Assembly: GCA_011033025.1 (NCBI GenBank)
Contig: WFMF01000044.1
Coordinates: 186,001-250,000, forward strand
Reading direction: 5' to 3'
Length of the DNA stretch: 64,000 bases
Source: Beroe forskalii
Lineage: Eukaryota; Ctenophora; Nuda; Beroida; Beroidae
Shown piece after piece: positions 1 to 64,000 of this stretch (positions are counted from its first letter, which is position 1; every line of letters starts with the position of its first letter). Made by a program: the position numbers and the translations under genes. The notes beneath the pieces are model-generated. The model had not been told where the DNA came from. It ran no database searches and saw nothing but the letters and a program-made list of their open reading frames with translations.

Positions 1-340
1 GCCTGTAATAACTTATCATTGCACAATACACAAGTAACATTTGATACACGTCTGTAAGTGTACATTGTGGGGATTTCTATAGTCCCACCGCCCACGTGAT
101 TATATATCAAGTAACATTAACAACAAAATATAATGTTGGAATACGTAGTATTTGAACATTTTCATAAAGGTGAATAAGATGAATAAGATGAACGTACGGT
201 CGAATTACATGCAAAAAGGTGAATATAAGTGCACGGGCCGTCTGAGCAATGAAAGTACTGTAATGCAACGAAATGAAGGATTCTTACGCAACCAATGACA
301 CATTCGCGATATTTCCCTAACTGCTGCTGAACTTGCCCGG

Positions 341-1308
341 TAGGGTGTAACAGAATTTCCCGACTTTGGCAATTCAAAATGCCTGGGGTATTTTCATACA
401 GCCTAGAGTTGTAACAAAATCGAAAAATTTTGAAAATTTTTTTGAAGCTGCCAGATGGCAAAAAACTTTTTGCTTGTTAATTATAAAGGCAAATTCCTTG
501 GGTGCATTACCTCAAAACTGCTTGTTTATGTAACTTCTCGTTGTGTTCATCGTTTCACAGGTATGAAATGGGGTATAGGTCGAATTATGCTTCTATCTAG
601 TTCAGGGGCTGAGATATGGCCGATTTTCAGTGTTTATATGGTCAATGACCATATATGGTCATAACTTTTATCTTTTACTCAAGAGATGCAACAAAATTTT
701 TGAATTTTTGTATAGTAAGTTATACCCAAAGAACACGGTTTGGCGATCAGAATTACTTTAAAGTCATCAGAAGTGACCGAATGGCAATATATGCCAATTT
801 TGGCTTCATCAGAATTGCCATATTTTGCCATTCGGCCACTTCTGATGACTTAAAAGTAATTCTGAATACCAAACCGTGTTCTTTGGGTATGACTTACTAT
901 ACAAAAATTCAAAAATTTTGTTGCTATATCTTTTGGTTAAAAAGTTATTACGCGTTAAAGTTATGCCCATATATGGTCATTGACCATATATGGGCATACG
1001 AAAAAAGGCCATATCTCAGCCCCTGAACTAGATAGAAGCATAATTCTTCGACCTATACCCCCATTTTCATACCTGTAGAAAACGATGAACACAACGAGAA
1101 GTTACATAAACAAGTAGTTTCTGAGTTAATGCACCAAAGGAATTTGCCTTTATAATTAACAGGCAAAAAAAGTTTTTGCCATCTGGTGAGCCCCAAAAAA
1201 TATTTTTTTCAAAACTTTTTCGATTTTTGTTTTCCTAGTGTCCTAGGCTGTATGAAAATACCCCAGGCATTTTGAGTTGTCTAAGTCGGGAAATTCTGTT
1301 CCACCCTA
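341..1308. mobile_element. 968 bp full-length foldback element, hAT-like 8 bp TSD
   Basis: The whole element is one long inverted repeat centred near 810-815. Both ends read TAGGGTG.AACAGAATTTCC inwards, and the arms stay alignable through the middle, including shared stretches with ATATATGGTCA motifs. It is flanked by the direct repeat TTGCCCGG at 333-340 and 1309-1316. Copy B of the host transposon carries the same TTGCCCGG once, uninterrupted, at 34727-34734, so the insertion is proven by an empty site within the window. An 8 bp duplication and TAGGG ends fit the hAT group. No open frame of transposase type is present, so it is non-autonomous. Confidence 0.85.
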
Positions 1309-2524
1309 TTGCCCGGGCATGTTATGCGTCGCGCGCGAAAAATAGGCGCAAGAATTGTTACTGATACTGACACTGTCAGGGGCATATTGTTCGTGTGGGC
1401 TTACTATTTGTGCGCGATGTTACCCTCGGCAAAATCTTCCATCATTTCTAACAAATGTCAGATGTTTCGTTGTGAATTATATTTTGAATGTTTTAATGAA
1501 TCAGAATTTGCACACTCGGGCTCAAGTAAAGTGATGCAATCATCATAAGTGATAGTGTTGTTTTAAGTACATTTTGGGTCAAAAAAGTGTTACCACGCAT
1601 GGTTTTCAAAAGTTCAAAGCACCTTTGCTCCTTTACTCTTTTACAGTAAAACTTATCAAACGTTGAATGGTCGTTTGGTTTGCCGTAGACTACAGCCCCA
1701 GTGTGGACGATTTTCTTTACGAGAACTACCTATTTCTCTGTAGATTAAAACCACCATATATGCAATTACCCGGCCACTGAGGATCTTTCGTGAGCCATTT
1801 CACCCTTTCAACTTATTTTACAATCTGATGCTTCTGACGTATGATTTATGAAGATACATATCAATAACGAGCTAGGCCGTCGGGCTCGTTCTTCGTAGCT
1901 CAAGCTGCCACAGGTCATCAATAAGTCAATACACGTCTTGTTCCTGATTAACGAGTTTAAGTCGAGCTCAGTGTTCAACCCATGTTAATAGTGATAATAT
2001 AATAATGCTGTTGTTTCTCCGAACCTCGCTCTTGCATTGAATAGTCGTTGTATTTTGCCACAAGAACTTTCTGTTGGTTTTAAAATTCTTTGAAGATTTA
2101 TACTCAAACTTTCAACATTTCCTTTCTAAAAGGGTAAATCTCTCAAATAAGCTCCCGAGAATGATAGGTATTGGATAATGGATATATCACAGTCAATTCA
2201 TTGGCCCAGACTATTATTCAGTGTCACTGTATGAATATAAAATCTGTCGCAAAATTCGCTCTCCAGGTATTATACATATTATTGATACACGTATGGATTG
2301 GGTCATGCTGAATTTGAGCAGAGCCGTGGACACTGGACATATCCATGAGGAATCTCAATTCTTACTTGCACACACGAAGTGAAATAGCCCATGTCAGTGT
2401 CAACTGTGCAACATGCTGGAGGATGGAAGTCACGCTACTGATACTGTACTACAGTTATACCATCCGAATTGGAAACTTTTGCCATGGGCTTTCCTTGAAT
2501 TCACAGTGTATCGGGTTGATTCAC

Positions 2525-3420
2525 GTGGGTTGGGTGGTTTCGGGTGGGTTGGGTGGTTTCGGTGGGTTGGGTGGTTTCAGGTGGTTTCGGGTGGTTTCGG
2601 GGCTATATTGGGTGGTTTCGGGTGGGTTGGGTGGTTTCGGGTGGTTCCACCTTTTAGTATCAACGAAAATGTTGTAACAGAGGTGCTACACTTTTAGACG
2701 ATAATCAGATTTTCCAACCTTATCCAGACCAATTGAAAAATTTATTGACAGGCAATAGTATCAACAGTCGAAACTGGGTGGTTTCGGGTGGGTTGGGTGG
2801 TTCTGGGAAGGTTGGGTTGTTCCAGGAAGGTTGAGTGGTTTCAGGTGGGTTCGGTGGTTTCGGGTGGATTCGGTGGTTTTGGGTGGTTTCGGGTGTTTTG
2901 GGTGGTTTCGGGTGGGTTGGGTGGTTTCGGGTGGGTTGGGTGGTTTCGGGTGGGTTAGGTGGTTTCGGTGGGTTGGGTGGTTTCGGGTGGGTTGGGTGGT
3001 TTCGGGTGGGTTGGGTTGTTTCGGGTGGGTTGGGTGGTTTCTGGTGGGTTGGGTGGTTTCGGGTGGGTTGGGTGGTTTCAGGTGGTTTCGGGTCGTTCCA
3101 CATTTTAGTTAAATATCAGCTGGTTTCGGGCTGGTTTCGGGCTGGTTTCGGGCTGGTTTCGTATTTTTGACAAAATGTTATAGTAAAAACAATATTTTTG
3201 GGTGGTTTCGGGTGGGTTGGGTGGTTTCGGGTGGTTTCGGGTGGGTTGGGTGGTTTCGGGTGGTTTCGGGTGGGTTGGGTGGTTTCGGGTGGTTTCAGGT
3301 GGTTTCGGGTGGTTTCGGGTGGTTTCGGAGTTATGTTGGGTGGTTTCGGGGGTGGTTTCGGGTGGGTTGGGTGGTTTCGGCTGGTTTCGGGTGGTTTCGG
3401 GTGGTTCCACCTTTTAGTAT
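2525..3420. repeat. GGGTGGTTTC / GGGTGGGTTGG satellite array of copy A right end
   Basis: Dense tandem repeats of a roughly 10 bp unit (GGGTGGTTTC, GGGTGGGTTG) run at 2525-2645 and 2775-3420, interrupted by about 130 bp of unique sequence and by a stretch at 3112-3200. An internal copy of the element terminus (CCACCTTTTAGTATCAACG) sits at about 2647-2665, suggesting that the arm grew by duplication or by nested insertion. All six frames stay open through the array, giving Trp/Gly/Val/Phe-rich or Pro/Thr/His-rich artefactual ORFs that are not genes. Confidence 0.9.
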
Positions 3421-3429
3421 CAGTTGCTG

Positions 3430-4534
3430 TTTATGGTCTAAAGCCTTGTTCACCATTCTGAATAATGTTTTGGGATTGTTATTGGAAACTGAAATGATTC
3501 TGTGGAAATATTGCTTTTTTCTTTTTTTTTTGATTTGCAAGGTGAGTAGCTTTGAAACAAAGATCTTTATAAAGCAAGTAATCAGTCAGCTTATCATGTT
3601 TCTTCCAACATTTTTCAGCATACCTCCTTTGAGATCTAAGTTGTCTGTACTCTTTGTCAAACCATGGAGCTTCTTCCATCACAGAAATAGACTTAGTTAC
3701 TACTGGTGCGTGGAGATCTAGTACACCCTTTAACCCAGATTTCAGTTGACTGTAACAAGCTCCAAAGCTCCCTGACAAGTCTATTTCTGTTAAGACATTT
3801 TTGAGTTCTTCCCTGAAAGCAGTTGTTTTGGTACCTGAAGACTTCCTATAGGTCAATTGTTTGAAATATTTTGTGTCCAGTGCAACTTGGACATTGCAGA
3901 AGATTGGAAAATGGTCAGAACCAAATTTGTGAATAGAGTCGATCTCTGGTACAGAGAATATTATTTTCTTATCAAGTGAGAATGTGAATAGTTGATCAAT
4001 AGTTCCTCCATTGATATGTGTGGGTTGATGGATTTGTTTCTTGAAACCATAGGACTTAAACAAATCTGTACATTCCTTGACTCTCTTGTCATTGGTGTTT
4101 TCAAAATGAATATTGAGGTCCCTGTCACTACTACATCATCTGATGAGGAACAGATATGTGAAAGTAAGTCATTAACTTCACGGAAGAATACCTTTGAAAG
4201 AGTTCCCGTTCTGTACAATACAATAAACACCACCTTTTTGTTCCCACTGCTTGTAAAGGATACACAAGTACTCTCAAAGGAAGTAAAATCAGAATTTTGC
4301 CTCAACTCTTGTGCTTTAAGGCAGGATTTATATATCACAGCTGTGCCTCCACCTCTGATTGCTCCTGTAGTTGTGCTTGATCATATAACCATGGGATTTA
4401 ATGGTTGAGGTGATAGGGCTATTCTGGGAGAAAAGCCAGGTTTCACTCAAACAACTTATATCAATGTTTCTGTCTTTAACACAGAGCATGATTTCATCAA
4501 TTTTATTGTTTAATGATCTGGCATTATGTATCAT
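3430..4534 (-). pseudogene. LINE ORF2 fragment: AP endonuclease domain
   Basis: ORF2 begins near 4534 with NARSLNNKIDEIM and then SCLSETWL, the usual start of a non-LTR apurinic endonuclease. The frame then shifts: a central segment (3961-4338) ends in VVVTG, where the canonical GDFN motif should follow but is displaced by a one-base shift. A third segment (3479-4063) carries the SDHFPI motif and continues through APWFDKEYRQLRSQRRY into the endonuclease-to-RT linker. The coding signal runs on to about 3430 (YFHRIISVSNNNPKTLFRMV), where the transposon terminus interrupts it. The endonuclease would nick target DNA to prime reverse transcription, but this copy is dead. Confidence 0.8.
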
Positions 4535-4599
4535 TATATTGAAGCTTTTATTGGAATGCTCAGATGGGCTGACTACTTCTTTTGGTAAAAAGGAATACT

Positions 4600-5967
4600 C
4601 CTCTTTAGTTTTTCCTGTTCAGCTTTAAAAATAGGGCAGTTGATTGAGTAAGCAGGATGCTTACAGTTACTGACCTGATCTTGATTGTCTGAATTCTTGC
4701 AGTTAGAACAACATGACTGTGCCAGATCAGCTGAGTTTTTGGAGGAACAGTTTCTAGTTTCATGTGAGCCAGAGCAGAAGCCACAACAAACAGAGCCTTC
4801 ACACTTGTCACTGATGTGGCCAAATTTTTTGACATTTGAAGCACCTTTTCACATGAAAGGCATCATATACACCTTGCATGTACCATTACCCAGATAAATT
4901 CTGTCATTGCAACCATTAGCAATATAATCTCTGATTGTATTACTGACTGATATGGTTTGCCCTGCTCAGATCACTGTTGTTTTTTGAGCTCAGAAATAGC
5001 CAGAATAGTAAATTTGTCCTCTCCTTGAACAGCAGCAGTAGTACTTAATTCCTTGATGGTAGGATTTTGCAGGAATATTTCTTCTTTCAGGTCTTCTTTT
5101 GAAATTTCATTAGGTACACCAACCACATTAATTGTAGGGGTTTTGGTGGCAGACTTTGAACTTTGTGGTGGGGGGCTGAGACTTTAAGTTTATCAATCAG
5201 GGTTTTTGCAGCACTATCAGAATTAACAACAAGTCCAATTTCATCTTTGGATGTAGAAAATGATTTGCTGACTTGAATACCATTCTCCACACAAGTCTTA
5301 CGCAGAACTGATGAATCAATGGTTTCCCAGAATTTTCAGACTTTTTCACCACTAGTACTTTTTTGGTAAACAGATTTTTGGTCCTTGAAGAATTGTTCCA
5401 GACATTTTCAACAGGGGCATGAGTCAAGTTCACTGAATTAGTACTGTCTGCTGGAATCAAAAGGGAGCTGAAACATTAGTCGAGTCTAGAAAATGCCTTT
5501 TAAGGTCAGACAATTCATTTCGAAACTCAGCTCTCAGGTTATCTAGCTTTTTATCAATTACTTCAACCCTTTTGTCATGGGTTATAACCTTTTTAACTCA
5601 CACTCTGTACAACAACTGTTACACATGAAAAAGAACCTTCCAAATCTGTTTTCATAGGAACCTGTCCTCTCAAGAGCAGGTCTAAGGTGCTGAGTAAAGG
5701 AAGTTTTAGCACTAACACAATATGTTTGGTCAGAGCATTCAACTGCATGAAAATAAGCTTCACATTTAAAACATTGAACTGAATATTGAAGAATATCAAC
5801 CTCTGTTTGACATGCATTGCAAATACCATCAATGATGATGTTGGGAGCTGATGAGTCTCTATCCTGAATCACGTCGATGCTTGGAGAACTGCTGCTTGAC
5901 AAACTCCTCCACTATCATGTTCACCCGGGTCACTATCCATCCTCCGGGACTTGTCATTCTTGGTCAT
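4600..5967 (-). pseudogene. LINE ORF1: PHD-like finger plus CCHC zinc knuckles
   Basis: The N-terminal part (5582-5902) has a Cys/His pattern of PHD type: CNAC, CFKC, AYFH, then CNSC. A possible start codon lies at 5965-5967, in a different frame from this finger. Further along, at about 4640-4860, one minus frame reads CFKCQKFGHISDKC, then CCGFCSGSHETRNC, then a third knuckle with NCKHPAYSINCP. These are gag-like nucleic-acid-binding knuckles as in ORF1 of jockey/I/CR1-type LINEs. The pieces lie in different frames, separated by frameshifts around 5460-5580 and 4900-5290, so the ORF is no longer translatable. Confidence 0.75.
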
Positions 5968-6239
5968 ACCTCAAATTTGATTGTATAAAGTAGTGTTGTA
6001 AAGTTTGGTAAATTAAGAAAATTTGTTCGAAACTAACTGGTGAAAGCAAAAGTAGAATATAAGACTTTTTTTGTAATTTAAATACAGCTATGATCTAATT
6101 TGAATCATAATCTATGATCTAATATCATGAATAAACAGAGCAGTGCATTGTGACCCAAAAGGCCAAAATTTATGCTTTGAATCATAACATCTTGAGGTTT
6201 GTTTCAAGTGATTGATAATTGATTAATTGATGCAGTGAA

Positions 6240-6925
6240 ACACAATGATATCAAACCCACATCACACACTATGCTCGACGGGCGATGTCCGTCTCTTTCT
6301 TCTGACTTGTTGTTGAAGGCGCAAAGTGACGTCCAAATGTGCATGTGGAACGTTGCGCCGCGCGCGAGGGTAACATCCTACGAACACTATGCATACCTCT
6401 AATCGACTGACAGTTTCAAAATTAAATATTCTAGTTCTTCTTTGTTTCCTAAGCCCGCATAGGTGTGTGTACGCGCCGCGCGCTTGCCTACGGGACACAC
6501 TGGGGAAACGCGCCGCGCGCAACCCACACAGGGATATACGTGTTTACTGTTTAGCAACTTCTTTGTGTTTCTCGCGATTAGCTTCCGTTCCTACTAGCCC
6601 GCATAGGTGTGTGTACGCGCTGCGCGTTTTCCTACGCTTCTAATTCTGAGGAAGCGCTTCCCTACAGCTACGCTTCTGAGTGAGCGCACCACGCGCTTCC
6701 GCTTCCCCAGCGGCCGCGGCCAGCACTGGTGTGGCCCTTGGCCTTGAGGGCATTGAAAAGCGCCGCGCACGAATGCACACCTTCGACGGACATTGCCTGT
6801 GTATTTTTCTGGCTGGATGGCGAGAGCGCAAAGTGAAGTCCAATGTGATATGAAATGAAACGTTGTGCCGCGCCCAACGCGAGAGAGTAGGGTAACATTC
6901 TACGAGTCGAGTACACCTATGCGGG
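6240..6925. repeat. CpG-rich dispersed repeat, family with copies at 24.65 and 46.4 kb
   Basis: Two related segments (6293-6391 and 6785-6905) share a core of the type GCGCAAAGTGACGTCCAA, then AACGTTGCGCCGCGCG and a tail GGGTAACATCCTACGA. The same core returns at 24713-24838, and similar blocks with AGCCCGCATAGG and GCGCCGCGC words occur at 46390-46640. Between the two segments the word AGCCCGCATAGGTGTGTGTA is repeated (6450 and 6597). No coding potential is recognised. It may be a CpG-rich non-autonomous transposon that has decayed. Confidence 0.6.
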
Positions 6926-6999
6926 ATTGCAGGCTTAATTTTAATTAATCAGGATAATTCTTCGAATTTCATTTTTCCTTTTGACTTAGTTAGATTTTA

Positions 7000-8510
7000 T
7001 GAATAACTCAACAAGTAAACACTGTTATCGTTATCACGAATTTTAATTTATTTGTTCAGTTGATCATTTTTATTTTTTTAACCAATCATTTATTTATTAA
7101 CCGTTTTAAACGATTTTCTCAATGACTTTTAAATGGCAACTGACTTAAATGGTGTGGTATAATCAAATAAGGTTTAGTTGAAATGACTTGGTGATGTACA
7201 TGCGTGTACATCACCAAGGACTTAAGGATTCATTTAAATTATGAACATGTCCAAATTAAATGACAAACAGTGCTGAACTTTAGGCAGGTTCAGTACATTC
7301 TTGGTTCAGTATGTTGCAGAACTTGGCATATTTGGATTTCTTGCTTACAAATTACATTGGAATATCAAAATATACCAAGCTGCACAATCAAACCAAGCCT
7401 AAAAACTACTGAACCTACCTAAAGCTCTGCATTTCAATATTAATTGTTGAATAGTTCCCTGCCTTTGACAACTTTCTCTGGGCTGAGTGAGCTGTGTCCC
7501 AGAAAAATTGTAATTTTTTGATTTTTGGTTTGAAAGTGACTATGCGTGTAAATATACCTCAGGCTAGTTGAGTTAGAAAAGTCGGGAAATTTTGTTACAC
7601 CCCAACCTACTGAATATGATGTCCTAGCAAGTTACTAATGAGTTCTTAAACTAACATGTATGTGTGCTCATCAGTCAATAGGACCTCGTCAATAGTGTAG
7701 TAAAAAGGGTTGTAATGCAGACAGTTGCTCTGACCTTTTAGCCCAGATCAAAAACTTATTTACTAGTAATTTATTTAAAAAAAACTTATATTTTCGCTAT
7801 AAGTAGCTTTACTTTAATTGTCTCAGGATGTGTTGAGGCTGCTCCTCAGAGATCCTGAAGATGATTCATAGCTTTTCATAAAGTCAATCTTAAAGTTGTG
7901 AATCGAAACTGTCAGTTGATATTGTGGAGTAGTTATTTGGCTTGAATCATAATTGTTACTTTCAATGAAAGACAGCAGTTTTATTAAATATTTACACTCA
8001 GATTGCTATAAAATCAGATTTTAAATCATGTTTCTGGGTGCTCTGGGATTCCCCAACATCAAATACATTTATTTATTGGTATATTTAATTTATTGATTGT
8101 ATGATACACCACTTGTCATGGACACTTGGTGCTTTCTCAGTCTATGTAAGATTTATTACCTTTTGGGTTTTTTCCCATTTTTTACATCAGGAAATCTGTT
8201 TGTTATCTATTTCGGCTTTTTAGACTACTGCAAATCTAATAAAAGAGTATTCAAATTGGAAATGAAATAGTACTTTGTGAGCATCAATTGTCAACCACAT
8301 GGAAACATTTCCAGAATACAGAGGGTATAAATGCAACTTATGTTGCAGTACTAATGCAAATGTGTTCAGACCGCTCAATTGACAGAGGCCTTGATAATGA
8401 TGCACAGTTTTCCTTTGCATGCTTCAACTTTCTATATAAATTCCATCGAAAGCACACAATTTCACGAGCCTTCTTAGTCTTAGTAAAATGGCCATGGTCG
8501 GTTTAATCAA
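7000..8510. other. AT-rich intergenic stretch without recognised genes
   Basis: I see no conserved coding sequence here. At 7570-7605 the sequence AAGTCGGGAAATTTTGTTACACCCC matches one terminus of the 968 bp foldback family (341-1308), so a decayed relative ends there. At about 8365-8395 there is an inverted partial match to a repeat also present at 9590-9645 and 47470-47515. Confidence 0.5.
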
Positions 8511-8523
8511 CCAGGCCGGTGGC

Positions 8524-8883
8524 AGCCATGCAGAGCATGGAGACCCTTGGCCTATACACTAGGCCAAGGGTGCAAACTCCTAGGTGGTTTTTTAGGCCAC
8601 CCGACTGCCGGGTTATATCCCGGGCTGAGAGCAGAATCCCGACCTGGACCACACAGGTCTGGGATTCCACCAACGCCCCTGGCTTCAAATGGACTGCAAA
8701 GCAAGTTGGGGCTTGCCTGCAGATTAGGTCAGCTATCGGCCGAAGGTGGCTATGTACCACCTCCCTTCGTCTAGTGGATCACAGGGTGGCCTGACCCAGC
8801 CAGACTGTGTAAATCATATTCCCATCGATTGGGATTTAACTGGGCTCAATGGGCAAAGCCCAGTTCCAGGATACTGCCTGGAA
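8524..8883. other. Chain of about nine short near-perfect hairpins
   Basis: Within 360 bp there are consecutive, non-overlapping inverted repeats with unrelated stems: CCATG/CATGG (8525-8540), an 11 bp perfect stem ACCCTTGGCCT with a 7 nt loop (8543-8571), GGTGG/CCACC (8584-8601), CCGGG/CCCGG (8607-8624), AATCCC plus ACCTG nested (8635-8666), GCAAG/CTTGC (8701-8716), GGTGG/CCACC (8746-8762), TCCCA/TGGGA (8820-8834), AACTGGGC/GCCCAGTT (8838-8865) and TTCCAGG/CCTGGAA (8864-8883). The block is GC-rich against AT-rich surroundings. It has no similarity that I recognise to a known RNA or protein. A structured RNA or a hairpin-type mobile sequence are the two main readings. Confidence 0.6.
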
Positions 8884-8910
8884 CAGAAGGAAAGTACTGT
8901 TTTTATTGAT

Positions 8911-8980
8911 GTAAACGTTGTTATTGTTGCTGTTGTTGTCGTTATATTTGCTGTTGTTGCTGTTTTGTTGATGTTGTTTT
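8911..8980 (+). repeat. GTT/GCT trinucleotide-like microsatellite
   Basis: Imperfect GTTGTT and GCTGTTGTT repeats run directly downstream of the hairpin chain. Confidence 0.75.
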
Positions 8981-9584
8981 GGGCAGAGTATGGGTTCTTT
9001 GACTATCCTTTGACGTTTCCTTTGATCGGCTTTCCTCGGGTAAGCCAAACGTATATAAAATGGTTAAATTATATACTTGTGTTTGGGAAAAGAGAATTTG
9101 AAAACACGTTATCAAGCTGAAATTGAGGCGAAAATATCGAAAAAAATATGAACATGTATCGTTTTAAGCCGTTTTATAACTGTAAAAGCAAAGTGTAAAT
9201 TGGAAGCAGCCTACTAGCTGTGTGTTTAGTGGGACCAGAGCTACATTACAAGTTACATGCATGAAAATACTCGCAGCATTATATCATGAATTATAAAACC
9301 GTTATCAGTGAAATACCATCTATAAAAGGCTGAGTGTGATACACAAATTACATGCAGGTGATTCAGAATTAAAATAGACACACAAAATCTTTTAAGAATA
9401 AGATAAGCCATATAAAAACTTGTCATAATATGTTAATGTATAGAGATAATTGAATTAACAGTGGTTTGAGAGTTGAATGGTTGGATTGATAATGTTTAGT
9501 TTGTTTTCAAATACTCTCAAGGAGCGGGTGGTCAGCCTGGCGGATCTGACATGTGTACCAGAATGTGTGAATGACAATGCCTTC

Positions 9585-9655
9585 ACGAGCCTTTATCGAG
9601 GCATTTTTCAATCGAGCGGTCTGCACACATATGGGTTATGGGTGTCTAAGTGCCT
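9585..9655 (+). repeat. Dispersed repeat shared with 47465-47515
   Basis: The words CACGAGCCTTTATCGAGGC, TTTTTCAATCGAGC and GTCTGCACACATATGGGT recur at 47465-47515 (TTTATTGAGGCCTTTTTCAATC, then TGTCTGCACACATATGGGTA), and in inverted form near 8365-8395. It is a short interspersed repeat of unknown class. Confidence 0.55.
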
Positions 9656-9818
9656 AACCATGGTGAACTCAGTGTAGATCCTTGCTGTACGCATGTTAAA
9701 CAAGGAATCAAAGCTGAGCGGCTCTGTACAGGACATTGCTATTGCGACCAATGTGATTATACAGATTAGATTTAGATTTAGATTTAATCATGATTCCGGG
9801 GTTTATTCCCTTTAAACT

Positions 9819-9886
9819 CCCTTTTTACCACCCTATTATCTACCCTACCACGTAAATAGGGTAGTTAATAGGGGTAGTAAAAAGGG
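9819..9886. repeat. 68 bp palindrome (miniature foldback)
   Basis: The arm CCCTTTTTACCACCCTATTA and its continuation TCTACCCTA pair with TAGGGTAGTTAATAGGGG followed by TAGTAAAAAGGG around a short loop (ccacgtaaa). It is either a tiny foldback transposon or a terminator-like hairpin. No neighbouring gene explains it. Confidence 0.7.
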
Positions 9887-10160
9887 ATCTGAAGCCTAAG
9901 TTAAGAAAGTTTTCCATTTCAGTAAAAAATGTTTTATATCCTTCTTGAGTGCGGGGCAACAATATATCCAAGGAAATCCTTTTTGGGGTTTCAACAACCC
10001 TATCTACAACCCTATTTACTACATCTGATATTTACTGATGAGCACACATAGCAGTTAGTACGAGACAGTGCTCGGCAAGTTTCCGAGGAAACAAGAAACT
10101 TTGAGTTGGAACCTAATTGTTTTACTTGGTACTTCGTGTTTGTCTTAATAAGTTATATAA

Positions 10161-10608
10161 AGGGCCACTCATAAAGGACATCTGCAAAATTTCGGCCATT
10201 TTACAGGGGCGTGTCGAACACATATGTGCGCGGCTTTTCCATGCGGGGCGTAATCGTGCGCGGCTCGCTGCCTGTTAATTATAGACAGTAAGCCACGCAC
10301 TATTATGCCCCGCATTGAAAAGCCGTGCATGTATGAGTTCGACACGCCACCGTAAGACTCCTCTCTTCCCCTTGTCTGTAAACATCCACAATCCAAAACT
10401 CCCTTCTTTCCCCAGACATCCACATTTTTGCCGAAAATTTCCTAGAAATTGAGAGTTGTAAAATCACTGATAAATCCATTGAAATTTAAAAAATAAAGTG
10501 GATGGCTGCATTTGGCCAAACACTCCCTCCCCTGCATGCCTGCAAATATCTGCATTGAACAGACTCCCCTCTCCCCCTTATTGCAGACGTCCTTTATGAA
10601 TGGACCCT
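10161..10608. mobile_element. 448 bp MITE with internal palindrome, abutting the SPT5 start
   Basis: The outer inverted repeats begin AGGG(C/T)CCA.TCATAAAGGAC at 10161 and end GTCCTTTATGAATGGACCCT at 10608. Inside, 10208-10350 is a second near-palindrome whose arms share GGCGTGTCGAAC and CGGCTTTTC.ATGCGGGGC. No target duplication is certain. The right end lies 29 bp upstream of the SPT5 ATG (10638), so this element probably contributes the 5' UTR or promoter of SPT5. Confidence 0.7.
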
Positions 10609-10637
10609 AACATCTCTTCTTGGATATAGCCCATACA

Positions 10638-10765
10638 ATGAGCAAGAGACCTATCACTGATTTGCAGTCTGATGATGACGATGATTCAGATGTTGATGTT
10701 GACGATGAATTTTCTGATGAGGATGAAGACATTGAAGATGAAGGACCATCATCAGTACCGAAAAA
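10638..10765 (+). CDS. SUPT5H: SPT5 exon 1 (acidic N-terminus)
   Basis: It starts at ATG (10638) with MSKRPITDLQ and continues as an Asp/Glu-rich stretch ending SVPK. The donor is GT at 10766. The exon is 128 bp, leaving two bases to complete a Lys codon with the first base of exon 2. The joined reading, Lys-rich then FGVNNFILDEAEVDD, matches the family at this place. The frame reaches a stop just after the donor, supporting the splice. Confidence 0.85.
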
Positions 10766-13700
10766 GTATTAAAAACCATAAGTATTTGGTATTAGAAACC
10801 AAAAGTATAGTCCTTAGAAACAAGTTATCCAAAAGAGTTTAATGAGCTAAAAATCAGCAACATTTTTCATTCATAGTTTTGGTCAATGTGATTGTGTAAG
10901 CTCTGGATCAATTCACAGAAAATAATTTTGTGCAAATGATGTTTAGAAGGAACTCCTCATAAGTAGGCAATGCGACTGCTCATGAATTAGAAGATACCAG
11001 GATTGACATGAGTGCAATTAGTTTCTTTTTGCCCTATTTTGAACGTTTATTATGAAATTATATTACTCCTTTGTGAAAGCTAGATGATAACGATTGAAAA
11101 ATGCCCCCAGGAAGCAAAAATTTGGTGTGAATAACTTCATCCTTGATGAAGCAGAAGTTGACGATGATGCTGAAGATGACGATGATGAGTTAGAGGATGG
11201 CTTTGAGCAGCTCATAAACAAGGACTACAACGAGGAAGAAGAAGGTGATGTAGAGTCATTTCGGAACCAGAGACGTCTTGATCATCTCCTTAACATGCAG
11301 GAGGAGGATAAACTGGAGGAATATTACAGGTTAGCTTATAAGCTTATCTACCTCATAACTTGATTGATTCTTAGAAATCAGTGCTTGCTCAACCTTTCAA
11401 ATTTTTCCCTCTCCTATTGTGTTTTTGTTTTACAAAAAGGCAAATGAGAGGGTTAGCAGAGATCGAGTATTTTTGGGGGGGGGGCCAACCCCCTCAATTT
11501 TGGTGGATATAGAAAATCGCCAATAGGGGGTTTAATTTTGGGGGGTTTTGGGGGGCTTAATTCTTAGTGCAAAAATGGGCATTTTTTTCTCAAATGGTAC
11601 CTTTTTTGTTCCTGATTTTTTGCACCATTTCAAAATGGTACCATTTTTGGTCGTGATTTTTGGCGATTTTTATAAATGGTACCATTTTTGTTTCCGGTTT
11701 TTGGTACCATTTTTGTTTATAATTTTTGGAACTTTTATGAAATGGTACCATTTTTGTTTCTGATTTTCAGCATCTCTTTCAAATGGTACCGTTTTGTTTC
11801 TGATTTTTTACATCCTTTCAAAATGGTACCATTTTTGTTCCTCATTTTTTGTACCATTTCAAAATGGTACCAATTTTGTTCGTGATTTTTGGCGATTTTT
11901 AGAAATGGTACCATTTTTGTTTCCGGTTTTTGGTACCACTTTTGTTTATAATTTTTGGAACTTTTATGAAATGGTACCATTTTTGTTTCTGATTTTCAGC
12001 ATCTTTTTCAAATGGTACCATTTTGTTTTTGATTTTTAACACCATTTCAAAATGGTACCATTTTTGTTCCTGATTTTTTGCACCATTTCAAAATGGTACC
12101 ATTTTTGGTGGTGATTTTTGGCGATTTTTAGAAATGGTACCATTTTTGTTTCCGGTTTTTGGTACCATTTTTGTTTATAATTTTTGGAACTTTTATGAAA
12201 TGGTACCATTTTTGTTTCTGATTTTCAGCATATTTTTCAAATGGTACCATTTTGTTTCTGATTTTTAACATCCTTTCAAAATGGTACCGTTTTTGTTTCT
12301 GATTTTTTTGCACCATTTCAAAATGGTACCATTTTTGGTGGTGATTTTTTGGCGATTTTTAGAAATGGTACCATTTTTGTTTCCGGTTTTTGGTACCATT
12401 TTTGTTTATAATTTTTGGAACTTTTATGAAATGGTACCATTTTGTTTCTGATTTTTAACATCCTTTCAAAATGGTACCGTTTTTGTTTCAGGTATTCAGC
12501 CCCTTTTTAAATGGTACCAATTTTGTTTTTGATTTTTGGCATCATTTTCAATTGGTACCTTTTTCGTTTCTGATTTTTCAGAAGTACCCTTCTAAATTGG
12601 TACCAATTTTTTGTCCGATTTTTTGCGCCTTTTCGAAATGGTACCTTTTTATTTGTGTTTTGGCAACTTTTTCAAATGGTACTTTTTTGTTTCTTCATTT
12701 TGGTGCTTTTTGAATTTTTTTTTTGGTTTTTTAGGTTTTTTGGGTTACATTTTGGTCATTTCTGGGGCTTTTTCCAATGAATTTTGACATAAAAATCTGT
12801 TGTTTTTGAACATAAGTTTCACAGTCAGTGGCTTTTAAAGTTTATTTGGTGAATAGAAACGGCTATTTTCACATTTTTCACAGCTTGAAGGGCTTAGGTA
12901 TCACCTAACAGTAAAATGCACAATATTGCCTGATTAACTGGTGTCTCTTGCTGACTTACTGGTGACTCTTGCCTCAGTGACTGGTGACCCATGCCAGACC
13001 CAGCTTGTAACTTTTGCCTAACTCACTGGTGACTATGACCTGATCAAATGGGACCTCAAACCTGAGCGGCTGTGACTCCTGGCTGACACGCTGAGTGCTG
13101 TCCAGCTTTGCAACTGTTGCCTAATTCACTGTTGACTCTGACCTGACCAACTAGGGCCTCTTTCTCTCTAGCCTGACCAAATTATGACTTTTGCCTGACC
13201 TATTGGCTTTTTGGTGACCTTTACCCGTTCCAGATGGCGATTCTTGCATGACCAAATTGTGACCCAAATTGTGACCAAGTTAGGCCTTTTGCCTGAATTC
13301 CTCAATGACTGGTGACTCCCCATTACCTGATCTCCTGGCGCCTCCTACTTGACCTACTAGCGTCTCTCATCTGGCCTACTGACAACCTTAGCTGACCTAA
13401 TAAGGAACCTTATCTGGCCTACTGGCGACTCTTACCTGGCCTAGTGACGCTTCTTATCTGACCTACTGACTAATCTTCTCTGACCTACTTGCGAATCTTA
13501 CCTGACCTACTTTAATACTTTCGACCATTGCCTGACCATAGGTGACAGCAAAAACTTACCTGTGACCCAGCTGGTACTTCTTGCCTGATCCACTAGTGAA
13601 ACTTAAATTAAAAGCTCAAATAGATATAACTGTTTCAGCCATTGGCGTCTCTTGATCCTACCTTACCTACTAACGTCTTCTGATCCTACCTGACCTACTA

Positions 13701-16700
13701 GCTTCTCCTGATCCTACCTGACCTACTGGCGTCTCCTGATCCTACCTGACTAACTGGCATATTCTGGACTGATACTACCTGACCTACTAGTACTGGTGTC
13801 TCCTGATCCAGCCTGACGTACTGGCATCTCCTGATACTACCTTACCTATTGGCATGTCCTGATCCTACCTTACCTACTGGCGTCTCCAGTTCCTACTTGA
13901 CCTATGACTGGCGTCTCCTGATCCTACCTGACCTATGACTCCTGATCCTACCTGTGCTGATGTCTCCTGATCCTACCAGACCTACTGGCGTCTTCTGATC
14001 CTACCTGACCTACTGGTGTCTCCTGATCCTACCTGACCTACTGGCATCTGGACTGATCCTATCTGACCCATTGGAGACTGGCGTCTCCTGATCCTACCTG
14101 ACCTATAGCTCGTGTCTCCTGATTCTACCTGACTTACTGTGCACTGATGTCTCCTGATCCTACCAGACCTACTGGCGTCTTCTGATCCTACCTGACCTAC
14201 TGGCATCTGGACTGATCCTATCTGACCCATTGGAGACTGGCATCTCCTGATACTACCTTACCTATTGGCATGTCTTGATCCTACCTTACCTACTGGCGTC
14301 TCCAGTTCCTACCTGACCTATGACTGGCGTCTCCTGATCCTGCCTGACCTACATCTGGCGTCTCCTGATCCTACCTGAGCATCGTGATCCTACCTGACCT
14401 AATGGCATCTTCTGACCCTACCTTACCTACTGGTGTCTGCTATCCTACTTGATCTACTGGCGTCTCCTGATCCTACCTGACCTATAGCTCGTGTCTCCTG
14501 ATCCTACCTGACTTACTGTGCACTGATGTCTCCTGATCCTACCAGACCTACTGGCGTCTTCTGATCCTACCTGACCTACTGGTGTCTCCTGATCCTACCT
14601 GACCTACTGGCATCTGGACTGATCCTATCTGACCCATTGGAGACTGGCGTCTCCTGATCCTACCTGACCTATAGCTCGTGTCTCCTGATCCTACCTGACT
14701 TACTGTGCACTGATGTCTCCTGATCCTACCAGATCTACTGGCGTCTTCTGATCCTACCTGACCTACTGGTGTCTCCTGATCCTACCTGACCTACTGGCAT
14801 CTGGACTGATCCTATTTGACCCATTGGAGACTGGCATCTCCTGATCCTACCTGACCTATAGCTCGTGTCTCCTGATTCTACCTGACTTACTGTGCACTGA
14901 TGTCTCCTGATCCTACCAGACCTACTGGCGTCTTCTGATCCTACCTGACCAACTGGCGTCTCCTGATCCTACCTGACCTACTGGCATCTGGACTGATCCT
15001 ATCTGACCCATTGGAGACTGGCGTCTCCTGATCCTACCTGAGCCTCCTAATCCTACCTGACGTACTGGCATCTCCTGATCCCACCTTACCTATCAGCGTC
15101 TCCTGATCCTAACTGACCTATGACTGGCGTCTCATGATCCTATCTGACCTACAGCTGGCGTCTCCTGATCCTACCTGAGCATCGTGATCCTACCTGACCT
15201 ATAAAAAATGGCATCTTCTGATCCTACCGTACCTACTGGTGACTGCTATCCTACTTGATCTACTGGCGTATCCGGTTCCTACCTGACCTATAACTGGCGT
15301 CTCCTGATCCTACCTTATGACCCAGCTGGTACTTCTGGTCTGACCCACTGCTGACTCTTAGCTGATCAAGTAACCCACTGGTGATTCTGACGTGATATTC
15401 TGGCCGGATACCCTCTTACATGAACCAGAGGCTGACTAGACCCTTGGCGGCATCCTTTTCAGACTCACTTCTCCCAGTGTTAATTGCTCAATTATGACTT
15501 CACAGGACAGTAGGACACGTTTCATCAACAAGTCGACTCTCGCAAGAAGCTGGTGGCACTTGCCTGTCCCTTTGCCACACAGATGACTTTTTGACAGCTC
15601 GTGAAAGATATGCTGAGCATCAATAATCAAGCCTTGCTGACTGATGAAGCCTTTATCATTGCTTGGTGACTAAGTGCCTACAAACTGGTCTTCTGGTGAT
15701 CATTGTGGCTGACCTTTGTCAATCATAATTTAAGCAAGAATGCTAAATTGCTCTCAACTGGCCGACCTTCATCTGGCGACCTTCACCTGGTGCCTTGTTG
15801 GTCCTTTCTTGCCCCCTTGTGACTCCCAGCTGACTCCCTGCAACACTTCTCTGGCCCTCTGGTGACACTAGTCTGATCTCCTCATAACACTTGGTGAATC
15901 CTTGGCCCTTCGTCACCCGGCCCTGGTGAACCAAGGACGACCTTTTGAAGGACCCTCGGGTCTTGAATAACCCCTACGTGGTAATGAGTGGCCAAAGCGC
16001 TCTTGTTTAGACCAGTATGGCCTGATTCGACACCTTTTGATCGTTAACTGTTCCTCTCTAATCACTGTTGGACCAAGGTCCCGTGCTACCTCATGATTTT
16101 CCGTTGTACCTTATCAAAAAGCACTGAGGGCTCTTAAAATGCTTCTCAAATGCTAATAAAGTCCTTAAAATAGTGATTTAAGCCATCTGTAATTATTGAA
16201 AACCATTGAGTATCAATAAGAATATGTAAATAACACAAATAACACATTGGTGTGAAATGTCCAAAAAGTTCAAAAAATCCAACCCAAAAAAAACCAAAAA
16301 AAACAAAAAAAACCGAAAAAAACCAAAAAAAAACAAGCCCTACCCCAAATTTGGGATCTTGGGCTTGGTTTTTTTTGGGCTACAATCCCCCCACAATGGT
16401 ACCATCAGTTGGAGTCGCGTAGCAACCTTAATTGCGCGCGCAGTTGCGCGCAATTCACTCCGCAAGATCAGGATGGATGTACATATCGACAAGTTTTGTG
16501 CGCGACGCTGCAACTCAACATCATGCGTGGTGCGCGCAAGTCAAGCTTAAGCTAGCCGATCAAATTGTTAGCTAATATTTAAGATCCAAATCTACATTTT
16601 ACCAATGTTTGATTGCTTGAAACACGATCAATTTTGAAAAATTGGTGGAGGAAGAACAAATTAATACATTTTGAAAAAATCATGAAATTGAATCATCAAT

Positions 16701-19700
16701 GCTAGTTGCTTCAAATTCAACCGCGACAACCATGACAAATCTACAAAGTGTACGGGATAATCATAAATGAACGATTCGAATTACTTTACTTTTCAGTATT
16801 ATTTTTCATCAGCAATTACTATGAGGTCGTGCATTGTTTTGCAGTCGGATTGTTTTACTTCTACTACTTCATCTTCAAAAAGTGCGCAGAACACTATAAA
16901 ATGTTTAGAGGATACAAATTCTCACTCGAACGTTATATGCACGTGCAAATTGCTATCACGTGACACGTGTAACCTTTATTGTTAATTGGGAGAGGGAAAT
17001 TAAAGCGCTCGCCGAAGTTAGAGAAAACGAGCGCAATTCTTGTTCTAGTTCTACCTACGTTTTTTGGTAAATATCATTCATGATTTGGCATTCTCTGCTT
17101 TTCTTTATTTTTCTCTGTACGATATGGATAATGATGGCAACATGTGCAAAAAGAACAGAATATGAACTTGCATATTTTACTTGCTTATTCAGCATGAATC
17201 TTTGTTTCTATGCATATCCTGCATTTAATAATTTTCAGCATCATCTCATTAGTAGTATGTATTAACGTTAAACGTGCATCCCTACGCTGTCCTCTTACAA
17301 CTTAACTACGTATTACGTACCTTATCCCACTAATTCAAATTAAAATTAAAATTCACTTTATTAAGGGGTACTCTTCGTTGAAACTATAATCGTGATGTGA
17401 ACAAAAAATGCGCTTCCTCAAAATCTTCTTACAAAATTGCATCTTTTCTCGTCTTTTCAGGAAGAAGTATGAACAAGTTGATGCCGATGAACAAATTGAC
17501 ACGAGTAACTTTGCAAAGAATGAAGAAGTGAAGCAGCAGAGCGCGTTGCCCGGAGTCAAAGACCCCCGTCTGTATCAGGTTAAGTGCCGGATGGGCGAGG
17601 AGAAGCAGACAGCCATTAAACTCCTGCGGAAGTTCATCAACCTGGAGATCAACGGCGACCCTCTCCAGATCAAGTCTGTCGTTGTTCCTGTTGGTGTGAA
17701 GGGATGTGTCTACATTGAATCATTCAAACAGACGCATGTTAAGGAGGCCATTACTGGTATCAATGCTTTGGCTATGGGAAAATGGCAGCAACCCATGGTG
17801 CCTATAAATGAAATGGCAGATGTATTGAAGGTGAGTGTGACTTTAAAACTTGAAATTCCTTTCAGATTCTTGTCTCTTCTCTTCTCGTCCCCTCGCCTCT
17901 CTAGAACATTCTCGAGTTTAATCGATCGATTTTCTTCACAAGTCGACTCTCTAAAATTGTTCAACTGATATTAGGTCATGGGGGAAAAGTAGTAAATCAA
18001 TACCTAGAACCCTATTCATTTTAACGTTTTAACAGGACGTTTTACTTACAGGTCCGTGGTGTAACGCCCGAGTGTATCATAATGCATCCGAAGTTAATCC
18101 CCAGGATTTTGCAACCACATTAAATCTTCCTCAGGTCGTGAGCGAACCTCTGGCAATAAAGCAAAACTCCTGGGTCAGGATAAAGCGAGGTATATACCGA
18201 GATGATCTGGCGCAGATAGACTTTGTGGAGCACAATCACAACAAGGCTGTCTGTAAACTCCTCCCCAGAATCGATTACAAAAAAGTGAAGAGGATGTACA
18301 AGGATAGGGAACCAGTTAACAACTACCGCCGATCTGCAAAGGGCCGTCCTCCTCAGAAGTTATTCGATGCTGATCTTATTCGATCACTAAATGGTGAAAT
18401 GAAAAAAGACGGCGATTTCCTCATTTTCGAAGGTGGACGGTATAGGAATGGTTTTCTGTATAAGACCCTCCCATTCACCGGCATTACAATCGACGGTCCC
18501 AAACCATCGCTGGAGGAGCTGGAGAAGTTTGACGAAGGTCCTGAGAACGTTGACCCTGACCTGCTGCCTGCCGATAAGAAACTGACAACGGACTCTGTAT
18601 TTGCTGCTGGGGACATTGTAGAAGTGTGCGAGGGAGAGTTGATCCACATGACTGGTACCATCATCAGTATATCTGGCGACAAAGTCACCATCGTTCCGAA
18701 CCATGCTGATCTGAAGAACGCCGGGGCTTTGGACTTCCCTTCTCGAGAATTACGGAAAATATTCAAAGATGGCGATCACGTGAGAGTGATAAACGGTAAG
18801 TACGAAGGTGAGACAGGTCTGGTGGTTCGAGTGGATGACAATGTGGCAGTTCTTGTGGCAGATACCACCTACTCCGAGATGAAGGTCCGGCCCCGGGACA
18901 TGCAGCTCTGTACGGAGATGAACTCTGGGGTGGACAGTCAGGGGATGTATCAGATTGGAGACGTGGTGGAGGTGGACCAGCAGACGGTCGGTTACATCGT
19001 CAGAATCGAGAGGGAATCCGTTAGGATTCTCACTCAACACGGCAAAACGCAGTCGGTGAGAAATAATGCTATTGTTAAGAAAGTTAGGTGCGGTGAGGCT
19101 CTTGATTCTCAGCAAAACTTCGTTCGGAAAAGAAATATTGTGAATGTTCTTGATACTGGAACACAGGGAGAAATCAAATTCATCTGGAGGCATTTCTTGT
19201 TTTTGTTCAACAGATGCCATGGAGAGAATGGGGGCATATTCGTGGCTAAAGCTAGGAACACCCTGCTAGCAGGAGCCCAGAAGTTGTCCTCCGAGATTCC
19301 TGCAGGCGCCTCGTCTCCCAGACTAGCATCTCCCTCCAGAAGCCCTGCAAGGTCACCAGCCAGATCACCAGCCTATGGTCGAGGTGGTGGGAGGAGAGAC
19401 AAGAGGGACAAAGACTTTATTGGTAAGACAGTGAGGGTAAAGCAGGGTGCCTACAAAGGCTATGTTGGAATAGTGAGGGATTGCACTGATACCACAGCCC
19501 GAATAGAACTCCACACAGATTGTAAGATTATCTCAGTTGAGAAGTCCCATCTTCTGGAAGTGGCTACTGCCACGGGAGGCTTTACCACGCCCTCCACCCC
19601 CTACATCACCAAAACACCAGCTTACGGCACCATGGGCTCTGCCACTCCCATGTACGGCACGCAGGGCAGCAGGACGCCCATGTACGGGTCTAGTGGTGGA

Positions 19701-20507
19701 CAGACCCCTACCCGGGGAGACAGAACGCCGTATTACGGCGCTCAGACGCCAACCCATGACGGCAGCAACACACCCAGAGCAGGAGGCTTCAGCGCTTGGG
19801 ACCCCAACTACCCCAACACTCCTGCTCGCTCTGACGACTACAACGATTTCTACGACAACTCTCCCTCCCCTGCCCCCTTCTCTCCTGCCAACCCTCAGAC
19901 CCCTGGATATGGGGAGCCCATGACTCCTGGCTACGGCATAGAGTCCATTGGAAACCCCGCTACTCCGGGGACCAGCTCCGACTTCAACCCTTCCAGTCCG
20001 AGTGTTCCCTCCCCCGTGTCTCCCGCCTCGCCCTACACGGAGCCCACCCCCTCCCCGGGAAGCTCCAGTCTGGGCCCTCCCTCTCCGGGGTCCGACCACT
20101 CAGTCCCCAGCCCCTACAGCAGCACCGGAAGTGCCCCCAGTCCCATGACACCGCAAGGCCCTAACGAGAATTGGCCTCTTCCTGGCATTGAAGTGGTCAT
20201 GTTGGACTCCTTCGAAGATGGGCAGTATTTTGATCAGCCAGGCTACATCAGGGCTGTAACTGGAACCACGTCAACGGTTTGGCTTTATGAAGAAAAGCGG
20301 GAGTTTGACTGCCAAGCTTTCCAGATGAAGCCAGTTGTTCCTAAGAAGCTGGATAAAGTCGTGATTATCACTGGTAACAGGAAGGGCAGTTATGGACAGT
20401 TGATCAACATTGACAATGACGATGGCATAGTTAAAGCTGACAAGGGTTCTGAGTTGAGAATTTTGAAATTAGAGTCGTTGGCTAAGTTGTCCACGCATCA
20501 TACGTAG
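10638..20507 (+). CDS. SUPT5H: Transcription elongation factor SPT5 (DSIF large subunit), 4 exons
   Basis: SPT5 pairs with SPT4 as DSIF, binds RNA polymerase II in the nucleus and controls pausing and processivity. Exons 10638-10765, 11111-11329, 17461-17830 and 18135-20507 join in frame (intron phases 2, 2, 0) to about 1029 aa; human SPT5 has 1087. Visible in order: an acidic N-terminus; the conserved FILDEAEVDD segment; LEEYYR joined to KKY; the NGN domain (exon 3, LPGVKDPRLYQVKC to MVPINEMADVLK); KOW domains at about 18168-18280 (SWVRIKRGIY), 18610-18700, 18770-18860, 18955-19060 and 19420-19560; a C-terminal repeat region rich in SRTPMYG/QTP (from 19610); and a final KOW-like domain at 20340-20470. 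All key parts are present, so the gene looks functional. Oddities are one 2.37 kb exon covering all KOW domains and a 6.1 kb repeat-filled second intron. Confidence 0.95.
11111..11329 (+). CDS. SUPT5H: SPT5 exon 2
   Basis: The acceptor is ...CCCCCAG at 11110 and the donor GTTAGC at 11330. It encodes FILDEAEVDDDAEDDDDELE and ends QEEDKLEEYY plus a split Arg codon completed by exon 3. The order and spacing follow SPT5 of other animals (FILDEADVDD ... EEELGEYY). Confidence 0.88.
11560..12720 (+). repeat. AAATGGTACCATTTTTG tandem array in SPT5 intron 2
   Basis: Units of about 30-35 bp centred on AATGGTACC(A)TTTTTG are organised in a higher-order repeat of about 230 bp: the marker GGCGATTTTT recurs near 11663, 11891, 12120 and 12352. 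Each unit holds a GGTACC palindrome. The long ORFs on both strands are artefacts of the repeat. Confidence 0.9.
12940..15330 (+). repeat. CTGATCCTACCTGACCTACTGGCGTCT tandem array in SPT5 intron 2
   Basis: A degenerate minisatellite with a unit of about 25-28 bp becomes regular from 13640. A longer marker, CATCTGGACTGATCCTATCT, recurs at about 14046, 14213, 14612, 14801 and 14990, showing a higher-order repeat of roughly 170-190 bp. It has no coding value. Confidence 0.9.
15340..17460 (+). other. Rest of SPT5 intron 2
   Basis: No gene is seen. It holds the decayed edge of the array (to about 15.9 kb), an A-rich tract of AAAAACC type (16263-16345), a CpG-rich patch (16420-16550) and ordinary AT-rich intron ending in the polypyrimidine/acceptor TCTCGTCTTTTCAG at 17460. 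Confidence 0.6.
17461..17830 (+). CDS. SUPT5H: SPT5 exon 3 (NGN domain)
   Basis: The acceptor is CTTTTCAG at 17460 and the donor GTGAGT at 17831. It encodes LPGVKDPRLYQVKCRMGEE, then PLQIKSVVVP, KGCVYIESFKQTHVKEAI and MVPINEMADVLK. This is the NusG N-terminal domain that contacts the polymerase clamp and SPT4. The phase 0 junction to exon 4 places VVSEPLAIKQNSWVRIKRG directly after VLK, as expected for the family. Confidence 0.93.
18135..20507 (+). CDS. SUPT5H: SPT5 exon 4 (all KOW domains, CTR, stop)
   Basis: The acceptor is CTTCCTCAG at 18134. The upstream open frame from 18072 is intron read-through, so the ATG there is not a start. This exon carries every KOW domain, the Thr-Pro-rich C-terminal region (phosphorylated by P-TEFb in other animals) and the stop at 20505-20507. 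Vertebrate homologues split this part into many exons, so introns have been lost or a spliced copy was incorporated. Confidence 0.93.
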   Translation, partial: VVSEPLAIKQNSWVRIKRGIYRDDLAQIDFVEHNHNKAVCKLLPRIDYKKVKRMYKDREPVNNYRRSAKGRPPQKLFDADLIRSLNGEMKKDGDFLIFEGGRYRNGFLYKTLPFTGITIDGPKPSLEELEKFDEGPENVDPDLLPADKKLTTDSVFAAGDIVEVCEGELIHMTGTIISISGDKVTIVPNHADLKNAGALDFPSRELRKIFKDGDHVRVINGKYEGETGLVVRVDDNVAVLVADTTYSEMKVRPRDMQLCTEMNSGVDSQGMYQIGDVVEVDQQTVGYIVRIERESVRILTQHGKTQSVRNNAIVKKVRCGEALDSQQNFVRKRNIVNVLDTGTQGEIKFIWRHFLFLFNRCHGENGGIFVAKARNTLLAGAQKLSSEIPAGASSPRLASPSRSPARSPARSPAYGRGGGRRDKRDKDFIGKTVRVKQGAYKGYVGIVRDCTDTTARIELHTDCKIISVEKSHLLEVATATGGFTTPSTPYITKTPAYGTMGSATPMYGTQGSRTPMYGSSGGQTPTRGDRTPYYGAQTPTHDGSNTPRAGGFSAWDPNYPNTPARSDDYNDFYDNSPSPAPFSPANPQTPGYGEPMTPGYGIESIGNPATPGTSSDFNPSSPSVPSPVSPASPYTEPTPSPGSSSLGPPSPGSDHSVPSPYSSTGSAPSPMTPQGPNENWPLPGIEVVMLDSFEDGQYFDQPGYIRAVTGTTSTVWLYEEKREFDCQAFQMKPVVPKKLDKVVIITGNRKGSYGQLINIDNDDGIVKADKGSELRILKLESLAKLSTHHT

Positions 20508-21150
20508 GAAGCCATGTTTTCTGTTCTGATCAAGTGATCAAAGAAAGGATCTCCAATGTCAATGATTTGTTTTTCTGGACAGCCAGTGAACTAAAATTAC
20601 TATATGTATTGCAATTATATTGGCTAGTTCTGTTAATAAGCGATTTTGATTCGTAAGCTCTTATTTTTCAATGGGGATGAAAAAAGTTCTTTTGATCATT
20701 GATCAACGCTGATAAGTCTCATATCCGCATAAGGATTCTAGCTCTTAGAAATCCAATATATATTATTTTCACAATTCTATAGAATTCAATGATGATATTA
20801 TGGTTGATTTGATTTAAAATTAGTCATGTCAAATTTACATTTTTGATATTTGAAAGGATGTCATTTATTAATTACTGACCTTGTATCTGTATAATTATGT
20901 ATGTCAAGCTATCATTTCGTATTTTGTGGGAATGTCAAAAAACTGACTTGAATTTATTAAAGTTCAATATTCCATTATATAGACTCATGAGATGATTCAT
21001 CGTAGACAAGTTAAATGTCTATATCTTCTGAGGTTCAAATCTAACAAAAATTACCTGAAATATCAGCTGATTTACCCGTGTGCATTTTCAGTCAAATACC
21101 ATTTACTCTTCAGTGCGGAACAATTGTCCCTCTAACCTCTCCCTCTCTAG
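20508..21150 (+). other. SPT5-RPB12 spacer
   Basis: The 643 bp hold no ORF and no AATAAA that I can see; the nearest candidate is ATTAAAG at about 20958. The spacer ends in a strong polypyrimidine tract and AG (TCTCCCTCTCTAG, 21138-21150) two bases before the RPB12 ATG. That acceptor serves either a 5' UTR intron or a spliced leader. Confidence 0.55.
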
Positions 21151-21152
21151 GA

Positions 21153-21521
21153 ATGTCCACAGTCTCAGACCCCCGGTCCGGGGGCGGCTCCCCCGCCTCC
21201 TCGCCCCTCTTCTCCCCTCCCACCTCCCCCGCAGGGGGCTCCTTCTCGCCCACCAGTGGGCCTGGCTCGCCCCCCGTGGGCTCCCCTCCAGCCCGGGCCT
21301 CCCCCTCGGGCATGTCTCCCTCCGCCAACGACCAGAACATCCAGAACGCAGCTGCAGCGAGTGTGGGCTCCCAAGTGAAGAAAGCGATGATTTATGTGTG
21401 CGGGGAGTGCAGGAGCGACAATGAGATCAAGTCACGTGACCCGATCAGGTGCAGGGAGTGCGGGCACAGGATCATGTACAAGAAGAGGACTAACCGGATG
21501 ATGGTGTTCAATGCCAGATAG
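21153..21521 (+). CDS. POLR2K: RNA polymerase subunit RPB12/RPABC4 with extended N-terminus
   Basis: RPB12 is the small zinc-binding subunit common to RNA polymerases I, II and III. The last 50 residues read [20 protein letters not shown], then [17 protein letters not shown] and MVFNAR. The four zinc ligands are in two CxxC pairs (CGEC, CREC), and the C-terminal block is near-identical to the family. The human protein is 58 aa; this one is 122 aa if the ATG at 21153 is used. The extra roughly 65 residues are Ser/Pro/Gly-rich (repeated SP steps, such as SPPTSPAGG). Internal Met codons closer to the domain exist (GMSPSAND at about 21312). The start at 21153 is chosen because an acceptor AG lies just upstream. 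Confidence 0.93.
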
Positions 21522-21913
21522 TCAAGGGTGGTGGTTATCTTTTCGTGAAGAGGATGGAAAGGACTCTGGAATCAATATTTCACTATAACAAGATCCTTGG
21601 CATTCTGCATTTGATAAGACTATGAAAGTATGAAGGGCATGAAGGCATAGAAAACCATAACCCTTTTTATATTATTCTGATTTCCGCCGGAATTCAAATG
21701 TGTTACTCTACTGGAATGCCTCTCAAGACTTCTGAGGATGCTTTGTCGGAGACATGCTGTTTTAACTTTTAATTACCTTCAGATTATTTATTGTTCTCTA
21801 TAATGTATTTTTATTTGGATAATTATCGCTGTAATTATTGCCGTTGGCCCGTGTTGTAGATGTTTGAACAATTATATTCGATACTTCTGTACAACTACAT
21901 AAATCAAACTACA

Positions 21914-21919
21914 AATAAA
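21914..21919 (+). promoter_or_regulatory. Polyadenylation signal AATAAA for RPB12
   Basis: A canonical AATAAA (within ACAAATAAAATC) lies about 390 bp after the RPB12 stop and before the uL16m gene, so RPB12 can have its own 3' end. Confidence 0.5.
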
Positions 21920-22097
21920 ATCAATATTGACAAGTTGACAGTATTTGACATAATTTGAATGATATGTAATGCAAATTCTGTTGATTAATGATTAACTCCC
22001 TGCTAAGATTTGAACAATTATTCTAATCACTATGAAAGTATGAAAGCCTCTAAAGCCACCGGGTCCCCCCACTAGAATGGTATGATATTACAGCGCG

Positions 22098-24009
22098 ATG
22101 CTAACCTCTAGACTGCTCTGTAACACCCTACTGCGCGCCACTAGCCCTGGTCTCCCACTGCAATGTACCAGACACAGACACCCCAACACCAAGCCCTCCG
22201 ATCAGACTGTAGAGATCAGTCCTGAGCAGGAACTTGTCTCCCTGCCACTCCGCAAACCAAAGTCTAAAGTCGCCAGCTACACGCTGGGTTAGTGGGACGG
22301 GTTGGGTTCTTCCGTTTATCTAGAGCATTCTTAAATATTCTAACAAATATTATGTTGTACTGTATTAATGTAAACTCTAATTTTCCATCATTTACAGTCG
22401 ATCAAACTTTCGAATCAAAAATTAAAATACCCAATTTTCCGTTTAATAAAATTCCATCAATGAAAAATCGTTTGGCAATACTCCCATCTTCCCAGTGCAC
22501 GAGCGACCTCAAGTTGGCACAGACAACACCCAACCCAGGAGAAAGTCGTTGCTGAGACCCCGGTGGCCTCAGGAGTTCATCATAGAACCTGTCCAACACT
22601 GCAAGTACGGACTGGTAGCCCTAGAAACCGCTTCAGTCGGACACAAACCCATGAAGGTTAGTAATAAGACATACTGTGCTGCTTTTTGAAAAACAATTTG
22701 CATGGCATTGTCAATACCGATCGATTTATCATATTTCGACAAACATCCGTTATCTGTTCCATTGCAATGTACAGTGGGATGTTTTCGTTTTTTGACTTTT
22801 TGGATTAAATTACAAATATTTCGTTATCTAATATAGTCCTCTTGAAACAACCAGGCGGTGAGAGAGTTCATCACTTCGAACATAAAGCGAGACCGAGACA
22901 GTCTGTTCGTGAGGTTCTACCCGGACTACCCTACCTCCAGGAAACCCTTGCACACAAGACACGGGGAGGGAAAGGGAAAGGTGGAGGAGTACTTGGACTA
23001 CGTAATGGCAGGTATTAGGTGGGTGGGTTCAGGGTGGGTAAGTTGTTGGGTTCAGGGCAGGGAGAGTAGGTGAATTCAGGGCAGGAGAGTGGGTGGGTTC
23101 AGGGCAGGGAGAGTGGGTGGGTTTAGGGCCGGGAGAGTGGGTGGGTTCAGGGCAGGGAGAGTGGGTGGGTTTAGGGCAGGGAGAGTGGGTGGGTTCAGGG
23201 CAGGGAGAGTGCGTTGGTTCAGTGCAGGGAGAGTGAGTGGGTTCGGGGCGAGGAGAGTGGGTGGATTCAGGGCAGGGAGAGTGGGTGGGTTCAGGGCTGG
23301 GAGAGTGGATGGGTTCAAGGCAGGGAGAGTGGGTTGGTTCAGGGCAGGGAGAGGATTTTAACTGATCTTGGAACGAAAACTCTGATCAGATTTTGATGAT
23401 GTATCATTCGGGACATGAAGTATTCCTATTTTCAGGGCGGGTATTGTTTGAGTTTGACTGTGATACTCCCTTCCAAACTATCATCTTTAACGGTGCTTTC
23501 AAACGACTCAATATTGCTGTGATGCTCGTGAAAGGTGAAGATCATAGATATGCAGCTAAGGTCAGTTGTTGATATTTATTTCAGGAGCTTATTTCAACTG
23601 TGTTAAATGTTCATGCGTCTGATGTCTGTCGTAGAAAAGAAGTATTTACAAAACACTTGCAATTTCAAGCTATAGATGAACATGAGAAATGCGGATATTT
23701 TCGCTTGTCACCCTCACCAGAGTTTATGCGAGAGACTGCATGCAGTTGAACTGCAGATGCCCCATACTAATTTAACATTTTCAGGTTACGGACATTGGCG
23801 GGCGTGACAGGCTAGGACTGAAGAACTACAAATATGAAATAGAATATGCAAACGGCACCAAGACGCAATGGCAGTTACCTGATCACATGAGAAAAGACCA
23901 CACGTTACGTCGCCACGTAATGCAAAACATGCACTTAGACTATTCTCACATGAAACACAAGAGCTTCGGTAACGAAAAAGAGGACAGGAAATTCGGTACT
24001 CCCAATTAG
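22098..24009 (+). CDS. MRPL16: Mitochondrial ribosomal protein L16 (uL16m), 5 exons
   Basis: A uL16-family protein of the mitochondrial large subunit. Exons 22098-22287, 22496-22656, 22855-23011, 23436-23560 and 23785-24009 join in frame (858 bp, 285 aa) with GT..AG introns of phase 1, 0, 1 and 0. The N-terminus (MLTSRLLCNTLLRATS) is basic and amphipathic, like a mitochondrial presequence. The L16 core reads CKYGLVALE, AVREFITSNIKR, FVRFYPDYPTSRKPLHTR, GEGKGKVEEYLDYV and AGRVLFEFDC, matching the usual KP.T.K..TRMGKGKG and PGRVLFE blocks. An earlier acceptor at 22397 would lead to a stop, so the acceptor at 22495 is preferred. The C-terminal extension (about 75 aa, exon 5) has no match that I recognise. 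Human MRPL16 is 251 aa. Assignment within the L16 family is firm; exact orthology is likely. Confidence 0.78.
23028..23355 (+). repeat. GTGGGTGGGTTCAGGGCAGGGAGA minisatellite in uL16m intron 3
   Basis: About 13-14 copies of a 24 bp unit with few substitutions lie inside the intron between exons 3 and 4. They produce long artefactual ORFs on both strands. Confidence 0.92.
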
Positions 24010-24837
24010 TTTTCAAAACTTCAATTCAGTTATCCTGATCCTGACTCGTCATGTTGAAACTCCATGATAACCGTGTTACATTTAGCTGAATAATCTCGGC
24101 GTTCTCTAACTATTTATAATACTAATTCATGATTAATTACAGTTTTAGGATAACTGCTTGAGTTCTCTCAATTGACGTTTCTTTTTCTATTATCGTGAAT
24201 GTGTCACGTGCAACTAAGATATTTAGCATTGAAGGTGAACTTGTAATGCTTGCTGTGAATATCGATATGTTATAAAAACCTTTATATTTGTCACGCCCGT
24301 CACTAGAAATGTTTTTGATTGTGGCAATTTGCAATTTTTGGCGCGGTTTCCCTATGACATTTAAACATCGAGACATTAATTTCGCGCACGGACCGCGCGC
24401 GTAATTTGTAGATTGGAGTCTAGCTAGCTATCTAGTCCATGCTAGTGGATCAGAATATATTCGCAGCGAGAATTCCTAAATTACGCTGTTTATGAATCAA
24501 TGATAAGGCATAAAATGAGAGAAAAAGAAAGGGGCTTCTTTATCGTAATAACAACAATGTGATCGATTTGTCATTTGGTATGTGCACGTAACATTTTTCG
24601 TCATGCTCGATTGGGTGTTCCCCTAACCAGGGGCGTCGCGAAACGTTGATGGATTTCTCCCATCCCTGCGCGCAACACTCGGAGATTTGGAGCTGGGTCG
24701 TGGAAAACGTTGCGTGCGTCGACGGACGTTGCCCCGTCTATTTCTTCTGACTGGATGGGCGAGGTTGCAAAGTGACGTCCAAATGTGGAACGTTGCGCCG
24801 CGCGCGAGGGTAGGGTAACATCCTACGAAACATCCTA
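24010..24837. other. Intergenic, with CpG-rich dispersed repeat at the end
   Basis: No gene is visible. From 24615 a terminus-like TTCCCCTAACCAGGGG word (shared with 45.7-45.8 kb) is followed by the CpG-rich family core at 24713-24838 also found at 6.3-6.9 kb. Confidence 0.55.
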
Positions 24838-25100
24838 CGAATAAGGTACCGGTATTATTTAGGTACTGTTGTAAATAAGATACCGTTCTTAATAAGGTAC
24901 CCAGTTAGGAACCGTTGTTAATAAGGTACCGTTGTTAATAAGGCAACTCTGTTAATAAGGTACCGTTGTAAATAAGGCAACTCTGTTAATAAGGTACCGT
25001 TGTGAATAAGGCAACTCTGTTAATAAGGTACCATTGCTGTTAAGGTACTGTTGTTGTTAAGGAACCATTGTAAACAAGGTACCATTGTTAATCTTCCTTT
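24838..25100 (+). repeat. AATAAGGTACCGTTGTT tandem array
   Basis: Units of 17-18 bp (AATAAGGTACCGTTGTT and AATAAGGCAACTCTGTT variants) alternate with each other over about 260 bp. Confidence 0.88.
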
Positions 25101-25129
25101 CTTCCCCTCATTCCTTCCCTTACCTTCCT

Positions 25130-25385
25130 TGCTCTAGTGAGCTACGATCTTCATCTAATCCACGATCTAGTGAGCAATGATCTAGTGAGCTATGATCTAC
25201 TGATCCACGATATACTGAACTGTGATCTAGTGATCCACGATCTAGTGAGCTATAATCTACTGATTCACGATCTACTGATCTGCGATCTACTGATCTGCGA
25301 TCTAGTGATCCACGATCTAGTGAGCTATGATCTACTAACTTACGATCTAGTAATCCACGATCTAGTGAGCTATGATCTGGTAGAT
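25130..25385 (+). repeat. GATCTAGTGAGCTATGATCTACTGATCCAC tandem array
   Basis: A unit of about 13 bp built on CGATCTA(G/C)TGA(G/T)C repeats some 19 times, giving Asp/Leu- or Ser/Leu/Asp/Arg-rich artefactual ORFs. It follows the previous array after a short CCTTCC-rich spacer. Confidence 0.88.
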
Positions 25386-25416
25386 CTCCCATGTAAACGG
25401 CTCTGAGTGATGTCAA

Positions 25417-26190
25417 GATCTAAACGTCAATCGTTTTGTATACTAACCATAAACTCAACCCTAAATCTTGATCTTAACCCTAAAAGTAAACCTAACAAAT
25501 CCTGACCCTGATCATGATCCTAATCCTTAAAGCGCTAGATGCGCTTAGTTTTATTTTTACGAGTGACGCTATTGTCATACTCATAGATAATGAAGACTCT
25601 CGTTATGTGGGAGACTGACTAAATTATGGCCAAACAGTAAAGTTTTTGAAACTGATAAAAATATCGTTTTCAAAGCGATAATCGTTTTAAAAACCGATTA
25701 TCGTTTTTAAGAACAATTATTTAAAAAACTATTATCGCTTTTTAAAACGATTTTCGCGCTTTGAAAAAGATTATCGTTTTTTTGAAACGATTATCGTACG
25801 ATAATCGTCGATTATTATTTTGTGCAATTTTAAAATCCATATATTTTCCACCGTGCGCTCTGACCGCAATTGTTGTGCAATGCTGAATGTTCGACGTTCG
25901 TCAATACTACAAGCAGGAAATTGCCGGAGCAAGCGAAAGTTGTCAGGCGTTGCCTGAAATAATGGGTCTGACGACGTCAGACAAAGCGAAAGAGGGCTAG
26001 TGTCCAATATAATTCCAGAGCCTTCATTATCTATAATAATGAGGTCACTCGGAAAAATAAAGTTGAGCGCATCTAGCGCTTTTAGGGTCAGGATTTGTTA
26101 GGTTTAGGGTTAGAATTAAGGTTAGGGTTTTGGTTAGGGCAATAATTAGGTTTAGGATACGAAAAAAATGACGTCTAGTTGTGACTGTGT
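25417..26190. mobile_element. Foldback/MITE of about 770 bp with AACCCTAAA-rich arms
   Basis: The left arm (25430-25545: AACCCTAAA words, CTAACAAATCCTGACCCT, AAGCGCTAGATGCGCT) is mirrored by the right arm (26066-26185: AGCGCATCTAGCGCTT, AGGGTCAGGATTTGTTAG). The centre holds repeated ACGATTATCG motifs at 25650-25815. The ends are imperfect and no clear target duplication was found. Confidence 0.7.
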
Positions 26191-26221
26191 GACGTCACTC
26201 AGCCAGATTTATATGGGACAC

Positions 26222-26345
26222 ATACCCGAAAAACCTCCCCGAAAAAAGCGAATCAACCCGGTTAAGGGTGTGGGTCGATTTGCTTGTTTCGGATTTATTC
26301 GCATGTTTGAGTTTCGGCTTGATTCGGGGAGGTTTTTTCGGTAGG
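26222..26345. repeat. Short inverted repeat with CCGAAAAAACCTCCCC arms
   Basis: CCGAAAAACCTCCCCGAAAA at about 26227 faces GGGGAGGTTTTTTCGG at about 26325, around a loop of roughly 80 bp. Confidence 0.6.
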
Positions 26346-26411
26346 TTCGGGGTTGTTTCGGCTTGATTCGACTAATTCCTGTTTGTAGTATCAACGTTGA
26401 ATTGTCAGTTA

Positions 26412-26580
26412 AGGGATTGTTCACATATTACGTAATCAATTTTTGGCCGATGTTAACCCCCCCCCCTCCCCCTCGTAATCAAGTTTACAGTAGTTGTATT
26501 TGTTACATTAACATGTAACGTAATCATTCCGAAACCCCCTCCCTCCCCCTAGATGATTACGTAATATGTGAACAATCCCT
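26412..26580. mobile_element. 169 bp MITE with 27 bp perfect TIRs
   Basis: The left arm starts AGGGATTGTTCACATATTAC and the right arm is its exact reverse complement, ending GTAATATGTGAACAATCCCT at 26580. A C-rich and a C/T-rich tract lie inside. Flanks are GTTA and AACA; a target duplication is not certain. Confidence 0.85.
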
Positions 26581-27394
26581 AACAAGATAAACAATAGTAT
26601 ATTCAGATAACATTTTTCAGTGCTTCGTAGGTCGTCTGAAAAAAGACGCCCAATTGACTTTCCAAATTCTATTTATGCTCACATTATAAAACGATGATTT
26701 GAGTTTCAGTATTTGTCTTCGAAAGAACTTGACCAGTATTAATAATAATACTAAATGGGCAACGTTGGGAATTTACTGCAGGTTATATAATGCCACCATT
26801 CACAAAATATTTCATATTTAACTTCCTCCGGAGTTTCCTTGTTTGATTTCGCGTTCTGACGTGATTGTTTCTGGACAAACATGATATTGTAGCTTTTGCG
26901 AGAAAGAGAATCATTGTGGAATTCCAAGTCGTGTGAACCGTGATCAATATTCTATATAATCATTATTGCGAACGTACAAATGGCGCTTGTGTGGAAATTT
27001 CAGAATCCTTCTCGGATTTCGCAGCACATTGCTTCAATATACTAAACACTAAATATTCAAAATAATCTACGTTAAATTAAGTAAAATAGCCTACATCTAT
27101 TTCATTTAATCCGCTACCCTTGTTTTTTGAGTCAATAAACAACGATCTGCATTTACATATCCTCAGAAAGCTGTGTTTAGAAATGTGTATAAAATTAAAT
27201 CTGATCTTTCTGAAGTCTCAAAATTGCATCATATGGATCCTGTTCACTTCAACTGCGTCAGATTTCTTGAAAATAATATGATACAAAAAGCACTCAGCTG
27301 TACACAAAAGCATATAAACAAAAAAGCGTAAAAATGGAACTTCTGCTCCATGGTATTAAAACTATGTCTGTATATTCCAAATTATTTGGAGATT
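26581..27394. other. Intergenic/3' flank of the ACSL gene
   Basis: No gene is recognised. As the minus-strand ACSL stop is at 27395, the adjacent part is expected to hold its 3' UTR, though I saw no clear minus-strand AATAAA. Confidence 0.45.
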
Positions 27395-27896
27395 TTAATC
27401 TAACTCTTCATACATCCTGTCAATTTCTGCTTTGTAGTACTTGGCGATGTGATGTCTCTTCAGCTTGAAAGTGGGGGTTGTCAAGTCATTCTCCACTGAG
27501 AAGAGTTCAGGGGATAGGTGAATCTTCTTCGCAAACTCAAAACCTTTCAAACCACCTTCTTTGCCTTTCTCGTTTACCTGAAAATCAAGGAAATACGTGA
27601 GCTTAAATTGCAGCCCCCAAAACTTTAAATCAACGTGCTGAGGCTGTAACGGACTATAATTGTCGAGAATGGGCCAATAAGAGGACCCATTGGAGTTCGG
27701 AACATCAGCAAACCTGTCTCAGTATTTCGTCGGCCAGCTCCTGCAAGAGACACATGTTCTGGAGAGAGCCCCTGATACCTCGTTCCTTGGCCCAGGCCTC
27801 CACGGTCAACTCATCCGGGACTATGATGGCTACGAGGGAGTTCTTGAGGGAGTCACCGTAGATCATGCACTGGGCCACCAGCACCGACCGTCGTAG
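27395..27896 (-). CDS. Long-chain fatty-acid-CoA ligase (ACSL type), last two exons
   Basis: The enzyme activates long-chain fatty acids to acyl-CoA at ER or mitochondrial membranes. Two minus-strand exons are visible: 27714-27896 and 27395-27577. The donor (GTTTGC) at 27713 joins the acceptor (TTGATTTTCAG) at 27578 in phase 0. The first reads VAQCMIYGDSLKNSLVAIIV and PDELTVEAWAKERG; the second reads LKGFEFAKKIHLSPELFSVE, NDLTTPTFKLKR, then ...EIDRMYEELD and stop. The LTPT.K.KR block holds the conserved C-terminal lysine region of acyl-CoA ligases. All upstream parts (AMP-binding core) should lie above 27896, but the sequence there is anomalous and no further exon is recognisable. Confidence 0.88.
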
Positions 27897-30800
27897 CTTT
27901 CCCCTTTAAAATTTCCGCCTTTTTTGAAATAAAAAGGCCCATTTCAAATCCCTTTTTGGATAAAATTTGGAACCCAATTTATCAAAAATAGTTGCGGGAA
28001 ATTTTTGTTTTGACTGTTCCAAGTTGCAAAAAGGGTTCACATAAAGGGAACATCCCATAGAAAACTGAAGGGGCCAAAAAAATAAAAATTTTATTTTTTT
28101 AATTTTTCGGAAATAAAAGTCAAACAGATGAAATTTTAACACGGAGATCCTAAAAAATGAATTTTTAACCGAAATTTTAATTGTCAAAATTTTAGGGGTA
28201 AAATTTTGCCTGACGTCGTAAAAACCCCATTTTTTAAAAATTTTTAACCCCCCAAAAAGGGGGTTGTTCCGAGGTTGCCCGGGTTTCCCCGATCCTGTCT
28301 TTCGCCCCCCAAAAGTGGGGCCCCAACCCCCTGGTGGGCAGATCCGGCTTTTGGCTTAGCAAAGGCGATCGCCCCCATGGCTGGGCCCCCACACAATTTA
28401 TAAATTGCAAACAGCTGTATACGTATACCCGTTTGTTTGGGAATCCCCCTTTTCAAGAAAGCAAAAGGGTTTGGGGGGAAAACCAGAATGGGGGACTTAG
28501 AAAACAAAACAAGTTGTTCCGATTTTTTAACCCCCCCGAGGCAACCCCCGGCCCCCTGTTTCAGACCCGCCACAGGCACAGGGGGTTTTATCACCAAAAA
28601 ACCAAAAATTTAGCCTTTTTAAAGGGGCGGCTGGCATGGCATCGAAGCCAAAATAGAAAGCAGTTTTTTTTTTACTATGGGGGGGACAGTTTTTTAAAAA
28701 ACCTTTTCCCTTGAAAAAAATTTTTATATTTAAAAATTTTTAAAAAAAATATAAAAAATAAAATTTGGTTTTTTGGGAATTTTTACAGACGGCAGTCCGA
28801 AAGTTTTTAAACAGTTTTCCCCAAATCATGCTTTTTGCCGATTAATGTTGATGAGGGTTTTTATCAAAACCATTGCCCCCCGCCCTTTCCACAGCTTTTT
28901 AAAAATTTTACCCATTCCCCCTTATTTGAAAGCCCCCCTTTCCCTTTAAAAATTTTTTAGGGGGACCAAAAGGAAACAGCCCCTGCCTATTTAATAAATA
29001 TCCAAATGTTTATCACCCAAATTACTAACCCAGAGTAAAGCAACCAGAGTCAAGGAAACCCAGACTCCCGCCAAAACCTTTGGGAAACCCAAAGAGACAA
29101 AGCAACCAAGTCAAACAGAAGCAGTACAAATACCCTAAAAAAAATGAGTCAAAACACAAAAACAAATTTATGAAAACAACAAGGAAATGATGACTGCAAA
29201 AAAATAGGTCATCCCCCCGGGGGGCCATGGACCTCAGACCCAGCATGGGATGGGCTTATTTGGACTGCCCCCCAGGGGTGAAGGGGCCCCCCTTTTCCCA
29301 GGGAAAGAAGAATTTGGGTTTGAACGTTTTGCGCCTGACCTTTTCTTTTTCTTATCCCCCTTGTGGGGAAATTTCCAAAAATGTGAGGAAAACCTTTTTC
29401 CAAACCAAGGATTACCTGGGCCGAAAGGGGAAGGGAGTGTTGGGTGATTTAAAAGATGGGTTGTGATGGGCCCCCATGAGGGGGTGGGGGCTGGGAAGTT
29501 TAAGCATTGAGGGAAGGCGGGGGCTTGGGGGGTTGGGTCAACATAAAACCCCGAGGGGCAATGGGCCCCCGCCCAAGGGGACCCGGGGTTTAAACAGGGG
29601 TTATGGGGGGCTTGCCCCCGACAGAAATTCGACTGAGGGGGATCTTGGGGTCGGGTGCCCTTTTAGGGGTTCCAAAGGGTTTTTTCAAATTTTGGGGGCT
29701 GGGGGAAAAAGGGGGGTTTTTCAGTTAACCGGGGCCCGGGGCTGGGGGCACTGCGGGTTTGGGGGTTTTTAAAAACGGGGGAGGCAGGGTGCTGGTGGGT
29801 GGGGTCCTTTAGGGGGCCCAAGGCCGACGACCGATACCAAAATGGGAAAACAGGGCAAAGGGAGGGGAAAAAGGCAAACCAAAATCACAAGACACACTGG
29901 ATTATTAGTGAGGGAACAAAACCAAATTTTTAAGGTTTCAATTTTTTTTAAATTCAACCCCTAACAAAAATTTTTCATGATGAACCCGTTTAAATTTGCA
30001 ATTTTGACAGTCATGCTGAATTACCCCCTCAATAATTTTAATTTTCCAGAAAATCCTCTCAATGGAAAATGTGTGTCAATTTGGGGGAATTATACATTCA
30101 ACCTCAATTTTTACAAATACATGGGGAAATTTTAAGAATTTTGCCGGGAAATTTTTGTGGAAAAGGGAAAAAGGGGGCTATTTTGTCCTTTTCTTCTCGG
30201 GGCAAAAACCCCCCGCCCCCCATCCCCACAAACCCGGTGCCAAATCCCCAAAAATTTCATGGTCCCTCAACCCCCCTCCACAGCACGGGTCCCAAACCCA
30301 ACCCACGGGTTCCCCCCGGGGGTTTTACGTTCCCCCAAAATTTTAGCCTCCGGGGAGGCCCCTTTGGCCGAAATGAGAAGGAAATTTTTGGGGCATTTCA
30401 AAACCTTCCAAAATTTACGGACACGCCAAAAATTCCTTTTTTTTTTTAAATTTCTTGTTCTGGTTTTCGTTCCCCGGCCCAGGTCAGTCAACCAAAACCC
30501 CCTTTAATTTACCAACGAAAGAATGGCTGAAGGCACCCCTCACTGCATGCTCATTTGGGGCCCAAAACAATTTTAAAAGAAGTCAGGGCCCCCTTTAAAA
30601 CCAAATCCGGGGACCCATCCCCTTGCGAGCAGCAGCCAGCCAAAAGGGACGGCAGTACCTGAGCCTCACACCGGGCGAAACGAAAAACCCTCCGGGATTC
30701 AAAGGGGGGATGCCCCTGCAGGGCTGCCCCGCCTTCAAAAGACGGGAAAGGGCCCGGGGAAAAAAAAAGAAGAAGAAGAAGGGACTACCGGGCCAAATCA

Positions 30801-31384
30801 ACCCGCAGTAATTAAAAAACCCAAACGTCCATGAAGAAAAAAGTTTTTCTCTAATGAGGATTTCATTTAGAGGAGGCACACAACCTTTTTCCTTCCCTCA
30901 GCCGGTCCCCAAGCCAAAAACGATCCACTGACCCCGCCCCATTCACAGGGGTCTTTCCAAAAAAAGGTGGAACCCCGATGGGTGACGTTCCCGGCCAAGA
31001 AGGTCACACTTAAAAAAAAGGGTTTGTCACATCCCCCGCCAAAGTCAATTTGGGGCCCCCAACGTTCAAAACCACATTCCCCAAAGGGCTCAGTGAAAAA
31101 GATAACGGCACAGACCATTTTGCCCCCTCTCCCCAACCCAAAAACTCTGACTGAAGAAAAGGGTCTTGGGACCACAAAATGGCCCCTGCACAACCCCATG
31201 GCAAAGGGAAAAAGTCAGGGCTAATTTTATCCCCAGAGGGGAAAGTGACAAAAACAGGGGCAAAATCTCCAAAAAGGGTACCCAAAACTGTTTTCGCTTG
31301 GGCAATTTTTAAATAAAATTTTCCCATCAACCGACCCAGCCAAAAAAAAGGGATACCCTGAAACCAAAATTCTAGGGGACAGTC
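27897..31384. other. Anomalous homopolymer-inflated block, possible assembly artefact
   Basis: The texture differs from everything else: runs of 3-8 identical bases (cccc, gggg, tttt, aaaa) follow one another almost without single bases over most of 3.5 kb, with local islands of normal texture (for example 29000-29200). It begins directly at the edge of an ACSL exon and ends near the 5' end of a LINE. ORFs here show no family resemblance. The pattern is what low-coverage, homopolymer-error-rich long-read gap filling would give, though real low-complexity DNA is not excluded. Confidence 0.6.
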
Positions 31385-31629
31385 CCCCCAAAACGGGCAG
31401 TGTCGATCCTAGGCTACCTCACTCCCCGATTCTGACACCATGCGAAGATGTTGTAGACGATGGTCTGTCAATCCACCTCAGTTACTCAACATCTGGACGA
31501 ACGGGTCTCAGACATCCTAAGCTGACAGGGCAGAGATGAAAGATATAAAGACATACCAGACATCAAGGAGCCTCAAGAAGATTTCGAGCAGACTGTCATC
31601 CCAGAGGAATCTGTTTCACCCCTCCTAAA

Positions 31630-33108
31630 GTGACTATCAGTAAGCCCAGCTCCCCACCTGAAACCACCGAGAGGCTCCCACACAGATCAACCCAGTGCCA
31701 GCTGATGCCACTCGTCGAAGAGACACTCATCGAACTGAAGACTGGGCTTCTGGCATTGAGAGACGAAGTGGCATCTCTTCGGAGGGAGATCGACCTGAAA
31801 GACACAAAGAGCAGTGGTTCGTGTGACATCACCAAGCACACTAAACAGGTGATTGAACTCAAGGACCTGTGGAAGCAGAGCATGATCTTCACATCCAACA
31901 CGAAGAAGGCCATCGAGAAGAACTATGACGACATCAAAGTACAGGAAGTGAAGATTGATGCCATCAAAGACAACATCGAAAACTTCATGACTGACCTGGA
32001 GCGCTTTCACAACAGTGCATTCTTCCGTGAAGACTCGACTCTAATCAAGAACATTCACAAGGTTATAGTCGAAGGACGATCCCAAAAGACCAAAGAATCA
32101 TCTCAGAACATCAGAAGAGAGAGTGAGGTTCCAGCTGCACAAGTAGAGGAAGAGGAAGAGGCTCAACGAGGCGGAGAAGAAGAAAAAGAAGAAGTTTGGA
32201 AATTTGAGGATCATCCTTTGTGGTCAGACCTTCACCCTAGCAGGCTCCAGGAAGACTTCAAGAATATCCAGGCATCACTTCGCAGAGAAGAACCCCCTCA
32301 ACCATCTGGAAAGAGAACCCTTTTGCCACCTCAAAGATCGAACCAGGTTTCCAAACCAGTATCAAGGAGAGCTACTGGATTCACGATGACTGAAGCAGGA
32401 CAGCGAGCACCACTGCCGAAGATCACTACAACTGGCATCACAGAGCCTCCAAGAGCCACCAGGACAAGAGTAGTCTCACGATCAGATGAACGCAGCTGCA
32501 GTTCAGTGGTGCTGATCACAGACTCCATCATGAGGCACATCAAGGACATCTCATCACTAGGGCTTCTCTACGAGGTCACTCAGATCAACAAGAGGAATAC
32601 CAGAGGCCTGAACGACAACGACCTGAGAGAGAAGATCCAGCAGATACGCCCTGCCTATGTGTACATCCATCTCGGTGTGAACGATGCTCTTCATGGAATA
32701 CCTCTGAGGGAGACACTGCATAACTTCATCAAGTTCCGGAAGTTCCTGCAGTACCAGTATGGAACTCAAGTTATCATCTCCCTTCCGCTCCTTACATCAG
32801 ATGCAGACGACAACAGGAAGATCCTCACCTTCAGATCTCACCTTGAGAAGCTGGTGGATGAGTTCATGGACCAGGTGCCACGTGCTGCAGGACTCAAGAA
32901 GTTTTGGTGTAATCCCAACGGCAACTTCATCCAGGACGAGAAATTCAAGAGAGAGCTGCACAGTGATGACGGGATTCATCTCTCTGACAGAGGCAAGGAT
33001 CTCATTCTGGGGAACTTCAGGCACCAGATACATCGGATGAGGAAGAACTGCCACCCAGATGTGATGTACAGAAGAGTTCAACCATCTTCATCCCGTGTAG
33101 CCGCGTGA
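31630..33108 (+). CDS. LINE ORF1 with coiled coil and SGNH esterase domain
   Basis: 492 aa, no stop. Residues about 25-130 are heptad-rich and probably coiled coil; 165-190 are very acidic (EEEEEAQRGGEEEKEE). The C-terminal 200 residues form a GDSL/SGNH-type hydrolase: VLITDSIMRH (block I, nucleophile Ser in DSI), YIHLGVNDAL (block III, GxND) and DDGIHLSDRG (catalytic Asp/His) are all present. Such an esterase with coiled coil is known in ORF1 of CR1/L2-type LINEs, where it acts as an RNP protein and possible lipid esterase. ORF2 follows after 39 bp. Confidence 0.85.
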   Translation: MTISKPSSPPETTERLPHRSTQCQLMPLVEETLIELKTGLLALRDEVASLRREIDLKDTKSSGSCDITKHTKQVIELKDLWKQSMIFTSNTKKAIEKNYDDIKVQEVKIDAIKDNIENFMTDLERFHNSAFFREDSTLIKNIHKVIVEGRSQKTKESSQNIRRESEVPAAQVEEEEEAQRGGEEEKEEVWKFEDHPLWSDLHPSRLQEDFKNIQASLRREEPPQPSGKRTLLPPQRSNQVSKPVSRRATGFTMTEAGQRAPLPKITTTGITEPPRATRTRVVSRSDERSCSSVVLITDSIMRHIKDISSLGLLYEVTQINKRNTRGLNDNDLREKIQQIRPAYVYIHLGVNDALHGIPLRETLHNFIKFRKFLQYQYGTQVIISLPLLTSDADDNRKILTFRSHLEKLVDEFMDQVPRAAGLKKFWCNPNGNFIQDEKFKRELHSDDGIHLSDRGKDLILGNFRHQIHRMRKNCHPDVMYRRVQPSSSRVAA

Positions 33109-33355
33109 GTATTATTCATTTCTCATAACCAAACACAAACATTAATCATGACAAAGAATAAAAAGAAGCTTACAGTCAGTAAGGGCAAAAAGAACGAATC
33201 TGTGACGGTCACCAAGAATTCCCTCAAATTTCTATCATGGAATATTCAAGCTCCATCAACGACAGAAGGTAATAAATTTCAAATCAAAGAATTTAAGAAC
33301 GTGTTACAGAGCAATGATTTCATATGTTTACAAGAAACCAGCGTTGATACTAAAA

Positions 33356-34140
33356 GGTGGAACCACCCGAAACCACCCGAAACCAGCCGAAACCACCCAA
33401 CCCACCCGAAACCACCCCCGAAACCACCCAACATAACTCCGAAACCACCCGAAACCAGCCGAAACCACCCGAAACCAGCCGAAACCAGCCGAAACCATCC
33501 GAAACCACCCAACCACCCGAAACCACCCAACCCACCCAACCCACCCAACGGTGGGTTGGGTGGTTTCGGGTGGTTTCGGGTCACTCACATTTAAGTAAAA
33601 TTTTGGGTCGTTTCGGGCTGGTTTCGGGCTGGTTTCGGGATGGTTTCGAAATTTTAGCATAAATTGGGGAACTTAAAACACCGAAACCACCCGAAACCAC
33701 CCGAAACCACCGAACCACCCAAAACCACCGAAACCACGAAACCACCCAAAATTCATATTTTGGGTTGGTTCGGTGGTTGGAATCGTTTCGGGTAGTTCCA
33801 AACAAAGGTAAAATTTTGGCTCGTTTCAAAATTTTTGCATAAATTGGGGAGTTCTAACCACCAAAATGACCCAAAACGACCCAAACTATCCAAAATCCAT
33901 ATTCTGGGTGGGTTCGGGTGGTTTCGGGTAGTTCAATCAAGTAAAATTTTGGTTCGTTTTGCGCTAGTTTCGAAATTTTTTGCGTAAATTGGGGTATTCA
34001 AACCACCTGAAACCAGCCGATTCCACACAAAATATGAATTATGCACTTTGTGCTGTTTCGTATGGTTTCGAAACAGCCCGAAACAACCCAAAACAACCCA
34101 CAACAATCCGAAACCACCCAAACGATGAATTTTGGGTTAT
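33356..34140. repeat. CACCCGAAAC satellite, left arm of copy B
   Basis: A tight array at 33356-33600 is the inverse of the right-arm array, and decayed units with TTTGGGT and AACCACC words continue to about 34140. Embedded AAATTTTGGGTCG-type spacers recur roughly every 110-150 bp, showing a higher-order unit. Confidence 0.88.
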
Positions 34141-35944
34141 GGTGGACTGACGGTTTCTAAACTGGCAATTGTGATCATATCAATCATTCTCCTCCGATAT
34201 GTACATTTTGATACTCTGTCGATTTTACGTTAACTTAGTGTGTAGGTACCATTACTCCAATCTCCATTATATGATGTATAGCTCTGTTACCAAATAAAAT
34301 GAGGAAATTTGGTAACTTTCCGAAATTTAATGATCACATGCAATGATGAATCATGAACTGATCATGTGCCACGTGCAATGTGCAATGTGCATGGATTACG
34401 TTTACGAGCACAATTGCATGGAAGTAGTGGCATAAAGCTCTGCAAATTCTCAAATATTACGTAGTCATAGACCAGAGATTGTGATACATCTGAAATCCGA
34501 AATCAAGTAACATTAACAACAAAATATAATGTTGGAATGTAGTATTTGAACATTTTCATAAAGGTGAATAAGATGAATAAGATGAACGTACGGTCGAATT
34601 ACATGCAAAAAGGTGAATATAAGTGCACGGGCCGTCTGAGCAATGAAAGTACTGTAATGCAACGAAATGAAGGATTCTTACGCAACCAATGACACATTCG
34701 CGATATTTCCCTAACTGCTGCTGAACTTGCCCGGGCATGTTATGCGTCGCGCGCGAAAAATAGGCGCAAGAATTGTTACTGATACTGACAGTGTCAGGGG
34801 CATATTGTTCGTGTGGGCTTACTATTTGTGCGCGATGTTACCCTCGGCAAAATCTTCCATCATTTCTAACAAATGTCAGATGTTTCGTTGTGAATTATAT
34901 TTTGAATGTTTTAATGAATCAGAATTTGCACACTCGGGCTCAAGTAAAGTGATGCAATCATCATAAGTCATAGTGTTGTTTTAAGTACATTTTGGGTCAA
35001 AAAAGTGTTACCACGCATGGTTTTCAAAAGTTCAAAGCACCTTTGCTCCTTTACTCTTTTACAGTAAAACTTCTCAAACGTTGAATGGTCGTTTGGTTTG
35101 CCGTAGACTACAGCCCCAGTGTGGACGATTTTCTTTACGAGAACTACCTATTTCTCTGTAGATTAAAACCACCATATATATGCAATTACCCGGCCACTGA
35201 GGATCTTTCGTGAGCCATTTCACCCTTTCAACTTATTTTACAATCTGATGCTTCTGACGTATGATTTATGAAGATACATATCAATAACGAGCTAGGCCGT
35301 CGGGCTCGTTCTTCGTAGCTCAAGCTGCCACAGGTCATCAATAAGTCAATACACGTCTTGTTCCTGATTAACGAGTTTAAGTCGAGCTCAGTGTTCAACC
35401 CATGTTAATAGTGATAATATAATAATGCTGTTGTTTCTCCGAACCTCGCTCTTGCATTGAATAGTCGTTGTATTTTGCCACAAGAACTTTCTGTTGGTTT
35501 TAACATTCTTTGAAGATTTATACTCAAACTTTCAACATTTCCTTTCTAAAAGGGTAAATCTCTCAAATAAGCTCCCGAGAATGATAGGTATTGGATAATG
35601 GATATATCACAGTCAATTCATTGGCCCAGACTATTATTCAGTGTCACTGTATGAATATAAAATCTGTCGCAAAATTCGCTCTCCAGGTATTATACATATT
35701 ATTGATACACGTATGGATTGGGTCATGCTGAATTTGAGCAGAGCCGTGGACACTGGACATATCCATGAGGAATCTCAATTCTTACTTGCACACACGAAGT
35801 GAAATAGCCCATGTCAGTGTTTACTGTGCAACATGCTGGAGGATGGAAGTCACGCTACTGATACTGTACTACAGTTATACCATCCGAATTGGAAACTTTT
35901 GCCATGGGCTTTCCTTGAATTCACAGTGTATCGGGTTGATTCAC

Positions 35945-36484
35945 GTGGGTTGGGTGGTTTCGGGTGGGTTGGGTGGTTTCGGTGGGTTGGGTGGTTTCGG
36001 GTGGTTTCGGGTGGTTTCGGGGCTATATTGGGTGGTTTCGGGTGGGTTGGGTGGTTTTGGGTGGTTCCACCTTTTAGTATCAACGAAAATGTTGTAACAG
36101 AGGTGATACACTTTTAGACGATAATCAGATTTTCCAACCTTATCCAGACCAATTGAAAAATTTATTGACAGGCAATAGTATCAACAGTCGAAACTGGGTG
36201 GTTTCGGGTGGGTTGGGTGGTTCTGGGAAGGTTGGGTGGTTCCAGGAAGGTTGAGTGGTTTCAGGTGGGTTCGGGTGGATTCGGTGGTTTTGGGTGGTTT
36301 CGGGTGTTTTGGGTGGTTTCGGGTGGGTTGGGTGGTTTCGGGTGGGTTGGGTGGTTTCGGGTGGTTTCAGGTGGTTTCGGGTGGTTTCGGGTGGTTTCGG
36401 AGTTATGTTGGGTGGTTTCGGGGTTGGTTTCGGGTGGGTTGGGTGGTTTCGGCTGGTTTCGGGTGGTTTCGGGTGGTTCCACCT
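35945..36484. repeat. GGGTGGTTTC satellite, right arm of copy B
   Basis: Two array blocks (35945-36066 and 36195-36484) flank about 130 bp of unique sequence that contains an internal copy of the element terminus (CCACCTTTTAGTATCAACG, about 36067-36085). The same layout is found in copy A, where the second block is about 350 bp longer. Confidence 0.9.
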
Positions 36485-37725
36485 TTTAGTATCAACGAAG
36501 AAACCAGACGGGAAGTTCATCTTACAGGTTACAGGGCAGAGTGCAACTATCGTAAGGACAACAAATGTGGTGGTGTCACAATTCTGGTTAAGAACGAATA
36601 CAGGCAAGGTGTGGAATTCATTAAAGACAAAAATCATGCAGACTATTTGGTATGCAGAATGAAAAAAGCATTCTTCCGACAGGCAGAAGACATTTTCATA
36701 GTAAATGCCTATGTTAGACCTCATAATTCAAGTGGATCGAAAACTGACAGTGGACGTGAAATGATGTCAAAAATTGAGGAAATAGTGAACGACCTTCGGC
36801 TGAAGGGTGACGTGGTGTTATGTGGAGACTTCAACGCCAGAATAGCAAATCAGACGGGCACAATAGAGAATGAAACTAATGACTTCTTACCAATGCCTGA
36901 GGATTATGGGCCTGACATTCATAAACCTCGCAACTCAGAGGACACAGTGAAAAATAGCTTTTGCAAGCAGTTCATAAACTTAGTATCTAATAATCAACTT
37001 CAAATACTCAATGGCTGCACCTTAGGTGACCTTCGGGGTCAATTTACGAGCATTCAACCGAGAGGATGTAGTGTAATAGACTATTTCACAGTCTCATCAA
37101 AACTCCGCCATCACGTGAACTTCATGAAAGTTCAGGACCTCACTATGTACTCTGACCACAGACCACTAGTTATGGAATTACGCAGTCCTCCTATTAAAGT
37201 TGAACCATCTAAAACTACTTCATGACGTACGAGAAAGCATCGCCTAGGTTTATCTTTAACGAGACAACAAGGACAACATTCACAGATTCTCTGAGCAGCG
37301 ACTCAGCAACTGATGCCCTAAACAAACTCAACGCTAATATTGAGACTTTAACACTACCCACCTCATTCACTTATCAAGACAGTGCGAGACCTTAACGACT
37401 CTTTCACGGAACACATACGATCACGAAGAAGTGCTGCATTTAAACAGACCAAAGTCAAAACTCAAGCAAAGTGTCAACAGAAGAATAACCCTGGTTCAAC
37501 TGGTATGAAATGCTAAACGGAGCTTCGTAAGGCTACAAGTATCACATCTCAATTTCCATCAAGCACATTGATTCGAAAAGTTCTACAGAGTGAAGGAACT
37601 ACAAGAAATTACTGAAAAAGTGTGAGAAAGAGTACTTCGAACATCTGAACAAGGATATAGAAGATGGAAAGTGTTGAACTGGCAATCATTCAAGAAACTC
37701 AAACAGCATAAAACTAATAAGCGAT

Positions 37726-38160
37726 TTTCTGCTGCCCTTACTGGTATTCTACCTAAATATGGTGCTGTAATTTACCTGCTGCTTTGCCCGGTAAACTACA
37801 ACCAATTCACTTTCTGAGTGAGTTTTGGAGAATACTATTTTGCTTATTTTGAAACTCAAGGAAATGTTTTTCTTTGGTCTTTAAAGCCTTGCAATAAAGG
37901 TGCTCTGTAGCATATGTCCTGCTAAGCGTTTTAACCCTTGGCTGGCACCATGGTCCTCTGTTTATGAACATGGACTGCTGCTGAGGGTGGTCAGAGGACT
38001 GCTGCCTTGCACTGGTATTCTACCTAAATATCATGCCATGTATGGACAAATTCATTCTAGTGAAAAAATTGACAAAGAGGAAGATTGCTTATTTTTGTTT
38101 GAAAAATAAAATTTACAGTGACAGATGATTAAGTCAAAAAACAAATTAATTGTACTTGTC
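37726..38160. other. Unassigned stretch with a short duplicated word
   Basis: No gene is seen. GCTGCCCTTACTGGTATTCTACCTAAATAT at 37730-37760 is echoed at about 38000-38030 (CTGCCTTGCACTGGTATTC...), indicating a decayed duplication. Confidence 0.45.
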
Positions 38161-38162
38161 AC

Positions 38163-38830
38163 TGAGCAATAATATACGCTTAGAGCATGGCTGGGAATGC
38201 GCTAATATGTAGTTACATAACGAGCAACAGTGAAGTACAACATGATTTATGCCTCGAGCAAAGCGAGTGGCATAAATTGCATTATTCACTGAAGCCGAAG
38301 GCTGAGTTGAATAATGATTTGTTTTCATCGAGGGCGCAGCCCAAGTTGAAAACAATTTGTTACTTCGCTGTTGGGAGTTATGTAACAATATTATTTACCA
38401 AGTTTTTCAAACGCAAGAAAACATTTTCTTCACTCTCAGCGTATAAATATAACTTTTGTCTTTAGATGGTAGGCTTTACGTGGTGAGCAATATGACTTGT
38501 TTATCAAAGCTTTGATGTGAGGCTCCGCAATAATTTCTATTAGCCAATTTTGAGGGTACTTGTAGGCGTGCAATAATAAGTAATATTGCACTCCTCACAT
38601 TGGCTAATACACTAAGAGCATGGCAAATGGTCATGACGCTAATAAAATTATTGCACTCGGCTTCGCCTCGTGCAATAATTTGGTATTGTCGCACTCGGCC
38701 TGCTCCTCGTGCGACAATACAAATTATTGCACTCGGCTACGCCTCGTGCAATAATTTATATTAGCGCATTCCCAGCCATGCTCTAAGCGTATATTAGCGC
38801 ATTCCCAGCCATGCTCTAAGCGTATATTAT
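38163..38830. mobile_element. TIR element packed with independent hairpins
   Basis: The arm ATACGCTTAGAGCATGGCTG (continuing GGAATGCGCTAATAT) at about 38173-38207 is inverted at 38757-38830, where the right terminus is duplicated in tandem. Inside lie at least eight hairpins with different outer stems: ATTTATGCC (38246-38275), CATTATTCA (38280-38315), TTGTTTTCA (38319-38355), TTGTTAC (38357-38387), GTGCAATA (38569-38593), AAATTATTGCAC (38645-38681), GTATTGTCGCAC (38683-38720) and AAATTATTGCAC (38722-38758). Three share the core TCGGCTTCGCCTC or a variant of it (TCGGCTACGCCTC). No ORF of note. Confidence 0.75.
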
Positions 38831-39041
38831 GCACTATGCATGCTATGTGTGGACACTTGACATTTCATAGAATGCATAGCAATTGATTTAAATCATGAAA
38901 GGAATTTAATTCTGAAAAGACCTTAAAACAATTTATTATGTACTAGCTACAGTTTGAAAATGTGGTTTTAGCTAGACAATGATTGCTATTACCAGCTATC
39001 ATTATCAAAGTATTTACAGCAAGTTGTTGATGTAAACTTAC

Positions 39042-39227
39042 CTCTAATGAGTAATGTACATTATTTATCTGAAATCGCTTTATGAAAGTACTAGCAATGG
39101 TGGGTTCATAGGAATCTGGGAAGTTGTTGTTAACAAACTGGATAGTCAGAGAAGATTTCCCAACTCTGCTATAGCCCATGACACATATCTTTCGTCTCTT
39201 CAGTTGTGAGGAACCATGGTTAGACAT
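39042..39227 (-). CDS. RHEB-family small GTPase, first coding exon
   Basis: RHEB is a Ras-family GTPase that activates TORC1 at lysosomal membranes. The exon codes 62 residues from ATG 39227: a basic N-terminus (KRRKICVMG), a P-loop G.SRVGKSS with the Arg at the position typical of RHEB (where most Ras proteins have Gly), LTIQFVNNNFPDSYEPTI and STF with the switch I Thr. It ends YSLE at a donor GTAAGT (39041). The usual next block would be LVDTAGQ. I find no such exon on the minus strand below 39042 within the window, so the gene is incomplete here, either through a long intron, an assembly join or truncation. Confidence 0.82.
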
Positions 39228-40260
39228 AATGATATCCTCAAAAGTTCAAATCAGAGGATTTATTAAAGTATCTAATATCTTATCTGATAATTAGTAGGAA
39301 AAGCCGAATTAAACACCATTTCACAATCAGACTAAGAGTCTAATCTACAGATATGAATTTGTGAAGTGTTAAATATGTGAATGTTTGTATATCAGAATCA
39401 CAATTTTTCACTTGCTTTTCTCACTACTAGTACTACTCTAATTCATGCAGCTCTTATGATAATTTACCCATATTACTGGTCCAAGAAGCCTAGATAGGGG
39501 CTTTGTCAATAAAATTTCATCTTATATATAAAGTAAATTCACACGTGAATAATGTTTGTCTGTGCGGGCGCACACCATTAAATTTGAGCTTGCCAAGAAG
39601 ATATCAAGAGAAACGAAGGCAAAAGGGAGAAGAGATGTGCCGTTACTATGGAAACCAATTTTTGTGCATGTGCAGATTATAATCAGTTCTATGCAAGCGC
39701 TTTCTATTACGCTACTACTTTTAAATGTTGTGCTGTAGTTTTGGAAAATTTGCCGTTTTCTTTACACTTCAAATTCAAGATCTCAAGATGGAGAAAGGAC
39801 ATAACTTGAATAACAGAGGATATTTCAGATGAATTGTTTTCATAAAACTATGCCAAAGGTCAGTCGATAATCCTTAATAAATGCTGATAACAGTAGTAAC
39901 AGTAGTTCCAATATAATCGAGTCGAATATAGGTTTTATAGATACAAGGACAGTCCCTGTTCTGGATCAATATTGTGAACGAAAAAAATATCCCATGTAAG
40001 TATGAGAATCAGTTGTCAGAATTGAAATCATCTTGCAATCAAAACGGATCAAAATTCACTTGGTTTAGCATGACTAAAAGTAACCAACGAAGTTCTATTT
40101 TCCAAACTGCTCCTTCATAAAATGTAATATTTGATTTATTTGATAGGAATATTTTGATGCGGTAAAATTAAAAACTATCCAATCAATTTGAATGGTAGTG
40201 CTTAAAATTTGCAAAAGAGGTGCTGCATAGCAGCGCCAAGTGAGGCGTGAGCTGTGTGTT
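39228..40260. other. Upstream flank of the RHEB-like exon
   Basis: Non-coding. It should contain the promoter and 5' UTR of the RHEB-like gene; no distinct motif was recognised. Confidence 0.4.
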
Positions 40261-40523
40261 AGCAGGTCTGGAGGAACGCCGACTCATCTTCGGCGGACCT
40301 AAGGCGGACTCGCTTAAGCGGACCTACGGCGGACCTAAAGCGGACCTATGGCAGACCTTAAGCTGAACAAGCTTGAGCGGACCTAAGGCGAACCTACGGG
40401 GGACCTAAGGCAGACCTACAGCGGACCTACAGCGGACCTACAGCGGACCTACCGGCAAGCAATCAGATGCTAAGGGCAATAAGCCAGCAAGCAATCAGTT
40501 GCTAATCAGGGACACACGAGGTG

Positions 40524-40530
40524 TATATAA
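40524..40530 (+). promoter_or_regulatory. TATA box candidate of the Merlin transposase
   Basis: TATATAA, just inside the left TIR and ahead of the transposase ATG, the position expected for an element-borne promoter. Confidence 0.45.
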
Positions 40531-40558
40531 GCCGCAGTGTTTTGAGAGATTTATCAAA

Positions 40559-41275
40559 ATGCCTTTTCATTCTACTCAACTGAGTCTCCACGACGAGATC
40601 GTCCAGCTTACCTTGACAGAAGATGCAGCTCGCTCCTTCCTCCTCCAACGGGATGTTCTGAGACAGACGATGACCTGTGGATGTGGTTCTCAGATGGACT
40701 TCATTGCCTGTGCCGCTTCAAAGTCTGCAGACCTAAGAGTTTGGAAGTGCACCACCTGCAAGAAGTTCACCAACATCAGAACAGACAGTGTCCTGGCCGG
40801 GAAGAAGCTCTCCTTCAAGGCAAAGTTTGGGAAGATGAAGAACAACAGAGGGGCTTACAGAGAGGGCATGTGGGTGCTTGGTGGAGTCGACAGAGAGACC
40901 GACGACTGCTTCCTGGTGCCCTGTCCTGGGAACTCCCGCTCCGGTTCTGTCCTCCTCCCCATCATTCAGCGCTGGGTCCTTCCTGGGAGCATCATTTACA
41001 CCGACGAGTGGGCTGGATACAGCAGACTCACGGCACAGGGCTACACCCACGACAGTGTCAACCATTCCATCCAGTTCGTTAACCCTGCAACCGGAGTCCA
41101 CACCAACACCCAGGAGGGGCTCTGGCATCATGTGAAGCGGCAGATGGTTGGGAAGAGTGACCTAAAGTCAGTCCTACTCGACTTCATGTTCCAAAGAAAG
41201 TTCAACACTTCCGCTGGAGAAACACAGATTTCTAATGCTTTCAACGGTTATTTGATTGTTTTGAAATGCCATTGA
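40559..41275 (+). CDS. Merlin/ISXO2-like DDE transposase
   Basis: 238 aa from the ATG at 40559. It begins with a zinc ribbon (CGCG ... WKCTTCKK), as in IS1016/ISXO2 transposases, then the catalytic core: GGVDRETDDCFLVPC (first Asp), IYTDEWAGYSRL (second Asp) and GVHTNTQEGLWHHVKR (HTN.QE.LW, third acidic Glu). The order and motifs match ISXO2-like transposases, and length is near the usual size. No frameshift or stop is seen, so the enzyme may be functional. A TATATAA box at 40524-40530 lies 28 bp before the ATG. Confidence 0.92.
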   Translation: MPFHSTQLSLHDEIVQLTLTEDAARSFLLQRDVLRQTMTCGCGSQMDFIACAASKSADLRVWKCTTCKKFTNIRTDSVLAGKKLSFKAKFGKMKNNRGAYREGMWVLGGVDRETDDCFLVPCPGNSRSGSVLLPIIQRWVLPGSIIYTDEWAGYSRLTAQGYTHDSVNHSIQFVNPATGVHTNTQEGLWHHVKRQMVGKSDLKSVLLDFMFQRKFNTSAGETQISNAFNGYLIVLKCH

Positions 41276-41505
41276 TTGTCAAGTCATCCATGTTTTAACT
41301 TTTACAGAGTGTATCATAGGTCCGCTGTAGGTTCGCCTTAGGTCCGCCGTAGGTTCGCCTTAGGTCCGCTCAAGCTTGTTCAGCTTAAGGTCCGCCGTAG
41401 GTCTGCCTTAGGTCCGCCGTAGGTCCGCTTAAGCGAGTCCGCCTTAGGTCTGCCGAAAATAAGTCGGTGTTCCTCCAGACTGCCGTCGTTATATAAAACA
41501 GATAT

Positions 41506-42035
41506 ACCTTATTACATGAAATTAAGGTTGTCAAGTAACTAAGGTTACACATTTTTTATGAGCACTTAATTAAGGTGAAATTAATGGACATCACCTTAAT
41601 TTTATGTCATCTTATATTTATACACCTATGATTAAGTGTTCGATGAAAATTTTTGTGGGTTAAATTTTGGTTTGACTTTTAGTTATTGCCACAATTTCAC
41701 AAAAGAATCGTCAAGTAAGCTTTTCTGGAGTTAAACTGTGGTATTCTCAAACCAACGAAAACTGCAAACACCCTTCCTTTCATTAATAAACAATTTCAAC
41801 ACACTGGATAACCTTGTTAAGTTGTTATATCCAGCTTGGATAAGTATTAGCGTACACCATCAAATCATTGAGGTAGTTTTTCCAGTATGACGTCACATTG
41901 TTGTCAAAATTGAGGTTACTTAAAAGGTAGGTGTGTTTAAAATAAGGTTGGTAAAAATTTACAAGCACTTAATTAAGGTGAAATTCGACTCGATCACCTT
42001 AATTAGGTGATACCTTAATTTCATGTAATAAGGTA
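41506..42035. mobile_element. About 530 bp MITE with TACCTTATTACATGAAATTA ends
   Basis: The end TACCTTATTACATGAAATTA is exactly inverted at about 42011-42035. Inner words (GCACTTAATTAAGGTGAAATT) occur twice, near each end. It lies 22 bp from the Merlin right end. No ORF. Confidence 0.8.
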
Positions 42036-42865
42036 GTCTTTGTAAAAGTGAAATCACAACACTTTCCAGCAGCTCCATCTGTAGTGTTTGATTAGATCCA
42101 TATAGAGATGCCTTCATCAGAGATCTACAAAAATCCAAACTAAGCTAAATAAGTCACCTAAGTTATGAATGTAAAAACTGTGGCATATGGATTTGCAACT
42201 ATGTCGCGGGGGTTAAATGCATTTGACAGGCCAAGGGGGTTGGGGTAGTCTCATGCCATCACTTCTGCAACCAAAAGATGGAATGTGCTGGTATCAGTAG
42301 CTACAAGTTTTTTCAAGGACATGAAGTTCATTATCTGTTAAGTGTCAATTTCCAGAGCAGGGAAGCTAAAACTTCAACCTTCACCTGGTCCAGACAAGAT
42401 CCAAAGATCACATGGGCTGCTTTTAATTGTAATGCTGCAACTCCAAAAGCCGAGAAATGAACCAGGGAAAGAATGAACCAGGGAAAGAATGGGTGACTTT
42501 TTCCTTGCAGTTTAACAATATCTTCATTTCACAACAGCCCCTGCTCCAGCCATCTTGTTTGATGGGATCTATATTCAATATTGTAGAGACCCCTTCATCA
42601 GATATCTAGGCAGATCCAAACTAAGCAAAGTGTAGTTTCAAAATTTCTTTTTGTTTTGAACATGTTTTAACCCTAGATAAGATAAGATAAGATAAGTATT
42701 TTGCCATAAAGCAACTCAATTAGGCATAAAAATTACTTTGTCACATTTTATCATTTTAGCATGTACCCTTACTAAGGTACTCAAAATATAACTTTGTATA
42801 TTGCATATCAAAATTGTTTGAAAATCAATAGAATATTGACAATCAGTGCACATTGCACCCTTGAG
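42036..42865. repeat. Two related dispersed segments (CTTCATCAGA.ATCTA)
   Basis: 42060-42155 and 42535-42625 share CAGC.CCATCTTGT or CTCCATCTGT, GATC.ATAT, CCTTCATCAGA.ATCTA and ATCCAAACTAAGC, and a weaker third copy is at 46845-46870. A GATAA microsatellite lies at 42676-42695. No gene. Confidence 0.55.
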
Positions 42866-42867
42866 TT

Positions 42868-43205
42868 CAGGTGCTTGATAACACTATCTTCTCAACACCG
42901 TTTACAATCCCGCTTCTGATGAAATGCCGCTTGTTAGGCTCATCAACCTTCTTCCTCTTCAGCTCTGCTACTAGAGTCCTTTGTGCAGCCCTCTCATCGT
43001 CGGATCTGTCTGGAGACAGGAACACCATCTTATACTTGTCCTTCTTGCTAAGTTGGGGAGACTTAGAAATGACATCTGAAACAATTGAGGAACTGGTCAA
43101 GGTAACCCTTACAGGCCAAGGTCTACCATCCTTAACCTTGCCCACTCGAAAAACCTCCATCTTTGGTTTTTCTCCAATCTCTTCCATGATGCTGCCTATC
43201 TTAGT
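42868..43205 (-). pseudogene. LINE ORF1 fragment (RRM-like), copy 1
   Basis: The minus frame reads MEEIGEKPKMEVFRVGKVKD, then RPWPVRVTLTSS, KMVFLSPDRSDDERAA and KKVDEPNKRHFIRSG. The pattern (nucleic-acid-binding RRM-like domain with basic tail) is typical of LINE ORF1 proteins. It is 5' truncated at about 43205, where similarity to the second copy ends. Confidence 0.7.
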
Positions 43206-44098
43206 TTTAAACTTTACAACACTACTTTATACAATCAAATTTGAGGAATCATGGCAGTCTGGATCTGAAATGTGGACTTAAATGAGTGCACATCATAAAT
43301 CAACAAAGAAAACAATACTTCATGGCATGAAAATGTAAAAGGTGCTCCACTGAAACTGAGAAGAAAACAAGAAGCATTGAGATACCCCAAAATTTAACTG
43401 GCATCTCCCAGAGATTGGTGATCTGACACGCAGATTAACACAAGGTATACTATGAGTCACAACTCCACTTTGATCGCAAACAGATGCAAACAAACACACC
43501 CAGATCCCACCAATTACACCTATTCAAATCATTTTCGAGCTTATCAAGAGCGCAGCCCATGCGCATGCAGTGCGTGTGCATGCTGCATGCAGCTTATCAG
43601 TTATGTTGTTACCATAAAAGTCTCAACGACCAACCCTTTCAGGAAACCTTTCAGCAACTCTTTCAGGACTACTCCCTAGGTACAATCGATCATGTCCCCT
43701 GTGCAGTGTGCAGGCCTCCCTGTTCGGCTGTGCATAGGCACTAGCCAATGGAGAACCTGTGTGCAGCACTTACTTTTTGAGGGCATTGTTGTAGCAGTTG
43801 GAGCATGTGGAACTACCAGAACACTGGATCCAGTCTAGTAATAGAGACCCCACATCCTACCTGGTTTCACTAGACAGGGCCGACTGCAGTCATCACAATC
43901 ATATCTCTGCACTAGAGCTATGCTAATGCAGAGACATACTCACTGGAGTACTAAATATGATTACTGCTCGCATACCACCAAGGAACCATGTCGGCCAATG
44001 TTTCTGGAAGGGTATGGTCGGGCATATATGTCCTCCAATCCTGTGTGTTGGGGGCACTACGGGGGCTTTAGTAAGCCTTCCGTCAACTATCTATCTAT
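43206..44098. other. Unassigned spacer between LINE fragments
   Basis: No gene or RNA is recognised. It ends in a (CTAT)n run (44085-44104) that directly precedes the second LINE ORF1 fragment. Confidence 0.4.
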
Positions 44099-44099
44099 C

Positions 44100-45660
44100 T
44101 ATCTAGGCTCATCAACCTTCTTCCTCTTCAGCTCTGCTACTAGAGTCCTTTGTGCAGCCCTCTCATCGTAGGATCTGTCTGGAGACAGGAACACCATCTT
44201 ATACTTGTCCTTCTTGCTAAGTTGGGGAGACTTAGAAATGACATCTGAAACAATTGAGGAACTGGTCAACAGAGGCGTGCCGTGGGGGTGTTGGGGTGTC
44301 AATGTACACCCCGCTAAAATTAAGAAAATCAAATTTTATTTTTATCATTTTCGTGATCGCGCGATCATTGCCTTCTTGCGTCTAGCCGCTGAATGCCCCG
44401 TCTAGCCAACGTCAGCGCCACAAGATTTTGTCATTTATCTTACCGATTTCTCCTCCATAGAAAAACTAGCGAACGCCATGAATTGTTATGCTGCCATGTC
44501 AGAAAACTCTCATACACCCCGCACTACTGTAAAATTGCAATCTCCCTAGGCGTGCCGTGAAATCGGGGGTGCCTACTGTATTTTATTGCGCGGGGGTGCC
44601 CGTGACACCCCCGATTTTCAGTTTCGCGATTCAGTTTGCAGTGCACACGTACCATTTCCAACTTTGTCTTTTTAGATTTCGCGATCACTTTTACTCGTCT
44701 CGAATGTTTTGGCGACTGATTTTTTCTTTCTTGTGACGGATTTCTAAGATTCAAGAGGAACAAATATAGTGACAAATAAGTTTTAATTAACATATTAATT
44801 GTTGATTTTTCCCGTTTTCAGTTTCTCGATCTAATGATCCGACATTCATATTCCGACGTACCTGTGTTCTGATGTTTCAGTGTTCTCTATCTAATGATCC
44901 GATGTACCTGTGTCCCATGATCTAGTGTTTTGATGTTCCAGTGTTCATGTTCTCGATCTAATGATCTGATGTGCCTGTGTCCCATAATCTTAAGTGTTGT
45001 GACGCTCCAGTGTTCTCGATCTAGATTCTAGTGATCCGATGTAAATGTGTCCAATGATCTCGTGTAGAAGTGTTATACCCACGTCCCTGTATTCGGCGAT
45101 CTTATGATTTAACGTTCCTGTTTACGCTTTGAATAATGAATTTCATACATCAACATGATATGAGCATTTAAAATTTTGCAAAATACAACTTTTGAAACAT
45201 AGTATAATTTGTAAAAAGAGACTTGTTTTAGGCACTTTTTGAGTGCTTTTTCAGCTATTTTCCAGAGTTTCGCCTGCGGCGCATAGCCTCGGCGGTTAGC
45301 CCGCCCCAAACCCCTGAGTCTGACGGTACCATACACCCCAAATATGCTGACTAGTCCTTCCACGGCACGCCTCTGCTGGTCAAGGTAACCCTTACAGGCC
45401 AAGGTCTACCATCCTTAACCTTGCCCACCTCCATCTTTGGTTTTTCTCCAATCTCTTCCATGATGCTGCCTATCTTACATTTGAGGTCCTTCTTGTCCTC
45501 CTCTGCCAGACCAAACACCATGATGTTACGGCTCCTGTCCTCCTCCTCCACAACTTTCTTTACTACAGACACTATGCTGGCTGGTGTGACTGATGCCTGC
45601 CCTTGCTGTCCTGACTTCACAACAGAGCTGTAGCTCTTGAACTCCGCTTTGACTGTTTCC
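44100..45660 (-). pseudogene. LINE ORF1 fragment, copy 2, interrupted by a hAT-like element
   Basis: Pieces 45384-45660 (VTPASIVSVVKKVVEEEDRS, NIMVFGLAEEDKKD, then MEVGKVKDGRPWPVRVTLTS) and 44100-44261 (VISKSPQLSKKDKYKMVFLS) are parts of one ORF1; copy 1 at 43080-43110 shows the uninterrupted site. Relative to copy 1, a 12 bp deletion removed four codons in the VFRVG region. Confidence 0.78.
44270..45375. mobile_element. 1106 bp non-autonomous hAT-like element, 8 bp TSD
   Basis: The TIR CAGAGGCGTGCCGTGG at 44270 is inverted at 45375. The direct repeat CTGGTCAA (44262-44269 and 45376-45383) is a perfect 8 bp duplication. An empty site (ACTGGTCAAGGTAACC) exists at about 43091-43108 in LINE copy 1. 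CAG.GGCGTGCC ends and 8 bp duplications are characteristic of hAT. The interior contains an inner TIR-like word (44549) and a tandem array of GATCTAATGATCCGATGT type (44825-45110). No transposase. Confidence 0.9.
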
Positions 45661-45722
45661 TGGACAGATGACTTGACATTTCAATAAACACGGCCTTTGT
45701 TGTAAACTTATTTGAAAATTCC

Positions 45723-45803
45723 TTGAAATTGCCCTAACCAGGGCCCTGGTTACGCGCACAGAGTGCGCGGCGCGGCAAGCGCTAAACCCCTGGTTAGGGG
45801 AAT
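45723..45803. mobile_element. About 80 bp miniature element with CCCTAACCAGGG ends
   Basis: CCCTAACCAGGG at the left faces CCCCTGGTTAGGGG at the right. TCCTTGAAAT occurs on both sides (about 45714-45724 and 45799-45812), suggesting a 9-10 bp target duplication. The same terminus, TTCCCCTAACCAGGGG, occurs at 24620. Confidence 0.6.
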
Positions 45804-45806
45804 CCT

Positions 45807-45885
45807 TGAAATAACGGTCAAGTACACCCTACTTCGATCTAGCAAATATCGGTCAAGTACACCCTACTTCGATCTATATCTCGCG
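45807..45885 (+). repeat. Tandem duplication of GGTCAAGTACACCCTACTTC
   Basis: Two copies in direct orientation, about 33 bp apart. Confidence 0.8.
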
Positions 45886-46266
45886 GAACTGCAGCAGAAT
45901 CTTGCGCGCGCGGATATAAGCGCGCGCGTAGAATCCGCGGATGGTCACGCCATACCGCGCCTTCCATACAAGTATGGCCCATACAAATCGTCAACGTTCC
46001 AGGGGTTCCGGGGTCCAATTTCAAAAAACCGGATATCCTCGGTCTTGTCTCACCGAGATCTATCGCTCAGGGGTTGAGCACCAAAAATTTAATTTTTTTT
46101 GGTGCACCCTAGCTTGACTTGCCAGACGTTGTCTGTTCCATAATTTTAAATTAAATAATGCTTGACATAAAGACAAAGACCATAACGCGCAAGTTTGAAG
46201 TTTCAGTTTCATTCAGGTACGGCAGGTGGTCGAAGTCACCATGAAGCGGCGCGGCTGACGTCGATG

Positions 46267-46306
46267 AGAATCAGCGCCGCGCGCAGCGCTGATTCTCACG
46301 AAATTC
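46267..46306. repeat. Palindrome TGAGAATCAGCGC / GCGCTGATTCTCA
   Basis: A perfect 13 bp stem around an 8 bp CpG-rich loop. Confidence 0.85.
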
Positions 46307-46389
46307 TGTCAACGGCAGAAAATTGCGCAGTGAAGCCACAATAAATTTCCAGCAGTCCTTTTTAATTTTTTAATCTTTAACTTCGCTTC

Positions 46390-46680
46390 CTTAGCCCGCG
46401 CATAGGTACGTGTGTACTTTTTGCGCCGCGCTCTTCTGAGTTCCTATGCCCGCATATAAGAAGCGCCACCCGCGCCGCGCCGCTCGGCGTTTCTTTGTCA
46501 GACGTTGTCTGACCCCCTCGCCTTCGGCGGACAACGTCTGACAAGCGCTTCTAGGGAAACGCGCCGCGCAACGCAGACAGGGACAATGGACATAGCATAC
46601 GTGTTTAGCGAACTTCTGCACTGAGGAAGCGCGCCGCAACCAGGTCTAAATATGTGTTTAGCAAGTCTTTGACAGGATCC
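46390..46680. repeat. CpG-rich dispersed repeat, third locus, with hairpin
   Basis: It contains AGCCCGCGCATAGGTACGTGTG and GCGCCGCGC words seen at 6.4-6.7 kb. At about 46496-46543 there is a hairpin with a perfect 15 bp stem, TTGTCAGACGTTGTC / GACAACGTCTGACAA, around TGACCCCCTCGCCTTCGGCG. Confidence 0.65.
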
Positions 46681-47688
46681 AAGTGAGATACCTATATCAA
46701 TTATTACTTTAGCAGAGAAAGAAAAATTTGCCCATGGACAGGTTGGTTACCCAAGCACTTTTGAAAAACAAGGAAAAAGGTTGTGGTGTTGTCCTCACAG
46801 TACACCTGCTGTACTGAAAAAATTAACGGCACTCCTCTCACACCAGAGATCTAGACAGATCTAAACAAATCACAGTGATACACAAAAATGATATGGTGTG
46901 TATAGTGATATAAATGTTAATCCATATTAATGTTCATCCATATCAATGTGCAATGTAGAAGGTCACAAATAAGCTGGATCCATCCACCAGTCCTCTACTT
47001 CTCTTCACTAAGTGTGTTGCTTAATCTCTTGATCTTGATGCCTGGAGTACAAACAAAGGCCAAAGACCAAGTTTCAGTTTTATTCAGGCAGGTGGTCACT
47101 GCACTTGATGGTGCTATACCCTGGTACCAGGAGGTGACTGCTGGGGGGCCTACCTCATAAAAAGCTCTCACAATTTAAACGCCCCAAAAGCTGAGGTATT
47201 TATTGGACTGAAGATGCCTGTGCACCACTCATCTTGGTGTGACTTACATAGATCCTACTGCTCTCCACATTGCATGACCTAAAGGGATCATGTTGGTGTT
47301 CAAGTACCGTGTTGGAGAAAATTCTTGCAGATTGATGTCTCGAAGAAAGATTTCTTTTTGATTCAAATATGTTTAATCTTGGGTTGGTTTGGTATATTAT
47401 AAAGAATTAGGAAGTGTTTGAAGTGATTGATCATTGATAAATTTCTTCAAAAACACACAATTTCATGCGTCTTTATTGAGGCCTTTTTCAATCAAGCTGT
47501 CTGCACACATATGGGTAAGTCTTACCCATACAAGAATCTTGGATAAATAGAATGGGTTGTTCAGTTACCCCTCAGCCATTTTTTAATTTATTGCTTTTTA
47601 AATTATTTATGTTTTTATTACTGATATTATGTTTTTATCACTGGTATTAATTCCTCGTTATTTATCATAATGTTATTGTTTAAGAATG
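46681..47688. other. Intergenic, no gene seen
   Basis: Contains the copy at 47465-47515 of the repeat noted at 9585-9655. No coding sequence is supported. Confidence 0.45.
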
Positions 47689-48239
47689 ATAATAATTAGG
47701 GTTTGCATTATCGGTCCAAAATTTTTTATCTGCGATAATCGATAATTTTTCATAATTATCGCCGATACCGATAATTATCGCCGATAAAATTTTAACCTCC
47801 TTTTTCGATCTGAGATTGGCCTTAATCAATGACACATTATTATGATTACTAGTCGGTTCCCGTCCTATGGACGGCGAATGATGGCAGCCGCATGAGCTAA
47901 CGGCCACATGTCCCTTTGACAGTGATTTGACCGTGCGAGTTTGGAGGGGAAATTCGAAACTCTAATTTCTGCGAAAAAAAGCTTCCCACGCCCCCAACGG
48001 TAACCCAATATTGCCGACAATATTCTCAAAACCTTTACTCATCATAAGCAACTCGATGGCGGAAGAATTTTGAAAAAATTGAATTTTAATTTTTCGGAAA
48101 AAAAGGGCGTGGCCTCCCACGCCCCTCAGGGCGACCCAATCATGCGGACAAAATTCTCAAAAGCTTAACTGATCATAAGCAACTTGATGGCGAAGGAATT
48201 TCGAAAAAATTCGAAACTTTAATTTTTGCGAAATAAAGG

Positions 48240-49665
48240 AGGCCTCCTGACACACGGTACCCCGTCCACTTTTGATGGACAGGTTGTTGACAGGCGAATG
48301 CCAGGTTCGCAGACAGGTCAGGTACAGGTTCTGATCTGAATTAAAACAGGTTTCAACAGCATTTTAAAAAAGAAATTTCCGACGGGTTCTTGACGGGTTC
48401 TTGACGGGTTTTGGACAGGATTTAGACAGGTTCTTGACGGGTTTTTGACAGGTTCTCGACAGGATTTGGACGGGTTCTAGATAGATTTAAAAGAGATTCT
48501 AGACGGGTTTTGGACGGGTATTTATGCAAGTTTGGACGGGTTTTGGACGGGTTTTGGAAAGATTTAAGACAGTTTTTTGACAAGTTTTGAACAAGTTTGG
48601 TCAGGTTTTGAACAGATTTTGGACGGGTTTTGGTTCATTTGATGTAATATTAATTGAATGTAATTATATTAATTTTGTTACACACTCGAGTTACATTCTC
48701 CATGCGAGCTATTTTTCTTCAATCCTGTGGAGCTGTACAGGAGATTTTGAAGTCTTTTCATTCCACGACAACAAGCAATAATGCGAAAGAACAGGAAGAC
48801 AGGACATATCTACCTACATATTATAAAGTTATAATATACGGAAGAAAATGGAGCGATCTGAAGATGATTTTTCTCTCCCCATTGGCCTTTTTGTGTATAC
48901 AAAAGGCAATGCAGAGGAGGGTTGGCAGAGATCGTGGTTTAGGAAGGTGAGAAATAGGATATGTATATCAGGTCCAGGTTTACAATACAACTACTGTAAT
49001 TTCTTGAAAGTGTCCGGATTGCTCCTTTATAATATCATTCATGAAAATGTCCCTCCTTCCGTCCTTCCGTCCGTCCCCTTATCACAAATCTTCAATTCAA
49101 AATCACGAATTTCTTAATTCTTGGAGCTTTTCGGTTGTCAAAATTTTAATCTTATACGTTGATTAGGCCCATCCGTGCCACATTCCCAGTGACTAAAGTT
49201 TTGGACGGTTTTGACGGGCTTTGACGGTTTTGGACAAGTTTTGACGGGTTGATGACGGGTTTTGGACTGTTTTGGACGGGTTTTGAACGGTTTCGGACAA
49301 GTTTTGGACGGGTTTTGGACGGGTTTTAACAGGTTCATGACGGGTTTTCGACGGGTTTTAAACAGGTTCATGACGGTTTTTGACAGGTTCATAACTGTTA
49401 AAACAGGTTTCGACAAAGATTTCGACAGTTTGTGACAGGCTGTGAACGGGTTCGTGACAGATAAAGAAAATTTTACGGGCAGGTTCTCGACAGGTTTAGG
49501 CCAGGTTATTGACAGGTCTTGAACGGGATTTCGATTTACTTATTAGAGATTGGGACGGGTTCTCAATAGGTTTTGGACAGGTTTGTGACGGTTTTAGACG
49601 GGTTTAGGACCGTTTTCAACTCAATTGAGACAGGTTTTGACGGGGTACCGTGTGTCAGGAGGCCT
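48240..49665. mobile_element. 1426 bp TIR element filled with GACGGGTTTTGG repeats
   Basis: TIRs begin AGGCCTCCTGACACACGGTA and extend 27 bp. The direct repeat TAAAGG (48234-48239 and 49666-49671) lies within a 132 bp satellite monomer, so the pre-insertion sequence is known from sister monomers. The interior is a tandem array of a unit of about 11-14 bp (GACGGGTTTTG, GACAGGTTC) at 48290-48640 and 49195-49640, plus an inserted segment at 48640-49195. No ORF. Confidence 0.88.
49014..49200 (-). repeat. Dispersed repeat, inverted copy of 63812-63998
   Basis: Shared blocks are ATTGCTCCTTTATAATATCA, AAAATGTCCCTCC, TCACGAATTTC, CGGTTGTCAAAA and CCATCCGTGCCACATTCCCA. It spans about 190 bp; class unknown. 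Confidence 0.8.
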
Positions 49666-50220
49666 TAAAGGGCGTGGCCTCCCACGCCCCTCAGGGCGAC
49701 CCAATAATTCGGACAAAATTCTCAAAATTTTTATTCATCATAAGCAACTCGATGGCGAAGGAATTTTGAAAAAATTCGAAAGTTTAATTTTGACGGAAAA
49801 CAGGGCGTGGCCCCTCACGCCCCTCGGGGCGACCCAATATTGCGGGAAAAATCCTCAAAATTTTTATTCATTATAAGCAACACAATGGCGAAAGAATTTT
49901 TAAAAAATTCGAAATTTTAATTTTTGCGAAAAAAGGGCGTGGCCTCCCACGCGCCTCAGGGTAACCCAATATTGCGGACAAAATTCTCAAAATTTTTATT
50001 CATCATAAGGAACTCGATGGCGAAGGAATTTTGAAAAAATTCGAAACTTTAATTTTGACGAAAAAAAGGGCGTGGCCCCCCACTCCCCTCAGGGTGGCCG
50101 CAAAAAAATCTATATTTTTCTGATTCATTATAAAGTTTTTGCAACACGATGAAAAAAGAATTTCGTTGCCTACTTGAAAACGTACCACCAGCCATAAATA
50201 AATATATATATATAGGATAG

Positions 50221-50369
50221 CCAAAAACAATTGAAAATTGTTTGGGTTTCGCAGCCACTCCAGTACCGCCACGACCGGGCTGCGATTAAAATTCATATCA
50301 ATAATTTTTATCGTATTATTTTAGGTACTGGAGTGGCTGCGAAACCCAAACAATTTTCAATTGTTTTTA
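50221..50369. repeat. Snapback inverted repeat, about 47 bp arms
   Basis: AAAAACAATTGAAAATTGTT, continuing GGGTTTCGCAGCCACTCCAGTACC, is exactly inverted at about 50323-50369, with a loop of roughly 55 bp. Confidence 0.88.
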
Positions 50370-50429
50370 ACTATCCATATCACTCTTTTTGGCAAAAAAC
50401 TTACTACATCCAGTGCAAGTTGAGATAAT

Positions 50430-51330
50430 TGCTTTTATTAGTCAATTATTTCATTAAAGCAGTTTACAACCGGTACTCAAATTTAATGTACAAAACGTAA
50501 TTTCGGCTCTAGTAAATAATACCGTTAGAATTAAGTCGGTATCATTTTTAATTTTGAGCTATACGAGATAATAAATTTAATTGGCCAATTATTCAATTAC
50601 GCGGTTGACAACCTGTACTCAAATTAACGTATAATCCGTAATTTTGGCTCTAGTTAATGATGCCGTTAGAATTAAGTCGTTATCATCTTTTGTTTTCGAG
50701 TTATACACGATAATTACTTTAATTGGTCAATTATCTCATTAGGCGGTTGAGAACAGGTACTCAAATTAACCGTATAAAACGTAATTTTGGCTCTAGTTAA
50801 TGATGCCGTTAGAATTAAGTCGTTATCATCTTTTGTTTTCGAGTTATACACGATAATTACTTAAATTGGTCAATTATCTCATTAGGCGATTGAGAGCCGG
50901 TACTCAAGTTAGACGTATAAAGCGTTATTTTGGCTTAAGTTAATGATATCGTTGGAATAAAGTCGCTATCATTTCTACTTTCTGAGCTATAAGCGATAAT
51001 TACTTTAATTGGCCAATTATCTCATTAGCCGGTTGAAAACCGGTACTCAAATTAAAAGCATATAACGTTATTTTGGCTCTACTTAATGATACCGTTGGAA
51101 TTAAGTCGCTATCATTTCTACTTTCAGAGTTATACGCGATAATTACTTTAATTGGCCAATTATCTCATTAGGCGGTTGAAAACCGGTACGCTAATTAAAC
51201 ACATATAACGTTATTATGGTTTCAGTTAATGATACCGTTGGAATTAAGCCGCTATCATTTTTACTTTCTGAGTTATAAGCGATAATTACTTTAATTGGTC
51301 AATTATCCAATTAAGGATTTGGCGAAAATA
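50430..51330 (+). repeat. 142 bp tandem satellite, about 6 copies
   Basis: The marker GAATTAAGTCG.TATCAT appears near 50530, 50670, 50811, 50953, 51100 and 51241. Each monomer carries AATTGG(C/T)CAATTA palindromes. No coding capacity. Confidence 0.9.
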
Positions 51331-51454
51331 TTTTTAACATGCCCTAGTGCACGCACCTCATTCTAGAGTTTCAAATGCCGTTTAGATTACGGTTCTATCT
51401 TTTATGGTTCTCCCGTGAAGTGTTTTCCCGTTTTGTGGTGGGAGGAGGAGGAGT

Positions 51455-51476
51455 CGTCGTCGTCGTCGTCGTCGTA
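51455..51476 (+). repeat. (GTC)n microsatellite
   Basis: Seven or more GTC units after a GGAGGAGGAG run. Confidence 0.9.
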
Positions 51477-51742
51477 CCGTCCATAACACTAATTTTTGGC
51501 AAAACAGGATTTTTTTGATAATTTATTGTGAAAAAACAGTGCGACCGATTTTCATGAAATTTTCAGGGATTGTTCTTTATACAATGGACTACAACTGTGC
51601 AAATTTTCATGTCCAACAAAGCTCGTTAACATGTCTAAATCGCGACTCGAAAATCGCGTTTTTCGCAAATCACTGTATTTTTATATAGTGGGCGCTGGCA
51701 AACTCATTTTTCAAAACATGAAAATTGGTTCCGCTACGACTT

Positions 51743-51915
51743 TCAGCACTTCGTGCTGGTATTGCTGGCTCTTTTACTGTGTCTGGCCAGTCCTGCCCGG
51801 GCTGGGATTGCTGCCATCATCTTCGGGCCGATGGCAGCACCCCCGCCCTTTGGGCAGATGCCCTCGTCCAGAGACCCCTTACCGTGGCCGCGAGCGCTTG
51901 CCAGCGCCCTGATAT
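51743..51915. other. Second compact hairpin chain
   Basis: Consecutive inverted repeats: CAGCA/TGCTG with loop CTTCG (51743-51757), CTGGC/GCCAG, GCCCGGGC, CTGCCATC/GATGGCAG (about 51811-51837), GCCC/GGGC twice, and GCGCT/AGCGC-type near 51893-51908. It is GC-rich in AT-rich surroundings, as at 8.5-8.9 kb. Confidence 0.5.
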
Positions 51916-52254
51916 ATATATGAGATTTCTAGATTCTAGAGAGTCAAATGAAACACACAAGTTTGGACTAGATCCTCGACATCAAGTCTTTACATCCAAT
52001 CATGTTCTCTGTAAAGTTTAAATAATCAAGTGCAAGTTTTAACTATAAAAAAATAGAAAAGGGGCAAGGGTTCATATTCATAAATTTGAAAAATATTTCA
52101 AAAAACCAGTACCTGCGGAATAACAAAACAAAAATTGAAAATGAAAAATCACAGACCAGAAAAATTAGAAGCAAAATCAGGGTTCAGAAACACAAAAGGT
52201 TGCCCATTGGACAATGCCAATTGTTCGCTCATACTATGAAGGGGTAACAAAGGA

Positions 52255-55151
52255 CTATTGCTGAACCTGTTGCTGAGACATGTACGACTGACTTGTCTCA
52301 GTTCTAGGATCTCTCTTGTTGAACCCTCCATAGTTACTGTATGTGCGCAATTGGTTTTGCCAATATGCCTCCCTATTTTTGAGATTCTGAGTATTACAAT
52401 CAGTTGTCAAATAATCAATTATTGTTACATTCAAATGCATTTTCAAAATATTATCAAAATCGTTCAATTTGCATTTTCTGTTAAAATTATGGTTAGATTT
52501 ATCTTCTTTGAAATGTTTAGTTATCTCACAAGTAGCTAAACTATGTCTTATGTGAGATTTATGGTTTGTCCATCGTGATTTAGTGCTTATTTCACTACTG
52601 CCTACGTAGGACCTTTTGCATACTAAATCATCTATTAAATAGATAACCCATTTGGTTTCACAGTTCATATTATGACGAAAATCAAATTTCTTGTCTGTAT
52701 GGTAGCTAGTTATAAAATCGGGATGAACCAAAATAACTTACAGAACTTACAAGCTTTACTACATTTAAAACATCCTACATTCGAGTTAGTAACACCAGTC
52801 TTTGCAACTTCATTGGTAAGTTCTAACTGCTTAAGTTTACTAGGTGCCAAAATTTCTTTAATAGTCTTATTACCTCTATATGACACAAATACTTTTTTAG
52901 GGTTGATAACTTTACAAGTTTCGGGGTGTAATTCTAATAGATATTTGTATTTGTGTATAAATTTACTAACAGGTGGTAAGTCTGGATTGAAGTCTATTAC
53001 TAAAGGGAAATTCCTACTAGTAATTTCTTCGCTAGTTTCTAAAATACCATCATCATTGACTTCATTACCTTTAAATAACTTATTCCTATCTAGACTTTCA
53101 ACTTTTATAAAAGCATTGTCAATGAGATTCTTATTGTACCCACGATTTAACAAATAATTAGTATACTCTAGTTTAGCATTAAGATATTCCGTATGCTCTG
53201 ATGAAAACTTAAAAACACGGTACGCTATGCTATATGGTATATTTGATAGGGTATGCGTCGGGTGACATGAATTCGGATTCAAATAATGGTGGTTGTCACT
53301 CGGTTTGCTATAAGGTTTGGTGTGGATGATTCCATCCTTAAAGTATACCCAGAGGTCAAGAAACTCCATTCCAGTAGATGTAGGTTCAGACATAGTGAAT
53401 TTTATGTCTTGATGAAATGAGTTAAGAAAGTTGAAAAACTGCTGCAAACTCTGAAGATTGTGAGTCCATATGATGAAAATATCATCACGGAATCTTTCGA
53501 ACAAGGTGGGTTTGCAAATGTTATGATTGGTTGAGAGGTCTTCAGAATGAACCAAGTCATCTAATGCTGATAATGCGACATCTGCATAGTCACAAGCATT
53601 GGAGGGTCCCATTGCAGTACCCTTCTTTTGTGAATACATTGTCCCATTAAACAGAGTAAGGTTGTTGTCCAGAGTTATTTCTATTGCTTCCACAATACAA
53701 ATGCTGGAAAAAAGTGGGTTGATGCGTTTATCAAGGTGCTTTTGGCAGGCATCGAGGCCTAGGTTTTTGCTGATGCTAGGGAACATACTCACAATATCAA
53801 ACGAACAGAAATAAAATGAATCCTTGTTTCTAAGGGATTGTGATTGGTTGAGGTTATCGATTTTCCGAAGAAAATGGTTGGTGTCAATGAGGCAGTGTTC
53901 CAGGGGGACCTTTTTTAATTCGTGGGCTGTGAGTATTGCTAGGTTTTTAGTGTAACTATTACAACCTGTGCTTATTAGACGTCCTGGGTAGTTTTTTTCA
54001 GGTTTGTGGGCTTTGAAATTACAGTAGTTGTTTCCTGGGCAGTTGTCTTCATTAGGTGTTACCCAATCTACTATTCTGCTAGTCATCCCTGGCTCATCTT
54101 TGAATTTTTGAGTCCATGATTTTATTGCATTTAAACATGCAGTGGTGGCTTGATCTGGATCTTCAATTTTTTCAAAAGTGTCTGGTTTGAGTTCACTTTC
54201 TGTTCTAGCAATGTAATCATCCCTATCCAGCACAAAGAAACCTTTCCCTTTATCAAACACTCTGAACACTATGTCATTCCATGCTTTCATTTCTGATATA
54301 GCTTTTGATTAAGTTTTGCTGATGTTAGAAGGGTTTGTTCTTTGACGTTTGCTACTATATTTATTAATCTCATCATTTACTTTGCTAATGAATAATTCAA
54401 CAGCATGAGATTTGCATAATGTGGAATTGAAAGACACAGGTTTCTTGAAACCTGATAAAAGCTTCTTTTCCATTTCAGGAATTCCTGGATGCAAATTCTG
54501 TATTTTAGAGGGTAGCAAATTGTTACTTTCAAGTTGGATGAGGGATCTGTTGTAAGCAGATCTCATTGAGTTAGACCATTTCAGGACATCATCTTTGAAT
54601 TTGAGAAGGTTAGGTAGCTTTGGAGTGGGAGCAAATGATCCTCCAAGGTGGAATACTTTAAGATGGTCTTTGGTAAGTGTTTTTGATGACAGATTTATAA
54701 CTGATTTCTGTAGGACTTCAATTGGTATGTCTTCTATGGTTGTTGAGTCATTTTTGATGATCTGTCTATCTTTTCTGTGTTTTGGTATTCTATGTGGTCT
54801 TATCCTGGTGTATTTTGAGTTTTTGTGTTTTCCACGTTTGCGTTTTTTAGTTGATTCATTGGAGTTTTGTTGGTTGAGTTGAATATTTGGTATTGGGATA
54901 TAAGAGGCTTTCTTCGTAGAACAAGTCTCTTTATCCCTATTCAGCTTTGATGCATGAGTATTCTTCTGCTTACTTTTCTCCTTTCTGATCTTATCAAACA
55001 AAAATTCTGAAATGCGATTGAAATCATTTTCACTAATGGTTTGCTTTATTTTGAACATAGCAGCGTAGAATTTTTTCCAAAGCATATTCTTCCAGCTCTG
55101 ATAGTAGATTAAGAGAACATCTTGAACACGAGATGCAGCAAACTCCGTCAT
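52255..55151 (-). pseudogene. Penelope-like element 1: RT0-like region, reverse transcriptase, GIY-YIG
   Basis: Three pieces on the minus strand. 54309-55151: a Lys/Arg-rich N-terminus and FHLGGSFAPTPKLPNLLKF, the region preceding RT in Penelope-like proteins. 52710-54290: RT with SFDIVSMFPSI, GTAMGPSNACDYADV and FRDDIFIIW (catalytic DD), then a thumb-like region and CFKC..ACKFC. 52255-52731: GIY-YIG-like nuclease with WVIYLIDDLVCKRSYVGSS, RW.NHKSHI and EAYWQNQLRT. Pieces one and two share a frame and are separated by a single TAA; pieces two and three overlap in different frames. One nonsense and one frameshift thus disable it. Confidence 0.9.
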
Positions 55152-55239
55152 ATTATCTAGCTCATTTTGAAGAACATTATCTTGAATACTACTCCTGAAT
55201 GAACATTGAGATTTTATTCCCGAAGGAATGGTACTTTGA

Positions 55240-56800
55240 TTTATATATGGGCAAATCCACGAAAACGAGGAAAAATTTTGAAATTTGAAATCATCAGTCC
55301 AGCAAAAAGTTTTGACTTCAAATGAAAGCTAAGACTTTCCTCTAAATGATGCAAAACCGCATCAAAAAAATATTGAAAGACCTCGACGATTTGCAGCGAT
55401 TGAGTAAGGGCTACTTTTGGACAATGTTCAGCCCTCAATTAATGGCATTTTGAATTATCATAAAGAATGCTTATATTTGTAATCAAGGGAATAATTTTTG
55501 CTTAATAGTGGACTTTTGATCTAGTTTGATTCATATTTTAATATGAAAACTCGCTTTCTCAACTATTTTGAAGTGACGTTAAAACTCTTTGGGGACAATT
55601 GATGTGTGCGTTACGTAACAAAATGATGCAAAAAGTTTTGTAAAAGCCTTAATTCATTTCCATTTATGCCGAAAACTCATTTTCAGCTGTTTTGGATACT
55701 TTTGGTCGTCATGGCACATGTGTGAAAGCTTAGACTGATCAAATTTAGACAATATGGCCTTGTGCGTTACGTAACGTTACGTAATGCACAAAACTTTTTC
55801 CAATTAATTTTCAATGAAAGAAACTGCAAGAAATAACCATTTCTAATCAGAAAATTCTGTAATAACTTACCTACAGATAAGGAATGTAAAGTAAATTTGA
55901 ACTTAGAAAAGAATTACAAAGAAAAAGTTAGTATTTAGTCATTCAATCCCACATACATTAGAAAATCAAAGCATAAATCGATAAATTTTCTTTTTCTAGA
56001 ACCTAAATGCTATCAAAAATGTATTCAGGGGTATAAGATATCAATGCCCTTGAGGAATTGTGCTTTAATGGCCTCAAAAAGTGATTTTCTCAAAAATTTG
56101 CCACTTTGTGACACATGAAAAAAAACATCTTTTTCTACTAGCAAACTCGAAAATCGTTGAATTTGGCCCTCTCACGATAGGAATCGGCCGTTATTCATCT
56201 TGGAAAGTTGCTGGGTGATACCAAGAGTTATCTTAACCCTGTCAGAAATGAAATATTCTAAGTATGACAGTAAAATCATAGAAAATTGATCCAATTTTTT
56301 TGCTACACTTTTGATGGCCTAATATGGGACTGAAATTGATAGAACCACCAACATTTTTTTAGATTGAGGACCTTGATTGCTCCTGCATCTAATTGAGGCC
56401 TTACTATGCCAATAGAACAGTATAAAATAGGTCTATTCACAGTGAGGAAAATTTGTGCATTACGTAACAGGCAATTTGTGCATTACGTAACAAATTATGT
56501 GAGCCTGGTAAAAAGAAAATGGAGTGCATCAACCAATAAAAGCATTGTTAAACTTAAAGTTTATATATTCTTCTATCATTAGAAACTAGTGTTTTGATGG
56601 CTTGTGTAAAATTTTCTTTGCAACCAATTCTCATTCAAAACATCAAATAGGCTCAACGAATGTTTGAAGTTTGTCTCTAAAGCAGGAATAGTGCTGTGAT
56701 GACTTCAATTTGGCTGCCTTGACCTTTGAATCCTCAAAATCGAGTAAAAAGTGTGCGTTACGTAACGTGGATTTGGACATATATATATATATATATATAG
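55240..56800. repeat. Spacer with recurrent GTGCGTTACGTAAC motif
   Basis: The palindromic word (GCGTTACGTAAC / TTACGTAA) occurs at about 55609, 55762-55785 (double), 56459, 56480 and 56757, always as G(T)TGCRTTACGTAAC. The rest is AT-rich. It ends in a (TA)n run (56780-56799). No ORF of interest. Confidence 0.6.
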
Positions 56801-57289
56801 TTTAAATTTCATCAGTACTCAAATAAAACAACATTTAAGATGTCTGTAACTTCGAATTGTGCAATCTTCTGTGGATCATTATAGCTAAAAGACAATGTAA
56901 CGAATTAGTATAACATGCTGATACAATATATAACTGGAAAAGTCAAGTGATGACGTACGGTCAGAGCACATACTACAATGGTTATAACAATCTCAATGAA
57001 TCTAAATACATCAAAAGGAAAATCTTACAATATCAATGAATTTCTAACATCTAAAAGAATACAATATCAAAATATAACAACATCTGAAAACATCAAACTT
57101 GAATACAACTGAAAACTGAATTGAATAAATTAGAATCAATAAATTAGTAAACGAATATAAAAGAATCAGTAGAATACCACATGCAATACATGAGATATTG
57201 ACCTGCAGATTCAACATAATAAACAAAATTTAGAAAGTACTGACAGAAGGGATTTAGGAATGCTCTGGTGCCTATCTAAAGTCATGGGA
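56801..57289. other. AT-rich 3' region of Penelope-like element 2
   Basis: Non-coding, A/T-rich with ATCAATAAA and AACATCTAAAA words; probably the 3' UTR of the element on the minus strand. Confidence 0.4.
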
Positions 57290-59104
57290 TTATTTGCCTT
57301 GTGCACGCTTATTGGCTATTATGCGTTCATTACGTATGTTCAGCCCTCCATCTGATTCGAAAGTTTTAAGTTGGTGCTGCCAATAAGCTTCTTTTTTGCT
57401 AAGTTTATTAGTGATGCTTTCAGGGGTATCCCATGGCTCAGGCTTGACCTTATCTACAAGAGTGACTTTAAGCTCTAATGCTAGGGTAGCATTGTATTGG
57501 GCTTGATTGTCTATCCTAAATTTATGGGCTTTGTCTTGGTTATAGTGAACAGCTACCCTACAACTATTTATGTTTTTCTTAATGTGGCTTTTATGATTAG
57601 AAAAACGTAACTTCATAGTGCTATCAGTACTCCCTACATTCTGTTTGTTACACACTAGGTCAGTTATAACATAAATCACATGCAGATCTTCACAAGATAT
57701 AGATTGGTTAATATTATGGAATTGTTTGGTTGATAAAGACTGTATTCTAACAGTATTCTCAGATAAAAAGAATTTACATAAATTACATTTGCCACAATTT
57801 ATATTACCTAAAGGATTAGTAGCCCTAATTTCAGTGTTCTCTCGAGAATATCGGGAGTGTACCAGTGAATCCCCTATAGTCTTAGCCTTTCTGAAAGTCA
57901 CAAAGATTTTATCTTTGGAAACTACATCTTTCAGAGAATCATCCAAGTCCAGAAGGTGCTTGTGTTTATTAACTGCTCTAGTAGCACCTGCAAAACTTGG
58001 ATGAAAGTCCAAAACCAAGGGAATCCTCCTGCCACACTCCTTACTCTCAACGGTGAAACTGATTTCAGGGTCTCCTATGAGGTCTAGTCTGTCTAAATTA
58101 TCACATTTATTGAATTCTGTAGAAATAAAATCTAAATTATAACCTCTATGTACAAAATGCTGAGAATGAGAAAGTTTATGTTTTAAATACTCAGATTCCT
58201 CTGAACAAATTCTTTTAATCCTCTTGGCAACTCCTTGAGGAATATTGGTGCACACATGCTTAGGATGACAAGAGTTTGGGTTGAGATAAGCATGTGTGTC
58301 TGAGGGTTTGGTGTAGAGTGTAGTATGAATCAAAGAGTCTTTTATATACACTCTGGTGTCAAGATATTCAATGCCCTCTGAAGTGTCTTCTGCAAAGTTC
58401 ATAGTAAATTTGATTTTTGGATGAAGAGTGTTGATCCATGCATGAAATTCATGAAGTTTTTCAATACCCATTACCCAAGGACAGAAGATATCATCTTTGA
58501 ACCTACACCACAAGGCTATGGTGAAATCTTCGTTGCTATTGATGATGACATCAATAGGGTGCATAGCTATGTCCGCATATGAGCATGCATTATGAGGACC
58601 CATAGCAGTACCATTATTTTGAACAAAAACAACATTATTGAAGAAAGATATATTGTTTTCCAAGGTAATCCTAGTAGCCTCTAGGATACTTGTGGTGCTA
58701 GGAAACAACACATCTCTCTTTTCCAACAAGTCTTTGCATGCCTTTAAACCCATGGCATTATCAATGCTGGGGAACATAGCCACTATGTCCCAACTTACTA
58801 AAATGATATCACTGATTTTGTCACTTTGACAAAGATTAAATTTATGAATTTGATACAAGAAATCTGATGAGTCTTTCAAAACATAAGGTAATTCTACAAC
58901 TAACTGTTTTAAATAAAAGTCTGACCAAGCTGCTAGATTTTCAGTAGGTGAACCACATCCAGAAGTGATTAAACGCCCAGGGTAATTCGCCTGGGGTTTA
59001 TGAACTTTGTAATTGCAATAATCATACCCTGGCCGGGATTCTTCTTTAACCATCCAGGATGCAAGACGCTGACTTATATCACCTGCCTTCAATGAAGTTT
59101 CCAC
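57290..59104 (-). CDS. Penelope-like element 2: open RT plus GIY-YIG-like ORF
   Basis: 604 codons without interruption. RT motifs: LVSWDIVAMFPSIDNAMGL (motif A), NGTAMGPHNACSYADIAM (motif B), RFKDDIFCPW (motif C, DD) and IEYLDTRVYIKDSLIHTTLY. The TNIPQGVAKRIKRICS and CGKCNLCKF blocks are typical of the family. The C-terminus has a GIY-YIG-like nuclease: VIYVITDLVC, NVGSTDSTMKLRFSNHKSHI and KEAYWQHQLKTFESDGGLN; the second Tyr of the YVG motif is Asn here. The N-terminus is shorter than in element 1 (no FxPTP region), so the copy is 5' truncated or starts upstream in another frame. Penelope-like elements reverse transcribe at nicked targets. Confidence 0.92.
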   Translation of the reverse strand: METSLKAGDISQRLASWMVKEESRPGYDYCNYKVHKPQANYPGRLITSGCGSPTENLAAWSDFYLKQLVVELPYVLKDSSDFLYQIHKFNLCQSDKISDIILVSWDIVAMFPSIDNAMGLKACKDLLEKRDVLFPSTTSILEATRITLENNISFFNNVVFVQNNGTAMGPHNACSYADIAMHPIDVIINSNEDFTIALWCRFKDDIFCPWVMGIEKLHEFHAWINTLHPKIKFTMNFAEDTSEGIEYLDTRVYIKDSLIHTTLYTKPSDTHAYLNPNSCHPKHVCTNIPQGVAKRIKRICSEESEYLKHKLSHSQHFVHRGYNLDFISTEFNKCDNLDRLDLIGDPEISFTVESKECGRRIPLVLDFHPSFAGATRAVNKHKHLLDLDDSLKDVVSKDKIFVTFRKAKTIGDSLVHSRYSRENTEIRATNPLGNINCGKCNLCKFFLSENTVRIQSLSTKQFHNINQSISCEDLHVIYVITDLVCNKQNVGSTDSTMKLRFSNHKSHIKKNINSCRVAVHYNQDKAHKFRIDNQAQYNATLALELKVTLVDKVKPEPWDTPESITNKLSKKEAYWQHQLKTFESDGGLNIRNERIIANKRAQGK

Positions 59105-59202
59105 CCATTTTTCAATGATAATATTGATCTCCTTGATTTTTTATATTTTTTATATTTTTTTATATATATATACCACAGACAAAACCGCAAGCGGTCGTCA
59201 TA

Positions 59203-60443
59203 GCAACCCCCTCACAGAGTCACAGGGGCGCCGCTTTTTAATTGTTTGAGGTTATTACGATCTAAACATACGTTATTAGGTGTTCGAAATAGAAATCATT
59301 CGTTAAAATCGTTGAAATAGTAATTTCCCTAATTTCTACAAAACGTCCGCGTGAACTCACGTGCAAAAATTCATTATATGGACCTGGAATCATGTTTCTC
59401 TATTGCATTGTGACTTGTTTCAATCAAATCAAGTCGAAAATTCGGTCTTAAGACTCAAATTTCAAATTTGCCTAATTTCTACAAAACGTCCACGTGAACT
59501 CACGTGCACTTCATTTCCATGGGTCATTTCTTGTTATAGTCAGGTACCAAGTAAATCAAAATGTTGATTCAGTCACTATCGTATAGCACAACAGCCCTGC
59601 ACTTTTGGAATTCGGCCTGAAATTGGACTTCACTAAATTTCGACTTTTTCGCGCGGCTCAAATTTACGTTTTTGAGGGGCCACCACACCTTTCCCTTAAA
59701 TCGGGAAGACTTGAAACTTTTTACCCTTTATATTTGCCTGAGAAAGAACATTGATACGCCTGGAAAAGATAGAGCAATGTTCGTGAGCTGAGATATAGAT
59801 GCTCAAAGTCACCATATTTTGGCCTAGTAAGGATCCTCGATTTTTGGAGGCCTCCCACGACCTCATTTTTTCACCAAACACCATGAAACTTCTTTTGTGG
59901 CTAAATCTCGAGGTCTAGATGCTACATAAGTCGGGAAATCATGACGCGGTAGAAAGCTTTTCAGATACAGTGCTTCAAAGTGGTCCAAAATTACGTTTTT
60001 CGCTAAAAATCGTGATTTTATCGATTTTGATGACGTCATAACAGCAAAAAAATCGATCCGCGAAACTTCCTACATAGCCTATTACATTCTCCCATCTTAG
60101 TTGAAAAAAACCCGCCCTCGATCAAGGCTCAACCATTTGTGGTTCTCGAGATCTCAGCGATTCAAATTTGGTCCTAAATTATCAGCTATATATAAGTATA
60201 TAAGTATATAAGTATATAAATATTCCCATCTATTTCTTTTTAGTATAGTGTCCTGGCAAGGTTACGTTCGAGGGGAGGATATCTCGAGATTTTGGTATAC
60301 GCATTCACTCGAGAGGGGTCGACTCCTACGTAAAATTTGACGAGGAAACGTTTAAGATAGGTTTCAAAGCTCTCAGATGCTTCCTTCACCATTTTCAAAC
60401 GCAAGTTTTTTTTTTTGTTTTTTTTTACTGTGAGGGGGTTGCC
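59203..60443. mobile_element. Candidate element bounded by GCAACCCCCTCACAG inverted repeats
   Basis: GCAACCCCCTCACAG (59203-59217) and CTGTGAGGGGGTTGC (60429-60443) are exact inverses. Each is preceded on its outside by a CG-rich imperfect hairpin (AACCGCAAGCGGTC; CCGTCCTTGCCAGGACGG) and by TATATA runs. The interior contains a duplicated word, AATTTCTACAAAACGTCC (.GCGTGAACTCACGTGCA), at 59332 and 59473. No ORF recognised. Confidence 0.55.
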
Positions 60444-60589
60444 GTCCTTGCCAGGACGGAAATTAACAACACGCATTATATATAGTAAGATTCGTTAATT
60501 GATCAGTAATAATCTTATTAAAGTATTAAATGTAGTGAGGTGTACGTCTAAACTACTAAAGTACTAAGTTACGTGTCGGTATTATATTT

Positions 60590-61560
60590 ACCCTGACACC
60601 ACTTTACCCAGCGTTGTCAGGGTAAAATGGTGTCAGTGTAATGTGGTGTCGAGGTAATGCGTTGCCAGGTTATTAAAGTGGTTTAAAAGTAAGGTAAAAA
60701 TCGTGACAGGGCTATACTGGTTAGGTGATGCCAGGGTTTAGTGAAGTTAGGATAAAATGGTGTCAGGGCGAAATGGTAAAGTGGTGTCAGTGTAAACTGG
60801 CATCATTGTGAAGTGGTGTCAGAGTTCAGTGGGGTCAGATTCAAATAGTTTCAATGTGACGGGGTGTCAGGGCAAAATAGTGTTAGAGTTAAGTGTTGTC
60901 AGGGTTAGACTGGTGTAAAGTTAAACTGCTTTCAGGGTCATGTTATGGCTTCAGGGTAAAGTGGTTTTGGGGTTAAATGGTGTCATTGTAAATAGGTGAT
61001 GTCAGAGTAAATGATGTGGTTTCAGTGTAAAGTTGTGTCAGAGTAAAACATGGTTTGATGATAAAGTGGTGTCAGCGTTTACTGGTGGCAGGGGTAAGAA
61101 TTACAAGACAAAACTGGTGGCAGGATGGAGTGATGGCAGGGTAAACTGCTGTCAGGGTTAAATGGTGTTAGGATATATTGGTGTCAGCCGTCAGGGTTAA
61201 TGGGCGTCAGGAAAATTCGTGTCAGGGAAAACTACCATGAGGACTTAGTGGTTTCAGGGTGAAGTGTTATTAGGGTTGAGTGGTGTCAGGGTTAAGTAGT
61301 ACCATCATAAAGTGATGTCAGGTTAAAGTGGCGTCAGGAAAGTGGTTTTTGGGTTATGCGGTGTCAAATAGCAAAATGGTGTCAGGGTAAAGTGGTGTCA
61401 TGGAAAACTGTTGCCAGTGCTTAGTGGTTTCTGGGAAAAGTGGTGTCAGAGTTAAGTGGTATCAGGGTTTAGTGGTGCCAAATTAAATTGGTGCAAGGTA
61501 AAAGTGAAGTCGGATAATGTGATATTAGGATTGAGTGCTTAGTGATGTCAGGAAACTTCT
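60590..61560 (+). repeat. GTGTCAGGGTAAAGTGGT tandem array
   Basis: About 50 degenerate copies of a 17-19 bp unit (TGGTGTCAGGGTTAAG and variants) run up to the right end of the 14 kb composite. Confidence 0.88.
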
Positions 61561-61699
61561 TCAAAAAATGGCAAATTTTGCTTATTAAATTATCGGTATT
61601 ATCGGTCAGATTTTATCGCCGATAACCGATAATTATTTTTCACGTTTTATCGGCGATAATTTATCGGCGATAATATCGGTTGCAAACCCTAATAATAAT

Positions 61700-62050
61700 A
61701 TAGTAAGCATGTATTTCTAAGTATTTCAAGCTTGTACCGCAATTTATTTATTTGTAAATTTTGGTTCAATGATGACTCGAAGCACCTAGATAGGGGTGTT
61801 AATTGATATTGAAGTACTTTATGTTGCATTAAGTTATGAATAATGAAAGTTCCATGAACACATTTTAACATGTGTTGAAATGAACGATGTAGTTTTGTGA
61901 AGAGTTTGTTGTGGAACCGTGTTGCTGTAAAGCAAAAAGTTTTATACTTTATACTTATACTTTAATGAGTGAAAGGTTCAAACAGATGGGGTTATAGTGG
62001 GTATAGTGAGGGTGAAGTGAAATTGGCAAAATAGTACCACAGGAACATGA
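61700..62050. other. Short spacer, no feature seen
   Basis: AT-rich, with a TTTATACTTTATACTTATACTTT repeat near 61940. Confidence 0.4.
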
Positions 62051-62056
62051 CGAAAA

Positions 62057-63175
62057 TTAGCCTCCATTAGAGTCCATGGAGTGGCGAAATGGTAGTTGAG
62101 GAACATGACTGATTTCAGCGTAAAATAGCCCCCATTAGCCCCCATGGGGGCTATGTGAGGGGCTAGTGAGGGGCTACGTGAGGGGCTAGTGAGGGGCTAA
62201 TCTTGGTGTCTAGCCCCCATGGGCGCTAATATACGGTGGGGGCTATTTGCATTATGTAGCCCTTCACGGTGAGGGGCTAAAAAGTTCACTTAGCCCCTCA
62301 CTAGCCCCTCACTAGCCCTTCACTAGCCCCTCATGTAGCCCCCATGGGCGCTAAATCTGCAATTTAGCCCCTCATAGCCCCTCACAAGACGTTTTAACGA
62401 ATTTAGCCCCCATTAGCCCCCACGAATTATGTATCTACGCATTTCTGTGAGGGGCTATAGCACCCATATGAGGGGCTAAAGCCTTCATATGAGGGGCTAA
62501 TGGGGGCTAAATTTGACTGAATGAGTTAGCCCCCACGAGAGTACATTTTGTCGTCAAAATGTCAAAATTATGACATCCATTAAACAATTTGAATGCTTTT
62601 CTTCACTAGCCCCTCACTTAGTCCTTCGAAACAATTTCCTTAATATTGTTTCCATTCTTAATCACTAGCCCCTTACTAGCCCCTCACTAGCCCCTCACTA
62701 GCCCCTCACTAGCCCCTCACTAGCCCCTTACTAGCCCCTTACTAGCCCCTCACTAGCCCCTCACTAGACCCTCACTAGCCCCTTACTAGCCCCTCACTAG
62801 CCCCTCACTAGCCCCTCACTAGCCCCTTACTAGCCCCTTATTAGCCCCTCACTAGCCCCTTACTAGCCCCTCACTAGCCCCTCACTAGCCCCTCACTGGC
62901 CCCTCACTAGCCCCTTACTAGCCCCTCATAGGCCCCTTACTAGCCCCTCAGTAGCCCCTCATTAGCCCCTCACTAGCCCCTCACTAGCCCCTTACTAGCC
63001 CCTCACTAGCCCCTTACTAGCCCCTTACTAGCCCCTCACGTAGCCCCTCACTAGCCCCTCACGTAGCCCCCATGGGGGCTAATGGGGGCTATTTTACGCT
63101 GAAATCAGTCATGTTCCTCAACTACCATTTCGCCCATGGAGCCAGAGTGGAGGCTGAGTGGAGGCTAAGTGGAGG
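62057..63175. mobile_element. About 1.1 kb TIR element filled with TAGCCCCTCAC repeats
   Basis: Inner arms of about 63 bp (62084-62147 and 63070-63133: GCGAAATGGTAGTTGAGGAA, ACATGACTGATTTCAGCGTA) are exact inverses. The outer parts (GAAAATTAGCCTCCA.. / ..TGGAGGCTAATTTC) match with small indels. The interior is a TAGCCCCTCAC array, at least 60 units, flipped in orientation near the left arm (GTGAGGGGCTA at 62150-62200). No ORF, no certain target duplication. Confidence 0.82.
62640..63070 (+). repeat. TAGCCCCTCAC minisatellite
   Basis: A nearly uninterrupted 11 bp array with TTAC/TCAC variants. Confidence 0.95.
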
Positions 63176-63502
63176 CTAATTTCAACAAGAATTGCGCCTG
63201 CCAACACAATTCTTGTTTGTCCATTGTTCCCGTATGCAGGCGCTTAATTTCCCTCCCCCGCGATGCTTGATGTCTTGTAACTCAACATTTTGGAAATTCT
63301 AGTCTTAACGACCTGGGCAACATGCTTATTTGAGTATCATGCCATCGTGCATTTCGAAATCTAACTGCTGAATTAAACTTATTACTGAAATTTTTCTGTG
63401 ACCTGATTTAAAACCTTTCTGATGAACTGATTGGGCTGTACAGGATCATTTTTTGCTATCAGAAAACTGAAGATAAGCTAAGAAAATAAAAATTTGAAAT
63501 TT

Positions 63503-63585
63503 GACTATAGTGGGGCTTGAACCCGTGACCTCTAGCGTGCCAGCACTTCTAAGTCCGACGTGCTAACCAATTGCGCTAGGAAATC
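63503..63585 (-). tRNA. tRNA-derived sequence (pseudogene or SINE head)
   Basis: On the minus strand an A box (TAGCGCAATTGG) and a B box (GGTTCAAGCCC) are perfect, with spacing near that of a tRNA with a long variable arm. The anticodon stem and the acceptor stem (GATTTCC against TATAGTC) do not pair well, so this is not a functional tRNA. It could be the head of a tRNA-derived SINE extending towards lower coordinates. Confidence 0.5.
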
Positions 63586-63811
63586 GTGAAATGACATGTT
63601 AATTATGTGTAACAATACGTGTAAAATTTCAGTTTTTAATTGTGATATTGATTCCATTTTCCACATCATTTCTCAAAGAATAGTCAAATTTGGCAAGCCT
63701 TCTTCACATTTACTCGGTCAATATCTTTTTTGGCGAAAAAAATCGTGTTTTTGTGTTTGAAATAGTCGAAATGAAAATCAATTTCCAGGACATTAGATTT
63801 GGTCGATATGA

Positions 63812-63998
63812 AAACTTTAGTGACTGGGAATGTGGCACGGATGGGCCTGGTCAATGTATGAGATTCAAATTTTTGACAACCGAAAGCTTCATGAATTAGG
63901 AAATTCGTGATTTTGAAGATTTGTGTGAAAAGGGGACGGAGGGACAGACGGAGGGACATTTTCGCGACTGATATTATAAAGGAGCAATCTGGGCACTT
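63812..63998 (+). repeat. Dispersed repeat, inverted copy of 49014-49200
   Basis: TAGTGACTGGGAATGTGGCA, GGATGGGCCTGG, TTTTGACAACCG and GATATTATAAAGGAGCAATC correspond to the reverse complement of the earlier copy. The repeat may continue past the window end. Confidence 0.8.
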
Positions 63999-64000
63999 TC

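Follow-up and report, generated by a model that had tools for sequence, protein, structure and literature searches.

Why should a dense group of self-complementary sequences, each with its own stem but all with a similar tip, occupy 668 bp of the genome of the ctenophore Beroe forskalii? The group lies in a 64-kb stretch of DNA, analysed as a whole and referred to below as the window. A first-pass annotation of this DNA had described it as one element made of at least eight hairpins, with outer stems that differ completely and a shared apex. It had offered two origins, a seed hairpin that turns flanking DNA into a palindrome or compensatory selection on a structured RNA. The hairpins are indeed present, and "at least eight" is a fair count (three in a repeat that we call A, three in a repeat B, a palindromic body, and two closing stems), but they belong to these two repeats and not to one element. 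In our best reading, the copies nested here represent two families (A and B) within a large set of non-autonomous transposons.

Positions 38169–38830 of the window form a nest of repeats (table 1) within an assembly of 216 Mb. The nest consists of about the first 33 bases of a B copy, then an A copy cut at 38527, then a second and fuller B copy in the opposite sense, which carries a 33-bp tandem duplication of its own end; 38169–38208 and 38791–38830 are 100% complementary. With a perfect stem of at least 9 bp and a loop of 5–30, six hairpins are found in the 668 bp versus 65 in the whole window. Folding of 38163–38830 with DNA parameters gave z = −17.85 (20 shuffles), and RNA folding of 38203–38527 gave z = −6.66 (100 shuffles). 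The hairpins of the nest are confirmed as real and exceed chance expectation. The stretch 38169–38830 has at least 96 matches in the genome, the A copies often at 94–97% and the B copies at 96–100%; copy counts are lower bounds because scoring was confined to the top 40 of 934 first-look candidates. In the window, the first module of A (module 1) has 187 bp through a 2-base insertion, versus 185 bp in other copies, and its closing stem has a GA/GA internal loop of its own (outer strands 38212–38221 and 38377–38386). Hairpin A1 has the loop AAA in the window copy and GAA in most others, and the apices of the window A copy show three differences of the CG to CA/TG type. Elsewhere A bodies measure 412–536 bp and end in ...GGTAAA-TA (eight copies).

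Table 1. Features of the nested A and B copies, in window positions
Feature	Position	Strand	Basis
First B copy, 5' end (closing-stem strand), cut where A starts	38170..38202	+	Complementarity; other B copies begin TATTATACGC
TA, left edge of A	38203..38204	.	TA before the 5' end in A copies with both ends read (search required TA)
A module 1: closing stem and three hairpins	38205..38391	+	Fold, alignment, end search
Hairpin A1: ATTTATGCC stem, GA/GA, GC inner stem, loop AAA	38245..38277	+	
Hairpin A2: CATTATTCA stem, GA/GA, AGCC inner stem, loop GAA	38280..38316	+	
Hairpin A3: TTGTTTTCA stem, GGGC inner stem, loop GCA; AA in place of the second GA here	38319..38355	+	
TA joining A module 1 to body	38392..38393	.	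Other copies and sequence
A body, begins TTTACC, cut at 38527	38394..38527	+	
TA, 3' edge of second B	38538..38539	.	
Second B body, 68-bp palindrome, inverted ends TTAGCCAAT/ATTGGCTAA	38540..38607	-	
TA joining B body to module 1	38608..38609	.	
B module 1: closing stem (38610-38644 with 38758-38797) and three hairpins	38610..38829	-	
33-bp tandem duplication of B module 1 5' end	38757-38829	-	
Hairpin B3: AAATTATTGCAC stem, GGC inner stem, loop GAA	38645..38681	-	
Hairpin B2: GTATTGTCGCAC stem, GA/GA, GG inner stem, 6-base loop	38683..38720	-	
Hairpin B1: AAATTATTGCAC stem, GGC inner stem, loop GTA	38721..38757	-	

What the hairpins have in common is a structural rule, which on the purine strand reads C-GA-(2–5 bp)-(GNA)-(2–5 bp)-GA-G. 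The word CTCGGCTNCGCCTCG corresponds on the opposite strand to C-GA-GGC-(GNA)-GCC-GA-G, with a triloop on a short G-C stem, which a tandem G-A mismatch separates from the outer stem; the word occurs 675+626 = 1301 times in the genome, versus 0 for its reversed control. The shared apex of the first annotation is thus abundant genome-wide, but as a rule and not as a fixed word. When the inner bases were left free (CGANNNCGNAGNNNGAG), they were complementary in 93 of the 100 matches listed (1.6 expected by chance), forming seven inner stems, and in a shorter form with two inner bases they were complementary in 85 of the 100 matches listed (6.3 expected), a few abundant families weighing heavily among the listed matches. 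The GA/GA pattern has 881+855 matches versus 81+95 for the reversed control. When GA/GA was replaced by a fully paired version, 43+41 = 84 matches remained, versus 107+92 = 199 in the reversed control, and the inner bases were complementary in only three of these 84. Since the fully paired form stays at background, the G-A mismatch is kept, not just tolerated. Freeing both 2-base gaps (CNNGGCGAAGCCNNG) returned GA/GA in 92 of the 100 matches listed, and freeing the loop (CGAGGCNNNGCCGAG) returned GNA in 1301 of 1512 matches. A scan made without a GA seed, covering the window and 38 loci of which 30 were apex-selected, found 27 distinct hairpins with a 2×2 internal loop, 11 of them GA/GA, the next class counting two.

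In the sequences retrieved, outer stem, inner stem, and loop combine in 66 distinct ways (overlapping loci inflate the copy numbers in this tally), involving 45 outer 9-mers and 15 kinds of inner stem. A C-G pair flanks the GA on its outer side in 63 combinations, and the loops are 62 GNA, 2 GNNA, and 2 AAA, a tally biased by the many loci obtained through GNA patterns, so that the free-loop search is the fairer measure. Subtracting reversed controls from two GNA patterns gives a rough estimate of 3,800 apices genome-wide. All these data come from one genome and from loci mostly chosen by apex or family searches, many with patterns containing GNA. Within the nest, the full GA rule recovers four of the six hairpins and misses A3, where one GA is gone, and the middle hairpin of B with its 6-base loop. 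A loose apex rule run over the window finds five hairpins, four of them in the nest, versus 0–4 in 20 shuffles; on 64 kb alone this is weak and no proof, and the strength of the rule comes from the genome-wide tests.

Several families defined by these hairpins have the same layout. A, A' (a sister of A), B, C, E, and H all read TA, module 1, TA, body, TA, where module 1 is a closing stem with one to three hairpins of the apex rule, a cloverleaf when there are three, and the body ends in perfect inverted repeats of 6–10 bp beside the TA. The terminal letters vary from family to family: TTTACC/GGTAAA in A, TTCACCA/TGGTGAA in A', TTAGCCAAT/ATTGGCTAA in B, TTTAAC/GTTAAA in C, TTATATAACG/CGTTATATAA in E, and CATGGC/GCCATG in H. 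By using end sequences read by eye and requiring TA, we found both ends at nine A, two A', four B, three C, four E, and four H loci, the B loci representing three distinct copies by place and the H loci two. For A, A', B, C, and E, flank divergence or nested targets set the 3' end, while that of H was predicted from the start of H and then found; at L028/L029, an H copy, the first matching site probably does not mark where the element really ends. Exceptions to TA are AA at the left edge of two F' loci (L059 and L144) and CA at the right edge of one of the four E copies (L119).

Module 1 measures 185 bp in seven of eight A copies (381 bp in the other, in which a C copy is nested) and in both A' copies, 185 bp in B (218 bp in the copy with the 33-bp duplication), 180 bp in E, 187 bp in G, 186 and 194 bp in two H copies, 150–155 bp in five F' loci and 120 bp in a sixth, and 109–117 bp in the single-hairpin family C. 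Its fold in A, F', G, and H consists of two or three hairpins on a closing stem; in the minimum-energy folds of B and E, similar outer hairpins merge into one long arm. Wherever the 5' edge was mapped (by ends in A, A', B, C, E, and H; by a sharp stop of likeness in F' and G), the purine strand reads module 1 first and the remainder of the element after it. Another type, J, has a less sharp 5' edge, and two others, "GAC" and "GCCC", have such hairpins bounded by longer inverted repeats, their two-module plan not being clear. Families A, A', B, and E have many dispersed copies at 94–100%, and copies are spread over many large contigs. E is a young family, at least 41 of its copies reaching 99% (464 first-look candidates); it begins at the closing stem and finishes about 1.3 kb further on at a palindrome. 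At seven E loci (L119–L125), the frames of at least 140 aa fall outside the element (L122 and L124).

Some copies carry additional repeats. Directly after the H copy of locus L029, positions 1452–1565 hold a single-hairpin module, TA-ATATAGAACTATAGG...CTATAGTTATAT-TA, with a further GA/GA step, so that H may have such modules at both ends. By eye, the A' body at positions 2295–2870 of locus L038 contains degenerate repeats, each about 20 bp long (GTGAAGTAATACG...), reminiscent of the motif of its own hairpin stems, and E has comparable stem-motif repeats near its 3' end (GTGTGATAAT). These repeats are possibly arrays of binding sites.

The genome-wide apex search suggested by the first-pass annotation returned varied, complementary outer stems under a common rule, different families carrying different self-complementary stems around it. 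That these stems "differ completely" holds insofar as there are 45 distinct 9-mers, but 25 of the 45 chain into a loose cluster near TTATnnCAC; the number of groups depends on the cut, with 27 under a loose cut and 11 by single linkage, a recount that takes in one combination more than the tally of 66. Family E moreover resembles B (78% over 72–79 bp), and part of the family likeness is thus descent. Could descent explain everything, one ancestral hairpin having been duplicated into families whose youth keeps the apex common? The cluster of 9-mers and the likeness of E to B are what this account predicts, and yet the apex itself contains 15 kinds of inner stem that are still complementary, GA/GA recurs in the A, F', and H closing stems and is present twice in one hairpin of G. 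We therefore consider plain descent quite improbable as the full explanation.

Insertion sites bear on the proposal that a seed hairpin makes its target palindromic. Each of the three E stems is carried by 21 distinct E copies (28 loci, 7 of them overlapping), although, as these were identified by similarity to a single copy, divergent ones would have escaped. Where A lies in B (L008 and L056), A' in B (L118 with L133), and C in A (L038), the target repeat resumes past the element with TA on each side; the target has not been made palindromic, and the arms lie inside the element. Because stems are constant across sites and nested targets are unchanged, the seed idea fails, and palindrome formation at each insertion is rejected. 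Fixed stems among copies had been named beforehand as the observation that would speak against the annotation's hypothesis, and it is the seed idea only that they remove. The nested insertions fit a TA target duplication; alternatively, there may be no duplication and the TA may belong to the element end.

One nested copy is different. An E element in B (L079 with L132), again with TA on each side, is flanked on both sides by an identical B arm in inverted orientation. We read these inverted arms as a separate rearrangement, possibly the footprint of arm conversion or template switching, and this single instance indicates that arm conversion can happen. Such events offer another account of the hairpins, in which template switching or arm conversion during replication rewrites one arm from the other, so that stems stay complementary without selection while the apex lies outside the switch points. 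Mutations that create and mend stems in this manner are a known type (PMC8794818).

The pattern of stem changes allows this account to be weighed. In an alignment of 23 A and A' copies (23 of 26 rows, identical rows being collapsed and the gapped rows in L046, L103, and L112 excluded), 27 cells were changed on both sides of a pair, versus 7.5 in shuffles and 0–5 in slid structures. The number of pairs with a two-sided change was five versus 3.9 in shuffles (139 of 500 shuffles were as high), and further pair types were fewer than in shuffles. The fold and covariation check proposed by the first annotation thus yields strong folds and an excess of two-sided cells, but a number of two-sided pairs that is not above chance; most of the covariation signal is one subfamily split, and few events are involved. 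In F', a two-sided change is visible by eye (ATAAC/GTTAT vs. ATTAC/GTAAT). The closing stem of A/A' contains a contiguous block changed on both sides (columns 13–20 with 156–163), as conversion would produce. However, among pair states found in no more than two A/A' copies, every change is one-sided (9 cells broken, 3 wobble, and 0 two-sided, a never-pairing position being omitted), and conversion would wipe out the GA/GA mismatches, whose fully paired form is at background. Conversion as the maker of these stems is, in our estimation, very unlikely. We take the one-sided states to mean that compensation is fixed in transposing lineages while single genomic copies decay.

If a strand is kept foldable, is it DNA or RNA? 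The stable tetraloop of RNA is GNRA. Among matches to a four-base G..A loop, a pattern whose total does not exceed the control (2115+2181 vs. 2342+2284), the inner stems were complementary in 22 of the 100 listed (1.6 expected by chance); 19 of these 22 loops are GNYA and 3 GNRA, compared with 41 GNYA and 37 GNRA in the remaining 78. As 18 of the 19 GNYA cases have one inner stem in common, few families may be involved. DNA mini-hairpins with GNA or GNNA loops on at least two G-C pairs are described as extraordinarily heat-stable and nuclease-resistant, d(GCGAAGC) melting at 78 °C (PMC4686876), and the GAA loop is reported to be stabler than GTA (PMC6479982); here, GAA and GTA account for 46 and 11 combinations, respectively.

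These loops weigh against a model in which the purine strand gives rise to a module 1 transcript whose RNA hairpins are selected for processing, stability, or small RNAs. This model would account for hairpins that sit at one end in a consistent strand, for the A/A' covariation and for the strong RNA fold, and it draws something from the excess of G-T over A-C mismatches (19 to 11), an excess that does not decide between DNA and RNA. However, the loops are mostly GNA triloops, the four-base loops with complementary inner stems are GNYA and not GNRA, and the TA-flanked inverted ends suggest a DNA element. Moreover, no Rfam family reached its gathering score in the window and ARAGORN, in its bacterial setting, found no tRNA there, so a known RNA gene was rejected. 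We regard RNA selection as rather unlikely, and single-stranded DNA as the more likely form of the structured strand. The second origin proposed by the first annotation is therefore upheld for compensation on a structured strand, but less so for RNA.

Given the fold rule, the strand that carries it, the layout, and stems that stay constant across sites within a family, we lean on balance towards non-autonomous, TA-inserting transposons under selection to fold as single-stranded DNA. The strand running from module 1 to the body would have to fold while single-stranded, during transposition or replication, and the folded strand might be a substrate recognised by a recombinase or a nuclease-resistant cap. 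Source lineages would keep those changes that preserve the fold, sequence drifting while structure stays, and single genomic copies would then lose the fold through ordinary one-sided mutations. It is the single-stranded step during movement that we infer; TA and inverted ends would also be expected of a cut-and-paste enzyme of the Tc1/mariner type, without such a step. All observations would also allow for a TA transposase that acts on the inverted ends, the cloverleaf then serving another purpose (e.g., protecting or exposing DNA in replication).

Among known systems, MITEs of the Tc1/mariner type are short, have many near-identical copies, insert at TA sites, and possess inverted ends. Our elements are MITE-like: they are short, exist as many near-identical dispersed copies without coding capacity, and have TA at both edges and inverted ends on the body. 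The TA duplication of Tc1/mariner is matched in form, although TA might instead be part of the element end. They differ from MITEs by a hairpin module that stands apart at one end and hardly varies in length across A/A', B, E, G, and H, by an extra internal TA, by GA/GA and GNA conserved on one strand, and by family-specific terminal letters. Like the Helentron-derived HINE/DINE-1 elements, they have a structured 5' end, a palindrome near the 3' end and, in A, internal tandem repeats. In PMC4067079, HINEs are described with subterminal inverted repeats of 12–15 bp and a preference for T-rich or TT sites; our elements, compared by eye with that description, insert at TA and lack the defining ends of Helitrons (5' TC...3' CTRR at an A-T site) or Helentrons (a T-T site with subterminal repeats). 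The genome has 20 Helitron_like_N matches, several of which fall within long open frames, the longest of 2871 codons. At six Helitron loci, no GA hairpin was found within 1.5 kb; eight further flanks from four Helitron loci had one rule-fitting hairpin, about the average genome density by an arithmetic estimate, and two weak matches lay in two of the flanks. Helitron genes thus exist, but no link to the hairpins appeared at the six loci and eight flanks.

Sponge mitochondrial RHEs are likewise mobile-looking hairpins repeated across a genome. According to PMC2800124, their stems are conserved and their loops variable, in a mitochondrial genome, whereas our copies lie on many large contigs and their stems vary between families, so that the features of mitochondrial hairpin elements (RHE or GC clusters) are absent. 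Replitrons, according to PMC10741241, have direct terminal repeats, none of which were noticed here. A virus or prokaryote source was rejected with 0 exact matches in viral contigs and prokaryote genomes to two hairpin patterns, covering only GGC-apex hairpins of the ATTATnnCAC/B kind. Integron attC sites and IS200/IS605 ends are single-stranded sites recognised by structure. In working principle, our hairpins are similar, with one folded strand, a fixed mismatch geometry, and free stem letters, but they are found in a eukaryote whose genome has no Y1_Tnp match (PF01797, 0 matches; the same profile was positive in 5 of 14 control genomes), so that no IS200/IS605-type partner was found. To our knowledge, the GNA mini-hairpin has been a chemical or aptamer motif and not a conserved part of a transposon. 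The apex is of the d(GCGAAGC) type, with two or more G-C pairs beneath a GNA or GNNA loop (PMC4686876).

No autonomous element or recombinase could be tied to these ends through adjacent frames, Helitron loci or the Y1_Tnp profile: none of the frames beside hairpins was recognised as a partner from its first 70 residues, and a frame of 180 aa beside family H has no Pfam match. The titles and abstract beginnings of open-licence PubMed Central papers gave no description of this group, and of six apex words sought there only the 11-letter CGGCTTCGCCG occurs, in 10 papers that by title are on other subjects. We place the group among MITE-like elements with TA sites; a bolder reading concerns its class. 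Tentatively, and with more doubt than confidence, these elements may form a eukaryotic transposon class defined by the fold of one DNA strand, a TA-bounded cloverleaf with GNA caps and tandem G-A steps. It is similarly possible, though we would not assert it, that this strand is recognised or protected as single-stranded DNA, end sequences diverging freely while the fold is constant. Such a class would be a nuclear counterpart, in working principle only, of attC sites or IS200/IS605 ends. Transposon ends are normally read as double-stranded sequence, whereas here a fold on one strand is conserved across families. If true, this would explain how end sequences diverge without loss of mobility, would predict a structure-reading recombinase or a single-stranded intermediate in a eukaryote, and would provide a natural data set on the evolution of secondary structure in DNA rather than RNA; the fold rule could also locate such elements in other genomes without sequence similarity.

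Other features surround the nest in the window. About 110 bp past it, 38943–39227 on the minus strand is part of a gene for a Ras-family GTPase (PF00071; Pfam: Ras family), probably one exon, and possibly from Rheb. Upstream, 36236–37225 and 35945–36478 hold, within a single open frame, the endonuclease domain of a reverse-transcriptase element (PF14529) and a GGGTGGTTTC minisatellite. Further downstream, the ORF at 40499–41275 encodes an ISXO2/IS1595-type transposase domain (PF12762, E-value 3.6e-16; Pfam: DDE_Tnp_IS1595), which may be of the type called Merlin. It is flanked by arrays of 11-bp repeats in opposite sense, GGCGGACCTAA at 40292–40451 and TAGGTCCGCCG at 41317–41428, and the whole of 40292–41428 seems to be a transposon with tandem repeats as inverted ends.
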